64,000 nucleotides of DNA from NCBI GenBank assembly GCA_026399875.1, contig JAPLQF010000024.1:54748-118747 (forward strand). Reading direction: 5' to 3'. Shown here in pieces: positions 1-64,000 of this stretch. The stretch comes from Burkholderiales bacterium (GTDB lineage: Bacteria; Pseudomonadota; Gammaproteobacteria; Burkholderiales; Burkholderiaceae_E). Numbering within the stretch: the stretch's first letter is position 1; each line of letters opens with the position of its first letter. Both the position numbers and the translations under genes were made by a program. The notes under the pieces are model-generated. The model did not search any database, was not told the DNA's origin, and saw only the letters and a program-made list of their open reading frames with translations.

Positions 1-86
1 CACGGGACAGGTCTGCGCCGCGGTCGGGGCGAGGCTTTGTCCGCAGGCATCTGCAAATGATCGCCAGGGGCTCACGCTGATTGGGA

Positions 87-162
87 TGGTGGGTGCTGAG
101 GGGCTCGAACCCCCGACCTACGCCTTGTAAGGGCGCCGCTCTACCAACTGAGCTAAGCACCC
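87..162 (-). tRNA. tRNA-Val (anticodon UAC)
   Basis: Read on the minus strand, this 76-base stretch folds as a full cloverleaf. The 7-bp acceptor stem starts GGGTGCT and is followed by the D-arm AGCTCAGTTGGTAGAGC, an anticodon arm with loop CTTACAA (anticodon TAC), a T-arm with GGTTCGAGCCC-type sequence, and an encoded CCA end. UAC reads GUA and other valine codons. It lies downstream of lon on the same strand, 117 bases after the lon stop. Confidence 0.95.
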
Positions 163-279
163 AGACAGCGTGAAGACCTTAACACAGGGCAGTTTGGCCC
201 ATCAAGAAGGCACCGTGCCCGAGCCGCTTTCGCAGTTCGGGCATGGTCGGCCTACGTCAGATCAGGCCCAGAGGCCCGT

Positions 280-2715
280 TCAGTGTTTGACCACCAGGGT
301 CGGACCCACTGCCTCAGCCGCCGGCGTGGCCGTCGCCGGAGCCGCGGCATCCGCCGGGGCTGCAACAACCTCCTCCTCTGGCAAGGGAGCGGGCATGCGC
401 TCGAGTGCGACTTCCAGTACCCGATCGATCCATTTCACCGGAATGATTTCGAGACGATTCTTGACGTTGTCAGGAATCTCGGCGAGATCCTTCGCGTTTT
501 CCTCGGGGATCAGCACGGTCTTGATGCCACCGCGATGCGCAGCAAGCAGCTTTTCCTTCAGGCCGCCAATCGGCAGCACCTCGCCTCGCAGCGTGATCTC
601 ACCGGTCATGGCGACATCGGCGCGAACCGGAATATCGGTCAGCATCGAGACCAGAGCCGTGGTCATTGCGATACCGGCAGACGGCCCGTCCTTGGGTGTT
701 GCGCCCTCGGGCACATGGATGTGAATGTCGAGGTTTTCGTGGAAGCCCGCCTTGATGCCCAGACGCTGCTGGCGCCTGCGCACCACGGTCATGGCGGCCT
801 TGATCGACTCCTGCATCACATCGCCGAGTTTGCCGGTGAAGGTGGTCTTGCCCTTGCCGGGCACCGCAACCGCTTCGATGGTCAGCAACTCGCCGCCGAC
901 CTCGGTCCAGGCAAGCCCGGTGACCTGACCGACCTGATTCTCCTTCTCGGCGATACCGAACGAGAAGCGACGCACGCCGAGGAACTTGTCGAGATTTTTC
1001 GGCGTGACCGCGACCTTCTTGTCGTCCTTCTTGAGCAGCAGAGTCTTGACCACCTTGCGGCAGATCTTCGAGAGCTCTCGCTCGAGCGCCCGCACACCGG
1101 CTTCCCGGGTGTAGTAGCGAACGATGTCGCGCAAGGCTGTCTCGGAGACGGTGAGTTCACCCGGCTTCAGGCCATTGTTCTTCTGCTGCTTGGGCAGGAG
1201 ATAGCGCTGGGCAATGCTGGTCTTCTCGTCTTCTGTATAGCCCGACAGCCGAATGACCTCCATCCGGTCGAGCAGCGCCGGCGGAATATTCAGCGAGTTG
1301 GCGGTCGCCACGAACATCACATCCGACAGGTCGTAGTCGACCTCGACGTAGTGGTCGACGAAGGTATGGTTCTGTTCCGGGTCGAGCACCTCGAGCAGCG
1401 CCGACGACGGATCACCGCGGAAGTCCATTCCCATCTTGTCGACTTCGTCGAGCAGGAAGAAGGGATTGCGGACACCGACCTTCGCGATGTTCTGCAGGAT
1501 CTTGCCCGGCATCGAACCGATATAGGTGCGCCGATGGCCACGAATCTCGGCCTCGTCGCGCACACCACCGAGTGCCATGCGCACAAACTTGCGATTGGTG
1601 GCGCGCGCAATAGACTGGCCCAGAGAGGTCTTGCCAACACCAGGCGGCCCGACCAGGCACAGGATCGGCGCCTTGAGTTTGTCGACACGCTGCTGCACAG
1701 CAAGATACTCAAGGATGCGCTCCTTGACCTTGTCCAGACCGAAATGATCCTGGTCGAGCACCGCCTCGGCATTGGCCAGATCGTTGTTGACCTTGCTCTT
1801 CTTGCGCCAGGGCAGACCGACCAGCACGTCGATGTAGTTGCGAACGACCGTGGCCTCTGCCGACATCGGTGACATGAGCTTGAGCTTCTTGAGCTCGGCC
1901 TCGGCCTTCTTGCGAGCCTCGACCGGCATGCGGGCCAGGCGGATCTTCTTCTCGATCTCTTCCATGTCGGCGCCGTCTTCTCCTTCGCCGAGCTCCTTCT
2001 GGATCGCCTTGACCTGCTCGTTGAGGTAGTACTCGCGCTGGCTTTTTTCCATCTGGCGCTTGACGCGACCGCGGATGCGCTTTTCGACCTGCAGGATGTC
2101 GAGCTCGGTCTCGATCTGGGCCAGCAGTTTTTCAAGCCGCTCACCAATCGCAAGGGTCTCGAGAATGTCCTGCTTCTGCTCGATCTTGATCGGCAAGTGG
2201 GCTGCAATCGTGTCGGCCAAACGACCGGCATCATCGATGCCGCCAAGCGAGGTGAGGATCTCGGGCGGGATCTTCTTGTTGAGCTTCACATACTGGTCGA
2301 ACTGGGCCAGGATCGCGCGGCGCAGCGCTTCGACCTCGGCACCCGGATCGGGACCTTCGTCGATGCCGGTAACGTCGCAGGTGAAATGCGCGCCGCTGTC
2401 GTCGATGCCCGACAGATGCGCCCGATGAGAGCCTTCGATAAGCACTTTGACCGTGCCATCAGGAAGCTTGAGCATCTGAAGAATGTTGGAGACGCAACCG
2501 ATTTCATAAATGTCGGCTGCTACAGGATCGTCTTTCGACGCGTTTTTCTGGGCGACCAGCATGATGCTCTTGCCAGCCTCCATCGCCGCTTCAAGTGCCT
2601 TGATGGACTTGGGGCGCCCGACAAAGAGCGGAATCACCATATGCGGAAAAACCACTACATCGCGCAGGGGCAGCAGCGGTAGTGACTGGAACACAACGGG
2701 CGTGGATTCAGACAT
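280..2715 (-). CDS. lon: ATP-dependent Lon protease
   Basis: Lon is a cytoplasmic homohexameric AAA+ serine protease that degrades misfolded and regulatory proteins. The 811-residue product has the N-terminal substrate-binding domain (about 8-200), a coiled-coil stretch, the ATPase with Walker A GPPGVGKT at 356-363 and the LLDEVDK Walker B, then the protease domain with the Ser679-Lys722 dyad, at the same positions as in the E. coli enzyme. I chose the ATG at 2715 because AAGGA sits at a normal distance upstream; an in-frame start 10 codons earlier has no such site. The gene follows clpX on the same strand, and the upstream gap holds a hairpin and a possible heat-shock promoter. The C-terminal tail after the protease domain is rich in Ala and Pro. 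Confidence 0.97.
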
Positions 2716-2751
2716 CGGGAGGATTCCTTTTGGACGGCGAACCATCAGGAG

Positions 2752-2777
2752 CTTGGGACAAGTGTGACCGTTTCAAG
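2752..2777 (-). promoter_or_regulatory. Possible heat-shock (sigma-32) promoter of lon
   Basis: On the minus strand a CTTGAAA box (2771-2777) is followed after 13 bases by CCCAAGCT (starting at 2757). This resembles the sigma-32 pattern CTTGAA-N13-CCCCATnT. It would place the transcript start about 25-30 bases before the lon ATG. Lon is a heat-shock gene in other proteobacteria. The -10 box matches only partly, so this is a suggestion. Confidence 0.35.
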
Positions 2778-2950
2778 CATACGCCGATTGGAGAGCGAGA
2801 AAGCTCACAGAAGCAGGAGATGGCTGCCGATGATCGGTCAATGCAAACCGACTGGAACGCTCGGTATTGCACAAAGCGTCCTGCCTGGGCTGTTCACGCT
2901 TGTTGATTCCATGCCGCGAGAAGCCGGTGCCAGACAGCGCCGGCAAAGAT

Positions 2951-2972
2951 CAGCGCGATGAAAATCGCGCTG
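2951..2972 (-). terminator. Hairpin between clpX and lon, possible weak terminator
   Basis: The arms CAGCGCGAT and ATCGCGCTG are perfect 9-bp complements around a 4-base loop. The hairpin lies 34 bases after the clpX stop. On the minus-strand transcript it is followed by ATCTTTG, not by a long U-run, so it would terminate weakly or stabilise the clpX mRNA end. It separates clpX from the lon promoter region. Confidence 0.45.
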
Positions 2973-3005
2973 TCGAATCACGCAGCGGTGCCGTGCAGGC
3001 AAGAC

Positions 3006-4268
3006 TCAGTTGGCGCCGGCCACCTTGGGAGCATCGGCATAGATGATGAGCGGCTGGCCTTCGCCGTCGATCGCATTTTCGTCGATCACGACCTTCTGCA
3101 CGTTCTGCAGGGTCGGCAACTCGAACATGATGTCGAGCAGCACATGCTCGAGAATGGATCGCAGACCTCGCGCGCCGGTCTTGCGTTTGAGCGCTTTGCG
3201 GGCAATCGCAAGCATCGCAGCAGGTCGGATCTCGAGCTCGGCGCCTTCCATTGCGAAGAGCTTCTGGTATTGCTTGACCAGCGCGTTCTTGGGCTCGACC
3301 AGGATCTCGATCATGGCCTCTTCGTTGAGCTCATCGAGCGTTGCAACGACCGGGAGACGCCCGACCAACTCGGGGATCAGGCCGAACTTGATGAGGTCCT
3401 CAGGTTCGACTTCACGAAGCACCGCTCCGACTGCACGCTCCGAGGCGCTGCGAACCTCGGCACCAAATCCGATACCGCTTCGCTCCGAGCGATTGCGAAT
3501 GACTTTCTCGAGGCCGTCGAAAGCGCCACCACAAATGAACAGGATATTGGTGGTGTCGATCTGAACGAAGTCCTGATTGGGATGCTTGCGTCCGCCCTGC
3601 GGGGGTACCGAGGCCACCGTGCCTTCGATGAGCTTGAGCAAGGCCTGCTGCACACCCTCGCCTGAGACATCACGCGTGATGCTGGGGTTGTCGGACTTGC
3701 GGGAAATTTTGTCGATCTCGTCGATATAGACGATGCCGTTCTGGGCCTTCTCGACTTCGTAATTGCAGTTTTGCAGCAGCTTCTGAATGATGTTCTCGAC
3801 ATCTTCGCCGACATAACCCGCTTCGGTGAGCGTGGTGGCATCGGCGATGACGAAGGGCACATTGAGCATGCGGGCGAGCGTCTGGGCGAGCAGCGTCTTA
3901 CCGCTGCCGGTGGGGCCGACCAGCAGGATATTGCTCTTGGCAAGCTCGACTTCTTCTTTCTTGCCCTTGTGGCGAAGACGCTTGTAGTGGTTGTAGACCG
4001 CGACCGCAAGAATTTTCTTGGCGATGTTCTGACCGATGACGTACTGGTCGAGAATCGCGCAGATCTCGTGGGGCGTCGGCAGGCCGGCCTTGAAGGCAGA
4101 CTGGGTATCAGCCTGGGTCTCGTCGCGAATGATGTCATTGCACAGCTCGATGCATTCATCGCAGATGAAGACCGAGGGCCCGGCGATGAGCTTTCTGACC
4201 TCATGCTGGCTCTTGCCGCAGAAGGAGCAGTAGAGCAGCTTTTCGCTCGAACCCTTTTTCTCAGACAT
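3006..4268 (-). CDS. clpX: ClpX, ATPase subunit of ClpXP protease
   Basis: ClpX is the AAA+ unfoldase that recognises substrates and feeds them to ClpP. The 420-residue product has the N-terminal C4 zinc domain (Cys14, Cys17, Cys36, Cys39), Walker A GPTGSGKT at 118-125, the GYVGEDV pore loop, a VYIDEIDK Walker B, and the C-terminal small domain. The ATG at 4268 has GGAG five bases upstream; a GTG two codons earlier overlaps that site. The gene follows clpP by 54 bases and precedes lon, the usual proteobacterial order. Length and motifs are complete, in contrast to its partner clpP. Confidence 0.97.
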
Positions 4269-4322
4269 GGTCACTCCGCCACAGAACCAGCATTGCCCGA
4301 ACGCCCCGACCTGAAGAAATGA

Positions 4323-4814
4323 TCACGCCGGAGCCGACTCTGAGCGGCTTGCGAGGGTCCGATCGATCAGTCCGTAGCTTACCGCATCTTCCGCCGACAA
4401 GAAGTTGTCACGGTCGGTATCACGAGCGATACGCTCTATTGGCTGACCAGTGGCTTCCGCCATCAAGCGGTTGAGCCTTTCGCGCAGATAAAGAATCTCT
4501 TTGGCCTGGATCTCGATATCGGAAGCCTGACCCTGCGCGCCGCCCGAGGGCTGATGAATCATGATGCGCGAATTGGGCAGCGCATAACGCTTGCCCTTGG
4601 CACCAGCTGCCAGCAAAAAAGCGCCCATGCTCGCCGCAATGCCCATGCACAGCGTCGAGACATCGGGCTTGATGAAGCGCATGGTGTCGAACATCGCCAG
4701 GCCGGCCGAGACCGATCCGCCCGGAGAATTGATATAGAGACTGATGTCCTTGTCGGGATTTTCAGACTCGAGAAAGAGAAGCTGGGCGACGACCAGATTG
4801 GCGGTCTGATCCAT
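4323..4814 (-). CDS. clpP: ClpP protease subunit, 5' end missing
   Basis: ClpP is the barrel-shaped serine protease partner of ClpX. From the first ATG the product has 163 residues against about 207 in E. coli. The catalytic triad is complete: Ser62 in GIAASMGAF, His87 in MIHQPSGG and Asp136 in DTDRDNF, with spacings equal to E. coli Ser97/His122/Asp171. The first Met matches mature E. coli residue 36, so the propeptide, the axial loops and the first helix (hydrophobic partner contacts) are absent. Homology continues five codons before the ATG (LVGPV) and then stops at a TAA inside the tig 3' end. The tig stop lies only 23 bases before the ATG, and no ribosome binding site is visible. A deletion of the tig-clpP spacer plus about 45 codons, or an assembly error, would explain this. 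Confidence 0.85.
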
Positions 4815-4837
4815 GACCGGGCCAACCAGACTTGTGT

Positions 4838-6142
4838 TCAGCCGTTAGCGGCCATCAATTCGTCGAAGCTCACCGGCTTGTCGGTCACGGTTGCCTTAGA
4901 CAAAGCCCAGTCGACGACATTCTGCTCGACAACCATCGCCTCGACTTCGGCAAGACGCTCGCGGTCGCTGAAATACCAGCGAATGACTTCACCCGGATTC
5001 TCATAAGACTTGGCAAATTCCTCGATGCGCTTGCGCAACTGATCGGGCTTGGCCTGCAAGCCGCTGCCCTTGACGATCTCGCCAACAATCAGCCCGAGAC
5101 GCACACGCTTGTTGGCAGCCTCGATGAAGGCATCGGGCGGGATCGGCATGTTGGCAACATCCATGCCGCGCTGCTTGAAGTCGGCCTTGGCCCGCTCGGC
5201 AAGTACTTCGGACTCGGATCTGGCGAGTGCCTTGGGTACCTCGAACTCGGCCAGCTTCGGCAAGGCCTCCATGACGGCGGTCTTGTTGAGATTGGCCAGA
5301 CGCTGGCCGACTTCGCGCTCGAGATTGCCGCGCACATCGCTGCGAAGCTTGACGAGATCGCCGTCGGCCACACCGAGTGCCACTGCGAAATCGGCATCGA
5401 GTGCCGGCAGACGCGGGGATTCGACCTTGCGCACGGTCACTTCGAACTGAGCGGTCTTGCCGGCCAGATCGGGCGCTGAATAGTCCGCCGGAAACGCGAC
5501 CTCGAAGGTGACTTTCGAATCAGCCGAAGCGCCACGAACGCCGGACTCGAAGTCGCTCAACATGCGGCCCTCGCCAAGCACGAAGGGGAAGTCGGTGGCT
5601 GAACCGCCATTGAACGCGACGCCATCGAGCGTACCGATGAAGTCGATCGTCACCCGATCGCCATCGGCGGCCGCCCGACCGGCCTCATCCCAGAGCGTTC
5701 GCTGCTTGCGCAGAATCTCGATGGTCTTGTCGATCTCGGCGTCGCCGATCTCGCAGGTCGTGCGCTCGAACGACAGGGACGTCACATCACCCAGCACCAC
5801 GTCGGGATAAACCTCGAAGGTTGCCGAAAAACCGGCAGTGCCCTCTTCGGCGCCTTCGCGAATGTCGATCTGAGGCTGCCCCGCCACACGAAGACCGTGC
5901 TCGGCCACCGCGTCGCTGAAGGCTTTGGAGACGGCATCTCCGAGCACTTCGCCCTGCGTTTGAGCGCCGTAGGACTGCTCGATCATTTTCATCGGCACTT
6001 TGCCGGGCCGAAACCCGGGCATGCGGAGCGAACGCGCCATATCGCGCAATTTACGTTCGACCTGCTGACCGACCTCGGCCATTGAGACCGAGAGGCTGAG
6101 GCGACGCTCGAGAGCGCCGGTCGATTCCAGTTGAGTGGCCAT
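4838..6142 (-). CDS. tig: Trigger factor, ribosome-associated chaperone
   Basis: Trigger factor binds the ribosome exit tunnel and shields new chains; it also has peptidyl-prolyl isomerase activity. The 434-residue product shows the N-terminal ribosome-binding signature GFRPGKVP (about residues 45-52), a central FKBP-like domain (about 160-245, with [11 protein letters not shown]) and the long helical C-terminal domain. The C-terminal end matches the family's usual end, so tig itself is intact. The ATG at 6142 is preferred; a TTG five codons upstream is the alternative. tRNA-Leu lies upstream on the same strand. The 3' end is abnormally close to the truncated clpP. Confidence 0.95.
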
Positions 6143-6238
6143 CTTGTCGTTATCCAATCATGTTCGGCAAATGAAAATGGGACCGGGCATCGGGCGCCTG
6201 CAGGCTGGCCATCTGAACGCTGACGGCTGCCTGCCGGA

Positions 6239-6323
6239 TGGTGCGGCCGAAAGGACTCGAACCTTCACACCTTGCGGCGCCAGGACCTAAACCTGGTGCG
6301 TCTACCAATTCCGCCACGGCCGC
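6239..6323 (-). tRNA. tRNA-Leu (anticodon UAG)
   Basis: The 85-base minus-strand sequence starts GCGGCCGTGGCGGAATTGG. It has the long variable arm of a class II tRNA, an anticodon arm CCAGG-TTTAGGT-CCTGG giving anticodon TAG, a T-arm with GGTTCGAGTCC, and an encoded CCA. It reads CUA and other CUN leucine codons. It lies upstream of tig on the same strand, a common arrangement in Burkholderiales. Confidence 0.95.
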
Positions 6324-6326
6324 GCA

Positions 6327-6342
6327 GGAGCACCGGTGCTCC
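6327..6342 (-). repeat. Perfect 16-bp palindrome just upstream of tRNA-Leu
   Basis: GGAGCACCGGTGCTCC is its own reverse complement and ends three bases before the tRNA 5' end. A TACAAT box lies just beyond it on the minus strand (6354-6359), so the palindrome sits between a possible -10 and the mature tRNA. It may form a hairpin in the 5' leader of the precursor or be chance in GC-rich DNA. Confidence 0.4.
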
Positions 6343-6435
6343 GTTAACCTGCCATTGTAGACGAAGGCCGCCAATGCCCTGGCGCAAGCGGCGCGGGCGA
6401 GCATGGGATTCATATAACAAGCGCGTAAAGGGTCG

Positions 6436-6487
6436 CTTCAGTCGGACCGCTTCAGTCGGGTCGCCACGGTCGGGTCACTTCAGTCGG
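6436..6487. repeat. Three short direct repeats at the RND permease 3' end
   Basis: The 10-mer CTTCAGTCGG occurs at 6436-6445, 6450-6459 and 6478-6487, within a GGTCGC/GGGTCA-rich stretch. The third copy covers the permease stop codon, so the repeats extend just beyond the coding end. They look like small local duplications rather than a mobile element. Confidence 0.6.
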
Positions 6488-9400
6488 GTCGCACCCGATA
6501 CCAGGCAACAAAGAGCGCGGGCACGAAGAGCACGGTCATGATGGTCGCGACAATCAGCCCGCCCATGATCGCAAAGGCCATCGGCCCCCAGAGCACATCG
6601 CGCGACAGCGGCACCATCGCCAGGACGGCAGCCGCGGCAGTCAGCAGAATCGGGCGAAAGCGCCGCACGGCCGACTCGCGCACCGACTCCCAGACACCAT
6701 GCCCGTCGGCCTGATACTGGCGGATCTGATCGACCAGGATCACGGTATTGCGCATGATCATGCCGCCCAGCGCGAGGGTCCCAAGCAGCGCGACAAAGCC
6801 GAAGGGACGTCCCGACGCCAGCAGGGCCGCCGCGACACCGATGATCCCCAGCGGCGCGGTCAAAAGAACCATGAAGGTCAGGGAGAAACGCTGCAACTGG
6901 ATCATCAGGAGGGCCACGACAATCGCCAGCATGATCGGTAGTCCGGCTCCAATCGAGGCCTGCGCCTGGAGGTTGTCCTCGAAGGGCCCGCCCACTTCGA
7001 TCCGATAGCCGAAAGGCAGGCTCGCGCGAATCGCGGCCAGTTTGGGATCGATCGCCATGGCAATGTCTGGTGCCTGCACCCCCTCGATCAGGTCGGCGCG
7101 CACGGTCAGCGCCAGATCACGGCTGCGTCGCCAGATGATCGGCTCTTCCATCACTTCCCGGATCGTGGCGATCTGCGACAGCGGCACCGACTTGCCCAGC
7201 GAGGTCTGGATCTGCAGATTGCCGATGCTGCCAAGACTCAACCGCTCGGCATCAGGGGCGCGCAGCACGACCTCAATCAGTTTGTCGCGCTCGCGATAGG
7301 TGCCGATCGTGGCGCCCGACACCGCGCCCCCGATCGAACGGGCGACCTGCGCACTCGACAGTCCGATGATGCGCGCTTTGTCCTGATCAACCTCGATGCG
7401 CACCGCCGGTGCACGATCACCCCAGTCGGCATGCGCATCGATGGTGGTGGGATCGGCACGGATGACTTCGGCCACCTGCTCACCGATCTGTTTGAGACGC
7501 CCGGCATCCGGTCCGATCACCCGGAACTGGATCGGATAGGCTACCGGCGGACCCAGCGGCGTACGGAATGCGCGGGCCCTCACACCAGGGAATTGATCGG
7601 CCAACTGCTCGCGCAGCCTGGGCAGCACGCGGTCGCGACCGGCGACATCCCGGGTCAGGATCACGAACTGGACGAAATTGCTGCGAAAAAGCTGCTGATC
7701 GAGCGACAGGTAATAGCGCGGCGAACCATTACCGACATAACCGACGAAGGTGGCGATATCAGGCTCGCCGGCAAGCAGCGCCTCAAAGCGGCGCGCCTGT
7801 TCGTCGGTGGCCTTGAAGGACGACCCCTCGGGCAACCACATTTCGACCAGAATTTCAGCACGGTCGGATGATGGAAAAAACTGTTTTTCGGTCAGTTTCA
7901 TGCCGACGATGCCAAGCGCGAAAAGCGCCAGCGTGGCGGCGATCGTGATCCAGCGATAGCGCATGCAGCGCTCGATAAGCGACCTCAGTCGCCGGTAAAA
8001 GCCGCTGTCGCAAACCTCCTGATGCCCGCCCTTGGGCGCCTTGAGCCCATAAAAACCGAGGAAAGGCGTGGCGACAACCGCTGCCACCCACGACACCAGC
8101 AGTGCAATTGTCACCACCGAGAAAATCGCGAAGGTGTACTCGCCGGTCGAGGATTTGGCGGTAGCTGGCCGCCTTGAAACGGTCAAGGCCCTCTTCCATC
8201 TTCCTGGACATCATTTCGACCACGATCATCGCGTCGTCGACCAGCAGTCCAAGCGCAATGATCAAGGCGCCGGTCGAGATGCGATGCAGGTCGATGCGAA
8301 ACCAGGCCATCACCAAGAAAGTGCCGGCCAGCACCAGCGGAATCGTGAGCGCGACCACGCCGCCGGCGCGCAAGCCCAGGCTGAGGAATGAGACTGCAAG
8401 GACGATCGCAACCGCTTCGAGCAGCGAATTCAGGAACAGTCCAACCGCGCTCTTCACGATGCGGGGCTGGTCGGAGACCTTCGCAAACTCGATGCCGATC
8501 GGCAGGTCGCGCTTGAGGCTCGCCATAGTGCGGTTGATGTTGTCGCCCAGGCGCAGCACATCGCCGCTGGCCTGCATCGAGACTGCCAGACCGATCGCGG
8601 GTTTGCCCGAAAACCGCATTGTGTAAGCCGGCGGATCGGCATAACCGCGCCAGACGCGGGCGGCATCGCCCAGACGCACCGTACGTCCGCCGATGTTCAG
8701 GCGCAGCTCCTGCACCTCGCGTACCGTGTCGAACTGCCCGGTGACCCGCAGCGGCACCTGATAGCTGCTGCCCTGGACGTTACCGGCGGGTGTGACGATG
8801 TTCTGCGCGGCAAGCTGGTCGGCAATGCGCTGAACATCAATGCCCAGGTTGGCCAGTGCCTGGGGGGAGAGCTCGATGAAGACCTTCTCGTCCTGGACAC
8901 CGATCAGCTCGACCTTGGCCACATCGGGCAAGCGCAACAGGGATTGGCGCACCGACTCGACGGTGTCACGCAACTCGGCCATCGAAAAGCCATCGCCGGT
9001 GAAGGCGAAGATCGTGCCGAAGACATCGCCGAACTCGTCGTTGAAGAAGGGTCCGACCACTTCGGCCGGCAGCTGGGCCCGCATATCGCCGACCTTCTTT
9101 CGCACCTGGTACCAGATCTGCGGCACTTCCCTGGGTGGCGCAGTGTCGAGCAGTTCAAGGACGATCAGCGATTCACCGGGCTTGGAATAGCTGCGAGTCC
9201 ATTTGAAATACGGGGTTTCCTGCAGCTTCTTTTCAATGCGATCGGTCACCTGCGTGTCGACCTGCTCGGCGGTGGCCCCTGGCCAGAGGGTGCGCACCAC
9301 CATGCCGCGAAAGACGAAGTCGGGGTCCTCGCGCTGCCCCAGGCCGAAAAAGGCCATGGCGCCGGCAATCGCAATTGCAATCAGAAAGAAGATCGTCAGC

Positions 9401-9522
9401 TGCGGATGACGGATGGCGGCAGCCGAGATGTTGAAGCGCCCTGACGGCGCAGCCCCGGCATTTCTGGCGTCCTGGGCGTCCTTGTCGTTCTGGTCGTCCT
9501 TGTCGTCAAAGGGCGACCTCAC
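6480..9522 (-). pseudogene. RND efflux permease broken by internal deletion and frameshift
   Basis: This is a proton-driven inner-membrane drug/metabolite pump of the RND superfamily. The first part (9522 to about 8160) covers TM1, the first porter domain and TM2-TM4, including the LGLLVDDAMIVVE segment with the proton-relay aspartates. The second part continues in another frame from about 8150 (KSSTGEYTFAIF) to the stop at 6480, with TM6 to TM12. At the junction, FKAASY is followed directly by AKSSTGEY. Family members have about 25 more residues here, covering TM5, so roughly 74 bases appear missing and the frame shifts. As written, translation stops about 130 residues after the junction region. 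The GTG start overlaps the adaptor stop (GTGA). No outer-membrane partner gene is nearby. Confidence 0.85.
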
Positions 9523-10625
9523 CGCGCCACTCCACCAGTCTGCGACACCGGATCGTCGAGCAGACGCACCGGTTGTCCTGGCAGAAGCAGATTGGCGCCG
9601 GCGGTCACGATGCGATCGCCGGGGTTGATGCCACTGGCGATACGCACCGCATCATCGAGCAGGCCTGCGGTCTTGACCTCGACCGGCTCGACGGTGCGCT
9701 TGCTCATATCGACGCGCCAGACCTGCGTCTTGCCGTCGCGCGAATAGAGCGCCGACATCGGCAGCACGATGAACGACGGACCGCCCTGACCATTCGACTG
9801 CACCAGCGCGGTCATGCCCAGGGCGATGTCATCGAGCTTGCCGCTCAGTGTCAGGCGTGCAGCGTAGGTCCGCGATGCCGGATCGGCAATCGGTGAGAGT
9901 TCGCGAATTTTTGCGGCGATGACCCGATCGCCCAGCGCCGGCACCAGCACCGACCAGGCCGTGACGCGACGCACATCAGCGAGATCGGCCTCTGGAATAT
10001 TGACCGCGACTTCGCGCTCCGCGGTTTGCGCGACGCGGATGACCGGCTGACCGGCACTCACCACCTGCCCGACTTCAGCCTCGACCGCAGTGACCACACC
10101 GGCTGCACCGGCCTGCATGACCTGAAAGTCGACCGCATTGCGCGCCTGGCGCAGCTGGGCCTGCGCCGCGTTGAAGCGCGAGACTGCCGAGTCATAGTTG
10201 GCCTGCTGGCGATCGAGCGAGCCCTGGCTGATGTAGTTCTGAGTTTTCAGGCTGCGCAGACGGTCGAGCTCGACCGCGGCCAGATCGCGGTCGGTACGGG
10301 CCGACTCGAGCTGAGCCTGCTGCGCCTGGAGTGCCGGCGCGAGATCGGTCGGATCGAGCCTGGCGAGCACCTGGCCGGGAACGACGCGGTCGCCAACCGA
10401 GACATTTCGCTGCAGCAGTTTGCCGCCCACCCGAAAGCCGAGTCTCGACTCGATACGGGGACGAATTTCGCCGGGCAGGCTGAGGACGCCTGCGCTGGCG
10501 GAGACCTTTGCCACCACCGATCGAACCGGACGGGGCGGCTCGGGTTTCGCCTCGGGTTCCTTGCCCTTGCAGGCCACCAGCAGAAAAAGCGCGGCAACCG
10601 CCGCCGGCAACAGAGTCAAGCGCAT
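9519..10625 (-). CDS. RND efflux periplasmic adaptor lipoprotein (membrane fusion protein)
   Basis: The adaptor links an RND pump to an outer-membrane channel. The 368-residue product begins with a lipoprotein signal peptide ending in the lipobox LVAC, followed by a Lys/Pro/Glu-rich linker. A split biotinyl-lipoyl-like domain follows (RVGGKLLQRNVSVGDRVVPGQVLA), then an alpha-hairpin rich in Gln/Ala/Arg, and beta-barrel and membrane-proximal domains ending near LLLPGQPVRLL. The ATG at 10625 places the signal peptide at the very N-terminus and has GGA six bases upstream. Upstream lie a sigma-70 promoter and a perfect palindrome typical of a repressor site. The gene itself is intact although its pump gene is broken. 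Confidence 0.9.
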   Translation of the reverse strand: MRLTLLPAAVAALFLLVACKGKEPEAKPEPPRPVRSVVAKVSASAGVLSLPGEIRPRIESRLGFRVGGKLLQRNVSVGDRVVPGQVLARLDPTDLAPALQAQQAQLESARTDRDLAAVELDRLRSLKTQNYISQGSLDRQQANYDSAVSRFNAAQAQLRQARNAVDFQVMQAGAAGVVTAVEAEVGQVVSAGQPVIRVAQTAEREVAVNIPEADLADVRRVTAWSVLVPALGDRVIAAKIRELSPIADPASRTYAARLTLSGKLDDIALGMTALVQSNGQGGPSFIVLPMSALYSRDGKTQVWRVDMSKRTVEPVEVKTAGLLDDAVRIASGINPGDRIVTAGANLLLPGQPVRLLDDPVSQTGGVAR

Positions 10626-10653
10626 CAAAGATCCATCAAAAGGCGGCAAGTTA

Positions 10654-10673
10654 ATAACTGACGCGTCAGTTAT
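10654..10673. promoter_or_regulatory. Perfect 20-bp palindrome, probable TetR-family operator
   Basis: ATAACTGACGCGTCAGTTAT is exactly self-complementary. It overlaps the end of the -10 box and the likely start site of the efflux promoter, a position where a bound repressor would block transcription. The AACTGAC/GTCAGTT half-sites resemble operators of AcrR/TetR regulators of RND pumps. No such regulator gene is found in this window. Assignment to TetR is inference from pattern and context. Confidence 0.65.
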
Positions 10674-10700
10674 AGTAGAGATGGCAGCGTGGCAAGTCAA
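10672..10700 (-). promoter_or_regulatory. Sigma-70 promoter of the RND efflux operon
   Basis: On the minus strand TTGACT (10695-10700) is followed after 17 bases by TACTAT (10672-10677). The predicted start site falls inside the 20-bp palindrome, about 40 bases before the adaptor ATG. The -35 box matches consensus at five of six positions. Confidence 0.6.
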
Positions 10701-10773
10701 TGCATCCCCGCCTGATCTCCCTCCAATCCTTGCCTTCAATTTCAGCCTTCACACCGAGCGCCTACAATCCGGC

Positions 10774-11832
10774 GTGGCCTCCCCCCTGCACGGTGTCGAA
10801 CACTACGAAAACTTCCCGGTAGCGTCCTGGCTGATGCCTGCTCGACTGCGCCCGGCGGTCATTGCAATCTACCGTTTCGCCCGCCATGCCGACGACATCG
10901 CCGACGAAGGCGATGCGAGCGACGAAGCTCGGCTCGCTGCCCTGGGTGCGCTCGAGGCCGATATACGGCTTGCCCGCGCAGGCGATGCCCCGCAATCGAT
11001 CTGGGTCGCCGGACTGGTGCCGCATGTCGCCGCCCACCAGCTCGACTGGAGCCGATTTGAAGCACTGCTGTCGGCCTTTCGCCAGGACGTGGGAACACGC
11101 CGCTACGCTGATTTCGCCACCCTGCTCGATTACTGCCGCAGATCGGCCGATCCGGTCGGCCAGCTGGTCCTGGCACTTTCCGGACAGCTCACCGATGAGA
11201 ACCGAGCCCTGTCGGATCAGATCTGCAGCGCCCTTCAGCTGATCAACTTTTTGCAGGATGCGGCGATCGACTGGCGCCGTGGCCGCCTCTATCTGCCGCT
11301 TGAGTCGCTGGCGCGACATGGCCTTACCGAAGCCGATGTTGAACTGGCCGCCACCCGGCACCAGGCCAGCCGGGCATTGCGGGCCTGCATTGAACAGGAG
11401 GCGCAGCGCGCCCAGTCGATGCTCGCCCGCGGCGCCCCGCTGGCATCGCGAACCGGCGGGCGGCTCGGATGGGAGTTGCGCGCGATCGTGGCGGGCGGGC
11501 AACGCATCCTGCTCAAGCTCGCGGCGGGCGGGCATGATCCTTTTGCCAGACGACCGGCGCTCAACCGAATGGATGCGCTGCCGCTGGCATTTGCCATTGC
11601 CAGGCTGGGCCTTCGACCGACGCCAACTCCCCTTCCCACTTCGATCCACCCGCACCGATTACGCCGGACGAGTACTGCCAGGACAAGGCCGCGCGAAGCG
11701 GCTCGAGCTTCTATTACAGCTTCCTGTTTCTGCCGCCCGAGCGCCGGCGCGCGATCACCGCGCTCTATGCCTTCTGCCGCGAAGTCGACGACGTGGTCGA
11801 CGAGACCAGCGATCCCGGCGTCGCCCGTGTGA
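10774..11832 (+). CDS. hpnC: HpnC-type squalene synthase, stop codon apparently lost
   Basis: HpnC converts presqualene diphosphate to hydroxysqualene, the second step of the three-gene route from farnesyl diphosphate to squalene. The product shows HYENFPVASWL near the N-terminus, a first aspartate-rich motif (HADDIADE) and a second one (QDAAIDWRRGRLYLP). I prefer the GTG at 10774, about ten residues before the conserved start of the family; an ATG at 10681 would add 31 residues. The natural end should be a TGA at 11659-11661, overlapping the hpnD start, but the sequence has TTA. The frame therefore continues 57 residues through hpnD in the wrong frame to 11832. A TACAAT box six bases before the GTG hints at a leaderless transcript. 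Confidence 0.8.
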   Translation: MASPLHGVEHYENFPVASWLMPARLRPAVIAIYRFARHADDIADEGDASDEARLAALGALEADIRLARAGDAPQSIWVAGLVPHVAAHQLDWSRFEALLSAFRQDVGTRRYADFATLLDYCRRSADPVGQLVLALSGQLTDENRALSDQICSALQLINFLQDAAIDWRRGRLYLPLESLARHGLTEADVELAATRHQASRALRACIEQEAQRAQSMLARGAPLASRTGGRLGWELRAIVAGGQRILLKLAAGGHDPFARRPALNRMDALPLAFAIARLGLRPTPTPLPTSIHPHRLRRTSTARTRPREAARASITASCFCRPSAGARSPRSMPSAAKSTTWSTRPAIPASPV

Positions 11833-12533
11833 AACTCGACTGGTGGGTGGGCGAGGTCGACCGCCTCTATGGCGGCACGCCGCAGCATCCGGTCACGCTG
11901 GCGCTGTCCGCGCATATCGGGTCCTATGACATCACGCGTTCGCGGCTGATCGAAGTCATCGATGGCATGCGCATGGATCTCGAGCAAAACCGCTACTTGG
12001 ACTACACAGGCCTGAGGCTGTACTGCCGTCGTGCTGCCGGCGTGGTCGGCGAGATGGCCAGTGGCATCTTCGGGCGCACCGACCCGCAGACGCTTCGCTA
12101 TGCCGACACCCTGGGGCTTGCCTTTCAGCTCACCAACATCATTCGCGATGTCGGCGAAGATGCCCGCAAGGGTCGTATCTACCTGCCGATCGAGGACCTC
12201 CAGCGCTTTGGCCTTACCGCAGCCGACATCCTGTCGACCCGCCACAGTCCGAAGTTTGTCGAACTGATGCGCTTCCAGGCGGCGCGCGCCCGAGACTGCT
12301 ACCGCGAGGCCTATGCACTGCTGCCAGAGTCCGACCGGCGCAGCCAGCGTCCGGGGCTGATCATGTCGGCGATCTATTCGACCCTGCTCGACGAAATCGA
12401 GCGCGACGGCTTTCTGGTGCTCGACCGGCGGACCTCGCTCACGCCGATCCGCAAACTGCTGCTGGCCTGGCGAACCTGGGTGAGTGGCCGCCCGCCGAAA
12501 CTGTCAGTGCCCCGGTCTGCGCCGGTCTCATGA
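11658..12533 (+). CDS. hpnD: HpnD, presqualene diphosphate synthase, with ATT in place of a start codon
   Basis: HpnD condenses two farnesyl diphosphates to presqualene diphosphate. The reading frame is conserved from ITPDEYCQDKAARSGSSF onward, with both aspartate motifs (CREVDDVVDE and RDVGEDARKGRIYLP), giving 291 residues. Homologues start with Met-(Thr/Ser)-Pro-Asp; here the matching codon is ATT. No ATG, GTG or TTG occurs in frame until the GTG at 11793, which lies after the first catalytic motif begins and would give a crippled protein. ATGA at 11658-11661 would have been both hpnD start and hpnC stop, the same overlap seen between hpnD and hpnE. Either a rare AUU start, a point mutation or a base error is involved. 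Confidence 0.85.
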   Translation: MTPDEYCQDKAARSGSSFYYSFLFLPPERRRAITALYAFCREVDDVVDETSDPGVARVKLDWWVGEVDRLYGGTPQHPVTLALSAHIGSYDITRSRLIEVIDGMRMDLEQNRYLDYTGLRLYCRRAAGVVGEMASGIFGRTDPQTLRYADTLGLAFQLTNIIRDVGEDARKGRIYLPIEDLQRFGLTAADILSTRHSPKFVELMRFQAARARDCYREAYALLPESDRRSQRPGLIMSAIYSTLLDEIERDGFLVLDRRTSLTPIRKLLLAWRTWVSGRPPKLSVPRSAPVS

Positions 12534-13888
12534 ACCATGGCCGATCGCCGGTCATCGTGATCGGCGCCGGCTGGGCCGGACTGGCGGCCGCGGTTGCGCT
12601 GGTCGACGCAGGCGAATCCGTGATCGTGATCGAGGCCGCGCCACAAGCCGGAGGTCGGGCCCGCGCCCTGAGCCTGTCCTTCGATGGCAGCCCGGTCGAG
12701 GTCGATAACGGTCAGCACCTGCTGATCGGCGCCTATCGCGACACCCTCGCGCTGATGCGCCGGGTCGGCGTCGACCCGCAGCAAGTCATGGCGCGATTGC
12801 CGATGAAACTGATGGCCCCAAGCGGCTTTCGCCTGCAGGCCGCAACGCTGCCTGCGCCCTTTCATCCCCTCAATCTGGCTATCGGTCTGATCACCGCCCG
12901 CGGACTGCCCTGGTCGCACCGATGGGCGATGATCAGGCTGATGAGTCGGCTGCAACGCCAGGGGCCGGCGGCCTGTCCGGCCGAGATGACGGTCTCGCAG
13001 TGGCTGGCCGGACTGGATCAGCCGACAGGGCTGATCACCCGTATCTGGGCGCCGCTTTGCATCGGTGCACTCAATACACCGCCCGATGAAGCCTGTGCGC
13101 GAACCTTTGCTCAGGTGCTCAATGATGCGCTGCTGGGCGACGCCGGCGCCGCCGATTTTCTGATGCCACACGGCACGCTCAGCGACATCCTGCCGGATCC
13201 GGCGCTTTCGTGGCTCCAGAAACGGGACGCGCAGGTGCGGCTGCGATGCGTGGGTCGCGCGGTTCGCGCGGGCTTGCAAAGCGATTGGCTGGTCGAGACC
13301 GATACCGGAACCTTGTCGGCCTCACGGGTGATCCTTGCCGTGCCCCCCTACCAGGTGGCACGCCTGCTCGATCAGACCTTGTCCGACGTACAGCTGGCGC
13401 CCTTCGAGGCCTTCGAATACGAGCCGATCGCGACCGTCTGGCTGGGATGGCGATCGCCGCTGCGGCTGCCGGCGATCACGATGCTCGATGAGGACATCGA
13501 CGCCGGCCAGCACGGTCAGTGGTTGTTTGCCCGTGCTGCGCCAGACGACGGGCCGGTGCGCAGCCTCGCCGGCGTTGTCGTGAGCGCGGCAGGTCGGACC
13601 GGCTCGCAAGCCGGGGCGCTTGCGCAGGCGGTGGCCGAACAGGTGGCCGCGCAACTCGGCTGCCCGATACCAGACCATGCCCGCGCGATCGTCGATAAAC
13701 GCGCCACCATTCGCTGCAGTCCGGGGCGGCCACGCATCGACGCCGACTCGCTTGCGCCGCATTGCCAGGGGCTTTTCCTGGCCGGGGACTGGGTCTGGCA
13801 CGCTTATCCGGCAACCATCGAATCGGCGGTACGCAGCGGCCTGGCCGCCGCCGATCATTGCATCCGAAGCCTGACTGTTCGGAACTGA
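12530..13888 (+). CDS. hpnE: HpnE, FAD-dependent hydroxysqualene dehydroxylase
   Basis: HpnE reduces hydroxysqualene to squalene, finishing the HpnCDE route. The 452-residue product has an N-terminal dinucleotide-binding motif VIGAGWAGLAAA (about residues 10-21), followed by an acidic residue at the end of the second strand and the GGRAR motif, typical of flavin amine-oxidase/phytoene-desaturase-like proteins. A C-terminal FAD motif (LFLAGDWVWHAYPATIESAVRSG) is also present. The ATG overlaps the hpnD stop as ATGA, so the genes are translationally coupled. No squalene-hopene cyclase lies in the window, so the fate of squalene (probably hopanoids) is inferred. Confidence 0.9.
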   Translation: MNHGRSPVIVIGAGWAGLAAAVALVDAGESVIVIEAAPQAGGRARALSLSFDGSPVEVDNGQHLLIGAYRDTLALMRRVGVDPQQVMARLPMKLMAPSGFRLQAATLPAPFHPLNLAIGLITARGLPWSHRWAMIRLMSRLQRQGPAACPAEMTVSQWLAGLDQPTGLITRIWAPLCIGALNTPPDEACARTFAQVLNDALLGDAGAADFLMPHGTLSDILPDPALSWLQKRDAQVRLRCVGRAVRAGLQSDWLVETDTGTLSASRVILAVPPYQVARLLDQTLSDVQLAPFEAFEYEPIATVWLGWRSPLRLPAITMLDEDIDAGQHGQWLFARAAPDDGPVRSLAGVVVSAAGRTGSQAGALAQAVAEQVAAQLGCPIPDHARAIVDKRATIRCSPGRPRIDADSLAPHCQGLFLAGDWVWHAYPATIESAVRSGLAAADHCIRSLTVRN

Positions 13889-13925
13889 GTCGCCTGCGCG
13901 TTGCTTGCCCGGGGCGGCTTCTCGC

Positions 13926-15290
13926 TTACCAGGCTGCCGCCAGCGCGGCATCGATTCGCTCGACTGCCACCACTTCGAGGCCCTCGAAAGCCTTTTTCGG
14001 CGCATTGGCCTTGGGCGCTATGACCCTCGAAAAACCGAGCTTGGCGGCTTCGCGAAGCCGCTCCTGGCCGCGCGGCGACGGACGGATCTCACCGGCCAGC
14101 CCGACTTCGCCGAAGACCGCCAGCCCGCGCGGCAAGGGCCGGTTGCGCAGCGAGGACACGATTGCGAGCAGCACCGCCAGATCGGCCGCCGGCTCGCCGA
14201 TTCGAACGCCACCGACTGCATTCACGGACACATCCTGATCGAAGCAGGCGATACCGGCATGCCGATGCAGCACCGCCAGCAGCATCGCGAGCCGCGCCGG
14301 CTCAAGCCCGACTGACAGGCGCCTGGGATTCGGGACATGCGCGGTATCGACCAGCGCCTGCACCTCGACCAACAAGGGCCGCGATCCTTCCTGTGTGGCC
14401 AGAACGCAGGAGCCAGCCACCTGATTCTCGTGCTGCGACAAGAAGAGCGCCGACGGATTGGACACGCCCCGCAGTCCGCGATCGGTCATCGCAAAAACAC
14501 CGAGTTCATTGACCGCTCCGAAGCGGTTCTTGAAGGCACGCACCAGCCGGTAAGACGAATGGGTATCACCTTCAAAATAGAGCACTGTGTCGACCATGTG
14601 CTCGAGCACCCTGGGGCCGGCGAGCGTGCCTTCCTTGGTGACATGGCCGATCATCACGATGATGGTGTCGGTCTGCTTGGCCAGACGGGTGAGTTGCGCG
14701 GCGCAGTCGCGCACCTGCGCCACCGAGCCCGGCGCCGAGCTGAGTTGATCGGTGCAGACCGTCTGGATCGAGTCGATCACCACCACTTTTGGCGCCGACG
14801 CCTCGATGGTAGCGACGATGCGCTCAAGGCTGATCTCGGGCAGCAGCGGCACGCGGCTGCCATCGAGCCCGAGCCGCCGGGCACGCAGCGCCACCTGCGC
14901 CGCCGACTCCTCGCCGCTGACATAGAGCACCGGCAGTTGCTGCGACAGATGGGCCAGCGCCTGCAGCAGCAGCGTCGATTTGCCGATACCGGGATCGCCA
15001 CCGATCAGCACCACCGAGCCCGGCACCAGACCGCCGCCGAGCACACGATCGAACTCGTCGGTGCCGGTGGGATGGCGAGGCACCTCGGCAGCGACCACGG
15101 TATCGAGCCACTGTACGCCGGCACTGGCTGCAAGCGGCGCGAAACGGTTACCCGGAACCGCCGGACGCGCCGCCTCGATCACGGTTTCCTGCAAGGTATT
15201 CCAGGCGCTGCAATGCGGGCACTGGCCGGCCCAGCGCGGCGCTGTGCCGCCGCATTCGCTGCAGACATGATGACTGCGAACCTTGGCCAT
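13926..15290 (-). CDS. radA: RadA/Sms, branch-migration DNA repair ATPase
   Basis: RadA processes recombination intermediates together with RecA. The 454-residue product has a C4 zinc finger (Cys10, Cys13, Cys24, Cys27), a RecA-like core with Walker A GDPGIGKST near residues 98-106, the RadA signature KNRFG, and a C-terminal Lon-protease-like domain. The length equals the family norm. It converges with hpnE with a 37-base gap. Alanine racemase lies upstream on the same strand. Confidence 0.96.
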   Translation of the reverse strand: MAKVRSHHVCSECGGTAPRWAGQCPHCSAWNTLQETVIEAARPAVPGNRFAPLAASAGVQWLDTVVAAEVPRHPTGTDEFDRVLGGGLVPGSVVLIGGDPGIGKSTLLLQALAHLSQQLPVLYVSGEESAAQVALRARRLGLDGSRVPLLPEISLERIVATIEASAPKVVVIDSIQTVCTDQLSSAPGSVAQVRDCAAQLTRLAKQTDTIIVMIGHVTKEGTLAGPRVLEHMVDTVLYFEGDTHSSYRLVRAFKNRFGAVNELGVFAMTDRGLRGVSNPSALFLSQHENQVAGSCVLATQEGSRPLLVEVQALVDTAHVPNPRRLSVGLEPARLAMLLAVLHRHAGIACFDQDVSVNAVGGVRIGEPAADLAVLLAIVSSLRNRPLPRGLAVFGEVGLAGEIRPSPRGQERLREAAKLGFSRVIAPKANAPKKAFEGLEVVAVERIDAALAAAW

Positions 15291-15351
15291 GAGGCGTCCG
15301 TTGTCAGTGAAAGGGATTGTCAGTGAAGGGAACGGTCGGACCTGTCACGGC

Positions 15352-16419
15352 TCAATCCTGCACGATTCGCGGCACCCGAGCTGCCACTGCACACAGCAGC
15401 TCGTAGCCGATCGTGCCGCAATGCGCGGCCACCTCGTCGACCGGCAGCAACGGCCCCCACAACTGCACCGACGAGCCGATCTCGGCCGAAGGCACCGGGC
15501 TGAGGTCGACGGTCAGCATGTCCATCGAAACCCGCCCGACCAGACGGGTCCGGACACCATCGACGATCACCGGCGTGGTCGCCGGCGCACGCCGCGGATA
15601 GCCGTCGGCATAGCCGCAGGCCACCACGCCGATCCGCATCGGGCCAGGCGCCGTGAAGGCCGAACCGTATCCCACCGTGTCGCCCCGCACCAGATTCTGT
15701 ATGGCGATCAGCCGGGTCTCGAAGCTCATCGCCGGGCGCAGGCCGATCGACGCCGCACTGCGATCATCGAAGGGCGATGCCCCGTAGAGCATGATGCCGG
15801 GTCGGACCCAGTCGGCATGAGTGTCGGGATGCAAACCCAGGGCTGCCGAATTGGCGAGCGAACGATCACCGTTCAATCCGCTGGCGGCAGCCTCGAATCG
15901 CGCACTCGCCCGTGCTGTGCCATCGGGCCGATCGGCATTGGCAAAGTGGGTCATCAGCGACACGCCGGACACCCCAGGCAATGCACAGAGCCGGCCATGC
16001 AGCTCAGCGACCTCAAGCGGCTTCACCCCAAGGCGATTCATGCCGCTGTTGACCTTGAGCCAGACCGCGATCGGCGATCCGCGATGATTCTCGAACCAGA
16101 CAAGCTGCGAACGGTCATGCACGACCAGTGACAGATCAAGCGCGCAGGCTGTTTCGAGATCGGCCGCTTCGAAAGCGCCTTCAAGCATCAGGATCGGTCC
16201 TTGCCAGCCGAGCTCACGAGCGTGCGCTGCACTGTCGAAATCGAGCAGCGCCAGGCCGTCGGCCTGACGCAAGCCGCGAACCGCTGCCGCCATGCCATGA
16301 CCATAAGCCCCGGCCTTGACGACCGCCCAGACCCGCGCGCCGCCGCCCAGGCTGCGGGCAACACCGAGGTTGCTTGCAAGTGCCGAAATCGAGATGCGGG
16401 CAGCGATGGGACGAGGCAT
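15352..16419 (-). CDS. alr: Alanine racemase
   Basis: This PLP enzyme interconverts L- and D-alanine for peptidoglycan synthesis. The 355-residue product carries the PLP lysine Lys35 in AVVKAGAYGHG, the second catalytic residue Tyr270 in ACGYADGYPR, and the usual TIM-barrel and C-terminal beta domains (VGRVSMDM). The gene sits upstream of radA with a 61-base gap and is divergent from lplT; this alr-radA/lplT arrangement is common in Burkholderiales. Confidence 0.95.
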   Translation of the reverse strand: MPRPIAARISISALASNLGVARSLGGGARVWAVVKAGAYGHGMAAAVRGLRQADGLALLDFDSAAHARELGWQGPILMLEGAFEAADLETACALDLSLVVHDRSQLVWFENHRGSPIAVWLKVNSGMNRLGVKPLEVAELHGRLCALPGVSGVSLMTHFANADRPDGTARASARFEAAASGLNGDRSLANSAALGLHPDTHADWVRPGIMLYGASPFDDRSAASIGLRPAMSFETRLIAIQNLVRGDTVGYGSAFTAPGPMRIGVVACGYADGYPRRAPATTPVIVDGVRTRLVGRVSMDMLTVDLSPVPSAEIGSSVQLWGPLLPVDEVAAHCGTIGYELLCAVAARVPRIVQD

Positions 16420-16477
16420 CCGACAACTATAGCGCCCGAATCGAGTCGACCGTCGAACCGTCAGCCTTCAGGCTTCA

Positions 16478-16486
16478 TGGTATAAA
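16478..16486 (+). promoter_or_regulatory. Extended -10 promoter of lplT
   Basis: TGGTATAAA gives a TGn extended -10 element with TATAAA as the hexamer, 28 bases before the lplT ATG. No good -35 box is seen 17 bases upstream, as expected for extended -10 promoters. Confidence 0.5.
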
Positions 16487-16513
16487 CCGCGCGTCCATGG
16501 CTCAGGCGATACG

Positions 16514-17776
16514 ATGAAGCGCGGGTTCTATACCATCATGGCGGCGCAGTTCTTCTCGTCGCTCGCGGACAATGCACTCCTGATCGCAGCCATCGCGCTC
16601 CTGATCGAAATGCATGCGCCTGATTGGATGAAGCCGCTGCTCAAGCTCTTCTTTACGGTCTCCTATGTGATGCTCGCTCCCTTTGTCGGGGCGTTTGCCG
16701 ACTCGATGCCCAAAGGCCGGGTGATGCTGATCACCAATTCGATCAAGGTCATCGGATGTGCGCTGATGTTCGCATCGGTCCATCCGCTGCTGGCCTATGC
16801 GGTGGTCGGATTTGGCGCAGCCGCCTATTCGCCAGCGAAATACGGCATCCTGACCGAGCTGTTGCCACCCGAAAAGCTTGTGGCTGCCAACGGCTGGATC
16901 GAGGGGACGACGGTGAGTTCGATCATCCTGGGCACGGTGCTCGGCGGCGTGCTGATCAGTCCCCGGGTGTCCGCCGGACTGCTCGGGCTGGACTTGCCCC
17001 ACATCCATACCGGCATCGACACGCCAGCCGAATCGGCAATCGCGGTGATCGCCGGAGTCTATGCGCTGGCAGCCTTGTTCAATTTCTGGATTCCGGATAC
17101 TGGCGCGCGCTATCCGCGCCAGCAGACCAATCCGTTGCGGCTGATTGCCGACTTTTCGAAGTGCCTTGGCATGCTTTGGCGCGACAAGCTCGGACAGATC
17201 TCGCTGGCGGTGACAACCTTGTTCTGGGGTGCCGGCGCCACGCTGCAGTTCATCGTGCTCAAATGGGCCGAGGTACAGCTCGGCATGCCGCTCTCCAAGG
17301 CGGCTATTTTGCAGGGCGTGGTAGCAGTCGGCGTGGCCGTCGGCGCGGTCGTGGCTGCCCGGTTCGTGCCGCTTCGCGGATCGCTGCGCGTGCTGCCCTT
17401 TGGCGTGGCGATGGGGGTGCTGGTGCCGCTCATGACGCTGGTCCATGAGCTGTCGATCGCCTATCCGCTGCTGGTGCTGATCGGTGCGATGGCCGGCTTC
17501 TTTGTCGTCCCAATGAACGCCCTGCTGCAGCATCGCGGATATGTACTGATGAGTGCCGGTCACTCAATCGCGGTTCAGAACTTCAACGAGAACCTTGCAG
17601 TACTGACGATGCTCGGCCTGTATGCGCTGATGATCCATTTCAACTGGCATATCAACGCCGTGATCACCCTGTTCGGCAGCGCGGTCGCGGGCGCCATGCT
17701 GCTGGTCATCCGCAAGCACAAGCTCAATCAGGCCCGATACGACTCGATTGCCGAGATCGGTCAATCGCGCCACTGA
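16514..17776 (+). CDS. lplT: LplT, lysophospholipid transporter (MFS)
   Basis: LplT flips lysophospholipids across the inner membrane for re-acylation. The 420-residue product is strongly hydrophobic with about 12 predicted membrane segments. It starts MKRGFYTIMAAQFFSSLADNAL, the family's typical N-terminus, and has the MFS loop ADSMPKGRVM after TM2. The gene is divergent from alr and converges with the glycosylase-like gene. No Aas acyltransferase gene follows in this window. Confidence 0.9.
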   Translation: MKRGFYTIMAAQFFSSLADNALLIAAIALLIEMHAPDWMKPLLKLFFTVSYVMLAPFVGAFADSMPKGRVMLITNSIKVIGCALMFASVHPLLAYAVVGFGAAAYSPAKYGILTELLPPEKLVAANGWIEGTTVSSIILGTVLGGVLISPRVSAGLLGLDLPHIHTGIDTPAESAIAVIAGVYALAALFNFWIPDTGARYPRQQTNPLRLIADFSKCLGMLWRDKLGQISLAVTTLFWGAGATLQFIVLKWAEVQLGMPLSKAAILQGVVAVGVAVGAVVAARFVPLRGSLRVLPFGVAMGVLVPLMTLVHELSIAYPLLVLIGAMAGFFVVPMNALLQHRGYVLMSAGHSIAVQNFNENLAVLTMLGLYALMIHFNWHINAVITLFGSAVAGAMLLVIRKHKLNQARYDSIAEIGQSRH

Positions 17777-17806
17777 GACACCAACGGTAGCGCAGCAGCG
17801 ATCGGC

Positions 17807-18535
17807 TCAGGCGGACTGACCGGAAGACGCCTGGCTGCCGAGCGTGCGCCGGGCAAGTCGCAAGTCTGACCAGGCCTGAGCCTTGCCCTGCGGATGGCGC
17901 AACAGTGCCGGCAGATCATGTGTCACCACCACCGGAATCTGCAGCGCACCGCCCTGCCAGAAGTGAACACGCCCGCGCAGATCGCGATCGGGTGTCCCGA
18001 CAGAGAGCACAGCATTAGCCGCCGAGCTGCCGAGTGCGAGGATCAGTGACGGCCTGAGCAGTTCGATCTGATGTCGCAGATGGCCACTGCACACCGCAAT
18101 TTCGTCGGGCTGGGGCCTGCGGTCGTCGGCGGCGCGACACTTCACTGCCTGAGTGATGAAAACATCGCGCCCGCGGCTCACGCCGATGGCATTGAGCATC
18201 TGCTCGAGAAGCTGGCCCGAGACGCCGCTGCACGGCTCGCCCGAGGCATCATCGGTCGCGTCCGGCTGATCGGCGACCACCATCCAGACCGCTTCCTGCT
18301 GACCGCTGCCGAACACTGGCGCCGATCGGGACAAAGAACGAGGGCAGCCGGTGCACTCGGCGACCACCTGACGCAGGCTTGGCCAGGGCGGAGATGCGCT
18401 GGCCGATGGCGCAGTGACCTCGATTGCCTCGATCACGCCGATGACAGTCGACGCATCGGCCGGGACCATCCGACGAGGCTCCCACACCGGCCCGAGCGAG
18501 AGCGCACGCCAGGCCTGGCGCTGGCGCTTATCCAT
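17807..18535 (-). CDS. Divergent family-4 uracil-DNA glycosylase-like Fe-S protein
   Basis: The fold belongs to the [4Fe-4S] uracil-DNA glycosylases. From the ATG at 18535 the product has 242 residues. All four cluster cysteines are present (Cys61, Cys64, Cys133, Cys149), as are the VKCR and IELLRPSLILALG stretches. The active-site motif expected as GE(A/G)PG-x-x-ED reads ADQPDATDD (about 88-96), and the C-terminal HPS-type motif reads THDLPALLR (205-213). The Fe-S scaffold is thus kept while glycosylase residues are changed. The start overlaps the rimI stop (ATGGATAA), so it is the last gene of tsaB-rimI-udg. It could be an inactive or repurposed homologue. Confidence 0.75.
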   Translation of the reverse strand: MDKRQRQAWRALSLGPVWEPRRMVPADASTVIGVIEAIEVTAPSASASPPWPSLRQVVAECTGCPRSLSRSAPVFGSGQQEAVWMVVADQPDATDDASGEPCSGVSGQLLEQMLNAIGVSRGRDVFITQAVKCRAADDRRPQPDEIAVCSGHLRHQIELLRPSLILALGSSAANAVLSVGTPDRDLRGRVHFWQGGALQIPVVVTHDLPALLRHPQGKAQAWSDLRLARRTLGSQASSGQSA

Positions 18536-19052
18536 TTGGCAATCCGACTTCATCGACAGGACCGACCTCACCGAGCCGACGGGCCATCACGATGGCATCC
18601 TCACGCGCGCCGCCCGGCGCGGGATAGTAACGGCGGCGCAGGCCGATCCGGGCAAATCCGGTCCGCTCGTAAAGCCGCAGGCCGATGGTGTTGGAGGGCC
18701 GGCACTCAAGCAGCATCGAACGGGCACCGCGCTGCGCCACATCGTCGAGAAGCCAGCGCAACCAGGCTTCGCCGAGCCCTCTGCCCTGCACCGGCTCATC
18801 CACGCTGAGATTGAGCAGGTGCACCTCATCGGGCAGCCACATCAGGATCGCGTAGCCGAGCATCTCGCCGCCGAACTGCTTGAAAACCCAGGCGTCATAA
18901 CCGGCAGCCAGCGAATCGGAAAAATTCCCGACAGTCCAGGGAAAGGCAAAGATACGCGCTTCGATCCGGGCCACCGAAGCCAGGTCTGACGGATTCATCG
19001 GACGAACCTGCCAGACCGGGGCATCGGGCCGAGGCCGCAGCGAGGCGCTCAT
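18528..19052 (-). CDS. rimI: RimI-family protein N-acetyltransferase
   Basis: RimI acetylates the N-terminal alanine of ribosomal protein S18. The 174-residue GNAT protein has the acetyl-CoA loop QGRGLG within VDEPVQGRGLGEAWL, the LECRPSN strand-helix and the C-terminal LYERTGFARIGLRRRYY segment typical of RimI. It overlaps tsaB by ATGA at its start and the glycosylase-like gene by eight bases at its end, so the three genes form one tightly coupled unit. Confidence 0.92.
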   Translation of the reverse strand: MSASLRPRPDAPVWQVRPMNPSDLASVARIEARIFAFPWTVGNFSDSLAAGYDAWVFKQFGGEMLGYAILMWLPDEVHLLNLSVDEPVQGRGLGEAWLRWLLDDVAQRGARSMLLECRPSNTIGLRLYERTGFARIGLRRRYYPAPGGAREDAIVMARRLGEVGPVDEVGLPNG

Positions 19053-19837
19053 CGGATCGGACCGGCGTCGCGCGCCGCTTTCATTGTTGCCCGCAGCGCC
19101 GCCTGCTCTGTCACATCAAGCGCCACCTTGTCGCGAAGATAGTCGGGTGCGGCAAGCGCGGCATCGATACTGCGCCCCTGTCGCCATCCTAGCGCGGCCA
19201 GACGCGCCACCGCGGCAGCATCGGGCTGAACCGCCGCGCCAGGGCGCTGACGCCGATCACCTGCCTGCTGCGCCCAGGCAGCAAGCGCCGGATAGGTCTG
19301 AAAACCGTCGCCGGCAAGCCATGCCGGATCGCCCGAAAATCCGTCGAACATCGTGACCGCCAGCGCGGGCGATCCGATCACAGGCCCTGCCACCGGTTCG
19401 GGCCAGGCATCTTCGCCGGCAAGATCGGCATGCCGGAAAACCGCATGGCAGGTCTCACCCATCCGGACATCAAGCGCCACCATCAGCCAGGCGGGCGATT
19501 GACCCGCATCAACCGCCGCCCGCGCGGCCTGAAGCGCAAGCGTTCGCATCGCATCAACCGCCACGAGCGGGCGATCCCAGCCGAAGCCCAGGCCTTGCGC
19601 GACGCCGCAGGCAACGCGCAAACCGGTGAACGAACCCGGTCCACTGCCAAAACCGATCACATCGATTGCGCCAATCACGATCCCCGACTCGGCGAGCGCC
19701 GCGTCGACCATCGGCAGGACAGCCCGCGAATGCCCCTGAATCATCGGCTCGATACGCACCGAACAGCCATGCGGGCCCAGCAGCGCCACCGAGCACTGCC
19801 CGGCAGTGGTATCGATCGCGAGCACGGTGACGGCCAT
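19049..19837 (-). CDS. tsaB: TsaB, tRNA t6A biosynthesis partner
   Basis: TsaB works with TsaD and TsaE in making N6-threonylcarbamoyladenosine at position 37 of ANN-decoding tRNAs. The product (262 residues from the ATG at 19837) starts VTVLAIDTTAGQCSVAL, an ASKHA nucleotide-binding fold, and contains GFGSGPGSFTGLRVACGVAQGL, the family's key signature. A start 12 codons upstream is possible; I chose the later one because the family begins directly before the first beta strand. It overlaps rimI by ATGA. Confidence 0.93.
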   Translation of the reverse strand: MAVTVLAIDTTAGQCSVALLGPHGCSVRIEPMIQGHSRAVLPMVDAALAESGIVIGAIDVIGFGSGPGSFTGLRVACGVAQGLGFGWDRPLVAVDAMRTLALQAARAAVDAGQSPAWLMVALDVRMGETCHAVFRHADLAGEDAWPEPVAGPVIGSPALAVTMFDGFSGDPAWLAGDGFQTYPALAAWAQQAGDRRQRPGAAVQPDAAAVARLAALGWRQGRSIDAALAAPDYLRDKVALDVTEQAALRATMKAARDAGPIR

Positions 19838-19957
19838 GGCGCGCTCGTGCGGGCCTGCGCAGGATTCGGACATTGCAACAGTTTAGGCCAGAGATCGGTT
19901 CAGGCCAGTCATCGCTCGGCGTTATGATCACCGACCGTCCATTTGCAACCGGTGCCG

Positions 19958-20671
19958 ATGAACCAAGCCCCCAAGCGACTGCTGGTCGTCGATGATGACC
20001 CCAAGCTGCGCGACCTGCTCAACCGCTATCTCACTGCCCAGCAGTTCGAGGTCGGTCTGGCAGTCGATGGCCCCAGCCTGAATCGACTGCTTCAACGCGA
20101 AACCTGGGACCTGATCATCCTCGACCTGATGATGCCCGGCGAAGACGGGCTGTCGATCATGCGCAGACTGAGGGGCGCCAACGTTCGAACACCGGTCATC
20201 ATCCTCACCGCCAAGGGTGACGATGTCGATCGCATCGTCGGCCTGGAGATGGGCGCAGACGACTATCTGCCCAAGCCCTTCAATCCCCGCGAACTGCTCG
20301 CCCGGATCAATGCCGTGCTGCGCCGCCAGCCCGGACCCGAATCACCGGGCGCGCCGGCAACCGATATCGGTGAAGTCCGCTTCGGCCCCTTCGTCTTCGA
20401 CCCGGCATTGCGCTCGCTCAGCCGCGACGGCCAGGCAGTGCCGCTGACGACCGGCGAATACTCGGTGCTGAAGGTATTTGCACGCCATCCCCGCCAGCCG
20501 CTCAACCGCGACAAACTGATGGTGCTGGCACGCGGGCGCGAATACGGCGCCTTCGACCGCAGCCTCGATGTACAGGTCTCGCGACTGCGAAAGCTGATCG
20601 AAACCGACCCGACCAACCCGCGCTACATCCAGACGGTCTGGGGCGTGGGCTATGTGTTCGTGCCCGACTGA
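19958..20671 (+). CDS. ompR: OmpR-type response regulator
   Basis: This is the cytoplasmic partner of the adjacent kinase. The 237-residue product has a receiver domain with the acidic pocket VDDD (11-14), the phospho-acceptor Asp56 in LIILDLMMPGEDG and a conserved lysine in ILTAKGDD. A winged-helix DNA-binding domain occupies about 140-237 (LTTGEYSVLKVF, DVQVSRLRKLIE, VWGVGYVF). The ATG at 19958 is preferred over a TTG five codons earlier. The kinase gene follows after eight bases. It is divergent from tsaB. Confidence 0.93.
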   Translation: MNQAPKRLLVVDDDPKLRDLLNRYLTAQQFEVGLAVDGPSLNRLLQRETWDLIILDLMMPGEDGLSIMRRLRGANVRTPVIILTAKGDDVDRIVGLEMGADDYLPKPFNPRELLARINAVLRRQPGPESPGAPATDIGEVRFGPFVFDPALRSLSRDGQAVPLTTGEYSVLKVFARHPRQPLNRDKLMVLARGREYGAFDRSLDVQVSRLRKLIETDPTNPRYIQTVWGVGYVFVPD

Positions 20672-20679
20672 TCGGCGCA

Positions 20680-22050
20680 GTGAGGCTGTCGCTTTTCTGG
20701 CGGACCTTCGTGCTGATCGCACTGGTGGTCGTGGCCAGCCTGCTTGCCTGGCTGCAGGTCTTTCGGGCTGCCGAAGTGCAGCCCCGGGCCGAGCGCTTCG
20801 CCTGGGAGATCGCCGCGGTGGTCAATGTGACCCGCGCCGGCCTGACCAATACACAAGGCGAGCAGCGGCTCGAATTGCTCAGCGCGCTCAGCACTGCCGA
20901 GAACATCCGCATTCGTCCGGCCGACTACAAGGACCGCATCATGGCCTGGCCCGATCCCGAATTCGGAAACCTGATGGAGGCGAAACTGATGGAGCTGCTC
21001 GGTGACGAGACCCGCCTGGCAGGTCGGGTCAACGGCGTCGACGGTCTCTGGATCCGCTTCGAGATGCAGGATGAGCCGTACTGGATGCTGCTCGACCCCG
21101 AACGTCTCGCGCGGCAGGCCAATCGCAACTGGATCGACTGGTTCAGCATCGCGCTCGCGCTGGCCCTGGCGGCGTCCCTGGCGATCAGTCGTGTGATCAA
21201 CCGGCCGCTCGCGAGCCTGGCAGGTGCGATCGATCGGGTCTCCCGGGGCGAAACACCCCCCACGCTGGGGGAAAACGGTCCGACCGAACTGGCCCTCATC
21301 AACCGCCGTTTCAATGCGATGGCCGCCGAACTGGCCGCGCTCGATGCCGACCGGGCCGAAGCATTGGCCGGAATTTCGCACGACATCCGCACGCCGCTGA
21401 CCCGACTGCGACTCGAAATCGAAATGTCCTCGGCCGACCCTACCACCCGCGATTCGATGGCCGAAGAAATCGACCGAATCGACGCGATTGTGCGGCAATT
21501 CGTCGAATTTGCCCGACCGCACGACACCGAGCCGGCGCAAGACATCGATGTGCGACAGGTCGTCGATTCGGTCCTGGACGCCTATCGGCATGGCCCCGAT
21601 GCCGACGATCTGACCATCACCGAGGCGGTCGATCCTTCGCTGAACTGGCGCGGCAGCCAGACAGTACTCACCCGAATCCTGTCGAATCTGGTCGAAAACG
21701 CCCATCGCTACGGCAAGGATTCGAGGGGCTCAACGCATATAGAGCTGGCCGCTCAAAGGCGTGCCAACAGCATGGAACTCACGGTCAGAGACCACGGGCC
21801 CGGAGTCCCTGCCGATCAGCTCGAGCGTCTGATTCGACCGTTTACCCGTCTCGATGCCGAACGCCACCGCCACGGCGGTTCGGGCCTGGGCCTGTCGATC
21901 GTGGCTCGACTGACACGCCGATACAACGGAGACCTTCGGCTGGAGTTGCCGCCGGACGGCGGTCTGCTTGCACGTGTGCGACTCGACGACGCGCCACCCA
22001 CGACGCCCGACGAGGCCCGATCACGTCGCGAACCCACCATCAGCAGCTAG
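20680..22050 (+). CDS. envZ: EnvZ-type sensor histidine kinase
   Basis: This inner-membrane kinase pairs with the OmpR-like regulator just upstream. The 456-residue product has TM1 at about 8-29, a short periplasmic part of about 120 residues, TM2 at about 152-172, a HAMP domain (173-226), the phospho-accepting His234 in GISHDIRTPLTRLR, and the ATPase with N box NLVENAHRY, G1 DHGPG and G2 GGSGLGL. The start is GTG at 20680, eight bases after the ompR stop. Porin control is known for E. coli EnvZ/OmpR; targets here are unknown. Confidence 0.92.
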   Translation: MRLSLFWRTFVLIALVVVASLLAWLQVFRAAEVQPRAERFAWEIAAVVNVTRAGLTNTQGEQRLELLSALSTAENIRIRPADYKDRIMAWPDPEFGNLMEAKLMELLGDETRLAGRVNGVDGLWIRFEMQDEPYWMLLDPERLARQANRNWIDWFSIALALALAASLAISRVINRPLASLAGAIDRVSRGETPPTLGENGPTELALINRRFNAMAAELAALDADRAEALAGISHDIRTPLTRLRLEIEMSSADPTTRDSMAEEIDRIDAIVRQFVEFARPHDTEPAQDIDVRQVVDSVLDAYRHGPDADDLTITEAVDPSLNWRGSQTVLTRILSNLVENAHRYGKDSRGSTHIELAAQRRANSMELTVRDHGPGVPADQLERLIRPFTRLDAERHRHGGSGLGLSIVARLTRRYNGDLRLELPPDGGLLARVRLDDAPPTTPDEARSRREPTISS

Positions 22051-22113
22051 AGCAAATCGATCCGTCCAGGCAAATCGATAGAGCCAGATTATCGCCAGCA
22101 TATCGAGGTTCAA

Positions 22114-22143
22114 TTGGCCGCTGTCATCTTCGGTCGATAGAAT
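22114..22143 (+). promoter_or_regulatory. Promoter of the rubrerythrin gene
   Basis: TTGGCC (22114-22119) and TAGAAT (22138-22143) are separated by 18 bases, and the ATG lies 72 bases after the -10 box. It is the best promoter-like pair in the 165-base gap between envZ and the rubrerythrin gene. I see no clear operator beside it. Confidence 0.5.
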
Positions 22144-22215
22144 CACCGAGTTCGCTGCTTCCAGCGATCACATTGCACGCACCCCGCGTTGCCAGCCCCC
22201 TATCCGGAGATCACG

Positions 22216-22635
22216 ATGCCCAAACTCAATGGCACCAAGACCCATGACAACCTCAAGGCCGCTTTCGCGGGCGAGAGCCAGGCCAACCGCCGCTACCTTT
22301 ATTTCGCAAACAAGGCTGACGTCGAAGGCCAGACCGAAGTCGCGACCCTGTTCCGCTCGACCGCCGAAGGCGAGACCGGCCATGCACACGGCCACCTCGA
22401 CTACCTCGCCGAAGTCGGCGATCCGGCCACCGACATGCCGATCGGCTCGTCGTCGAACAACCTGAAGGCAGCTGTCGCCGGCGAAACCCACGAGTACACC
22501 GACATGTACCCGGGCATGGCCAAGACCGCTCGCGACGAAGGGTTTGACGAAATCGCCGACTGGTTCGAAACGCTGGCCAAGGCTGAGCGCTCGCACGCCA
22601 ACAAGTTTGCCAAGGCGCTCGAAGCACTCGTCTGA
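22216..22635 (+). CDS. Short rubrerythrin without rubredoxin domain
   Basis: Rubrerythrins are di-iron four-helix proteins that reduce hydrogen peroxide. The 139-residue product has both ExxH half-sites of a ferritin-like bundle: Glu20, Glu53/His56, Glu90/Glu93 and Glu124/His127. It stops after the bundle, so the C-terminal rubredoxin electron-transfer domain of classic rubrerythrin is missing and electrons must come from another protein. GGAG lies six bases before the ATG at 22216. A strong terminator follows. The next two genes encode an Fe-S protein and a DUF3501 protein, a set I know from other beta- and alphaproteobacteria. Confidence 0.92.
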
Positions 22636-22681
22636 GATCGCACCGCGCCAGGCCGGGTCCACCGGCCGGCGCAGGTCGACG

Positions 22682-22709
22682 GGGGAGCTTCAGGGCTCCC
22701 CTTTTTATT
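22682..22709 (+). terminator. Rho-independent terminator after rubrerythrin
   Basis: GGGGAGC and GCTCCCC pair around a six-base loop and are followed at once by a run of five T and then ATT. It lies 47 bases after the rubrerythrin stop, so that gene can be transcribed as a single abundant mRNA, with reduced read-through into the Fe-S gene. Confidence 0.88.
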
Positions 22710-22767
22710 CAGAGTTCCGCCGTTTCATTCAGTTTCCAGTTTCCCAACCACCTCACCGACTGCCGCC

Positions 22768-24117
22768 ATGACCGTACGTGAAGGATCTCTCGAAGCGCCC
22801 ACCCGCCACCCGATCGACTGGCGCAACCCCGCGTTCTTCGACCGCGATGCAGCACTCGACGAAATGGAACGGGTGTTCGACATCTGCCACGGCTGCCGTC
22901 GATGCGTGAGCTTGTGCAATGCCTTTCCGACGCTCTTCGATCTTGTCGACGAGAGCAAGACCATGGAAGTCGACGGCGTCGATCGCGACGATTACTGGAA
23001 GGTCGTCGACCAGTGCTATCTGTGCGACGTCTGCTACATGACGAAGTGCCCCTATGTGCCGCCCCATCCCTGGAACCTCGACTTTCCGCATCTGATGCTT
23101 CGCGCCAAGGCGATCCAGTTCAAGGAAGGCACGCCCACAAAGTTTCGCGACACCTCGCTCGCTTCGACCGATCGCAACGGCAAACTCGCCGGCATTCCGG
23201 TGGTGGTCAATGCGGTGAATTCGCTGGCGCATTCCCCTGCGGTGCGCTCGATGCTCGACAGCCGGATCGGAATCCACAAAGACGCGTGGCTGCCCGAGTT
23301 CAGCTCGAAGCAGTTCAGCAAGACCGCCGTGGCATCAAGCGCGCATCCGGTGCGCGACGGCGCCAAGACACCCGGCAAAGTGGCGGTCTTTGCCACCTGC
23401 TATGTCAACTACAACGAGCCCGGCATCGGCCACGACCTGATCAAGGTGCTTGATCACAACCGGATTCCCTATGTCCTGGTTCATAAGGAAGCCTGCTGCG
23501 GCATGCCCAAACTCGAACTCGGTGACCTCGACGGCGTTGCGCAGCTCAAGGACAAGAACATCCCGAAGCTCGCTGCACTGGCGCGAGACGGCTACGCCAT
23601 CCTGGCACCGATCCCGTCATGCGGGCTGATGTTCAAACAGGAACTGCCGCTGATGTTCCCGGAAGACGCCGATGTCCAGGCGGTTCGCGGCGCGATGTTC
23701 GATCCCTTCGAGTACCTGGTCGCCCGCCACAAGGACGGCCTGCTCGAGACCGATTTCACCGATCCGCTGGGCAAAGTCTCGTATCACGTCGCCTGCCATC
23801 TGCGGGTCCAGAACGTCGGTCAGAAGACTCGCGAAATGCTGTCGATGGTTCCGCAGACCTCCGTCAACACCGTGGAGCGCTGCTCGGGTCATGCCGGAAC
23901 CTGGGGCGTGAAAAAGGAGTTCCACGAAACCGCCATGAAGATCGGCCGTCCGGTTTTCCGGCAGATGGCCGAGCATCCCGACGGCGAACCCGACTGGGTC
24001 GCCTCCGACTGCCAGCTGGCAGGCCACCACATCGAGCAGGGAATGCAGGGCAAGGCCGACGGCAAGGTTGCCCATCCGCTCACCCTTCTCAGAATGGCTT
24101 ACGGCCTGCCCGCCTGA
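22768..24117 (+). CDS. GlpC/HdrB-like Fe-S protein with CCG domains
   Basis: This protein resembles the Fe-S electron-transfer subunits GlpC and heterodisulfide reductase. The 449-residue product has two [4Fe-4S] ferredoxin motifs (Cys40, 43, 46, 50 and Cys83, 86, 89, 94). Two CCG-type domains follow: the first is canonical (HKEACCGMPKLELGDL) and the second reads CSG instead of CCG (VERCSGHAGTW). No membrane segment is seen. It follows the rubrerythrin terminator and precedes the DUF3501 gene by 67 bases. It could pass electrons to the rubredoxin-less rubrerythrin; this is inferred from context. The true electron donor and acceptor are unknown. Confidence 0.88.
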   Translation: MTVREGSLEAPTRHPIDWRNPAFFDRDAALDEMERVFDICHGCRRCVSLCNAFPTLFDLVDESKTMEVDGVDRDDYWKVVDQCYLCDVCYMTKCPYVPPHPWNLDFPHLMLRAKAIQFKEGTPTKFRDTSLASTDRNGKLAGIPVVVNAVNSLAHSPAVRSMLDSRIGIHKDAWLPEFSSKQFSKTAVASSAHPVRDGAKTPGKVAVFATCYVNYNEPGIGHDLIKVLDHNRIPYVLVHKEACCGMPKLELGDLDGVAQLKDKNIPKLAALARDGYAILAPIPSCGLMFKQELPLMFPEDADVQAVRGAMFDPFEYLVARHKDGLLETDFTDPLGKVSYHVACHLRVQNVGQKTREMLSMVPQTSVNTVERCSGHAGTWGVKKEFHETAMKIGRPVFRQMAEHPDGEPDWVASDCQLAGHHIEQGMQGKADGKVAHPLTLLRMAYGLPA

Positions 24118-24184
24118 GCCCTCATCGCCAAAGCCCTTATCGATTAACCGCTCTTACCCGAACACGACCATGACAGGAGTCACC

Positions 24185-24769
24185 ATGCCCGCCATCGCCC
24201 GCGAATCACTCATGACGCTCGAGGCCTATGCCAAGGCCCGTCCCGAATTCCGCCGCAATGTCATCGCCCACAAGAAGCGCCGCAGCATTGCGCTGGGCGA
24301 CCATGTCACCCTGCTCTTTGAGGACGAGCTGACCGTGCGCTACCAGGTGCAGGAGATGCTGCGTATCGAGAAGATCTTCGAGGAAGAAGGCATCGCCCAC
24401 GAACTCGAGTCGTACAACCCGTTGATTCCTAACGGCCGCAACCTCAAGGCGACCATGCTGATCGAGTATGAAGACGCGAGCACCCGGCGCGCCTCGCTCG
24501 GTCGTCTGAAGGGCGTCGAGCAGCGCGTGTGGCTGCAGGTCGAAGGCTCGCCGAAAGTCTGGCCGATCGCCGACGAAGACCTCGAACGCGAAAACGAAGA
24601 AAAGACCTCGGCGGTGCATTTCCTGCGCTGGGAGCTGACCGATGAAATGGCCGCAGCGCTCAAGTACGGCGTCTCGCTCTCGATGGGCGTCGATCATCCC
24701 AACTATCAGGCAAGCGTCTCGCCACTGAACGCCGAAAGCCGCGCCTCGCTCGCGGCCGATCTGGCCTAA
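24185..24769 (+). CDS. DUF3501 family protein
   Basis: The 194-residue product is a soluble, charged protein of the DUF3501 family, which has no established function. It contains [20 protein letters not shown] near the start, an [17 protein letters not shown] segment and a C-terminal SMGVDHPNY motif with conserved His. AGGAGT lies four bases before the ATG at 24185 and fixes the start. It is the third member of the rubrerythrin/CCG/DUF3501 set. The conserved [19 protein letters not shown] stretch is rich in charged residues; I see no metal-binding Cys. It converges with ispDF and overlaps it by four bases. Confidence 0.88.
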
Positions 24770-26037
24770 TCTGCTGCCACCAGCAGGACCGTCGCGTGGG
24801 CCTCGATGCCCTCGCCGCGGCCTGCGAAGCCGAGTTTTTCGGCAGTTTTGGCCTTCACATTGACCTGTGACGGCGTAATGCCCAGATCCGCCGCGATCGC
24901 GGCCACCATCGCGGGGATATGAGCAGCCAGTTTCGGCGCCTGGGCCACGACGGTACAGTCGACGTTACCCGGCTTCCAACCGGCCGCCCTCACCCGGGCA
25001 AGCGCTTCGCGCAGCAGGATCCGGCTGTCGGCACCGGCAAAGCGAGCGTCGGTATCCGGAAAGTGCCGGCCGATGTCGCCCAGTGCCGCCGCGCCGAGCA
25101 GCGCATCGGTGATCGCATGCAGCAGCACGTCGGCATCCGAATGGCCGAGCAGACCACGGTCGAAAGGAATCGAAACGCCGCCGATCAGCAGCGAGCGGCC
25201 TGGTACCAGCGCATGGACATCCCAGCCCTGTCCGATGCGAAATTGCGCGGCGCCGGCCGCGGCGGCTGGCTGAGACGATAACGAAGGCGATGCCGATAAA
25301 GGCCTGGCCGAATCGCCTGAGCGCGCGAGCGACTCCCTTATCGCCTGCAGATCATCCATCGTGGTCACCTTGAAGTTACGCAGATTGCCGGCCACCAGCG
25401 CCGGGGACAGCCCACTGGCTTCGATTGCCGAAGCCTCGTCAGTCACGCTGTGATGACGCTCCAGCGCCTCACGCAGCCGCCCGAGCCCGAACACCTGAGG
25501 TGTCTGCGCAAGCCATAGTCCGTCACGATCGATGGTCTGCAAGGCGCGCTGGTTGCCGCCCCGCTTGACGGTATCGGCCACGGGCAAGGCCAGCAGCGCG
25601 CCGATGCGTTCGGTGGCAAGCGCCGCATGCAGGCGATGCAATGACGCAGCATCGACCCCAGGGCGTGCCGCGTCATGCACCCAGACCCAGTCATGATCGC
25701 GGGCGCCGCATTGAGAGCCGAGTTCGAGCAGCCCGCCGAGCACGCTGGCGCGACGGGTCGCACCGCCGCGAGCGACCATCCGGACCCGGCGGTCTTTCAG
25801 ACCATTCAGATCCCGGGCCACCTCATCCTCGGGTGAGACCACCACCAGCAGGTGCTCGATCCAGGGGCAGGCAAGCAGGGCCTGAACCGTCCGCTCGAGC
25901 ATGGTGGCGCCATCGAGATCGAGATATTGCTTGGGGCGATCAGCACCCAGCCGCAGGCCAACGCCGGCCGCCGGCACGATTGCAAAATGCTTCGGGAGGG
26001 CGGTATCGGCCGCGCCGTCGGGTGGAGAATCGGACAT
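24766..26037 (-). CDS. ispDF: Fused IspD-IspF, two steps of the MEP isoprenoid pathway
   Basis: The 423-residue protein joins 2-C-methyl-D-erythritol 4-phosphate cytidylyltransferase (IspD, about 17-235) to 2-C-methyl-D-erythritol 2,4-cyclodiphosphate synthase (IspF, about 265-423). IspD shows the CTP-binding loop [19 protein letters not shown] and VHDAARP. IspF shows GQGWDVHAL and [21 protein letters not shown] with its zinc ligands. A Ser/Ala-rich linker of about 30 residues joins them. The enzymes act in steps 3 and 5 of the pathway. Betaproteobacteria normally keep separate genes, and the fusion is typical of alpha- and epsilonproteobacteria. The start codon overlaps a divergent ATG of the mfd leader region. 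Confidence 0.95.
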
Positions 26038-26078
26038 GGCGTCGGTCGGATGCCTGAGCGGCGTTGGCGAAAGCTACA

Positions 26079-26084
26079 ATTATA
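26079..26084 (-). promoter_or_regulatory. Consensus -10 box (TATAAT) upstream of ispDF
   Basis: The minus strand reads CCTATAATTG here, giving a perfect TATAAT 41 bases upstream of the ispDF ATG. The -35 region is weak (TTCAAG or TCAAGC, with 18-19 base spacing). The plus strand of the same AT-rich patch reads TACAATTATAGG and could serve mfd, so the patch may act in both directions. Confidence 0.45.
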
Positions 26085-26104
26085 GGTTTGGATCCGGTCC
26101 TCGC

Positions 26105-29100
26105 TTGAACTCCATCTCTCCCGGCCTGAGCCCTTCGCCAGCCTTCGCTGTCACCGACCCTGCTGCCGGCATCCCGCAGCCAGGCGCCGGCGCGGTCATT
26201 TCCCTGCCAGCAACGCACGGCAGCGCAGACGCCCTGCTGCTGGCGGCGCTCGCTACTCGCCATGCCGAGCAGTCCTGCCTGCTGATGGTGATCACCGCCT
26301 CGGCGCTGGACGCCGCGCGACTCGAGGAAGAAACCCGGTGGTTCGCGCCGACCCTGCGGATCAAATCGCTGCCCGACTGGGAAACCCTGCCCTACGACGC
26401 CTTTTCACCGCACCAGGATCTGGTCTCCGAACGACTGTCGACGCTCTTCGAATTGCAGCACAGCCGGGTCGACCTGCTGATCGTCGCAGCCACCACCGCC
26501 CTGCATCGCCTGTCGCCGACTGCCTTTGTCGCCGGCCACACTTTCGCTTTCACGAAATCACAGCGGCTGGATGAAGCGGCCCTGCGCAGCCAGCTCACCA
26601 CCGCTGGCTATGAGCATGTCACCCAGGTGGTACGACCCGGCGAATACTGCGTGCGCGGCGGCCTGATCGATCTGTTTCCGATGGGCTCGGCCCTGCCCTA
26701 TCGCCTCGATCTGTTCGACGACGAAGTCGAATCCATCCGCGCCTTTGACCCTGACTCGCAGCGCAGCCTTTTTCCGGTCGACTCGGTGCGCATCCTGCCG
26801 GGGCGCGAATTTCCGCTCGACGAATCAGCCCGCACCGCGTTTCGCGGCCGCTGGCGCGAGCGCTTCGAGGGCGATCCGTCCAAAGCCGACCCCTATCGCG
26901 ACGTCGGCAATGGCATTGCAAGTGCCGGCATCGAATACTGGCTTCCGCTCTTTTTCGAATCGACCGCCACCCTCTTCGATTACCTGCCAGCCAGCACTGT
27001 CGTGGCCACTCATGGCGATGTCGAAGCCACCGGGCGACGCTTCGCGCTCGAGACCGGGCAACGTCATCACTTCCTGGCGCACGACTCGCAGCGTCCGCTG
27101 CTGCGACCCGACGAGCTCTTCATCGATATCGAATCGCTTTTCATCGCGGTCAGGCGGTTTGGCCGGTATGCGCTGCGCGATCACAGCGACGGTGATGCAT
27201 CGGTCGGCGAACAAAAGCGCAGCCATTCCCGGGCGCTGCCGCCGCTGATGGTCGAGCGGCGTGCCGACGTGCCGCTGTCGCGCCTGCAGGCCTGGCTCGA
27301 TGCCACCGACGCCCGGGTCTTTCTGGTTGCCGAATCGGCTGGACGTCGCGAGACCCTTGCCCAACTGCTGGCCGATCACGGCATCGACCTGCCGCAGATC
27401 GACGACTGGCGCAGCTTTACCGAGGGCTCGGTCGATCGCGCGCTGGGCGTCGGCCCGCTGTCTGAAGGCTTTCTGCTTGCCGGCGAGCAGCCAGTGGCGG
27501 TCGTCACCGAAGCCGAGCTGTTTTCGGGCACCTTCAAGCGACGCGGCGGACGCCGCCAGGGTCAGGCCACCACCGACGTCGATGCGATCATCCGCGACCT
27601 GTCGGAGCTCTCGATCGGCGATCCGGTGGTGCATGCCCAGCACGGCATCGGACGCTATCGCGGCCTGCTCAACCTCGACCTGGGCGACGGACCCACCGAA
27701 TTCCTGCACCTGGCCTATGCCAACGATGCAACACTCTATGTGCCGGTGGCCGCGCTGCATCTGATCGGCCGCTATTCCGGCGCCTCGCCTGAAGAAGCGC
27801 CGCTCCATGTCCTCGGATCGGGCCAGTGGGAAAAGGCCCGCCAGCGTGCAGCCAAGCGCGCTCGCGATACCGCCGCCGAACTGCTCAATCTCTATGCCAG
27901 GCGCGCAGCACGAGAAGGCCACGCCTTCGGATTCAATGCTCAGGACTATGAAGCCTTCGCCGAAGGATTCGGTTTCGACGAAACACCCGACCAGCTTGCT
28001 GCCATCCATGCAGTCACCCAGGACCTGATTTCGGGCCGCCCGATGGATAGGCTGATCTGCGGCGATGTCGGTTTCGGCAAGACCGAAGTGGCACTGCGCG
28101 CTGCCTTCGTCGCCGCCTCCGATGGCAAGCAGGTCGCGATCCTGTGCCCGACCACGCTGCTGGCCGAGCAGCACTTCGAAACCTTCTCAGACCGATTCTC
28201 GAACTGGCCGCTGCGCCTGGCCGAGCTGTCGCGGTTTCGTTCGCCCAAGGAGGTCCGCGCCGCGCTCGAGGGCATGGCCAACGGCACCATCGACATCGTG
28301 ATCGGCACACACAAGCTGCTCAGCCGGGACATAGTCTTCAAGCGGCTCGGGCTGGTCATCATCGACGAGGAACATCGGTTCGGCGTGCGCCAGAAAGAAG
28401 CGCTCAAGGCGCTGCGCGCCGAGGTCGATGTGCTGACCCTGACCGCCACCCCGATTCCCCGCACGCTCGCGATGAGCCTCGAAGGCATTCGGGACTTCTC
28501 GGTCATTGCCACCGCGCCGCAAAAGCGACTGGCGATCAAGACCTTCGTGCGGCGCGAAACCGAAGGCGCGATCCGCGAGGCGCTGCTGCGCGAACTGCGC
28601 CGCGGCGGTCAGGCCTATTTCCTGCACAACGAGGTCGAGACCATCGAGAACCGCCGCGCGATGCTGGAAAAGCTCGTGCCGGAAGCGCGCATCGTGGTGG
28701 CCCACGGCCAGATGCATGAACGCGAGCTTGAGCGGGTGATGCGCGAATTTCATGCTCAGCGCGCCAATGTGCTGCTGTGTACGACCATCATTGAAACCGG
28801 CATCGACGTGCCAACCGCCAACACCATCATCATGCATCGCGCCGACCGCTTCGGTCTGGCGCAGCTGCACCAGTTGCGCGGGCGTGTCGGCCGATCGCAC
28901 CATCAGGCCTATGCCTATCTGCTGATCCCGGATGAAGGCGCGATCACCAAGGACGCGACAAAGCGTCTGGAGGCGATCCAGGCGATGGAAGAGCTCGGCT
29001 CAGGCTTTTTCCTGGCGATGCACGACCTCGAGATCCGAGGCGCGGGCGAAGTGCTTGGCGACTCGCAATCAGGCGATATGCAGGAGGTCGGATTCGGCCT

Positions 29101-29611
29101 GTATGCCGAAATGCTCAACCATGCGGTCCGCGCGCTCAAGGCCGGTCGCGAACCCGATCTGTCGGCGCCACTCGAGGCGGTGACCGAAATCAATCTGCAT
29201 GTGCCGGCACTGCTGCCCGCCGACTACTGCGGCGACGTCAACGAGCGGCTGACGCTTTACAAGCGATTGGCCAACTGCAGCAGTCTGGACACGCTCGAAG
29301 CGATGCAGGAAGAGCTGGTTGACCGCTTCGGCAAGCTGCCGGATGCCGCTCGCGCCCTGATCGACACGCATCGCCTGCGCATCCTGTGCCTGCCGTTGGG
29401 GGTCTCGCGCATCGACGCCTCGGCCGAGACCATCGTGCTGCAGTTCGTGCCCAGCCCGCCGATCCCGCCCGAGCGGATCATTCGTCTCATCCAGACCCGC
29501 AAGGATGCGCGTCTGGCCGGCCCCGACCGCTTGCGCTTTACCATCAAGACACCCGAACCCGCCCAGCGCATCCTGCGCCTGCGCGAGATCCTGAAGGCAC
29601 TCTCGACATGA
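26105..29611 (+). CDS. mfd: Mfd, transcription-repair coupling factor
   Basis: Mfd removes RNA polymerase stalled at lesions and recruits UvrA. From the TTG at 26105 the product has 1168 residues, close to E. coli (1148). The order is a UvrB-like N-terminal module, the RNA-polymerase interacting domain (DPVVHAQHGIGRYRGL), and the RecG-like translocase with Walker A GDVGFGKTE, DEEH (IIDEEHRFGVRQKE), TATPIPRTL and the QLRGRVGRSHHQAYAYL motif. A C-terminal UvrA-masking domain follows. The TTG start is chosen because the upstream ATG (26036) overlaps the ispDF start and lies before the likely promoter; the start is not certain. Confidence 0.95.
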   Translation: MNSISPGLSPSPAFAVTDPAAGIPQPGAGAVISLPATHGSADALLLAALATRHAEQSCLLMVITASALDAARLEEETRWFAPTLRIKSLPDWETLPYDAFSPHQDLVSERLSTLFELQHSRVDLLIVAATTALHRLSPTAFVAGHTFAFTKSQRLDEAALRSQLTTAGYEHVTQVVRPGEYCVRGGLIDLFPMGSALPYRLDLFDDEVESIRAFDPDSQRSLFPVDSVRILPGREFPLDESARTAFRGRWRERFEGDPSKADPYRDVGNGIASAGIEYWLPLFFESTATLFDYLPASTVVATHGDVEATGRRFALETGQRHHFLAHDSQRPLLRPDELFIDIESLFIAVRRFGRYALRDHSDGDASVGEQKRSHSRALPPLMVERRADVPLSRLQAWLDATDARVFLVAESAGRRETLAQLLADHGIDLPQIDDWRSFTEGSVDRALGVGPLSEGFLLAGEQPVAVVTEAELFSGTFKRRGGRRQGQATTDVDAIIRDLSELSIGDPVVHAQHGIGRYRGLLNLDLGDGPTEFLHLAYANDATLYVPVAALHLIGRYSGASPEEAPLHVLGSGQWEKARQRAAKRARDTAAELLNLYARRAAREGHAFGFNAQDYEAFAEGFGFDETPDQLAAIHAVTQDLISGRPMDRLICGDVGFGKTEVALRAAFVAASDGKQVAILCPTTLLAEQHFETFSDRFSNWPLRLAELSRFRSPKEVRAALEGMANGTIDIVIGTHKLLSRDIVFKRLGLVIIDEEHRFGVRQKEALKALRAEVDVLTLTATPIPRTLAMSLEGIRDFSVIATAPQKRLAIKTFVRRETEGAIREALLRELRRGGQAYFLHNEVETIENRRAMLEKLVPEARIVVAHGQMHERELERVMREFHAQRANVLLCTTIIETGIDVPTANTIIMHRADRFGLAQLHQLRGRVGRSHHQAYAYLLIPDEGAITKDATKRLEAIQAMEELGSGFFLAMHDLEIRGAGEVLGDSQSGDMQEVGFGLYAEMLNHAVRALKAGREPDLSAPLEAVTEINLHVPALLPADYCGDVNERLTLYKRLANCSSLDTLEAMQEELVDRFGKLPDAARALIDTHRLRILCLPLGVSRIDASAETIVLQFVPSPPIPPERIIRLIQTRKDARLAGPDRLRFTIKTPEPAQRILRLREILKALST

Positions 29612-30443
29612 CCCGACTCGTCATCCAGCATCCGACCCTGAGCGATACCGCTGTGGCAGCCGTCGTACGCGCGGTTGGCAAGCCGCCGCACTGTCGCAGC
29701 GCCTGCCTGGCGATCTGGGACACGGTGAGTTTGACCGGCGCGCAGGTCGATTCGCTGGCCGCCTCGCTTCAGGTCGATGCCGAAATCGTCAGCCCGACCC
29801 TGCGTCTGGCCGACTTCGGTCTGGCGGCCTTCGATATGGACTCGACCCTGATCACGATTGAATGCATCGACGAGATCGCCGATTACATCGGCCGCAAAGC
29901 CGAAGTCGCGGCGATTACCGAAGCGGCGATGCGCGGCGAAATCACCGATTACGACGAAAGCCTGCGCCGACGCGTCGCCCTGCTCGAAGGCCTGCCGCAA
30001 GAAACGCTGCAGCGGGTCTGGGACGAGCGGGTGCAGTTGTCACCCGGCGCCGATGAGCTGATCGGCGCGATGAAGCGCGCCGGCCTGCGCGTGCTGGTAG
30101 TCTCCGGCGGGTTCACCTTTTTTACCGAGCGCATCAGGCAGCGCCTGGGCCTCGATCTGGCGCGCTCGAACGTGCTCGAAGTCATCGACGGCAAACTGAC
30201 CGGGCGGCTGCTTGGGCCGATCATCAACGCCCAGGGCAAGCGTCGCGTGGTCGAGCAGACCTGCGCGATGCTGGGCATCACGCCTGCGCAGGCCATCGTC
30301 GTCGGCGATGGCGCCAATGACCTCGCGATGATGTCGATCGCCGGAATGTCAGTGGCTTATCACGCCAAACCGATCGTCCACAGCCAGACTCACCATGCGG
30401 TGAACCACAGCGGCCTCGACGCAATCCTGAACTACTTCTCGGA

Positions 30444-31862
<1,419 letters not shown>

Positions 31863-31870
31863 GATCGACC

Positions 31871-32470
31871 TTATTTGCTGCGCTCACCGGGCTCCGAGCC
31901 TTCGCCGGTCGGCTCAGGTCTGGGGCTCTGAGCCGTTGGCATGGGAAACGGAAAACCCGGAAACACTGTCCGGGCCTGTTGCTGCATCTGTTCCTGCATC
32001 TGCACGAAGAGGTTCTTCGACTGCTCGATGTAGTGGCTCATCATGCCCTGAACCATTGGGGTCTGGACCTGCATGAACTGCGTCCAGAGCTCGGGGTTGG
32101 AGGGCAAACCCTTGACGTCGTAAAAGGCTTTCGACTGCTCCTGGAACTTGCTCTGGATCTCGACGAAGGACTGCATGGTCTTTTCGAGGTAGGCGCCCAT
32201 CATCCCCTGCATCGCATCACCATATGACCGGATGATCTGCGAGAGCATCGGGGCAGAAAACAGCGGCGCGCCGCCGGCTTCCTCCTCAAGAATGATCTGC
32301 AGCAAAATGCTGCGGGTCAGATCCTCTTCGCTCTTGGCATCGACGACTTTGAAATCCTCGTTGTCGAGAACCAGCTGCTTGACATCGGACAGCGTGATGT
32401 AAGAGCTGGTTCGCGTGTCGTACAGGCGACGGTTCGGATACTTCTTGATGAGTCGACTTTGGGCAGCCAT
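31871..32470 (-). CDS. phaR: PhaR, PHB-responsive transcriptional repressor
   Basis: PhaR binds DNA upstream of phasin genes and is released when PHB granules form. The 199-residue product has the N-terminal PhaR DNA-binding domain ([25 protein letters not shown]) and the PHB accumulation regulatory domain with [24 protein letters not shown] Gln/Met-rich C-terminal part ends in a low-complexity Pro/Glu tail. GGAG seven bases before the ATG at 32470 fixes the start. A 17-bp palindrome covers part of that ribosome binding site. The gene follows phaB as in other Burkholderiales. Confidence 0.93.
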
Positions 32471-32480
32471 CCAGCGTCTC

Positions 32481-32497
32481 CGGGATTTAAAATCCCG
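32481..32497 (-). promoter_or_regulatory. 17-bp palindrome between phaB and phaR
   Basis: CGGGATTT and AAATCCCG are perfect arms around one base. It begins five bases after the phaB stop and its inner edge touches the GGAG of phaR. It could be an operator (PhaR autoregulation), or as RNA a small hairpin that hides the phaR ribosome binding site. Nothing in the sequence decides between these. Confidence 0.45.
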
Positions 32498-32501
32498 CTC
32501 A

Positions 32502-33236
32502 TCATCCCATATGAAGGCCGCCGTTACACGTAAAGTCAGCCCCGGTGGAAAAACCTGCATCATCAGTGCTCAGCCAGCCGCACATCGAGGCGATCTCCTC
32601 GGCACGGCCCAGACGCCTGACCGGAATGCTCTGAATGATCTTTTCGCGCACGTCCTCGCGCACCGCCATGACCATGTCGGTCGCGATATAGCCGGGCGAA
32701 ACGGTGTTGACCGTCACGCCCTTGCTGGCGACCTCCTGGGCCAGAGCCATCGTGAAGCCATGCATACCGGCCTTGGCTGCCGAGTAGTTGGTCTGGCCGA
32801 ACTGCCCTTTCTGGCCATTGATCGACGAAATGTTGATGATGCGACCAAAGCCCTTGTCGAGCATGCCGTCGATGACCTGCTTGGTCACACAGAACAGGCT
32901 GTTGAGGTTGGTGTCGATGACCGCCTTCCAGTCGTCGAGCGACATCTTGCGAAACACACCGTCGCGGGTGATGCCGGCGTTGTTCACGAGAATGTCAGGA
33001 TTGCCATGCTCGGCCTTGACCTTGTCGAAGGCCGCAACCGTCGACTCCCAGTCGGAGACATTGCCGACCGACGCATAGAAATGATAGCCCTCCGACTTCT
33101 GCTGGTTCAGCCACTTGTCGAAGTCGCGGGTCGGGCCACAACCGGCAATCACGGTATACCCCATGTCATGAAAGCGCCGGCAGATCGCCGTCCCGATACC
33201 ACCCATTCCGCCGGTCACATAAGCCAGTTTGCTCAT
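32502..33236 (-). CDS. phaB: PhaB, NADPH-dependent acetoacetyl-CoA reductase
   Basis: PhaB makes (R)-3-hydroxybutyryl-CoA, the monomer for PHB. The 244-residue short-chain dehydrogenase has the cofactor loop TGGMGGIG (8-15), NNAG, and the Ser-Tyr-Lys triad in NISSINGQ...NYSAAKAG. The C-terminus ends FTCNGGLHMG, typical of PhaB. It lies 57 bases after phaC. The thiolase gene phaA, usually between phaC and phaB, is absent. Confidence 0.95.
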   Translation of the reverse strand: MSKLAYVTGGMGGIGTAICRRFHDMGYTVIAGCGPTRDFDKWLNQQKSEGYHFYASVGNVSDWESTVAAFDKVKAEHGNPDILVNNAGITRDGVFRKMSLDDWKAVIDTNLNSLFCVTKQVIDGMLDKGFGRIINISSINGQKGQFGQTNYSAAKAGMHGFTMALAQEVASKGVTVNTVSPGYIATDMVMAVREDVREKIIQSIPVRRLGRAEEIASMCGWLSTDDAGFSTGADFTCNGGLHMG

Positions 33237-33293
33237 TGCAAGTCTCCCGTGCCCGCAGGCATCTTTGTGTTGTGTTGTGTGTGTCGAGAAATC

Positions 33294-35381
33294 TCAGATG
33301 CCCGGCAAGCTCGACGGATTACCGGCCTTGACCTTCACATATCGACCGGGCGCCGCTTCGATCGGAGGGTGCGCCGCATCGCCAAGCTGTGTCGGCGATC
33401 GCCTTGCACCACCCTTGAAGTCATCCAGCCATTTCGACCAGTCGACCCACCAGCTGCCCGGGTGTTCGGTAGCCGACTGCAGCCATTTCTCGGGCGAGTC
33501 TGCCTGTGTCGAACCATCGGTCCAGTAGCTTCGACGATTGCGAATCGCCGAGTTGATCGAACCGGCGATATGGCCGCTCGCACCCAGGACGAATCGCACA
33601 TCATTCGACATCAGTTGCGTGGATGCAAAGGCCGCCTGCCACAGCACGATGTGATCTTCGCGAGCACCAAAAATATAGGTCGGCACATCGATCAGGCCCA
33701 GATCGACTTTCTCGCCCAGGCAGGTCAGCGCACCCGGCACGCGCAGTTCGTTTTGCAGATACATGTGGCGCAGATACCAGACATAGAGCGGGCCCGGCAG
33801 GTTGGTGCCGTCGGCATTCCAGAAGAGCAGATCGAAGGCCGGCGGCGACTCGCCTTTCAGATAGTTGGAGACCACATAGTTCCAGACGAGGTCATTAGGC
33901 CGCAGGAACGAGAAGGTGGTGCCAAGGTCGTGGGCGCTCATCAGGCCACGCTCGCCGATGGTCTGCTCGCGCCAGGCCACCTGAGCCGGATCGACAAACA
34001 CCCCGATCGAACCGGGAAGTTCGAAATCGAGCAGTGCGGTCATCAGGGTCAGCGACGCTACCGGGCGCTCGCCTCGCGCTGCCAGCACTGCAAGCGCGGT
34101 GGCCAGGATCGTACCGCCGACGCAAAAGCCAAGCGCGTTGATGGTGTCCTGTTTGCCAATCGCACGCACCGCCTCGATCGCATCAATCACGCCGCGCTGC
34201 ACATAGTCATCCCAGGTCAGGGCCGCATGTTCGGGCTGCGCATTGATCCAGGAGACCATGAACACCGTGTGTCCCTGACCCACGGCATGGGCCACCATCG
34301 AGTTATCCGGCTGCAGATCGAGGATGTAGTACTTGTTGATGAAGGGCGGCACCATCAGCAAGGGCCGAGCGCCGACAGTCGGTGTCGAGGGCGAATACTG
34401 GATCAGCTCGATCACATCATTGCGAAACACTACCGCGCCCTGGGACAGCCCGACATTCACACCGACCTCGAAAGCCCCCTCGTCAGTGATCGAAATATGC
34501 CCGCGACTGACATCGGCCATCATGTTCTCGAGTCCCTTGCGCAGGCTCTCGCCCTGGGTCTCGATCATCTTCTTTTGCGCGTCGGGATTGGTCGTGAAGA
34601 AATTCGCCGGCGACATCGCATCAACCCACTGCTGAGTCAGGAAGCGGATCCGATCGCGTGTCAGCGCATCCGAATCGACCGCATCGGCCATATGCCGCAT
34701 AAACTCGGCATTGAGCAGATAGAGCGCGGCGTTCAGGGCAAAGGGGCGCTGCTCGGACCACGCAGGTGCAGCGAAGCGCTTGTCGGACAGGGCCGGCACA
34801 GCAAGCTCAGGCGACGCGAAATCAGCCCAGAGCTTTTGAAGTTTGGCGCCGTAATCGGCCTGCAGCGACATCAGTCGCGAGGGATCAATGTGCCACGAAG
34901 GCATGCCTGCGGCGACTGCAGCAGCCAGCTCCTGCATCGGGCTGGTCGGTGAGATCGGTGCAGTCTGGGCCGGCCGGGGGCGAGCCGACGACGATGCAGC
35001 AGCAGCAATCGAGGCAAGCTCCTTGAGCACTTGCGCCGACACGGCGGGGGCAGACTTCGGCACTGCAACAGCCGGCTTTATCGGTGCCGGCCTTTTCGCT
35101 GCCGGCTTTTTCGCAGGTGAACTCTGCGCAGCGGGTTTTTTCGCAGCTGACGGTTTCGCAGCTGACGGTTTCGCAGCTGACGGTTTCGCAGCTGGTTTTT
35201 TCGCAGCAGTATTCACAGCCGCTTTCGCGCCGGCAACTGTCATTCCCTTGCCGGACGCTTTGGCAGCGAGCTTTCTCACTGGCGCCGGCGAAACACCGGC
35301 GACCTTCGTGGGCGATCTCGATACCTTGCCGGCCTTGCCTGCCCTGGCTGCGGTGCTGCGTGACTTCGTCGAAACTGCCAT
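33294..35381 (-). CDS. phaC: PhaC, class I PHB synthase with a Lys/Ala-rich N-terminal tail
   Basis: PhaC polymerises hydroxybutyryl-CoA at the granule surface. The catalytic triad is Cys420 (GFCVGG box), Asp576 (GAREDH) and His604 (SGHIAG), with spacings close to those of the Cupriavidus enzyme. The product has 695 residues, about 100 more than usual. The excess is residues 1-115, made of Lys/Ala/Pro/Ser repeats (KPAAK, KPSAA) like the DNA-binding tails of histone H1, AlgP, PhaF and PhaM. The repeated DNA unit is at 35141-35195. GGGGGAG before the ATG at 35381 supports the start, so the tail is likely translated. The tail may bind nucleic acid; this is inference. Confidence 0.95.
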   Translation of the reverse strand: MAVSTKSRSTAARAGKAGKVSRSPTKVAGVSPAPVRKLAAKASGKGMTVAGAKAAVNTAAKKPAAKPSAAKPSAAKPSAAKKPAAQSSPAKKPAAKRPAPIKPAVAVPKSAPAVSAQVLKELASIAAAASSSARPRPAQTAPISPTSPMQELAAAVAAGMPSWHIDPSRLMSLQADYGAKLQKLWADFASPELAVPALSDKRFAAPAWSEQRPFALNAALYLLNAEFMRHMADAVDSDALTRDRIRFLTQQWVDAMSPANFFTTNPDAQKKMIETQGESLRKGLENMMADVSRGHISITDEGAFEVGVNVGLSQGAVVFRNDVIELIQYSPSTPTVGARPLLMVPPFINKYYILDLQPDNSMVAHAVGQGHTVFMVSWINAQPEHAALTWDDYVQRGVIDAIEAVRAIGKQDTINALGFCVGGTILATALAVLAARGERPVASLTLMTALLDFELPGSIGVFVDPAQVAWREQTIGERGLMSAHDLGTTFSFLRPNDLVWNYVVSNYLKGESPPAFDLLFWNADGTNLPGPLYVWYLRHMYLQNELRVPGALTCLGEKVDLGLIDVPTYIFGAREDHIVLWQAAFASTQLMSNDVRFVLGASGHIAGSINSAIRNRRSYWTDGSTQADSPEKWLQSATEHPGSWWVDWSKWLDDFKGGARRSPTQLGDAAHPPIEAAPGRYVKVKAGNPSSLPGI
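35141..35195. repeat. 15-bp tandem repeat inside phaC
   Basis: The unit TCGCAGCTGACGGTT occurs at 35141-35155, 35156-35170 and 35171-35185, with a fourth partial copy from 35186. Each copy adds five codons and encodes the KPSAA repeat of the PhaC tail on the minus strand. Exact tandem copies suggest recent slippage, so the copy number may vary between strains. Confidence 0.85.
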
Positions 35382-35484
35382 GGTCTCCCCCGAGAGTGGC
35401 GAGTAATGCGATGATCACCCAGCCAGCGTGATCGCATCTTGCATTTCGCGCTTCGGCTTGTCCAATCGGATCGGTCGCTTTGCC

Positions 35485-35670
35485 ATGTACATCGTTGCAA
35501 TCGGGTGGCTTTATGTTGTCGTCATGATGGCGCTGACAGAAACCTCCTTCATCGCCGGCCTGGTCACGCTCGTGTTCTACGGCTTGGCGCCTCTGGCGCT
35601 TTTTCTCTGGCTGATGGGCACGCCCGAACGGCGACGCCGGCCGCGTTCACGCGATCAGCCAGATGAGTGA
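35485..35670 (+). CDS. Small membrane protein, two helices
   Basis: From the ATG at 35485 the 61-residue product has two hydrophobic helices (about 1-18 and 23-44) and a very basic tail (PERRRRPRSRDQ), which predicts a cytoplasmic C-terminus. I recall similar short proteins of unknown function near pha/pgeF genes in betaproteobacteria. No clear ribosome binding site is seen, and a start 19 codons earlier is open. Its end overlaps pgeF by 24 bases on the other strand. It is divergent from phaC, with a 103-base gap. Confidence 0.6.
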   Translation: MYIVAIGWLYVVVMMALTETSFIAGLVTLVFYGLAPLALFLWLMGTPERRRRPRSRDQPDE

Positions 35671-36453
35671 GGCCATGCGCCCGGTACGTCGATCGCGCCG
35701 GTGCGAATAAAAACGCGCCGGATCACGCACGGTACATAACTCGCCGCCGCTCACGCTGGTCACGCCGCGCGCGGCGAGTCGGCGCCGGGCGAGCGCGTAG
35801 AGATCAGCCCAGTACTTTCCCGCGGCAGGACCGGGTATGAATGCCGACGATGCCTGGCCATCCTGTTCGCAAAAGGCCTCCATCACCTCTTGCCCGACCT
35901 CGAACGACGCCGGTCCAATGGCGGGCCCCATCCAGGCAGCGAGCTCGGCGTCTTCACCGAGGCGCGCGCGCATTGCATCGACAGTCGCCTCGACGACGCC
36001 GGCCGCGAGCCCTCTCCAGCCGGCATGCACCGCGCCGACGATCCGGCCATGCTTATCGGCGAGAAGGAGCGGCAGGCAATCGGCGGTCATGATCGCAAGC
36101 ACCTGTCCTGCCTGCATGGTGATGGCCGCATCCGCGGTCGGCGGCACCAGCGCCTGGGCAGACACGGCACTGTCTGCCTGGTGCACATTGACGCCGTGAA
36201 CCTGCTGCAACCAGCAGATCGGCCCAGGCAGCCCAGCCTGCAGGCGGGCGCGGTTCTCCCTGACCGCCGCCGGGTCGTCGCCGACATGCTCCCCCAGGTT
36301 CATTCCGACCGCCGCGCCATCGGCGGCACCGAAGTCCCCGGCACTGACCCCACCAGTTCGGATGGTGATCAGGGTTTGGACATGGTCAGACACCGACCAG
36401 TCGGGCGCGATACCCGGCAGCCGTGCCAGCCTTGCACTCGCGGCATCTCTCAT
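35647..36453 (-). CDS. pgeF: PgeF-type purine nucleoside phosphorylase (laccase-domain, YfiH family)
   Basis: The family cleaves purine nucleosides and, as PgeF, edits mis-made peptidoglycan precursors. The 268-residue product has the zinc/copper site pattern of the family: His in QQVHGVNVH, Cys in TADCLPLLL and His in AVHAGWRGL. The ATG at 36453 overlaps the rluD stop (TGATG), and AGGA lies upstream. Pairing with rluD is usual in proteobacteria. Confidence 0.92.
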   Translation of the reverse strand: MRDAASARLARLPGIAPDWSVSDHVQTLITIRTGGVSAGDFGAADGAAVGMNLGEHVGDDPAAVRENRARLQAGLPGPICWLQQVHGVNVHQADSAVSAQALVPPTADAAITMQAGQVLAIMTADCLPLLLADKHGRIVGAVHAGWRGLAAGVVEATVDAMRARLGEDAELAAWMGPAIGPASFEVGQEVMEAFCEQDGQASSAFIPGPAAGKYWADLYALARRRLAARGVTSVSGGELCTVRDPARFYSHRRDRRTGRMASLIWLIA

Positions 36454-37475
36454 CAGCGCTTTCCTCGCGTCGGCTGGGCGGCAGGTTTGTGAAGACGGCT
36501 GCCACTGGCCGGTGGCGGCACTGGCACAGGCAAGTGCAGCGCTTCGAGAAGAGCCAGGATGTCGGCAGGCAAGGGACTGGCCATCTGCAAGCGTTCGCCG
36601 CTCACCGGATGATCCAGCTCGAGACGCCAGGCATGCAGCGCCTGCCGACTGAAATCCCCCCGAGGACTGCCGCCATACACCGTGTCGCCGATCAGCGGAT
36701 GCCCGACGCTGGCCAGATGGACCCGGATCTGATGCGTGCGCCCGGTCTCGAGGCGGCATTCGATCGACGCAACCCGATCGCCAGCCGACAGTCGCTCGAC
36801 ATGAGTCGTCGCCGCCTTGCCTCGCTCCAGCGACACCACCGCCATACGGAGCCGGTCGCGCGGATCACGCCCGATTGGTGCGTCGATGGTCAGGCGTTCG
36901 CGCGGCAAGCCCTGGGTGACCGCGAAATAGCGCCGACTGATGGTGCGCGCCGCAATCGCCGCACTCAGTCGCTCGAAGGCACGCCCACTGCGGGCAACCA
37001 TCAGCAAGCCGCTGGTGTCCTTGTCGAGCCGGTGAATGATGCCTGCTCTCGGCAGCTTTGCAGAGTCGGGTCGTGCATGCAGCAATCCATTCATGAGCGT
37101 GCCGCGCCAATGCCCAGGGGCCGGATGAGCGACCAATCCGACCGGCTTGTCGATCACCATCAGGTCGGCGTCTTCATGGATGATGCTCAGTGGGATATCG
37201 TCGGGCTCGAACGAACGCTCAGCCTCGGTGGGCATCGGCCAGACCTCGATTGTCTCGATGCCGCGCAGTCGATGCCGCGGCAGCACCGCCTGGCCATCGA
37301 CCGTGACCGCAGCCAGCGCAATCCAGCGCTGAATGCGGGTGCGCGAGACATCGGCGAGTACCCCCGCAAGGAAACGATCAAGGCGCTGACCGAAGCCGGC
37401 GCGAGCATCGATTCGAAGCGGCGCCTGATCAGCGGAGTGGGCCGAAGCCACTGGATCGAACTGATCGGCGCTCAC
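36453..37475 (-). CDS. rluD: RluD, 23S rRNA pseudouridine synthase
   Basis: RluD makes pseudouridines 1911, 1915 and 1917 in helix 69 of 23S rRNA. The 340-residue product has an N-terminal S4 domain (about 28-80) and a catalytic domain with HRLDKDTSGLL, where Asp151 is the nucleophile. It contains ETGRTHQIRVHL and the C-terminal LHAWRLELDHPVSG. It is divergent from bamD, the typical proteobacterial bamD/rluD/pgeF layout. Confidence 0.95.
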   Translation of the reverse strand: MSADQFDPVASAHSADQAPLRIDARAGFGQRLDRFLAGVLADVSRTRIQRWIALAAVTVDGQAVLPRHRLRGIETIEVWPMPTEAERSFEPDDIPLSIIHEDADLMVIDKPVGLVAHPAPGHWRGTLMNGLLHARPDSAKLPRAGIIHRLDKDTSGLLMVARSGRAFERLSAAIAARTISRRYFAVTQGLPRERLTIDAPIGRDPRDRLRMAVVSLERGKAATTHVERLSAGDRVASIECRLETGRTHQIRVHLASVGHPLIGDTVYGGSPRGDFSRQALHAWRLELDHPVSGERLQMASPLPADILALLEALHLPVPVPPPASGSRLHKPAAQPTRGKR

Positions 37476-37489
37476 TCAGGCCCCTTGGC

Positions 37490-37495
37490 TATAAT
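37490..37495 (+). promoter_or_regulatory. Consensus -10 box (TATAAT) of bamD
   Basis: A perfect TATAAT lies 32 bases before the bamD ATG. The region 17 bases upstream has no clear -35. The box lies just upstream of the divergent rluD start codon, so rluD must use another promoter. Confidence 0.5.
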
Positions 37496-37527
37496 CGACC
37501 TGTCGGTCTTGCATTAATGGAGCAGTA

Positions 37528-38352
37528 ATGACAACAGCGCGAAGCTGGAATTGGCGGCGAATTGCGACTGCGGTGGTGTTGCTGGGGATGCTGGCCGGCT
37601 GCGGCGTTTTCGGACCGAGCACCGAATACGATCCTACCGCGAAGATGACCCCGGCCGAAATCTATGCCGGCGCCAAGGATGACATGAGTGCGGGTCGCTG
37701 GTCGGCGGCGGTCAAGCTGCTGATCAAGCTCGAATCACGCTATCCATTCGGGGTCTGGGCGCAGCAGGCGCAACTCGATACCGCTTACTGCCAATACCGC
37801 GAAAACGAGCGCATCCAGGCGCTGGTCAGCATTGAACGTTTCATCCGGCTCTATCCGACAAACGCTCAACTTGATTACGCTTTTTATCTGAAGGGCCTGA
37901 TCAACTTCAATGAAGACTTGAGCCTGATCGGTGGTCTTGGCGGACAGGACCTCTCCGAGCGCGACCAGAGAGCCGCGCGCGAATCCTTCGAGGCCTTCCG
38001 TCAGGTGCTGACACGGTTCCCGAACAGCATCTATACCGAGGACTCAAGGGCCAGGATGCAATATCTCGTCAATGCCATGGCTGGCAGCGAGGTCCATATT
38101 GCCCGCTACTACTATGTCCGGGGTGCCTATCTGGCTGCGATCAACCGGGCGCAAAACGTGATCATCCAGTATCAGGGGGCACCTGCGGTCGAGGAGGCGC
38201 TCTTCATCGTGATGAAAGCCAGCGAGCAGCTCGGCCTTGACCAGCAGCGATCAGACGCCGAGCGGGTGCTCCTGCTGAATTTTCCGAAGACCCCGCTGCT
38301 GACAACCGGTCTGAAACTCGACAATCGGTCCTGGTGGGAAGTCTGGCGCTGA
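37528..38352 (+). CDS. bamD: BamD, outer-membrane protein assembly lipoprotein
   Basis: BamD is the essential lipoprotein of the BAM complex that inserts beta-barrels. The 274-residue product has a signal peptide with lipobox LAGC (acylated Cys25). TPR-like repeats follow, with conserved FNEDLSLIGGLGGQDLSERD and YYYVRGAYLAAINRAQNVI. The length is normal. It converges with the helicase gene, with a 34-base gap. Confidence 0.96.
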   Translation: MTTARSWNWRRIATAVVLLGMLAGCGVFGPSTEYDPTAKMTPAEIYAGAKDDMSAGRWSAAVKLLIKLESRYPFGVWAQQAQLDTAYCQYRENERIQALVSIERFIRLYPTNAQLDYAFYLKGLINFNEDLSLIGGLGGQDLSERDQRAARESFEAFRQVLTRFPNSIYTEDSRARMQYLVNAMAGSEVHIARYYYVRGAYLAAINRAQNVIIQYQGAPAVEEALFIVMKASEQLGLDQQRSDAERVLLLNFPKTPLLTTGLKLDNRSWWEVWR

Positions 38353-38386
38353 AGGGTCCGCCAACCGAAGCGCCAGCAGCAGCCCC

Positions 38387-40480
38387 TCAGCCCTGACCCT
38401 GCCCCTGACCCTCAGGCTGCGGCAGGAAAGGCAAGGCGTCCTGCCAGTGCTCGACTCGCCGAAACGGCGGCAGACTGGCGATCAGCCTGCGGCCATAGCC
38501 GCGCGTGATCAGGCGCTCATCGCAAATCACCAGCACGCCGCGATCCGACTCGGAACGAATCAGACGGCCGGCGCCCTGCTTCAGGGCCTGCGCAGCCGCC
38601 GGCAGCTGATCGTGTGAAAACGGATCTCGCCCCGATCGACGCAGGGCTTCTCCGCGAGCCCTGATCACCGGATCATCGGGCGGAGCGAAGGGCAGCTTGT
38701 CGATCACCACCAGCGACAGGGCATCACCCATCACGTCGACCCCTTCCCAGAAGCTCGCGCTCCCCACCAGAACACCCGCGCTGGCCGATCGAAACCGGTC
38801 GAGCAAAGCAGCTCTGGCAACTTCTCCCTGGACCAGCCACTGCATACCCGCATTGTCGGTGGCATCAAGGGCACGCAGGGTCTGCGCAATATCGCGCACC
38901 GCCCGCAGGCTCGTGCAAAGGACAAAAGCCCGGCCACGGTTGGCAAGAATCAATGGCCAGACGAACTGCGCAACCCGTTGAGAAAAACCGGGCGACGAGG
39001 CTTCGCCGATACCTCGAGGTATCCAGAGCGCTGCCTGAGCGGCGAAGTCGAAAGGACTGGCGAAGCGCTCGCAGCGCGCATCCGACAGCCCGAGCGCCTC
39101 GGTGAAGTGACTGAAGTCGTCGCCGACCGAGAGGGTGGCCGAAACGAACACCCAGGCGCGTGCAGGACCCGATCGATGGCGTCCGAAGGCCGCGGCCACC
39201 GACAGCGGCGTGCGTCTGAGCGTGGCATGCGGCCCGCTGGCTTCGGCCCAGACGATCGCCGGATCCTCCTCGCTCGGATCAGCCTCGATGTCCTGCGCCT
39301 CATCGGTCAGCACCGCTGACCAACGGGAGACCCGCTCAAGGAGCTCGGTGGCACGCAGGCCACAACGGTCGAGTTCGAGCCCACGACCCGCATTGTTGGC
39401 GATGATTGCCGAGATCGACACCAGATCGCTCGACAGGGCATCCAGTGCATCAGGAAGGCCTGCAATCGACTTGAGTTGTTCGAGGCTGTAGCGTCGCGCC
39501 AACTGGGCGCGGCTTGCCCCTTGCGCGCCGAAAGCACGGCCACCCGCTGTTGCCGACTCGTTGCCCTCGAGAACCAGGCGCAAGTCGCGACTCGACTGCT
39601 CGAGGCGACCGGCCACCGAGCGCCAGTCGGCCGCGTCGCGCGCCTCGACCAGCCCTGCGCGAGTCAGGTCGCGAACCAGATCCTGCAGCTGGCGGGTCGA
39701 GACCGATTCGCCGAAAAACTCGGTCGCAGCTTCCGGCAGCTGGTGCGCTTCATCAAAGATGACCGCGTCGACGGTTGGCAGCAGTTCGGCCATCGACGAT
39801 TCGCGCAGCGCAAGATCGGCGCAGAAAAGGTGGTGATTGACCACCACCACATCGGCTGCCATCGCTTCGCGCCTGGCCTGAAAAACAAAGCATCGCTTGA
39901 ACTCAGGACACTCCTGCCCGAGACAGTTGTCGCGAGTCGAGGTGGCATGAACCCAGACCGGATCATCCTCGGCCAGCGCGGTACAGTCGGCACGATCGCC
40001 GCTCAGACTGATCTGGGCGAACTGCCTGATCTTGCGCAACTTGCCTGGCATCTGCGGATCGGCAAAGCGCCCATCGGCCATCTGCTGGTCGAGGTGATGG
40101 TGACAGACATAATTCGCCCGCCCCTTGAGCAAGGCGATGCGGGTTCCCAGACCGAGCGCCGCTTTCACCGAAGGCAGGTCGCGATGAAAGAGCTGGTCCT
40201 GAAGTGGACGGGTTCCGGTCGAGATCATGGCCCTTGCACCCGACAGCAGCAACGGCACGAGATAGGCGAAGGTCTTGCCGGTGCCGGTACCGGCCTCGGC
40301 AACCAGACTGCTGCGCTGCGCGATGGCCCGCGCGACGCTGGCCGCCAGGGACTGCTGACCTTCTCTCGCCTTGAAGGCGGGCATAGCCCGGGCGAGCGCC
40401 CCCTGAGCAGCCAAGGCGTCAATAGTGGCTTGCGACAGCGATGCCGCACTCGAGTCGGCCTGCGGCCAGTCGTCTGTCAC
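38387..40480 (-). CDS. DinG/YoaA-family Fe-S DNA helicase
   Basis: This is an XPD-like superfamily 2 helicase acting in DNA repair. The 697-residue product has Walker A EAGTGTGKT (62-70), four Fe-S cysteines (Cys126, 186, 191, 197), DEAH at 243-246, and C-terminal motifs VFVSATL, GSASFWEGVDVMGD and QGAGRLIRSESDRG. The size and lack of an exonuclease domain fit YoaA rather than longer DinG. The start is GTG at 40480. The extreme C-terminus is a Gly-Gln repeat (GQGQGQG) from a 6-bp tandem repeat. Confidence 0.92.
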   Translation of the reverse strand: MTDDWPQADSSAASLSQATIDALAAQGALARAMPAFKAREGQQSLAASVARAIAQRSSLVAEAGTGTGKTFAYLVPLLLSGARAMISTGTRPLQDQLFHRDLPSVKAALGLGTRIALLKGRANYVCHHHLDQQMADGRFADPQMPGKLRKIRQFAQISLSGDRADCTALAEDDPVWVHATSTRDNCLGQECPEFKRCFVFQARREAMAADVVVVNHHLFCADLALRESSMAELLPTVDAVIFDEAHQLPEAATEFFGESVSTRQLQDLVRDLTRAGLVEARDAADWRSVAGRLEQSSRDLRLVLEGNESATAGGRAFGAQGASRAQLARRYSLEQLKSIAGLPDALDALSSDLVSISAIIANNAGRGLELDRCGLRATELLERVSRWSAVLTDEAQDIEADPSEEDPAIVWAEASGPHATLRRTPLSVAAAFGRHRSGPARAWVFVSATLSVGDDFSHFTEALGLSDARCERFASPFDFAAQAALWIPRGIGEASSPGFSQRVAQFVWPLILANRGRAFVLCTSLRAVRDIAQTLRALDATDNAGMQWLVQGEVARAALLDRFRSASAGVLVGSASFWEGVDVMGDALSLVVIDKLPFAPPDDPVIRARGEALRRSGRDPFSHDQLPAAAQALKQGAGRLIRSESDRGVLVICDERLITRGYGRRLIASLPPFRRVEHWQDALPFLPQPEGQGQGQG

Positions 40481-40490
40481 CGCGGACGAC

Positions 40491-40691
40491 TCATGCAGGC
40501 GTATCCGGAACCAGTCGACGCTGCAATTGCATGATCGCGTCCTTGATGGCCAGCTTGCGCTTTTTCAGCCTGCGAATCGTCAGCTCATCGGGCGGCACGC
40601 TCGACTGCAAGGCGAGCAGGCTCAGGTCGAGGTCGCGATGCTCGATCTGGAGCTCGACGATCCGGTCGTACAAGGGCTGCAAATCCTGCAT
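40491..40691 (-). CDS. DUF465 (YdcH-like) small coiled-coil protein
   Basis: The 66-residue product is a short charged helical protein: LYDRIVELQIEHRDLDLSL followed by IRRLKKRKLAIKDAIMQL. This is the DUF465 pattern, with the helical hairpin and the LKKRKLAIKDxI motif. Its function is not established. It ends ten bases before the helicase start on the same strand, so the two may be co-transcribed. The start could also be a TTG two codons earlier. Confidence 0.85.
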   Translation of the reverse strand: MQDLQPLYDRIVELQIEHRDLDLSLLALQSSVPPDELTIRRLKKRKLAIKDAIMQLQRRLVPDTPA

Positions 40692-40853
40692 GGTCAAAAG
40701 GGGTCAGCGGTGCAAATGCAAGGGCAGCGTCACACCAAGCCCTCGACTATAGGCTGGCTGATGACCGCATTCAAAGCGCATTGACCTTTCGGCTGTGGCA
40801 TCGAGACATCGCAAGCAATCTGAAAGACTGCTGAATCGTGCAGGGGTCCCTGT

Positions 40854-41627
40854 TCACTGGGAGCGTGCCGGTGCTGGCGACTGCTCTCTTCGACGCGCTT
40901 CTTCAAGCAGGCGCTGATCACGCAGGGCCCGTTCGCGGGCCTCTCGGGCCTGCAGTCGGAGCCGATTTTCTTCGAGGCGCCTTTCGCGCTCGGCGACGAA
41001 CACCGAATCTTCAGCGGCGCGCGTCGCGGCTTCGGCACGACGGATCGCGTTTTCCTTCTCGCGCCGCTCACGATCGGCGCGAGCCGCCTTTGCCTGACGC
41101 TCAAGTTCGGGCGCATCGCGCTCCCGCTCCAGGCGTGCCTTCTCGGCAGCCTCGATCCGGGCCTCGAAGGACTTCAGATTGTCGAGTGCCTTCGCCGCCT
41201 CGGTCGCACTCGCGGCGGCACGCTCCTCAAGCGTTCTTGCAGTTCGCTGATTGAGCTCCAGCGCCGCGCTTTCACGCAGGGACTGATTGGCGGCCACCTC
41301 GACGGCATTGCTACGACTTTCGACCGGCCGTTGTCGGGACATCACATCGGCGAGGCAGCGCGTCACCAGAAAGCGGCGATAGCAGGCAATCCGTTCTCGC
41401 AGCAGGGCATCATCGGTCTCATCGCGCGCCAGCCCCGCCGCCTTGCGTGCGACTTGCGCGGTCTCGACATCCATCGGACGCGACACATCGAAAGCCTTGA
41501 GGACTGAAGCGGGATCGACCGACACCGGCTCGACGCCCGCTCCCCAATTTGCCCCGGTGCTCGAGCAAGCCGCTGTCACCAGCCCAAGCAGCGAGATCGA
41601 CAGCGTGACGAGGCAGGTCCTGATCAC
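40854..41627 (-). CDS. Lipoprotein with long coiled coil, unknown function
   Basis: The 257-residue product has a lipoprotein signal peptide with lipobox TAAC (Cys21). A small globular part follows with two cysteines nine residues apart (ACYRRFLVTRC, Cys82 and Cys91) in the pattern ALLRERIACYRRFLVTRCLADV. A long Glu/Arg/Ala-rich coiled coil then runs from about 120 to 250. I recall similar proteins in Burkholderiales, unnamed. It follows zapE by 20 bases on the same strand. I cannot assign a function; an envelope-anchored periplasmic rod is what the sequence shows. Confidence 0.8.
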   Translation of the reverse strand: MIRTCLVTLSISLLGLVTAACSSTGANWGAGVEPVSVDPASVLKAFDVSRPMDVETAQVARKAAGLARDETDDALLRERIACYRRFLVTRCLADVMSRQRPVESRSNAVEVAANQSLRESAALELNQRTARTLEERAAASATEAAKALDNLKSFEARIEAAEKARLERERDAPELERQAKAARADRERREKENAIRRAEAATRAAEDSVFVAERERRLEENRLRLQAREARERALRDQRLLEEARRREQSPAPARSQ

Positions 41628-41647
41628 GGCAGCGCAGCCGGTCGCGC

Positions 41648-42745
41648 TCAGGCCAGCGTATCGACCAGACCACGCCGCGGCGCAGCCTGGTAGTCGGGCG
41701 ACTGCATTTCGATCAACCGGCTGACCGTTCTGTGAAACTCGCTCGACATCGCCCCCGCCACATAAAGCTGTTCCGGCGGCACGTCGGCGGCGATCAGCAG
41801 CTTGACCTTCTGATCATAGAAGACATCGACCAGCCAGGTGAAACGTCTGGCCTGAGACGACATCGCCGCGGTCATCCGGGGCACGGAAGAGAGCATCACG
41901 GTATGAAATCGGGTGGCAATTTCGAGATAGTCGAGCTGTGATCGCGGCCCGTCGCAAAGCGTCGCGAAATCGAACCAGACCACACCCCCCGACCGACGCA
42001 GGGCCTCAATGACACGATGCTCGATGGTCAGGCGAGGATCGTCGACCGTGGGTCCGGCCAACTGCTCGAAAGCCTGCGCAAAGCGGCGATCTGTATCGGG
42101 GCACAGCGGACTGAGGTAGACATCGACACCCTGCAGCGCCAGGCGCCGATAGTCGGTTCCGGCATCGACATTAAGAATATCGAGATGGTCTTTCAGGAGC
42201 GCGATCGCGGGCAGGATGGTGTCGCGATTCAGACCGTCGGGATAGAGATCATCGGGTCGGTAGTTGGACGTCATCACGAAGACCACGCCATGACCGAAAA
42301 GGCCGTTCAGCAGGCGCTCGAGAATCATGGCATCGGCCACATCCGAGACATGAAACTCATCGAAACAGATCAGGCGATACCGCGCGGCAAGCCTGCGGGC
42401 GACCTCATCGAGCGGATCACTCACCTGCCTGAGATCACGCAGTTCGCGATGCACGCTGCGCATGAACTCATGAAAGTGCACCCGGGTCTTGCGCACCACC
42501 GGTACCGCTTCGTAGAACACATCCATGAGCAGGCTCTTGCCGCGTCCGACACCGCCATACATCCAGACGCCGCGTGGCACCGGCGGGCGATCGAACAGCT
42601 TGCGCAGCAGTCCGGATCGCCTGCGCTTGAATTCGATCAGATCATCGTAAAGCCGCTGCAGCCGTTCGACCGCAGCCAACTGCGAAGCGTCGCTGCGGTA
42701 GCCACGTTCGGCCAGCAGCTTTGTGTAGCGCTCGAGGACGTTCAT
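41648..42745 (-). CDS. zapE: ZapE, AAA-type cell-division ATPase (AFG1 family)
   Basis: ZapE binds FtsZ and acts at the division ring under stress. The 365-residue product has Walker A GGVGRGKSLLMD, Walker B CFDEFHVSD, and the conserved VHFHEFMRSVH and TSNYRPDDLYPDGLNR stretches. I chose the ATG at 42745 (MNVLERYTKLLAERGY), the family's usual N-terminus; an ATG five codons upstream is possible. It lies 70 bases after lpd, as in other Burkholderiales. Confidence 0.93.
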   Translation of the reverse strand: MNVLERYTKLLAERGYRSDASQLAAVERLQRLYDDLIEFKRRRSGLLRKLFDRPPVPRGVWMYGGVGRGKSLLMDVFYEAVPVVRKTRVHFHEFMRSVHRELRDLRQVSDPLDEVARRLAARYRLICFDEFHVSDVADAMILERLLNGLFGHGVVFVMTSNYRPDDLYPDGLNRDTILPAIALLKDHLDILNVDAGTDYRRLALQGVDVYLSPLCPDTDRRFAQAFEQLAGPTVDDPRLTIEHRVIEALRRSGGVVWFDFATLCDGPRSQLDYLEIATRFHTVMLSSVPRMTAAMSSQARRFTWLVDVFYDQKVKLLIAADVPPEQLYVAGAMSSEFHRTVSRLIEMQSPDYQAAPRRGLVDTLA

Positions 42746-42815
42746 CTGACTTGAGTTCATCACTGCAGCGTTGCCTGCCGTGCCCCGATGCTGCCGGCAG
42801 CAGGCAACCGCAGGC

Positions 42816-44249
42816 TTACATGTTGAGAGCGCGTTTGTCGACCGCCAACGCCGCTTCGCGCAGCACTTCGGAGAGCGACGGATGCGGATGGCAGACCCGG
42901 GCAATGTCTTCGCTCGAGGCTTTGAACTCGATGGCCACCGCGGCCTCGGCGATCAGGTCGGAGGCACCGGGCCCGATGATGTGCACACCCAGCAACTCGT
43001 CGGTCGTCGCGTCTGCAAGCATCTTCACGAAGCCATCGGCGGTGGCCATGCCGAGTGCCCGTCCGTTGGCCGCGAAGGGAAACTGCCCGGCCTTATAGGC
43101 CCGGCCCTCGGCCTTGAGCTGCTGCTCGGTCCGACCCACCCAGGCGATCTCCGGGGAGGTATAGATCACCCAGGGAATCGCGTTGTAGTCGATGTGCGGC
43201 TTTTGCCCGGCGATCAGTTCGGCCACCATCACACCTTCATCCTCGCCCTTGTGCGCGAGCATCGGTCCGCGCACCACGTCGCCGACCGCGTAAACCCGCG
43301 GCAATACCGTACGACAATGATCATCAACCGGGATGAAGCCGCGCTCGTCCAGAGCAAGTCCGACCGATTCGAGCCCAAGGCCATCGGTGTTGGGAATACG
43401 ACCGACCGAGACGATCAGGCGATCGACTTCGAGCGTCTGCGCGACGCCCTTGGCATCTGTCCAGTCGATGCTGACAGCCTTCTTGCCGACATTGACCGAA
43501 CCGATCTTCGCGCCCAGATTGATCGACAGCCCCTGTTTGGTGAAAAGCTTGAGCGCCTCTTTCGAGATCGACTCATCGCAGGCTGACAGAAAGCCCGGCA
43601 AGGCTTCAAGGACGGTCACGGAGGCACCAAGCCGTCGCCAGACCGAACCGAGCTCCAGGCCGATCACGCCGGCGCCGATCACGCCCAGCCGCTTTGGCAC
43701 GGCCGGCATCGCCAGTGCACCTTCGTTGTCGCACACCATCTGGTTGTCGACCGCAACACCCGGCAGATGGCGCGCCTTCGAGCCGGTCGCGATGATCACG
43801 CTGACCGCCTCAACCTGGATCGCCCCCTGCGCAGTATCGACTTCGACGCCATAAGCATCGCCGAGGGTGCCGGTCAGCCGGGCATGCCCTTTGAGCCAAT
43901 CGATCTTGTTCTTGCGAAACAGGAACTCGATGCCCTTGGTCATCTTCGAGACGATGCCGTCCTTGCGCGCCTGCATCTTCTGGACATCGATCTTTGCACC
44001 GGCAATCTCGATGCCATGCACATCGAGATGCGACTGCGCTTCTTCGAATTTCTCACTTGATGCCAGCAAGGCTTTCGAGGGAATGCAGCCGACATTCAGA
44101 CAGGTGCCGCCAAGCGCCAGCTCGCCCTTGGGGTTGGTCCATTTCTCGGCACACGCAACTTTCAATCCGAGCTGCGCCGCGCGAATTGCTGCAATATAAC
44201 CGGCCGGACCTGAGCCGATTACCACCACGTCATAACGTTGATTGGCCAT
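42816..44249 (-). CDS. lpdA: Dihydrolipoamide dehydrogenase (E3) of 2-oxoglutarate dehydrogenase
   Basis: E3 reoxidises the lipoyl groups of E2 with NAD. The 477-residue flavoprotein has the FAD motif [12 protein letters not shown], the redox-active disulfide Cys50/Cys55 in [13 protein letters not shown], the NAD-binding motif [13 protein letters not shown] and the C-terminal CHPHPSLSE with the catalytic His. It is the third gene of sucA-sucB-lpdA, eight bases after sucB, so it is the E3 dedicated to this complex. Confidence 0.96.
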
Positions 44250-44257
44250 CGCTGATC

Positions 44258-45541
44258 TCAGAGGTCAAGCAGCAGTCGTGAGGGATCCTCGAGCGCATCC
44301 TTGACACAGACGAGAAAGAGCACCGCCTCGCGCCCATCGATAATTCGATGATCGTATGACAGCGCAAGATAATTCATCGGCCGAATCACGATCTGACCGT
44401 TCTCGACGACCGCACGGTCCTTGGTGGCATGCACGCCGAGGATGGCGGCCTGCGGCGGGTTGATGATCGGCGTCGAGAGCATCGAGCCGAACACACCGCC
44501 GTTCGAAATCGAGAAGGTGCCGCCCGACAACTCCTCGATGCCGAGCTTGCCTTCCTGGGCTCGCTTGCCGTAATCACCGATCTGATTCTCGATCTGGGCG
44601 AAGTTCATCTGATCGGCATTGCGAATCACCGGCACGACCAGGCCGCGCGGCGAACCGACCGCAACGCCGATATCGAAATAGCCGTGGTAAACAATGTCGG
44701 TGCCATCGACCGACGCATTGACGACCGGATATTTCTTGAGCGCATGAACGGCGGCTTTCACGAAAAAGCTCATGAAGCCAAGTCGGGTGCCGTGCTCTTT
44801 CTCGAACCGGTCCTGGTACTTCTTGCGCAGGTCCATCACCGGTTGCATGTTGACCTCGTTGAACGTGGTCAGGATGGCATTGGTTGCCTGCGACTGAAGG
44901 AGACGCTCGGCGACGCGCTGGCGCAGACGCGACATCGCCACCCGCTGTTCGGGACGTCCTTCGATCATCTTGTTCGGGTCGATCGGCGCGGTCACTGACG
45001 GCAGGCTGCTGGTGGGAGCACCAGTGGGAATCGGTGCACTGACTGCGGGTCTGGCTTGCGACGGCGCGCTCGCACCGGCCGCTACCGCACCAATGACATC
45101 CCCCTTGGTCACCCGGCCATCACGGCCGGTACCGGCCACATTCGAAGCCGACAGACCTGCCTCAGCCAGCATCTTGGCGGCAGCAGGCATCGCGACGCCT
45201 GCATGAGCAGCGCCGGTTGCAGCGGCAATCGGCGCCGTCGGTACAGCGGCAGGGGTGGCAGCAAGCGGCGCGGGCCCAGCAGCCGATTTCGAGGCGACCG
45301 CCTCAGTATCGATGATCGCGATCACCTCGCCGGCGACCACTGTTTCACCGTCGGCCTTGAGGACTCGCGCCAGCACACCGGCGTTGGGGGCCGGCAACTC
45401 GAGCACCACCTTGTCGGTTTCGACGTCAATCAGGTTGTCGTCACGTTCGATCGCATCGCCCGGCTTCTTGTGCCACTGCAACAGCGTCGCTTCCGCAACC
45501 GATTCGGACAGTTGCGGGACTTTTACTTCGATCAATGCCAT
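44258..45541 (-). CDS. sucB: Dihydrolipoamide succinyltransferase (E2 of 2-oxoglutarate dehydrogenase)
   Basis: E2 transfers the succinyl group to CoA. The 427-residue product has one lipoyl domain (Lys44 in [11 protein letters not shown]), an Ala/Pro linker, an E3/E1-binding domain (about 120-155, with [10 protein letters not shown]) and the catalytic domain with [13 protein letters not shown] (HxxxDG). The ATG lies one base after the sucA stop, so translation is coupled. Confidence 0.96.
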
Positions 45542-45542
45542 G

Positions 45543-48407
45543 TCAGGAAGCCTTCCGGGTCTTTGTCTTGGGAGCATCACCCAGGGCAGCAGTGAGAAGC
45601 TCCTTTTGCTGGGCATAGTGTTTGTCGTAGTAGCCGGCTGCAGGCGAAGCCGATGCCGGACGACCGGCATAACTCAGACGCTGGCCGTCCTTGAGCGCAT
45701 CCTGAATGTGATGCTGCACAAAGAACCAGGCGCCCTGGTTTTGCGGCTCATCCTGGCACCAGACCACCTGGGTGGCGCCCGGGTACTTGCGCATCTCGGC
45801 CTCGAGCGCCTTGTGCGGGAAAGGGTAGAGCTGCTCGACGCGCAGAATCGCCACATCGACGAGTTCGCGTTCGCGCCGCGCGCCGGTCAGGTCGTAGTAG
45901 ATCTTGCCGCTGCAGATCACGATCTTGCGGACCGCCTTGGCATCAATACCGGCGGTGTTCTCGCCGATGACCGTCTGAAAGCCACCCTTGGCCAGTTCCT
46001 GCAGGCTCGAGACAGCTTCCTTGTTACGCAAGAGCGACTTGGGCGTCATGATCATCAGCGGTTTGCGGAAGGGCCGGATCATCTGACGACGCAACACATG
46101 GAAAATCTGCGCCGGCGTGGTCGGCTGGCAGACCTGCATATTGTTCTCGGCGCAAAGCTGCAGGAAGCGCTCAATACGGGCCGAGGAATGCTCGGGCCCC
46201 TGCCCTTCGTAGCCATGCGGCAGCATCATCGTGAGGCCGCAAGAGCGCCCCCACTTCGATTCGCCCGAGGAAATGAACTGGTCGATCACGACCTGGGCGC
46301 CATTGACGAAATCGCCGAACTGCGCCTCCCAGATGACCAGGGCATTCGGCTCCGCGGTGGCATAGCCATATTCAAAACCCAGCACGGCTTCTTCGGAGAG
46401 CACCGAATCGATGACCCGAAACGGGCCCTGATCATCGGCGACATGCTCAAGCGGAATGTAATAGCCCGAATCCCAGCGCTCACGGTTCTGGTCATGAAGC
46501 ACCGCATGCCGATGAGTAAACGTGCCGCGACCGGAGTCCTGCCCAGACAGGCGCACCGCATAACCGGCAGCGACAAGCGACGCAAAGGCCATGTGCTCGC
46601 CCATTCCCCAGTCGAGCGAAAGCTCACCCTGGCCCATCGCACGGCGATCAGCAATCACTTTCTCGACCAGCGGATGCAGCTTGAGCGACTGCGGCACCGT
46701 GGTGATCTTCTCGGCGATACGACGCAACTCGGTGATCGGGACCGCAGTGTCAGCCGTGTCCGACCATTTGCGATTAAGCAGCGGCATCCATTCAACCGCC
46801 AGCTTGCTCTTGAAGTTGGAGATCACCGGATTGGACGTCAGACGACCCTCATCGAGCGCCGCCCGGAACTCCTTGACCAGTCGATCGCCATCGCCCGAGG
46901 CCAGCAGACCCTGCGCTTCGAGCTTGTCTGCATAGAGCTTGCGGGTGCCAGGATGCTCGCCGATCCGCTTGTACATCAGCGGCTGAGTCAGCGCCGGAGT
47001 GTCCTGCTCATTGTGGCCGAGCTTGCGGAAACAGACGATATCGACCACCACATCCTTGCTGAACTGCGCCCGGAAATCCATCGCCATCTGGGTGGCAAAG
47101 ACCACCGCCTCCGGATCATCGCCATTCACATGCAGGACCGGCGCCTCGATCATCTTGACCACGTCGGAGCAATAGATCGTTGAGCGCGAATCGCGCGGAT
47201 CGGAGGTGGTGAATCCGATCTGATTATTGATCACGATATGCACCGTACCGCCGGTGCCATAGCCGCGCGTCTGCGCAAGGTTCAGGGTCTCCATGACGAC
47301 ACCCTGGCCGGCGAAGGCGGCATCGCCGTGCACCAGGACCGACAGTACCTGCCGACCTTCGGCATCACCACGCCGATCCTGGCGGGCGCGGGCAGAACCC
47401 TCGACCACCGGATTGACGATTTCGAGGTGCGACGGATTGAACGCCAAAGACAGGTGCACCGGACCACCGGGCGTGGAGACATCACTGGAGAAACCCTGGT
47501 GATACTTGACATCGCCGGACGGCAGATCGTCGGCATGATGGCCTTCGAACTCGGCGAACAGCTCGCTCGGCATCTTGCCCAGAGTGTTGACCAGAACGTT
47601 CAGCCGGCCACGGTGGGCCATCCCTATTACGAACTCCTGGATACCTTGCGTGCCGCCGTGCTGGACGATCTCGTCCATCGAGGCAATGAAGCTCTCGCCG
47701 CCTTCGAGCGAGAAACGCTTCTGACCGACATAGCGGGTGTGCAGGTATTTTTCGAGGCCTTCGGCAGCGGTCAGGCGATCGAGAACACGCCTTTTCTTCT
47801 CATCGCTGAACTTGGGCTTGGCCCGGGTTGATTCGAGCCGCTCCTGAATCCAGCGCTTTTGCGCCGGATCGCTGATGTACATGAACTCGGCACCGATATT
47901 GCCGCAATAGGTCTCTCTGAGAGCACCGAGAATCTCGCGCAGCGGCGCACTCTCGAACCCGAAGAAAGTGTTTGCGGCCGAGTAGATGTTGGCCTGATCG
48001 CCTTCGGTGAAATCGTAGAACGCGGTCTCAAGCTCGGGGATCTGCGCACGCTCCTGTCGCTTGAGCGGATCAAGGTTTGCCCAGCGCGAACCGAGGAAGC
48101 GATAGGCCGCGATCAGTTGCTGGACATAGACCTGCTTGCGTGCAGTGGCCGCATCGCCGCCCATGACACGGGGCTGCAGGCTACCGGCTTTCGCGCGCTC
48201 GGCGAACGACTCGACGATCGGCGCGTGGGCAACGTCGCGGGTCTGGGGATTGCCATCGGCTGCAGGCACCACCTGCATGCTGTCGAAGTAACTGCGCCAC
48301 TGCTCGGACACCGAGCCGGGGTTATTCAGATAGCTCTCGTAGAGCTCTTCGACATACGGCGCGTTGCCGCCAAACAGATATGAGTTGCCCTGAAAGGACT
48401 TCATCAT
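45543..48407 (-). CDS. sucA: 2-oxoglutarate dehydrogenase E1
   Basis: E1 is the thiamine-diphosphate decarboxylase of the complex. The 954-residue product starts [27 protein letters not shown], with the E2-binding N-terminal helix. It contains the TPP site ([13 protein letters not shown]...[20 protein letters not shown]) and the C-terminal transketolase-like domain ([23 protein letters not shown]). AGGTG lies eight bases before the first ATG. It opens the sucAB-lpdA operon, with a 345-base gap to the divergent orphan ATPase gene. Confidence 0.97.
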
Positions 48408-48752
48408 TTCGATTCACCTTTATGAACGAGTTTCTCGTCGAGGATACGGCCGCTGCATGGAGGATTGAACCTCAGGGTTGAACCTCGGGCCTGTGCCCCG
48501 CAACAGCCACCCGCTTACCGACTCCGGCCGGCTTGCGGTCACCTCTTCGCAGCACGCCCGGCACAAGCCAGGCAGTACTACTGCATCAAGCGAGGATAGC
48601 ACGCACAGATTTTCGAACTCTGAAAGAAGGTCGGGTTCTTTGCCACTGATCAAGGCTTAAAAGACGCTTGCTTCACTAAAGTCCATCGCCTGCATGCCGT
48701 TAACCCGGACAGCGGTCATTGCGGCCGCATCAGCCGCAAGGGGAAGGCCTCC
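48408..48752. other. Intergenic region upstream of sucA
   Basis: No gene is supported here. It holds the 5' leader and promoter of sucA on the minus strand and the leader of the orphan ATPase gene on the plus strand. Two elements stand out. One is a 13-bp palindrome with arms GCAGTA and TACTGC (48572-48584). The other is a tandem 13-bp near-repeat starting TTGAACCTC at 48465 and 48478 in the sucA leader. No clear -35/-10 pair for sucA is found; the best is TTCAGA-N17-TGCTAT on the minus strand. Confidence 0.4.
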
Positions 48753-49430
48753 GTGTCTGCGATTATTGCCAGAGAAGTCGACCATGCGGTCAAGACATCG
48801 AGTCATGGCGGTCAGCGGGAATCGCGACAGCGACTTTTCAGACCTGATGACTATGTCTATCGACCAGCGGGCGGTGAGCGGCGAACACTGGTCTGCGACT
48901 GGGAGGCCGCTCACGGTCGGGAAAGCAGACGCGAGGCCCTGAGTTGCCTCACTGGCCCGATGTCACTGGCGGCGATTCTGGACGCCGCGATCGAGTCTTT
49001 GCCCAAAGCCGACCGCGCTCGCCGCATCGAACGCAAGCTGCATGACCCTGAAATCCGATTGACGCGCGATCCGCTCCGAACTGCCCAGGCGCTGATCCGC
49101 CTGCTGGCCAATGCTTGCCGCTTTTCATCGTCAGCAACGCCGATCAGCATCCGATCGAGGATCGACACCGCAGACGATAGCGATCATCTGGTTCTGACGA
49201 TCGCAGACCGGGGCGTCGGCATCAGCCGCGCCCACCAGCACCGCGCCTTTGAACCATTCTGGCGCGGGCCGCAAACCGGGGAAACGCCCGGTCAGGGGAT
49301 GGGACTTCCGATCGCCAGGCGCCTGATCGAAGCACAAGGCGGCTGGATCGAACTGCGCAGCGCCCTCGGTGTTGGCACCGAAGTCGAAGTCTGGCTGCCG
49401 CCAGAGCTCAGCGCTGATCGACCGGCATGA
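48753..49430 (+). CDS. Orphan HATPase_c protein, histidine-kinase ATPase domain without a dimerisation/phosphoacceptor domain
   Basis: The 225-residue product contains the ATP-binding half of a histidine kinase: N box [10 protein letters not shown] (114-123), G1 ADRGVGIS (151-158), F box AFEPFWRG (165-172) and G2 [19 protein letters not shown] (180-198). The first 69 residues show no membrane segment, HAMP or H-box; from [13 protein letters not shown] the sequence matches the linker before the ATPase domain. The GTG start at 48753 has a strong AAGGGGAAGG upstream, so expression of the short form is plausible. No response regulator is adjacent. It could be a gene remnant or a stand-alone regulator. 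Its end overlaps gltA by 23 bases. Confidence 0.7.
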
Positions 49431-50715
49431 CGTCGCGCCGCACCGGACCCATGTAGAGCTGGCGAGGGCGACCGATCTTCTGATCGGGGTCGGAAATCAT
49501 TTCATTCCACTGCGCGATCCAGCCGACGGTACGTGCCAGCGCAAAGACGCAGGTGAACATCGAGGTGGGAATACCGAGCGCTTTTTGCACGATGCCCGAG
49601 TAGAAGTCGACGTTCGGATAGAGTTTTCGCGATACGAAATACTCATCCTCGAGTGCAATCTGCTCGAGCTTCATCGCCAGAGCAAAGAGCGGATCGTTCT
49701 GCAGACCAAGCTCGCCCAGAACCTCGTAGCAGGTCTCACGCATAAGCTTGGCGCGCGGGTCATAGTTCTTGTAGACCCGATGACCGAAGCCCATCAGCTT
49801 GACGCTCGAATTCTTGTCCTTGACCTTCGCGATGAACTCGCCGATTCGCTCGACACCGCCCTGGGCCTGGATATCGTCAAGCATCTCGAGGCAGGCTTCA
49901 TTGGCGCCACCGTGAGCAGGACCCCAGAGCGTGGCAATTCCTGCGGCGATGCAGGCAAACGGATTGGCACCTGACGATCCGGCGAGCCGTACAGTCGAGG
50001 TCGAGGCATTCTGCTCATGATCGGCATGCAGGATCAGGATGCGGTCGAGTGCCCGAACCAGCACATCGTTCGGCTCGTATTCCTCGCAAGGCGTACCGAA
50101 CATCATCCGCATGAAGTTTGCCGAGTACGACAGGTCGTTACGCGGATAAAGGAAGGGCTGGCCTGCCGAGTACTTGTAGGCCATCGCCACAAGCGTCGGC
50201 ATCTTGGCGATCAGTCGGATCGCAGAGATATGGCGGTGTTCGGGGTTATTGATGTCGAGCGAGTCATGGTAGAAGGCCGACAAGGCGCCGACGCAGCCGA
50301 CCAGAATCGCCATCGGATGCGCATCTCGCCGAAAACCCTGAAAGAAGCGCGTCATCTGCTCATGCACCATGGTGTGATGGACGACGCGATAGGTGAAATC
50401 TTTCTGCTGAGCACGATTGGGCAGATCACCGTTGAGCAGCAGATGGCAGGTCTCGAGGAAGTCGCAGCTCTGCGCGATCTGCTCAATCGGATAGCCGCGA
50501 TAGAGCAGTTCACCCTTGTCGCCGTCGATATAGGTGATCTTGGAGTCGCACGCTGCGGTCGAAAGGAAACCGGGATCGAAGGTGAATTTGCCGGTCTGCC
50601 CATACATCTTTCGAATGTCAACGACATCGGGTCCCACCGAACCCTCATAGATCGGAAACTCGACGGACGGGCTGCCATCCGAGAACGTCAGCGTGGCGGT
50701 CTTTTTAGAGCTCAT
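49408..50715 (-). CDS. gltA: Citrate synthase
   Basis: This enzyme condenses oxaloacetate and acetyl-CoA. The 435-residue type II (hexameric) enzyme has [22 protein letters not shown] with a catalytic His, [15 protein letters not shown] with the second catalytic His, and the C-terminal [14 protein letters not shown] upstream supports the ATG at 50715. It is the last gene of sdhCDAB-sdhE-gltA. A second, shorter citrate-synthase-like enzyme (prpC) lies 7 kb away. Confidence 0.96.
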
Positions 50716-50761
50716 GGATGCATCCCCTATTGAACGGATTTTTGAATGTAACCGGTCTGCC

Positions 50762-51070
50762 TCAGACCCGACGCAATCGCTGCAGCACGGCCGCTGCATC
50801 AACATCGGTGGCGGGCAATTGCGATTCGGTGCGCTGCAGAATCAGGTCAAGCAACTCGTTGTCGCCGAGTTCGAGCAGCTGGTGCAGCCCCGACACCTCG
50901 GTATCCGTCAGTGTTTCCTCGTAGAGGTCGAGGAATCGTGTCAGCACAAGATCATTTTCGAGCAGACCACGGCGCGCGCGCCAGCGAAGCCGCCTGCGCT
51001 GCGCCGGATCGGACTGATGACTCGACGTGGTGGCAGAAAGCGGCTTCTCGCCCGGATGGTTGACCGACAT
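50762..51070 (-). CDS. sdhE: SdhE, FAD assembly factor of succinate dehydrogenase
   Basis: SdhE (DUF339) helps attach FAD covalently to SdhA. The product (102 residues from the ATG at 51070) has the key RGxxE motif in [17 protein letters not shown] and the helical pattern of the family. A GTG 11 codons upstream is another possible start; neither has a clear ribosome binding site. It lies between sdhB and gltA, its usual place in betaproteobacteria. Confidence 0.9.
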
Positions 51071-51115
51071 GGCTGCTGAGTCGAGGGAGCCGGAGGTCGT
51101 CACTGAGGCGGCAAA

Positions 51116-51832
51116 TCAGACAGCGCGACGGACCATCAGGTCCTTGATCTTGCCAATGGCCAGCGTCGGATTCAGCCCCTTCGGGCAGACATCGACACAG
51201 TTCATGATGGTGTGGCAGCGAAAGAGCCGATAAGGATCTTCGAGGTCGTCGAGTCGGGCGCTGGTCGCCTGATCACGGCTGTCCGCAATGAAGCGGTAGG
51301 CCTGGAGCAGTCCGGCAGGACCGACGAACTTGTCGGGGTTCCACCAGAAGGACGGGCAGGAGGTCGAGCAGCAGGCGCACAGGATGCATTCATACAGGCC
51401 ATCGAGCTCATTGCGCTCTTCCGGGCTTTGCAGCCGCTCTTTCTCGGGGGGCGGCGCGTCATTGATCAGGAAGGGCTTGATCGAATGGTATTGCTTGAAG
51501 AACTGAGTCATGTCGACGATCAGATCGCGGATGACCGGCAGACCGGGCAGCGGCTTGAGCACGATTGGCTCTTTCAGATCGCGAAGATTGGTGATGCAGG
51601 CCAGGCCGTTCTTGCCATTGATGTTCATTGCATCCGAGCCGCACACGCCCTCGCGGCAGGAACGACGATAAGAGACCGAGTCATCGGTCACCTGCTTGAT
51701 TCGCATCAGCGCATCAAGCAGCATCTTGTCGGTGTCCTCGAGTTGGACCTCGAGATCCTGCATGTAGGGCTTGGCATCCTTGTCGGGATCGTAGCGGTAG
51801 ATCGAAAAGCGGACGGTCCGTTTGCTTGCCAT
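51116..51832 (-). CDS. sdhB: Succinate dehydrogenase iron-sulfur subunit
   Basis: SdhB carries three Fe-S clusters from SdhA to quinone. The 238-residue product has the [2Fe-2S] site CREGVCGSD...C (Cys59, Cys64, Asp67, Cys79) with Asp as in E. coli, and the [4Fe-4S]/[3Fe-4S] motifs CILCACCSTSCPS and CHTIMNCVDVCPKGLNP. It lies 62 bases after sdhA. Confidence 0.97.
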   Translation of the reverse strand: MASKRTVRFSIYRYDPDKDAKPYMQDLEVQLEDTDKMLLDALMRIKQVTDDSVSYRRSCREGVCGSDAMNINGKNGLACITNLRDLKEPIVLKPLPGLPVIRDLIVDMTQFFKQYHSIKPFLINDAPPPEKERLQSPEERNELDGLYECILCACCSTSCPSFWWNPDKFVGPAGLLQAYRFIADSRDQATSARLDDLEDPYRLFRCHTIMNCVDVCPKGLNPTLAIGKIKDLMVRRAV

Positions 51833-51894
51833 AGGAATTCTCGCGAGTCCGAAAAAGTAGGTGTCAGGCCGAAGATTGGCTGAGATGACGAGCG

Positions 51895-53685
51895 TCAGAA
51901 AGTTCGTGCTTTGGGCTCGAAGGTCTCGACGGTCAGTGGCTTCATTGAAACCGCCTTGTAGTCGAGGCGGTTGCCTTCGCTGAAGTAAAGCGAGTGTTTG
52001 ATCCAGTTCGCATCGTCGCGATTCGGGAAGTCACGATGCGCATGCGCACCGCGGCTCTCCTTGCGGGCCTCTGCCGACACGATCGTGGCTTTGGCGGTTT
52101 CGACCAGATTATCGAGTTCGAGCGCCTCAACGCGGGCGGTATTGAAGACCTTCGACTTGTCGTTCATGTGGACGTTAGCCGCCCGCTCGGACAGCGTCAT
52201 GATCTGCTTGACACCCTCCGAGAGCAGCTCGCCAGTCCGGAACACGCCGCAGTGCGCCTGCATCGACTTGCGGATGCCATCAGCGACTTCCTGGGTGTTT
52301 TCACCAGAACGCGAGCCTTCGAGACGGGCAAGCCGGGACAGGGACGCGTCACCCGACTGCGCCGGCAGACTGCGATGCCCCTGATCCTTGAACTTGGCAT
52401 CGACAATATGATTGCCTGCAGCACGACCGAAGACCAGCAGATCGAGCAGTGAATTGGTGCCCAGTCGATTGGCGCCGTGCACCGACACGCAGGCGCACTC
52501 GCCGATGGCGTAAAGCCCTTCGACCACGGCATTGTGGTTACCGTTATGCGGCGCAACCACCTGACCGTGAATATTGGTGGGGATGCCACCCATCTGGTAG
52601 TGAATCGTCGGCACGACCGGAATCGGATCGCGAATCGGATCGACATTGGCGAACTTGATCGCGATCTCGCGGATCGAGGGCAGTTTCTTGATGATCTTGT
52701 CTGCGCCGAGGTGATCGAGCTTGAGCAGAACGTAATCGCCGTTCGGGCCACAGCCGCGCCCTTCCTTGATTTCCTGATCCATCGAGCGCGAGATGAAGTC
52801 GCGCGGAGCGAGATCCTTGAGCGTGGGCGCATAGCGCTCCATGAAGCGCTCGCCGTCCTTGTTGAGCAGAATGCCGCCTTCGCCGCGAACACCTTCTGTA
52901 ATCAGCACGCCAGCGCCGGCCACGCCGGTGGGATGAAACTGCCAGAACTCCATGTCTTCGAGGGGCAGCCCAGCGCGGGCAGCCATGCCCATACCATCAC
53001 CCGTGTTGATGAAGGCATTGGTTGACGCCGCCCAGATACGACCTGCGCCGCCAGTGGCCAGCACGGTAACCTTCGACTCGAGAACCATCACCTCGCCGGT
53101 TTCCATCTCGAGGGCCACGACGCCGACCACGGCGCCTTCAGCATCACGGATCAGATCGAGTGCCATCCACTCGACAAAGAACTGGGTACGGGCGCGGACA
53201 TTGCGCTGATAGAGGGTGTGCAGGAGGGCGTGGCCAGTACGATCGGCCGCCGCGCAGGCACGCTGAACCGGCTTTTCGCCGAAGTTGGCGGTGTGCCCGC
53301 CGAACGGACGCTGATAGATCGTGCCATCGGCATTGCGATCGAAGGGCATGCCGAAGTGCTCAAGCTCGTAGACCACCTGCGGCGCCATCTTGCACATGTA
53401 CTCGATCGCGTCCTGGTCACCCAGATAGTCGGACCCCTTGACGGTGTCAAACATATGCCAGTACCAGTTGTCCTCACTCATGTTGCCGAGCGATGCACCA
53501 ATACCGCCCTGGGCGGCCACGGTATGCGAGCGGGTCGGGAAGACCTTTGACAGTACCGCGACGTTATAGCCGGCTTCGGCCAGTTGCAGCGAGCAGCGCA
53601 TACCGGAGCCACCGGCACCGACGATAACCGCATCGAAACGCCGCCGCGGCAGCCCGTTTGCGAGTTGATTCAGGAGTTCAGCCAA
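51895..53685 (-). CDS. sdhA: Succinate dehydrogenase flavoprotein subunit
   Basis: SdhA oxidises succinate to fumarate. The 596-residue product has the FAD motif VIVGAGGSGMRC, the covalent-FAD histidine His54 in TRSHTVAAQGG, the catalytic stretch YAPTLKDLAPRDFISRSM and HYQMGGIPTN, and ends EPKARTF. The start lies one base after the sdhD stop codon. Confidence 0.97.
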   Translation of the reverse strand: MAELLNQLANGLPRRRFDAVIVGAGGSGMRCSLQLAEAGYNVAVLSKVFPTRSHTVAAQGGIGASLGNMSEDNWYWHMFDTVKGSDYLGDQDAIEYMCKMAPQVVYELEHFGMPFDRNADGTIYQRPFGGHTANFGEKPVQRACAAADRTGHALLHTLYQRNVRARTQFFVEWMALDLIRDAEGAVVGVVALEMETGEVMVLESKVTVLATGGAGRIWAASTNAFINTGDGMGMAARAGLPLEDMEFWQFHPTGVAGAGVLITEGVRGEGGILLNKDGERFMERYAPTLKDLAPRDFISRSMDQEIKEGRGCGPNGDYVLLKLDHLGADKIIKKLPSIREIAIKFANVDPIRDPIPVVPTIHYQMGGIPTNIHGQVVAPHNGNHNAVVEGLYAIGECACVSVHGANRLGTNSLLDLLVFGRAAGNHIVDAKFKDQGHRSLPAQSGDASLSRLARLEGSRSGENTQEVADGIRKSMQAHCGVFRTGELLSEGVKQIMTLSERAANVHMNDKSKVFNTARVEALELDNLVETAKATIVSAEARKESRGAHAHRDFPNRDDANWIKHSLYFSEGNRLDYKAVSMKPLTVETFEPKARTF

Positions 53686-53686
53686 C

Positions 53687-54037
53687 TCAAACTCTCCAGA
53701 GAATAATGACCGCCCAGAAGGCGTATCCAGCCAATGCCACGACCGTCAGAACCTGCAGAAACAGGCGAACGCCAGTCGGCTTGATGTAGTCCATGTAGAT
53801 GTCGCGAATACCGACCCACGCATGCCACATGAGCGCGAAGACCGCCATGAGTGTGGCCACTTTCATCCAGACATTGGCAAAGAGGCCTGCCCAGGTGAAG
53901 TAATTCAGCTCTGAAGTGAAAACCACGGCACCGAGCAGGAGCAGCGTGTAAATCAGCAGCACGACTGCCGAGATTCTTTGGGCAAGCCAGTCGCGCAGCC
54001 CGTAGTGCGCGCCGACGACGATTCGATTGGTCGTCAT
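53687..54037 (-). CDS. sdhD: Succinate dehydrogenase membrane anchor SdhD
   Basis: The 116-residue product has three membrane helices (about 20-40, 55-77 and 90-112) and the quinone/heme-site pattern GLRDWLAQRISAV with HAWVGIRDIYMDY. It forms the membrane anchor with SdhC. The start lies one base after the sdhC stop codon. Confidence 0.95.
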   Translation of the reverse strand: MTTNRIVVGAHYGLRDWLAQRISAVVLLIYTLLLLGAVVFTSELNYFTWAGLFANVWMKVATLMAVFALMWHAWVGIRDIYMDYIKPTGVRLFLQVLTVVALAGYAFWAVIILWRV

Positions 54038-54038
54038 C

Positions 54039-54455
54039 TCAGAACACTCCGAAAAGCTTGAGAGCAAACACCAGCGTCAGCAGCAGCGAGACCACGAGGG
54101 CGACCTTGGCAGACAGATGTGACGAGGCTTTTTCGATGCCGACATGCCGATCGAGCAGCAGGTAACGGATACCGGCAATCGCGTGATGAAGAAAGGCCCA
54201 GCCCAGAACCAGCAGCACCAGCTTGCCCGGCACGCTGCCGACAATCGCGCTGTAACTGGCGAAGCTCAGCTCGGAGGTCAGGCTTTGCTGAAGCAGGTAG
54301 AGAGAAAACGGAATGCCGAAGAGAAAAAGCAATGCTCCGCTGATCCGATGAAGGATCGAGACAATCCCTGCAATGGGAAGCCTGTAGGACAGAATCTGGG
54401 AAATGCCAATGTTGCGATACTGGGGTCGCGCCTTGCGGACGGCGAGGTCTGTCAT
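54039..54455 (-). CDS. sdhC: Succinate dehydrogenase cytochrome b556 subunit SdhC
   Basis: The 138-residue product has three membrane helices. It carries the motif SILHRISGALLFL, with the Ser/His/Arg of the quinone site, and FLHHAIAGIRYLLLD, with the heme-ligand His. It is the first gene of the sdh operon, with a 112-base gap to the gntR gene, which is transcribed in the same direction. Confidence 0.95.
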   Translation of the reverse strand: MTDLAVRKARPQYRNIGISQILSYRLPIAGIVSILHRISGALLFLFGIPFSLYLLQQSLTSELSFASYSAIVGSVPGKLVLLVLGWAFLHHAIAGIRYLLLDRHVGIEKASSHLSAKVALVVSLLLTLVFALKLFGVF

Positions 54456-54567
54456 GAATGCCTCGAATCAGACTTAATCGTGGATGACAACGCGCCGGAA
54501 TCACAAACCTGCAGACCCACACGTTCTTCGGGCTGCATTCTGACTGAAATTTCGCGGCGCACCAATT

Positions 54568-55290
54568 CTAGTTCAGCTCGTTGGCGTAGTGATGTTCAAT
54601 CGTCACGTACCAGCCGTGACGCACTTCAACCGGTCGATCACCGTAGGTTGACGAAACCCTGACGACCAGGAGCAAGGGCTCACCCGGGTTGACCTGCAGC
54701 AGTCGCGCTTCATCCGGACCGGCGGCGACCGCTTTGACCCGTTCGCTCGCACGGATCATGCGAACGCCGAACTCGGTCTCGAGCAGCCCGTAAAGAGGAC
54801 CGGTATAGGCATTGAGCCGCTCGGCGCTCAAGCCTCTGAAAAGCACGCCAGGCAACCAGATCTCTTCGAGCACCATGGGCGCGCCATCAAATTCGAGAAG
54901 GCGGCGTATCACCACCACCGTTTCGCCCGGCTTCAGCTGCAAGGCCCTCGCGATCTCGACGGGGGCCCGCATCCTGCGACAGTCGATGAACCGGCTCGCA
55001 GGCTGCCGGGGATCACCTTCATCGGGGCGCAGCCTGAGGAAGCGGAACTGGGCGAGTTGCTCCTGGTGACTGGCAACGAAGGTACCGCGGCCCTGGCGAC
55101 GCACCAGCAGATTTTCTGCGGCGAGTGCGTCGATGGCCTTTCTGACAGTGCCCTGACTGACACCGTAGCGCTGCGCGAGTTCGCCTTCGCTCGGGATCAA
55201 CTCGCCCGGGCGCCACTCGCCCTCATGCAGGCTGTGCACAAGGCGCTCGCGAATCTGCCTGTAAAGAGGGCTGAAAGTCACCATTGACAT
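54568..55290 (-). CDS. GntR-family (HutC/UTRA) regulator, probably of TCA-cycle genes
   Basis: The 240-residue product has an N-terminal winged helix (SPLYRQIRERLVHSL...IPSEGELAQRYGVSQGTVRKAIDALAAENLLVRRQGRGTFV) and a C-terminal UTRA effector domain (about 85-238). The gene lies between sdhC and mdh, as in other Burkholderiales. I infer control of mdh and possibly sdh. The effector is unknown. The gap to mdh holds a CTTATATAAG palindrome, a good operator candidate. The start may be the ATG at 55290 or two codons later. Confidence 0.9.
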   Translation of the reverse strand: MSMVTFSPLYRQIRERLVHSLHEGEWRPGELIPSEGELAQRYGVSQGTVRKAIDALAAENLLVRRQGRGTFVASHQEQLAQFRFLRLRPDEGDPRQPASRFIDCRRMRAPVEIARALQLKPGETVVVIRRLLEFDGAPMVLEEIWLPGVLFRGLSAERLNAYTGPLYGLLETEFGVRMIRASERVKAVAAGPDEARLLQVNPGEPLLLVVRVSSTYGDRPVEVRHGWYVTIEHHYANELN

Positions 55291-55326
55291 CGTGCAATGA
55301 CACCACGCCACGCCACGCTTGTCTAG

Positions 55327-55349
55327 TAACTGATATCTTATATAAGTTA
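55327..55349. promoter_or_regulatory. AT-rich inverted repeat, candidate GntR operator
   Basis: The perfect 10-bp palindrome CTTATATAAG (55337-55346) lies inside wider partial symmetry with TAACT (55327-55331) and AGTTA (55345-55349). It stands out in GC-rich DNA. It is about 37 bases upstream of the gntR start and 11 bases upstream of the mdh -35 box, so a bound regulator could control both genes. Confidence 0.5.
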
Positions 55350-55359
55350 TAGCTCTGGT

Positions 55360-55388
55360 TTGACAATGGTGCGGGCGGCTTCTAAACT
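55360..55388 (+). promoter_or_regulatory. Sigma-70 promoter of mdh
   Basis: A consensus TTGACA (55360-55365) and TAAACT (55383-55388) are separated by 17 bases. The -10 box lies 35 bases before the mdh ATG, and AAGGA sits at the right distance before that ATG. This is one of the clearest promoters in the window. Confidence 0.75.
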
Positions 55389-55423
55389 TCAGCGCGCATT
55401 CGTCAAACCATCAAGGAAACCTC

Positions 55424-56413
55424 ATGACCAAGCCTGCCAAACGCGTCGCCATCACCGGGGCCGCCGGCCAGATCGGTTACTCCCTGCTGTTCCGGATTGC
55501 CAATGGCGACATGCTCGGTCGCGACCAGCCGGTCATCCTGCAACTGCTTGAAATCCCTGATGAAAAGGCCCAAAAAGCGCTCAAGGGCGTCATGATGGAG
55601 CTCGAGGACTGCGCCTTTCCGCTGCTGGCGGGCATGAGTGCCCATGGTGACCCGATGACCGCCTTCAAGGACGCCGACTATGCGCTGCTTGTCGGCGCAC
55701 GCCCGCGCGGCCCGGGCATGGAGCGCAAGGACCTGCTCGCTGCCAACGCCCAGATCTTCACCGCACAGGGCAAGGCGCTCGACGCGGTCGCAAGCCGTGA
55801 CATCCGCGTCCTGGTGGTCGGAAACCCTGCCAATACCAATGCATATATCGCGATGAAGTCGGCGCCGAGCCTGCCGGCCCGCAACTTCACCGCCATGCTG
55901 CGACTGGACCATAACCGCGCGTTGTCGCAGATCGCGGCCCGGACCGGTAAGCCGGTGGCCAGCATCGAAAAACTCTGCGTCTGGGGCAATCACTCCCCGA
56001 CCATGTATGCCGACTATCGTTTTGCCACCATCGGCGGTGCATCGGTCAAGGCGATGATCAATGACGAAGCCTGGAACCGGGATGTTTTCCTGCCGACGGT
56101 CGGCAAGCGCGGCGCCGCCATCATCGAAGCACGGGGCCTGTCCTCGGCGGCATCGGCCGCCAACGCTGCGATCGACCACATGCGCGACTGGGCGCTTGGC
56201 ACGGCCGGAAAATGGACCACCATGGGCATTGCCTCGGATGGCTCCTACGGTATCCCCGCCGGCATCATGTACGGCTTTCCGGTGACTTGCGCCAACGGCG
56301 AATACCAGATGGTCCAGGGCCTCGAGGTCGATGCCTTCAGCCGCGAAAAGATGGACTTCACCCTCAAGGAACTGCTTGAGGAGCGCGACGGCGTGCAGCA
56401 CCTGCTGCCCTGA
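55424..56413 (+). CDS. mdh: Malate dehydrogenase
   Basis: This NAD-dependent enzyme oxidises malate to oxaloacetate. The 329-residue product has the NAD loop [12 protein letters not shown], the substrate-binding arginines in [15 protein letters not shown], and the catalytic His in [11 protein letters not shown]. It opens the mdh-prpB-prpC-exported protein-acnA run on the plus strand, under its own strong promoter. Confidence 0.96.
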
Positions 56414-56469
56414 TCACCGGGTACCGCAGGCTAATCGAGCAACGATTTCATTCACTTGAGGCAGCAGCG

Positions 56470-57345
56470 ATGACTCCCGGCCAATTGTTCAGACAGGCAC
56501 TCCTTGAGGAGCGCCCGCTCCAGATACCGGGTGCCATCAACGCCAACCATGCATTGCTGGCCCGGCACGCCGGATACCGGGCGCTCTATCTCTCAGGCGG
56601 CGGTGTGGCCGCCGGCTCGCTTGGCCTGCCCGACCTCGGCATCTCGGGTCTTGAAGACGTCCTGGTCGACGTGCGGAGAATCACCGACGTCTGCGACCTG
56701 CCCTTGCTGGTTGATGTTGATACCGGCTTTGGCGCGTCGGCATTCAATGTGGCTCGCACCGTACGTTCGCTTGTCAAGGCTGGCGCCGGCGCGATGCATA
56801 TTGAAGATCAGGTGGGTGCCAAGCGCTGCGGGCATCGCCCCGGCAAGGAAATCGTCGGCCAGGACGAAATGGTCGACAGGATCAAGGCGGCTGTGGATGG
56901 CAGGACCGACTCGTCTTTTTTCATCATGGCGCGAACCGACTCGCTGGCAGTCGAAGGTTTCGATCGCGCTGTCGAGCGCGCCATCGCCTGCGTCGAGGCT
57001 GGGGCTGACGGCATTTTTCCCGAGGCACTGACCGAACTGTCGATGTTCGAGAAATTCTCCAAGGCGGTCGGCGTGCCGATCCTGGCAAATATCACCGAAT
57101 TCGGTCAGACGCCACTCTTTACGCTTGAGCAGCTGGCGGGCGCCGGCGTGGCCATCGCGCTTTATCCTCTGTCGGCATTCCGTGCTGCCAACAAGGCTGC
57201 CGAAAACGTCTACCGTGCCATCCGCACCGACGGCACTCAGGCATCGGTCGTTCCCACCATGCAGACCCGACAGGAACTTTACGACACCATCGGCTATTGG
57301 GATTTCGAGCGCAAACTCGACCAGCTCTTCGCCGCAAAGAAGTAA
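56470..57345 (+). CDS. prpB: 2-methylisocitrate lyase
   Basis: PrpB splits 2-methylisocitrate to pyruvate and succinate in propionate breakdown. The 291-residue product of the isocitrate lyase/PEP mutase family has the active-site loop KRCGHRPGK with catalytic Cys, VDVDTGFG with metal-binding Asp, and ARTDS. GGCAGC precedes the ATG. It is followed by prpC after 96 bases. No prpD/acnD-prpF or prpR is present. Confidence 0.95.
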
Positions 57346-57441
57346 GCCCGATCGCGGACCGATCGGACAATCCTTGGCATCGATCAGACTGCACCGACAA
57401 ATACGGCGCAGCGGCAGTCACACGACAGGAGAATCGACGAC

Positions 57442-58599
57442 ATGAGCAGCACCCCTGAAACAAGCGGCTTCAAGCCCAAAAAATCGGTCGCCTTGTCGGG
57501 CGTGACCGCAGGCAACACAGCCCTGTGCACCGTAGGCCGCACCGGCAACGATCTGCATTACCGCGGCTATGACATTCTCGATTTCGCCGAGCAGGCTGAA
57601 TTCGAAGAGATTGCCTACCTGCTTGTCCATGGCACGCTTCCGAATGCAGCCGGGCTGCAGGCCTACAAAGCCAAGCTCAGGGCATTGCGCGGACTGCCGG
57701 CCGCGGTCAAGGCCATTCTCGAATGCCTGCCGGCCTCCAGCCATCCGATGGATGTGATGCGCACTGGCGTGTCAGCGCTGGGTTGCCAGTTGCCCGAAAA
57801 GGACGACCATAACGGAGCGGGTGCACGCGACATCGCCGATCGCCTGATGGCCAGCCTCGGCTCGATGCTGATGTACTGGTATCACTTCAGCCATAACGGC
57901 CGCCGGATCGAAACCGAAACCGACGACGATTCGATCGCCGGCCATATCCTGCACCTGCTGCACGGACGGCCGCCCTCGGCGCTGTGGGTGCGCGCAATGC
58001 ACACATCGCTCATCCTGTATGCCGAGCACGAGTTCAATGCATCGACCTTCGCCGCCCGCGTCGTGGCAGGCACCGGTGCTGACATGTATTCGGCGATCAC
58101 CGGTGGCATCGGCGCGCTGCGTGGGCCGAAGCACGGCGGCGCCAACGAAGTCTCCTTCGAGATCCAGAAGCGCTATCTGACACCGGACGAAGCAGAAGCC
58201 GACATCCGGCGGCGGGTTGAAGCCAAGGAAGTCGTGATCGGCTTCGGACATCCGGTCTATACCATCTCGGACCCCCGCAACAAGGTCATCAAGGAAGTCG
58301 CGCGGCGCCTGTCGGCCGACGCTGGCGATATGCGGATGTTCGATATCGCAGAACGCCTTGAGGGCGTGATGTGGGATGCCAAGAAGATGTTCCCGAACCT
58401 CGACTGGTTCAGCGCGGTCTCGTATCACATGATGGGCGTTCCGACCGAAATGTTCACGCCGCTCTTCGTGATTTCCCGTACCTCGGGATGGGCTGCGCAT
58501 GTGCTCGAACAGCGTGTCGACAACAAGATCATCCGCCCCAGTGCCAATTATGTCGGCCCGGAGAATCTGTCCTTCGTTCCCCTGGAGAAACGTTCATGA
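57442..58599 (+). CDS. prpC: 2-methylcitrate synthase
   Basis: PrpC condenses propionyl-CoA with oxaloacetate. The 385-residue enzyme is shorter than gltA and has [37 protein letters not shown] and the C-terminal [18 protein letters not shown] lies about ten bases before the ATG. Its stop overlaps the next gene by ATGA. AcnA downstream or an enzyme elsewhere must supply the missing methylcitrate dehydration steps. Confidence 0.95.
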
Positions 58600-59096
58600 C
58601 CTCCCCGACCACTGCTCTTCGACTTGCCGCCGTTGCACTGGCGCTCGTCGCTCAGAGCGGCATGACGCCGGTTGCTGCGCAAACCGCGCAACCGGCCAAG
58701 AACCCCCCTGCCAGGAAGGGCGTTCCGCCGCCAACGACCGCCGCCCAGCGTGCCGCCCTTCCGGCTGCCGACGAGCAGCAACTGGCGGCTGCCGAGTTCG
58801 TCCACTACGGCAAGTATGTCTGCGACGAAAAGATCGAAATTTTTGTCGAAAAAGACCAGCGGGCACCGGGCTATGTCGATGTCCGCCACAAGAAAGACAT
58901 CTGGGTCATGAAGCCGGTTGCATCCGCCACCGGAGCGGTACGGCTGGAAGACATCGACAAGAATGTGCTGCTGGTTCAGATCCCCTACAAGTCGATGCTG
59001 CTCAACGTCAGGAGCGGGCAACGGATTGTCGACTCCTGCCAGCACGATAATCAACTCGCCACCGAGAAGGCGGACAAGGCTGCCTTGAACAAATAG
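58596..59096 (+). CDS. Small exported protein between prpC and acnA
   Basis: The 166-residue product begins with a Sec signal peptide (about 1-28, ending PVAAQ), followed by a Pro/Ala-rich linker. A compact beta-rich domain then carries one cysteine near each end (Cys76 in [15 protein letters not shown] and Cys148 in VDSCQHD). The segment [11 protein letters not shown] faintly recalls the SGSGARY motif of MliC/PliC lysozyme inhibitors, which also have paired end cysteines; this is a guess. The ATG overlaps the prpC stop (ATGA) and acnA follows after 73 bases, so it is co-transcribed with TCA genes. I know similar unnamed proteins at this place in other Burkholderiales. Confidence 0.8.
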
Positions 59097-59169
59097 GCCC
59101 GCGACCGGCGATCGTCGCAGGCGACTAACGCGTCACACACCATCACCCCCTCACGAAAACAGGCAAGAC

Positions 59170-61881
<2,712 letters not shown>

Positions 61882-61932
61882 TCCAATGGTGCTGCTTCGG
61901 GCTGTGCGAACCCCAGCCTGAGACAGCAAGTT

Positions 61933-61965
61933 CTGCCAGATGGGCGACAGTCGCCCATCTGGCAG
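61933..61965. terminator. 33-bp perfect inverted repeat after acnA
   Basis: The arms CTGCCAGATGGGCGAC and GTCGCCCATCTGGCAG are perfect 16-base complements around a single A. As RNA this is a very stable hairpin. It lies 51 bases after the acnA stop and 78 bases before the next gene. No U-run follows, so it is more likely an mRNA 3'-end stabiliser, a factor-dependent stop or a protein site than a standard terminator. Confidence 0.6.
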
Positions 61966-62043
61966 CGACAGGCGGATCTTTCGGTCGGTCCGAGCCCTGA
62001 GGGGCTGCGCTACACTCGGCTGAACTTTGGGACGACACGAAAA

Positions 62044-64000
62044 GTGCGATCCGGTTCGGTCACTCCTCCTTCGCAATTGCCCGCTCCGATCAGGATTGCG
62101 GGGCTCATCGCGCTGACCTGCGCGATGTGTTTTGCTGCGAGCAGCGGATCGAACGGCGACCCGTCCCGATTCCTGTGCTGGCCGGCGCTTGGCGTTGCCC
62201 TGACCTTCGCTTGGCGAGCCGGGCTAGTCTGGGCGCTGCCTGCGGTCGCCGGGGCTTTTCTGTTCGGGATCCTGAGATTCGATCAGCCGAGCCTGGCACT
62301 CAGCGGTGCAATCGCCACGCTGGCGGGCGCAGTGCCAGGGGCTGTTGCCCTCAGAAAGCTGAGCCTGTGGAAGCCGACTGATGACAGCCTGTCCGACACC
62401 GTCCGCTTCTTCCTGGTGACATTCCTGATCTGTGCGCCAGTCTTCGCATTGACCGCCGTCGCCATCGCCTCAAACACGGCGAGCCTCCCAAGCCTCCCAA
62501 GCCTGCGGTCATTCTCATCTCACGTCGGGCTGTGGTTGTCCAGCACGCTGGGAATCCTCCTGGTCGTCCCGGCCCTGCTGTCGTTCATGGACGCACCCGC
62601 TGCCGAGACCGTTCCCCGGAGCGATCGTCGGCCGACCCTTGATCTGGCCGGCATGGCGCTTGCGCTCGGTCTCGCCATCGTCAGCGCGATGCTCGCCCGT
62701 GACGGCCAGCCACGCTATGCCATGCTGGTGCTGTATTTCTATTTGCCGATCGTGGCCTGGGTCGCCATCCGTACAGGCCAGCGTGCGAATGCCCTGACTC
62801 TGCTGGCATCGGCTTGCGTCATCCTGTCGACCAGTCTGGTCACCACGCCTGGCGCAGCAGTTGAGGCCTCGCGCGCCATCGACATCGGCGCCCTGCTGCT
62901 TGCGGCGATTGTGATCAGCCATATTGTCCAGGCACTGGCGGTTGACCGCCTGACCGCCCTGCGGCGGGTGGCCCGGCTGGCTCATGAAGACACCACCACC
63001 GCCCTGCTCAATGACCGAGGGCTCCTGTCGGTTTTCGGCGACCTGCTGGTGTCACCCGAGCGCCCGAATCTCGGGCTGGTCGGCCTGACCATCAGCAACT
63101 TTGAAGCGATGACCGATCTGTGCGGCGCGATTCCGGCGATTCAGCTTGAGCAGTCTGCCGCGACAATCCTGCTGCGCCAGCCAGGCATGCGATGCGCCGC
63201 ACGCCTGTCGGCAGGCCGCTATATCCTTGTGACCGATGCCGAGACCGTGGCCCAGGTCAGGTCGGTGGCCCGCGATATCTATTCAAGTCTCAATGGCCGG
63301 CTCTTTGCGACGGTCAACGGCAATCTGCGTCTGCAGGTTTGCGTCGGTGGCCTGCAGATCGACCGCCATTCGCTCGTCGACAGCGAAGACTGTCTGGCGG
63401 CATTGACCGATGCCCTGACGATTGCAGCCAGCGTGCGCGAACCGCAACTCTTCGTCGAGCCGCTGTCGCAACTGATGATCGATTCTCGCCGCGCGCTGCA
63501 GGTCAAGATCGAGCATATCCGCGAGGCGCTGCACGAGTCGCGCCTCGAGCTCTATGCCCAGCCGGTGGTCGATCCGGATGCGCCGCCAGGCATGGTCTCG
63601 TATGAGGTACTCACCCGGCTGCGCGATCGGGATGGCAGCCTGATTCAGCCGCCGGAGTTTCTCAAGCTCGCGATCAAGGCGCAGATGTCGGTCACCTTCG
63701 ACCGGGCAGTCGTGCAGCGCGCCTTCAGCTGGCTGGCCAGCCATCCGCGCAACCTCGCCCGCACGCACAAGTGCTCGATCAATCTGTCGGGGGCAACGAT
63801 GAGCGACGGTGCATTTGCCGGGTTTGTCTGCGAGCAGCGACTGCTCCACGGTATTCCGGCAGATCGGATCGTCTTCGAGATTACCGAGAGCGAGGCGATC
63901 CGAAACCCGGCAGCCGCCTCGCGTCTGGTCGATGACCTGAAGTCGCAAGGATTTTGCATCGCACTCGACGACTTTGGCACCGGCCTGGCCACCTTCGAAT
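62044..64000 (+). CDS. MASE1-GGDEF-EAL protein, 3' end outside window
   Basis: The first 652 residues are present. An N-terminal membrane part of about eight segments (15-300) looks like a MASE1 sensor. A degenerate GGDEF domain follows (about 310-460: HEDTTTALLNDRGLL; the GG(D/E)EF site reads SAGRYIL), so it is probably not a cyclase. The EAL domain starts near 490 with EVL at 521-523 in place of EAL, NLSG (580-583), EITESEAI and DDFGTG (642-647). These keep the metal-binding Glu, Asn and Asp residues, so c-di-GMP phosphodiesterase activity is likely. The start is a GTG at 62044; later starts are possible. Confidence 0.85.
   Translation, partial: MRSGSVTPPSQLPAPIRIAGLIALTCAMCFAASSGSNGDPSRFLCWPALGVALTFAWRAGLVWALPAVAGAFLFGILRFDQPSLALSGAIATLAGAVPGAVALRKLSLWKPTDDSLSDTVRFFLVTFLICAPVFALTAVAIASNTASLPSLPSLRSFSSHVGLWLSSTLGILLVVPALLSFMDAPAAETVPRSDRRPTLDLAGMALALGLAIVSAMLARDGQPRYAMLVLYFYLPIVAWVAIRTGQRANALTLLASACVILSTSLVTTPGAAVEASRAIDIGALLLAAIVISHIVQALAVDRLTALRRVARLAHEDTTTALLNDRGLLSVFGDLLVSPERPNLGLVGLTISNFEAMTDLCGAIPAIQLEQSAATILLRQPGMRCAARLSAGRYILVTDAETVAQVRSVARDIYSSLNGRLFATVNGNLRLQVCVGGLQIDRHSLVDSEDCLAALTDALTIAASVREPQLFVEPLSQLMIDSRRALQVKIEHIREALHESRLELYAQPVVDPDAPPGMVSYEVLTRLRDRDGSLIQPPEFLKLAIKAQMSVTFDRAVVQRAFSWLASHPRNLARTHKCSINLSGATMSDGAFAGFVCEQRLLHGIPADRIVFEITESEAIRNPAAASRLVDDLKSQGFCIALDDFGTGLATFE

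Follow-up and report, generated by a model that had tools for sequence, protein, structure and literature searches.

How does a rubrerythrin that lacks a rubredoxin domain obtain its electrons, and what do the two genes behind it contribute? The question is raised by a locus in a 64,000-nucleotide stretch of a Burkholderiales genome (contig JAPLQF010000024.1; hereafter the window), in which the genes of a rubrerythrin (RBR), an Fe-S protein (rubrerythrin-associated Fe-S protein, RFO) and a DUF3501 protein follow one another in that order on the + strand (Table 1). A first-pass annotation made from the sequence alone had named these three families on one strand, and Pfam matches bear it out. 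We favor reading the trio as an OxyR-induced peroxide reductase in which RFO would supply electrons and DUF3501 would partner RBR; we consider this reading, with its predicted catalysis, fairly probable.

Table 1. Positions of features at the RBR locus, numbered from the first letter of the window.
Feature	Position	Strand	Basis or detail
OxyR-type operator, two dyads, 7-bp spacer	22078..22114	.	RBR-promoter matrix
First dyad ATAGAGCCAGATTAT	22078-22092		part of OxyR-type operator
Second dyad ATATCGAGGTTCAAT	22100-22114		part of OxyR-type operator
Candidate sigma-70 promoter TTGGCC-18-TAGAAT	22114..22143	+	9 of 12 matches; abuts second dyad
RBR-RFO-DUF3501 trio	22216-24769	+	gene order RBR, RFO, DUF3501
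RBR, putative aerobic-type rubrerythrin, di-iron domain only	22216..22635	+	PF02915 E=7.4e-29
Structured RBR-RFO gap	22636..22767	+	folding vs shuffles, here and in relatives
Terminator-like hairpin	22681-22702	+	9 pairs plus T run
RFO, rubrerythrin-associated Fe-S protein	22768..24117	+	CCG PF02754 E=4.3e-13
DUF3501 protein	24170..24769	+	PF12007 E=8.5e-74; ATG at 24170 or 24185

The three families are linked far above chance. A survey of 150 genomes from the window's order finds DUF3501 in 74, RFO in exactly those 74 and RBR in all but two of them (72), with presence defined by cut-offs chosen post hoc when the scores were already known (above 180 bits for RFO, next score 61; above 200 bits for RBR, next score 95). 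The trio is frequent in the order and patchy in the phylum, where 17 of 299 sampled genomes are positive and RFO adjoins DUF3501 in all 17. It is complete, in the order RBR-RFO-DUF3501, in 67 of 80 named loci, a sample that leans to close relatives because it consists of the best 80 of 585. The earlier annotation had placed the same trio in other proteobacteria as well and had made conserved co-occurrence its touchstone; these counts agree with it, and because the trio has been in print since 2016 (PMC5114695) we rejected a reading of it as a new module. We also considered viral carriage, and when viral contigs were scanned with the DUF3501 of the window, a query that detects close relatives only, no relative turned up. 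No electron donor was recognized by eye among the 20 commonest neighbor clusters within 4.5 kb of the trio; those that can be named we take to be ProB, ObgE, RppH, ProRS, L21, IspD/F and OmpR, all housekeeping. Several of these 20 cluster rows are antisense frames.

RBR itself is a protein of 139 residues that has, besides its rubrerythrin match, a partial ferritin match; the domain search found no rubredoxin domain in it, and it contains no cysteine. Its di-iron ligands, which by analogy with sulerythrin we expect to be E20, E53, H56, E90, E93, E124 and H127, each show a conservation of 97% or more across 71 sequences that include the window's (here and below, conservation was counted on sequences with at least 90% query coverage and, for RBR and others, a score of more than 150 bits). 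The closest solved chains are 9ONM, 4DI0 and 8FUH, followed by sulerythrin, whose sequence matches the window's RBR at E=5.6e-53. Judged by this match and by gene content, namely a rubredoxin-free di-iron RBR with a co-localized GlpC-related, CCG-type RFO and a co-localized DUF3501, the locus belongs to the aerobic-type rubrerythrin system, of which we identify it as a betaproteobacterial copy.

RFO, with 449 residues, carries the two four-cysteine [4Fe-4S]-type motifs that had been noted at first (C40/43/46/50 and C83/86/89/94). The two CCG-type domains ascribed to it alongside did not both hold up: Pfam matches one only (residues 205-290; CCG1 cysteines C211, C243-C244 and C285), and the second site is altered to C343, C372-S-G-H375 and C415, with the final CxxC cysteine absent. 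Among distant RFOs, the 13 of 13 tabulated have S at 373 and A or G at 418, and neither they nor the window's protein show the CC-G plus CxxC of an HdrB-type second motif, whereas HdrB aligned to RFO has CCG and CxxC at this very position. The best NCBIfam model is GlpC, at 222.3 bits below its cut-off of 278, and a second GlpC equivalog model also falls below threshold (157.4 vs 279.9 bits), which places RFO outside the curated GlpC equivalog. In a model of a fused relative, the predicted RFO fold resembles LutA (Z 23.4; the LutA entry is an integrative model), EtfD (Z 20.7) and HdrB (Z 18.6), a modeled likeness that counts toward a carrier role. The H. pylori protein 3KWL matches the same model at Z 16.3 and 8% identity. 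It could also be that RFO, together with DUF3501, is an enzyme whose CCG sites work on a substrate such as a thiol or disulfide, and that RBR shields the oxygen-sensitive clusters of RFO: in Hdr, clusters of the CCG type carry out catalysis (PMC13083937, available in part), and all 15 RFO cysteines are invariant in 95 sequences, window included. However, the second site lacks two of GlpC's five cysteines, and RBR and DUF3501 are retained without RFO both in Thermoproteales (according to the available part of PMC5114695) and in Methyloversatilis (L110, top RFO match 37 bits). We hold this enzymatic role to be quite improbable. The second choice of the first-pass annotation, an undescribed redox reaction, loses support as far as a disulfide-type reaction is concerned: the two missing cysteines are present in GlpC and have aligned counterparts in HdrB.

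OxyR recognizes two ATAG-N7-CTAT-like dyads spaced 22 bp apart in the promoter. The dyad pair ahead of RBR in the window agrees with this consensus and spacing. Scored with a matrix trained on all 71 RBR promoters, the window's among them, the pair reaches a joint score of 12.4 and ranks first of 63,964 positions (next -2.9); with the window left out of training it scores 11.5, a value matched by 1 of 1000 shuffles. In the window a pair at offset 26 was likewise matched by 1 of 1000 shuffles, and the first dyad by itself scores 6.7, a weak value that 4 of 40 shuffles attain. A close relative (L035) has a near-identical pair at the 22-bp spacing. Across loci, where the dyad and offset counts are cross-validated, a held-out OxyR-type dyad of at least 10 bits is present in 47 of the 71 RBR promoters vs 2.7 in shuffles, and a second dyad lies at exactly 22 bp in 15 among 35 promoters, other offsets accounting for at most 4 each and offset 18 forming a smaller peak. 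With the matrix trained on all 71, a joint score of at least 12 is reached by 32 of 71 RBR promoters and by 0 of 677 regions upstream of other ORFs at the same loci. The 19 promoters below 9 bits by single dyad, window included, gave no convincing motif. In E. coli the RBR-promoter matrix peaks by paired score (11.7) in the oxyR-oxyS gap, a site that the single-dyad score alone ranks third, with the best singles elsewhere. The exact TTAGAYTNARTCTAA variant occurs in a single place, always before RBR, in 9 of 12 genomes chosen because their RBR promoter had TTAGAYTNARTCTAA or a near form (3 of 12 have no exact match); a Fur/PerR-type reading of this variant was dropped when the spacing of 22 bp and the match at oxyR-oxyS of E. 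coli came to light. The candidate sigma-70 promoter is weak alone because 1 was found vs 0.5 expected in 3 kb. The same genome encodes an OxyR homologue on contig C33 (41% identity to E. coli OxyR, E=2.4e-61). OxyR-like genes adjoin RBR in 5 of the best 80 of 585 loci, 4 of these 5 with weak paired scores of 4.4 to 7.1, and a dedicated OxyR paralogue may regulate RBR promoters. We propose that peroxide-activated OxyR would bind the double dyad and turn the genes on.

A strong terminator had also been placed after the first gene. The hairpin is present, but terminator-like sites are not above chance as a count (2 in 3 kb vs 2.2 in shuffles). The whole RBR-RFO gap of the window outfolds its shuffles (z -2.0 and -2.9 in two runs), and strong folding, with z below -2, is seen in 52 of 67 such gaps, window included. 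A terminator with a T run was set aside as a conserved gap feature, since no more than 11 of 67 gaps have one, vs 3.5 in dinucleotide shuffles (by a stricter count, 7 of 67 gaps vs 0.6% of mononucleotide shuffles). The hairpin after RBR would let RBR be made in quantity, and RFO and DUF3501 in smaller amounts. A structured gap is also expected if much RBR but little RFO and DUF3501 is needed for another reason: the two proteins might mature or repair the di-iron center, by inserting iron or re-reducing over-oxidized forms, and a general reductase, FNR for instance, would provide the electrons for catalysis. Such a role would suit the RBR and DUF3501 of Methyloversatilis, and it would suit ferriperoxin, for whose turnover RFO is dispensable because FNR and NADPH suffice in vitro (PMC3317640, available in part). 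It would suit DUF3501 as well, in which many charged residues are invariant and which has no cysteine in the window and no column above 30% cysteine in 111 aligned sequences. Yet eight cysteines arranged for two clusters, and CCG domains besides, make elaborate equipment for a maturation factor, and in the window's order the linkage of RFO is as strict as that of DUF3501; we regard maturation or repair as unlikely.

The model of the DUF3501 protein, with 199 residues from 24170 (pLDDT 89.8), superposes at Z 25.1 and 2.1 A over 189 residues on 3FJV, a crystal structure of the same family that was deposited without an assigned function and is 57% identical to the window's protein. The second-best match reaches a Z of only 6.7, a level that common arrangements also attain, and was discarded. 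A model of a natural RFO-DUF3501 fusion, of the kind present in Nitrosomonas-like genomes, gave no confident interface (pTM 0.63) and was unusable in this respect. The literature searched yielded no biochemistry or tested role for RFO or DUF3501.

In the reductase that we favor, di-iron RBR would reduce H2O2, and perhaps organic peroxides, to leave diferric RBR, which RFO, a GlpC/LutA/EtfD-type protein with two predicted [4Fe-4S] clusters and two CCG sites, would re-reduce in place of a rubredoxin domain. DUF3501 would be a partner tied to RBR and would most likely serve in docking or in handling the di-iron center. No electron source for RFO was seen nearby. Against this reading also stand the organisms that keep RBR and DUF3501 but have no RFO, and the turnover of ferriperoxin with FNR and NADPH. 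That the Fe-S protein feeds the di-iron center, as the first-pass annotation had it, is the best-supported reading; it is proposed in the available part of PMC5114695, and the OxyR-type promoter agrees with it. It is also possible, if doubtful, that RFO represents a distinct CCG subtype, an oxygen-tolerant and non-catalytic electron wire to an OxyR-controlled di-iron peroxidase, assisted by DUF3501 in docking or di-iron handling, with a hairpin that sets the RBR:RFO ratio and a CCG2 cluster unlike the noncubane one of HdrB. The three cysteines and the conserved H of C-S/A-G-H would then possibly hold a linear [3Fe-4S] or His-ligated cluster. Should RFO, in an aerobe, prove to hold an unusual cluster, it would be the second case, after EtfD, of oxygen-adapted Hdr-derived clusters. 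The promoter and cysteine results turn a gene-neighborhood guess into concrete, site-specific tests.

The nearest known system is that of Cardenas et al. 2016 (PMC5114695, available in part), who described aerobic-type rubrerythrin together with RFO and DUF3501 and put RFO forward as the substitute for rubredoxin. The window shares the three families, their linkage and the proposed electron role of RFO with that system, and RFO-DUF3501 fusion in Nitrosomonas is common to both data sets; RBR-DUF3501 without RFO is given there for 25 organisms. The OxyR-type promoter box, the strong folding of the gap and the altered CCG2 that sets the metal-binding signature of RFO apart from GlpC go without mention in the available part of that paper and appear to be new here. 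The trio is also reported from some protists, with a predicted mitochondrial location (PMC7050145). In Sulfolobus solfataricus, RBR and its glpC-like neighbor lie in a gene cluster up-regulated by H2O2, and of the RBR protein spots one rose and two fell after H2O2 (PMC2739297, available in part). Sulerythrin of Sulfolobus and ferriperoxin of Hydrogenobacter are, like the window's RBR, rubrerythrin homologues without a rubredoxin domain; ferriperoxin, likened here by description and not by sequence, is an NADPH-FNR-dependent peroxidase required for aerobic growth, active with FNR and NADPH and not RFO (PMC3317640, in its available part). GlpC, the third subunit of the E. coli anaerobic glycerol-3-phosphate dehydrogenase, aligns with RFO at 24 to 30% identity, including all eight [4Fe-4S] cysteines and CCG1, but its CCG2 is CCG with CxxC where RFO has C-S/A-G-H with CxxA/G. 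LutA and the EtfD of mycobacteria are alike RFO in predicted fold. The CCG sites of EtfD, like those of RFO, depart from Hdr catalysis, but EtfD, unlike RFO, contains heme as well as membrane helices, and five cysteines with one histidine belong to its D2 cluster where the second site of RFO has three cysteines (PMC13083937, as far as available).

The three adjoining genes in the window, which encode an aerobic-type rubrerythrin without a rubredoxin domain (RBR), a rubrerythrin-associated GlpC-like Fe-S protein with two CCG sites (RFO) and a DUF3501 protein, are a new member of an already known module (PMC5114695). Among 150 evenly drawn Burkholderiales genomes (cut-offs: RFO >180 bits, RBR >200 bits), DUF3501 is found in 74, RFO in 74 and RBR in 72, and the sets of genomes with DUF3501 and with RFO are identical. 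Where a full RBR is missing, contig breaks are the likely cause: G126 has an RFO end alone, at a contig start, and G103 has an identical 30-residue RBR end at two sites (C66:8794-8883 and C56:29344-29433). One of these ends precedes RFO and the other DUF3501, and perhaps G103 carries two RBR copies, each heading one partner gene. A separate RFO is likewise preceded by RBR in L116, but not in L115 or L117. Among the named loci (best 80 of 585), 67 hold all three genes, 4 hold RBR and DUF3501 without RFO, 1 holds RFO without RBR, adjoining a stretch of N, and 8 extend too little upstream (of these, 5 have RFO and 3 DUF3501 only). RFO lies elsewhere in the genome for 3 of the 4 loci without it. 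No RFO was found in Methyloversatilis universalis (L110), and we take it as absent there because the best match in the genome reaches only 37 bits. In a sample of 299 Pseudomonadota genomes, DUF3501 occurs in 17 and RFO adjoins it in all 17 (14 loci plus L001, L009 and L032), a count that concerns RFO-DUF3501 only, as RBR is beyond reach in most of these short loci. Nitrosomonas-like genomes have DUF3501-RFO fusions.

The module and its neighbours (window positions)
Feature	Position	Strand	Remark
OmpR-type regulator and EnvZ/RisS-type kinase	upstream of RBR	+	same strand as RBR
RBR	22216-22635	+	Pfam Rubrerythrin, E=7.4e-29
Terminator-like hairpin	22681-22702		between RBR and RFO
RFO	22768-24117	+	Pfam CCG, E=4.3e-13
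DUF3501 gene	24170-24769	+	Pfam DUF3501, E=8.5e-74
IspD-IspF fusion, 423 aa	24766-26037	-	named by eye; downstream of and convergent with DUF3501 gene

A 15-bp palindrome near ATAG-N7-CTAT, with variants TTAG/CTAA and ATTG/CAAT, emerged from expectation-maximisation over the 200 nt preceding each of 71 RBR genes, the window's among them. In five-fold cross-validation, a site of at least 10 bits is present in 47 of the 71 held-out promoters (2.7 expected by dinucleotide shuffling) and one of at least 14 bits in 24 (0.2 expected). Around the 35 promoters with a site of at least 12 bits, and counting both sides of the primary site, a second dyad lies at a 22-bp offset 15 times and at any other offset at most 4 times; the paired score is maximal at 22, with a lesser rise at 18. 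With the matrix trained on all 71 promoters, this joint score is at least 12 in 32 RBR promoters and below 12 in 39, versus 0 of 677 regions upstream of other ORFs in the same loci; these controls are slightly poorer in AT (0.39 vs 0.48), and 0 of 163 AT-rich controls reach 12. The exact palindrome TTAGAYTNARTCTAA is a single site per genome, before RBR, in 9 of 12 genomes picked because they had an exact or near form (promoters of L047, L051, L069, L071, L076, L077, L083, L084 and L091).

An OxyR site consists of two such dyads with 7-bp spacing, and the pairs before RBR can be read as putative OxyR sites. As an independent check, the matrix from RBR promoters only was run over 3 kb of E. coli K-12, and its top two paired matches (11.7 and 10.0, the latter touching the first base of oxyR) both lie between oxyS and oxyR. 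The window pair at 22078-22114 has a joint score of 12.4, ranking first of 63,964 positions with the window in training (next, -2.9); with the window left out it scores 11.5, matched by 1 of 1000 shuffles. A close relative (L035) has a nearly identical pair scoring 14.4, and a -35-like hexamer runs from 22114 in the window. Against the OxyR reading count an offset of 26 in the window, also at 1 of 1000 shuffles, the weakness of the first window dyad by itself (equalled in 4 of 40 shuffles), joint scores of only 4.4-7.1 in 4 of 5 loci with an adjoining OxyR-like gene, and the 39 of 71 RBR promoters whose joint score falls short of 12.

Elsewhere in the window's own genome (C13, L004:380-1959), a second rubrerythrin-like gene is divergent from an adjoining OxyR-like gene, whose product has 36% identity to E. 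coli OxyR; the matrix finds no OxyR-type double dyad in the gap between them (best -1.4). Another contig (C15, L002:47-3213) encodes a 358-aa PF02915-matching protein, which from its look we take to be AcsF, near genes that we name, likewise by eye, puhB/puhC/puhE-like; together these suggest that the host is perhaps an aerobic anoxygenic phototroph.

Across 67 RBR-RFO gaps, the window's included (median 103 nt), folding has a mean z of -3.39, with z < -2 in 52 of 67, compared with equal-length controls upstream of RBR (-0.51; 9 of 66), downstream of DUF3501 (-1.22; 16 of 66) and within RFO (+0.08; 3 of 66). A T run fitting a terminator is present in just 11 of 67 gaps, versus 3.5 in shuffles, and thus the position of strong folding is conserved but the terminator form is not. 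The structure may impose a partial transcription stop or protect the RBR message. Downstream of DUF3501, a secreted-type family that we presume to be CNP1-like follows on the same strand in 25 of the 80 loci (best 80 of 585; e.g. L078:9984-10661), and L037 has a 448-aa protein similar to the window's IspD-IspF-like neighbour.

The DUF3501 model (pLDDT 89.8) has 3FJV as its sole clear structural match. Residues 134-146 are rich in conserved positions (A134, D135, E136, D137, R140, K145, T146), with 138-141 poorly ordered in the model, and this stretch is a candidate docking loop. The likelier partner of DUF3501 is RBR, not RFO, because L110 retains both RBR and DUF3501 in the absence of RFO, as do Thermoproteales according to the available part of one account (PMC5114695).

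All 15 RFO cysteines are invariant among 95 sequences, the window's included, and likewise in 13 of 13 phylum-sample sequences with 40-65% identity to it. The second CCG site reads C372-S-G-H375, closing with C415-x-x-A/G (position 418 tabulated for the 13 phylum-sample sequences and the window only); in L050, A replaces S. Unlike RFO, E. coli GlpC and HdrB (a weak profile match, E=0.00094) have CCG and CxxC at this site. In a fold comparison using the predicted model of a fused relative, RFO matches LutA (integrative model; Z 23.4, 2.1 A, 227 residues), EtfD (Z 20.7, 3.7 A, 364 residues) and HdrB (Z 18.6, 2.9 A, 237 residues). The CCG sites of EtfD, in the text available, hold one linear [3Fe-4S] and one non-catalytic noncubane cluster, according to its authors possibly an adaptation to aerobic conditions (PMC13083937); the second site of RFO is altered differently. 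We read RFO as a probable electron carrier and not as a disulfide enzyme.

As far as the available text of published trio accounts extends, we did not meet in it the regulatory and cysteine details of the window member. Titles and abstract openings among the matches listed for OxyR and rubrerythrin mention no OxyR control of the trio beyond the Sideroxydans neighbourhood, where OxyR is noted within the trio cluster (abridged source, PMC7852563). The accessible passages also describe the trio cluster in Acidihalobacter (PMC7760498) and, in some protists, all three proteins, predicted to be mitochondrial (PMC7050145). Excerpts on S. solfataricus place RBR and an adjoining glpC-like gene in a cluster whose transcripts go up with H2O2, RBR protein spots going up in 1 of 3 cases and down in 2 of 3 (PMC2739297). 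Ferriperoxin, a rubrerythrin without a rubredoxin domain, is in the portion available an NADPH-FNR-dependent peroxidase whose loss leaves no aerobic growth (PMC3317640).
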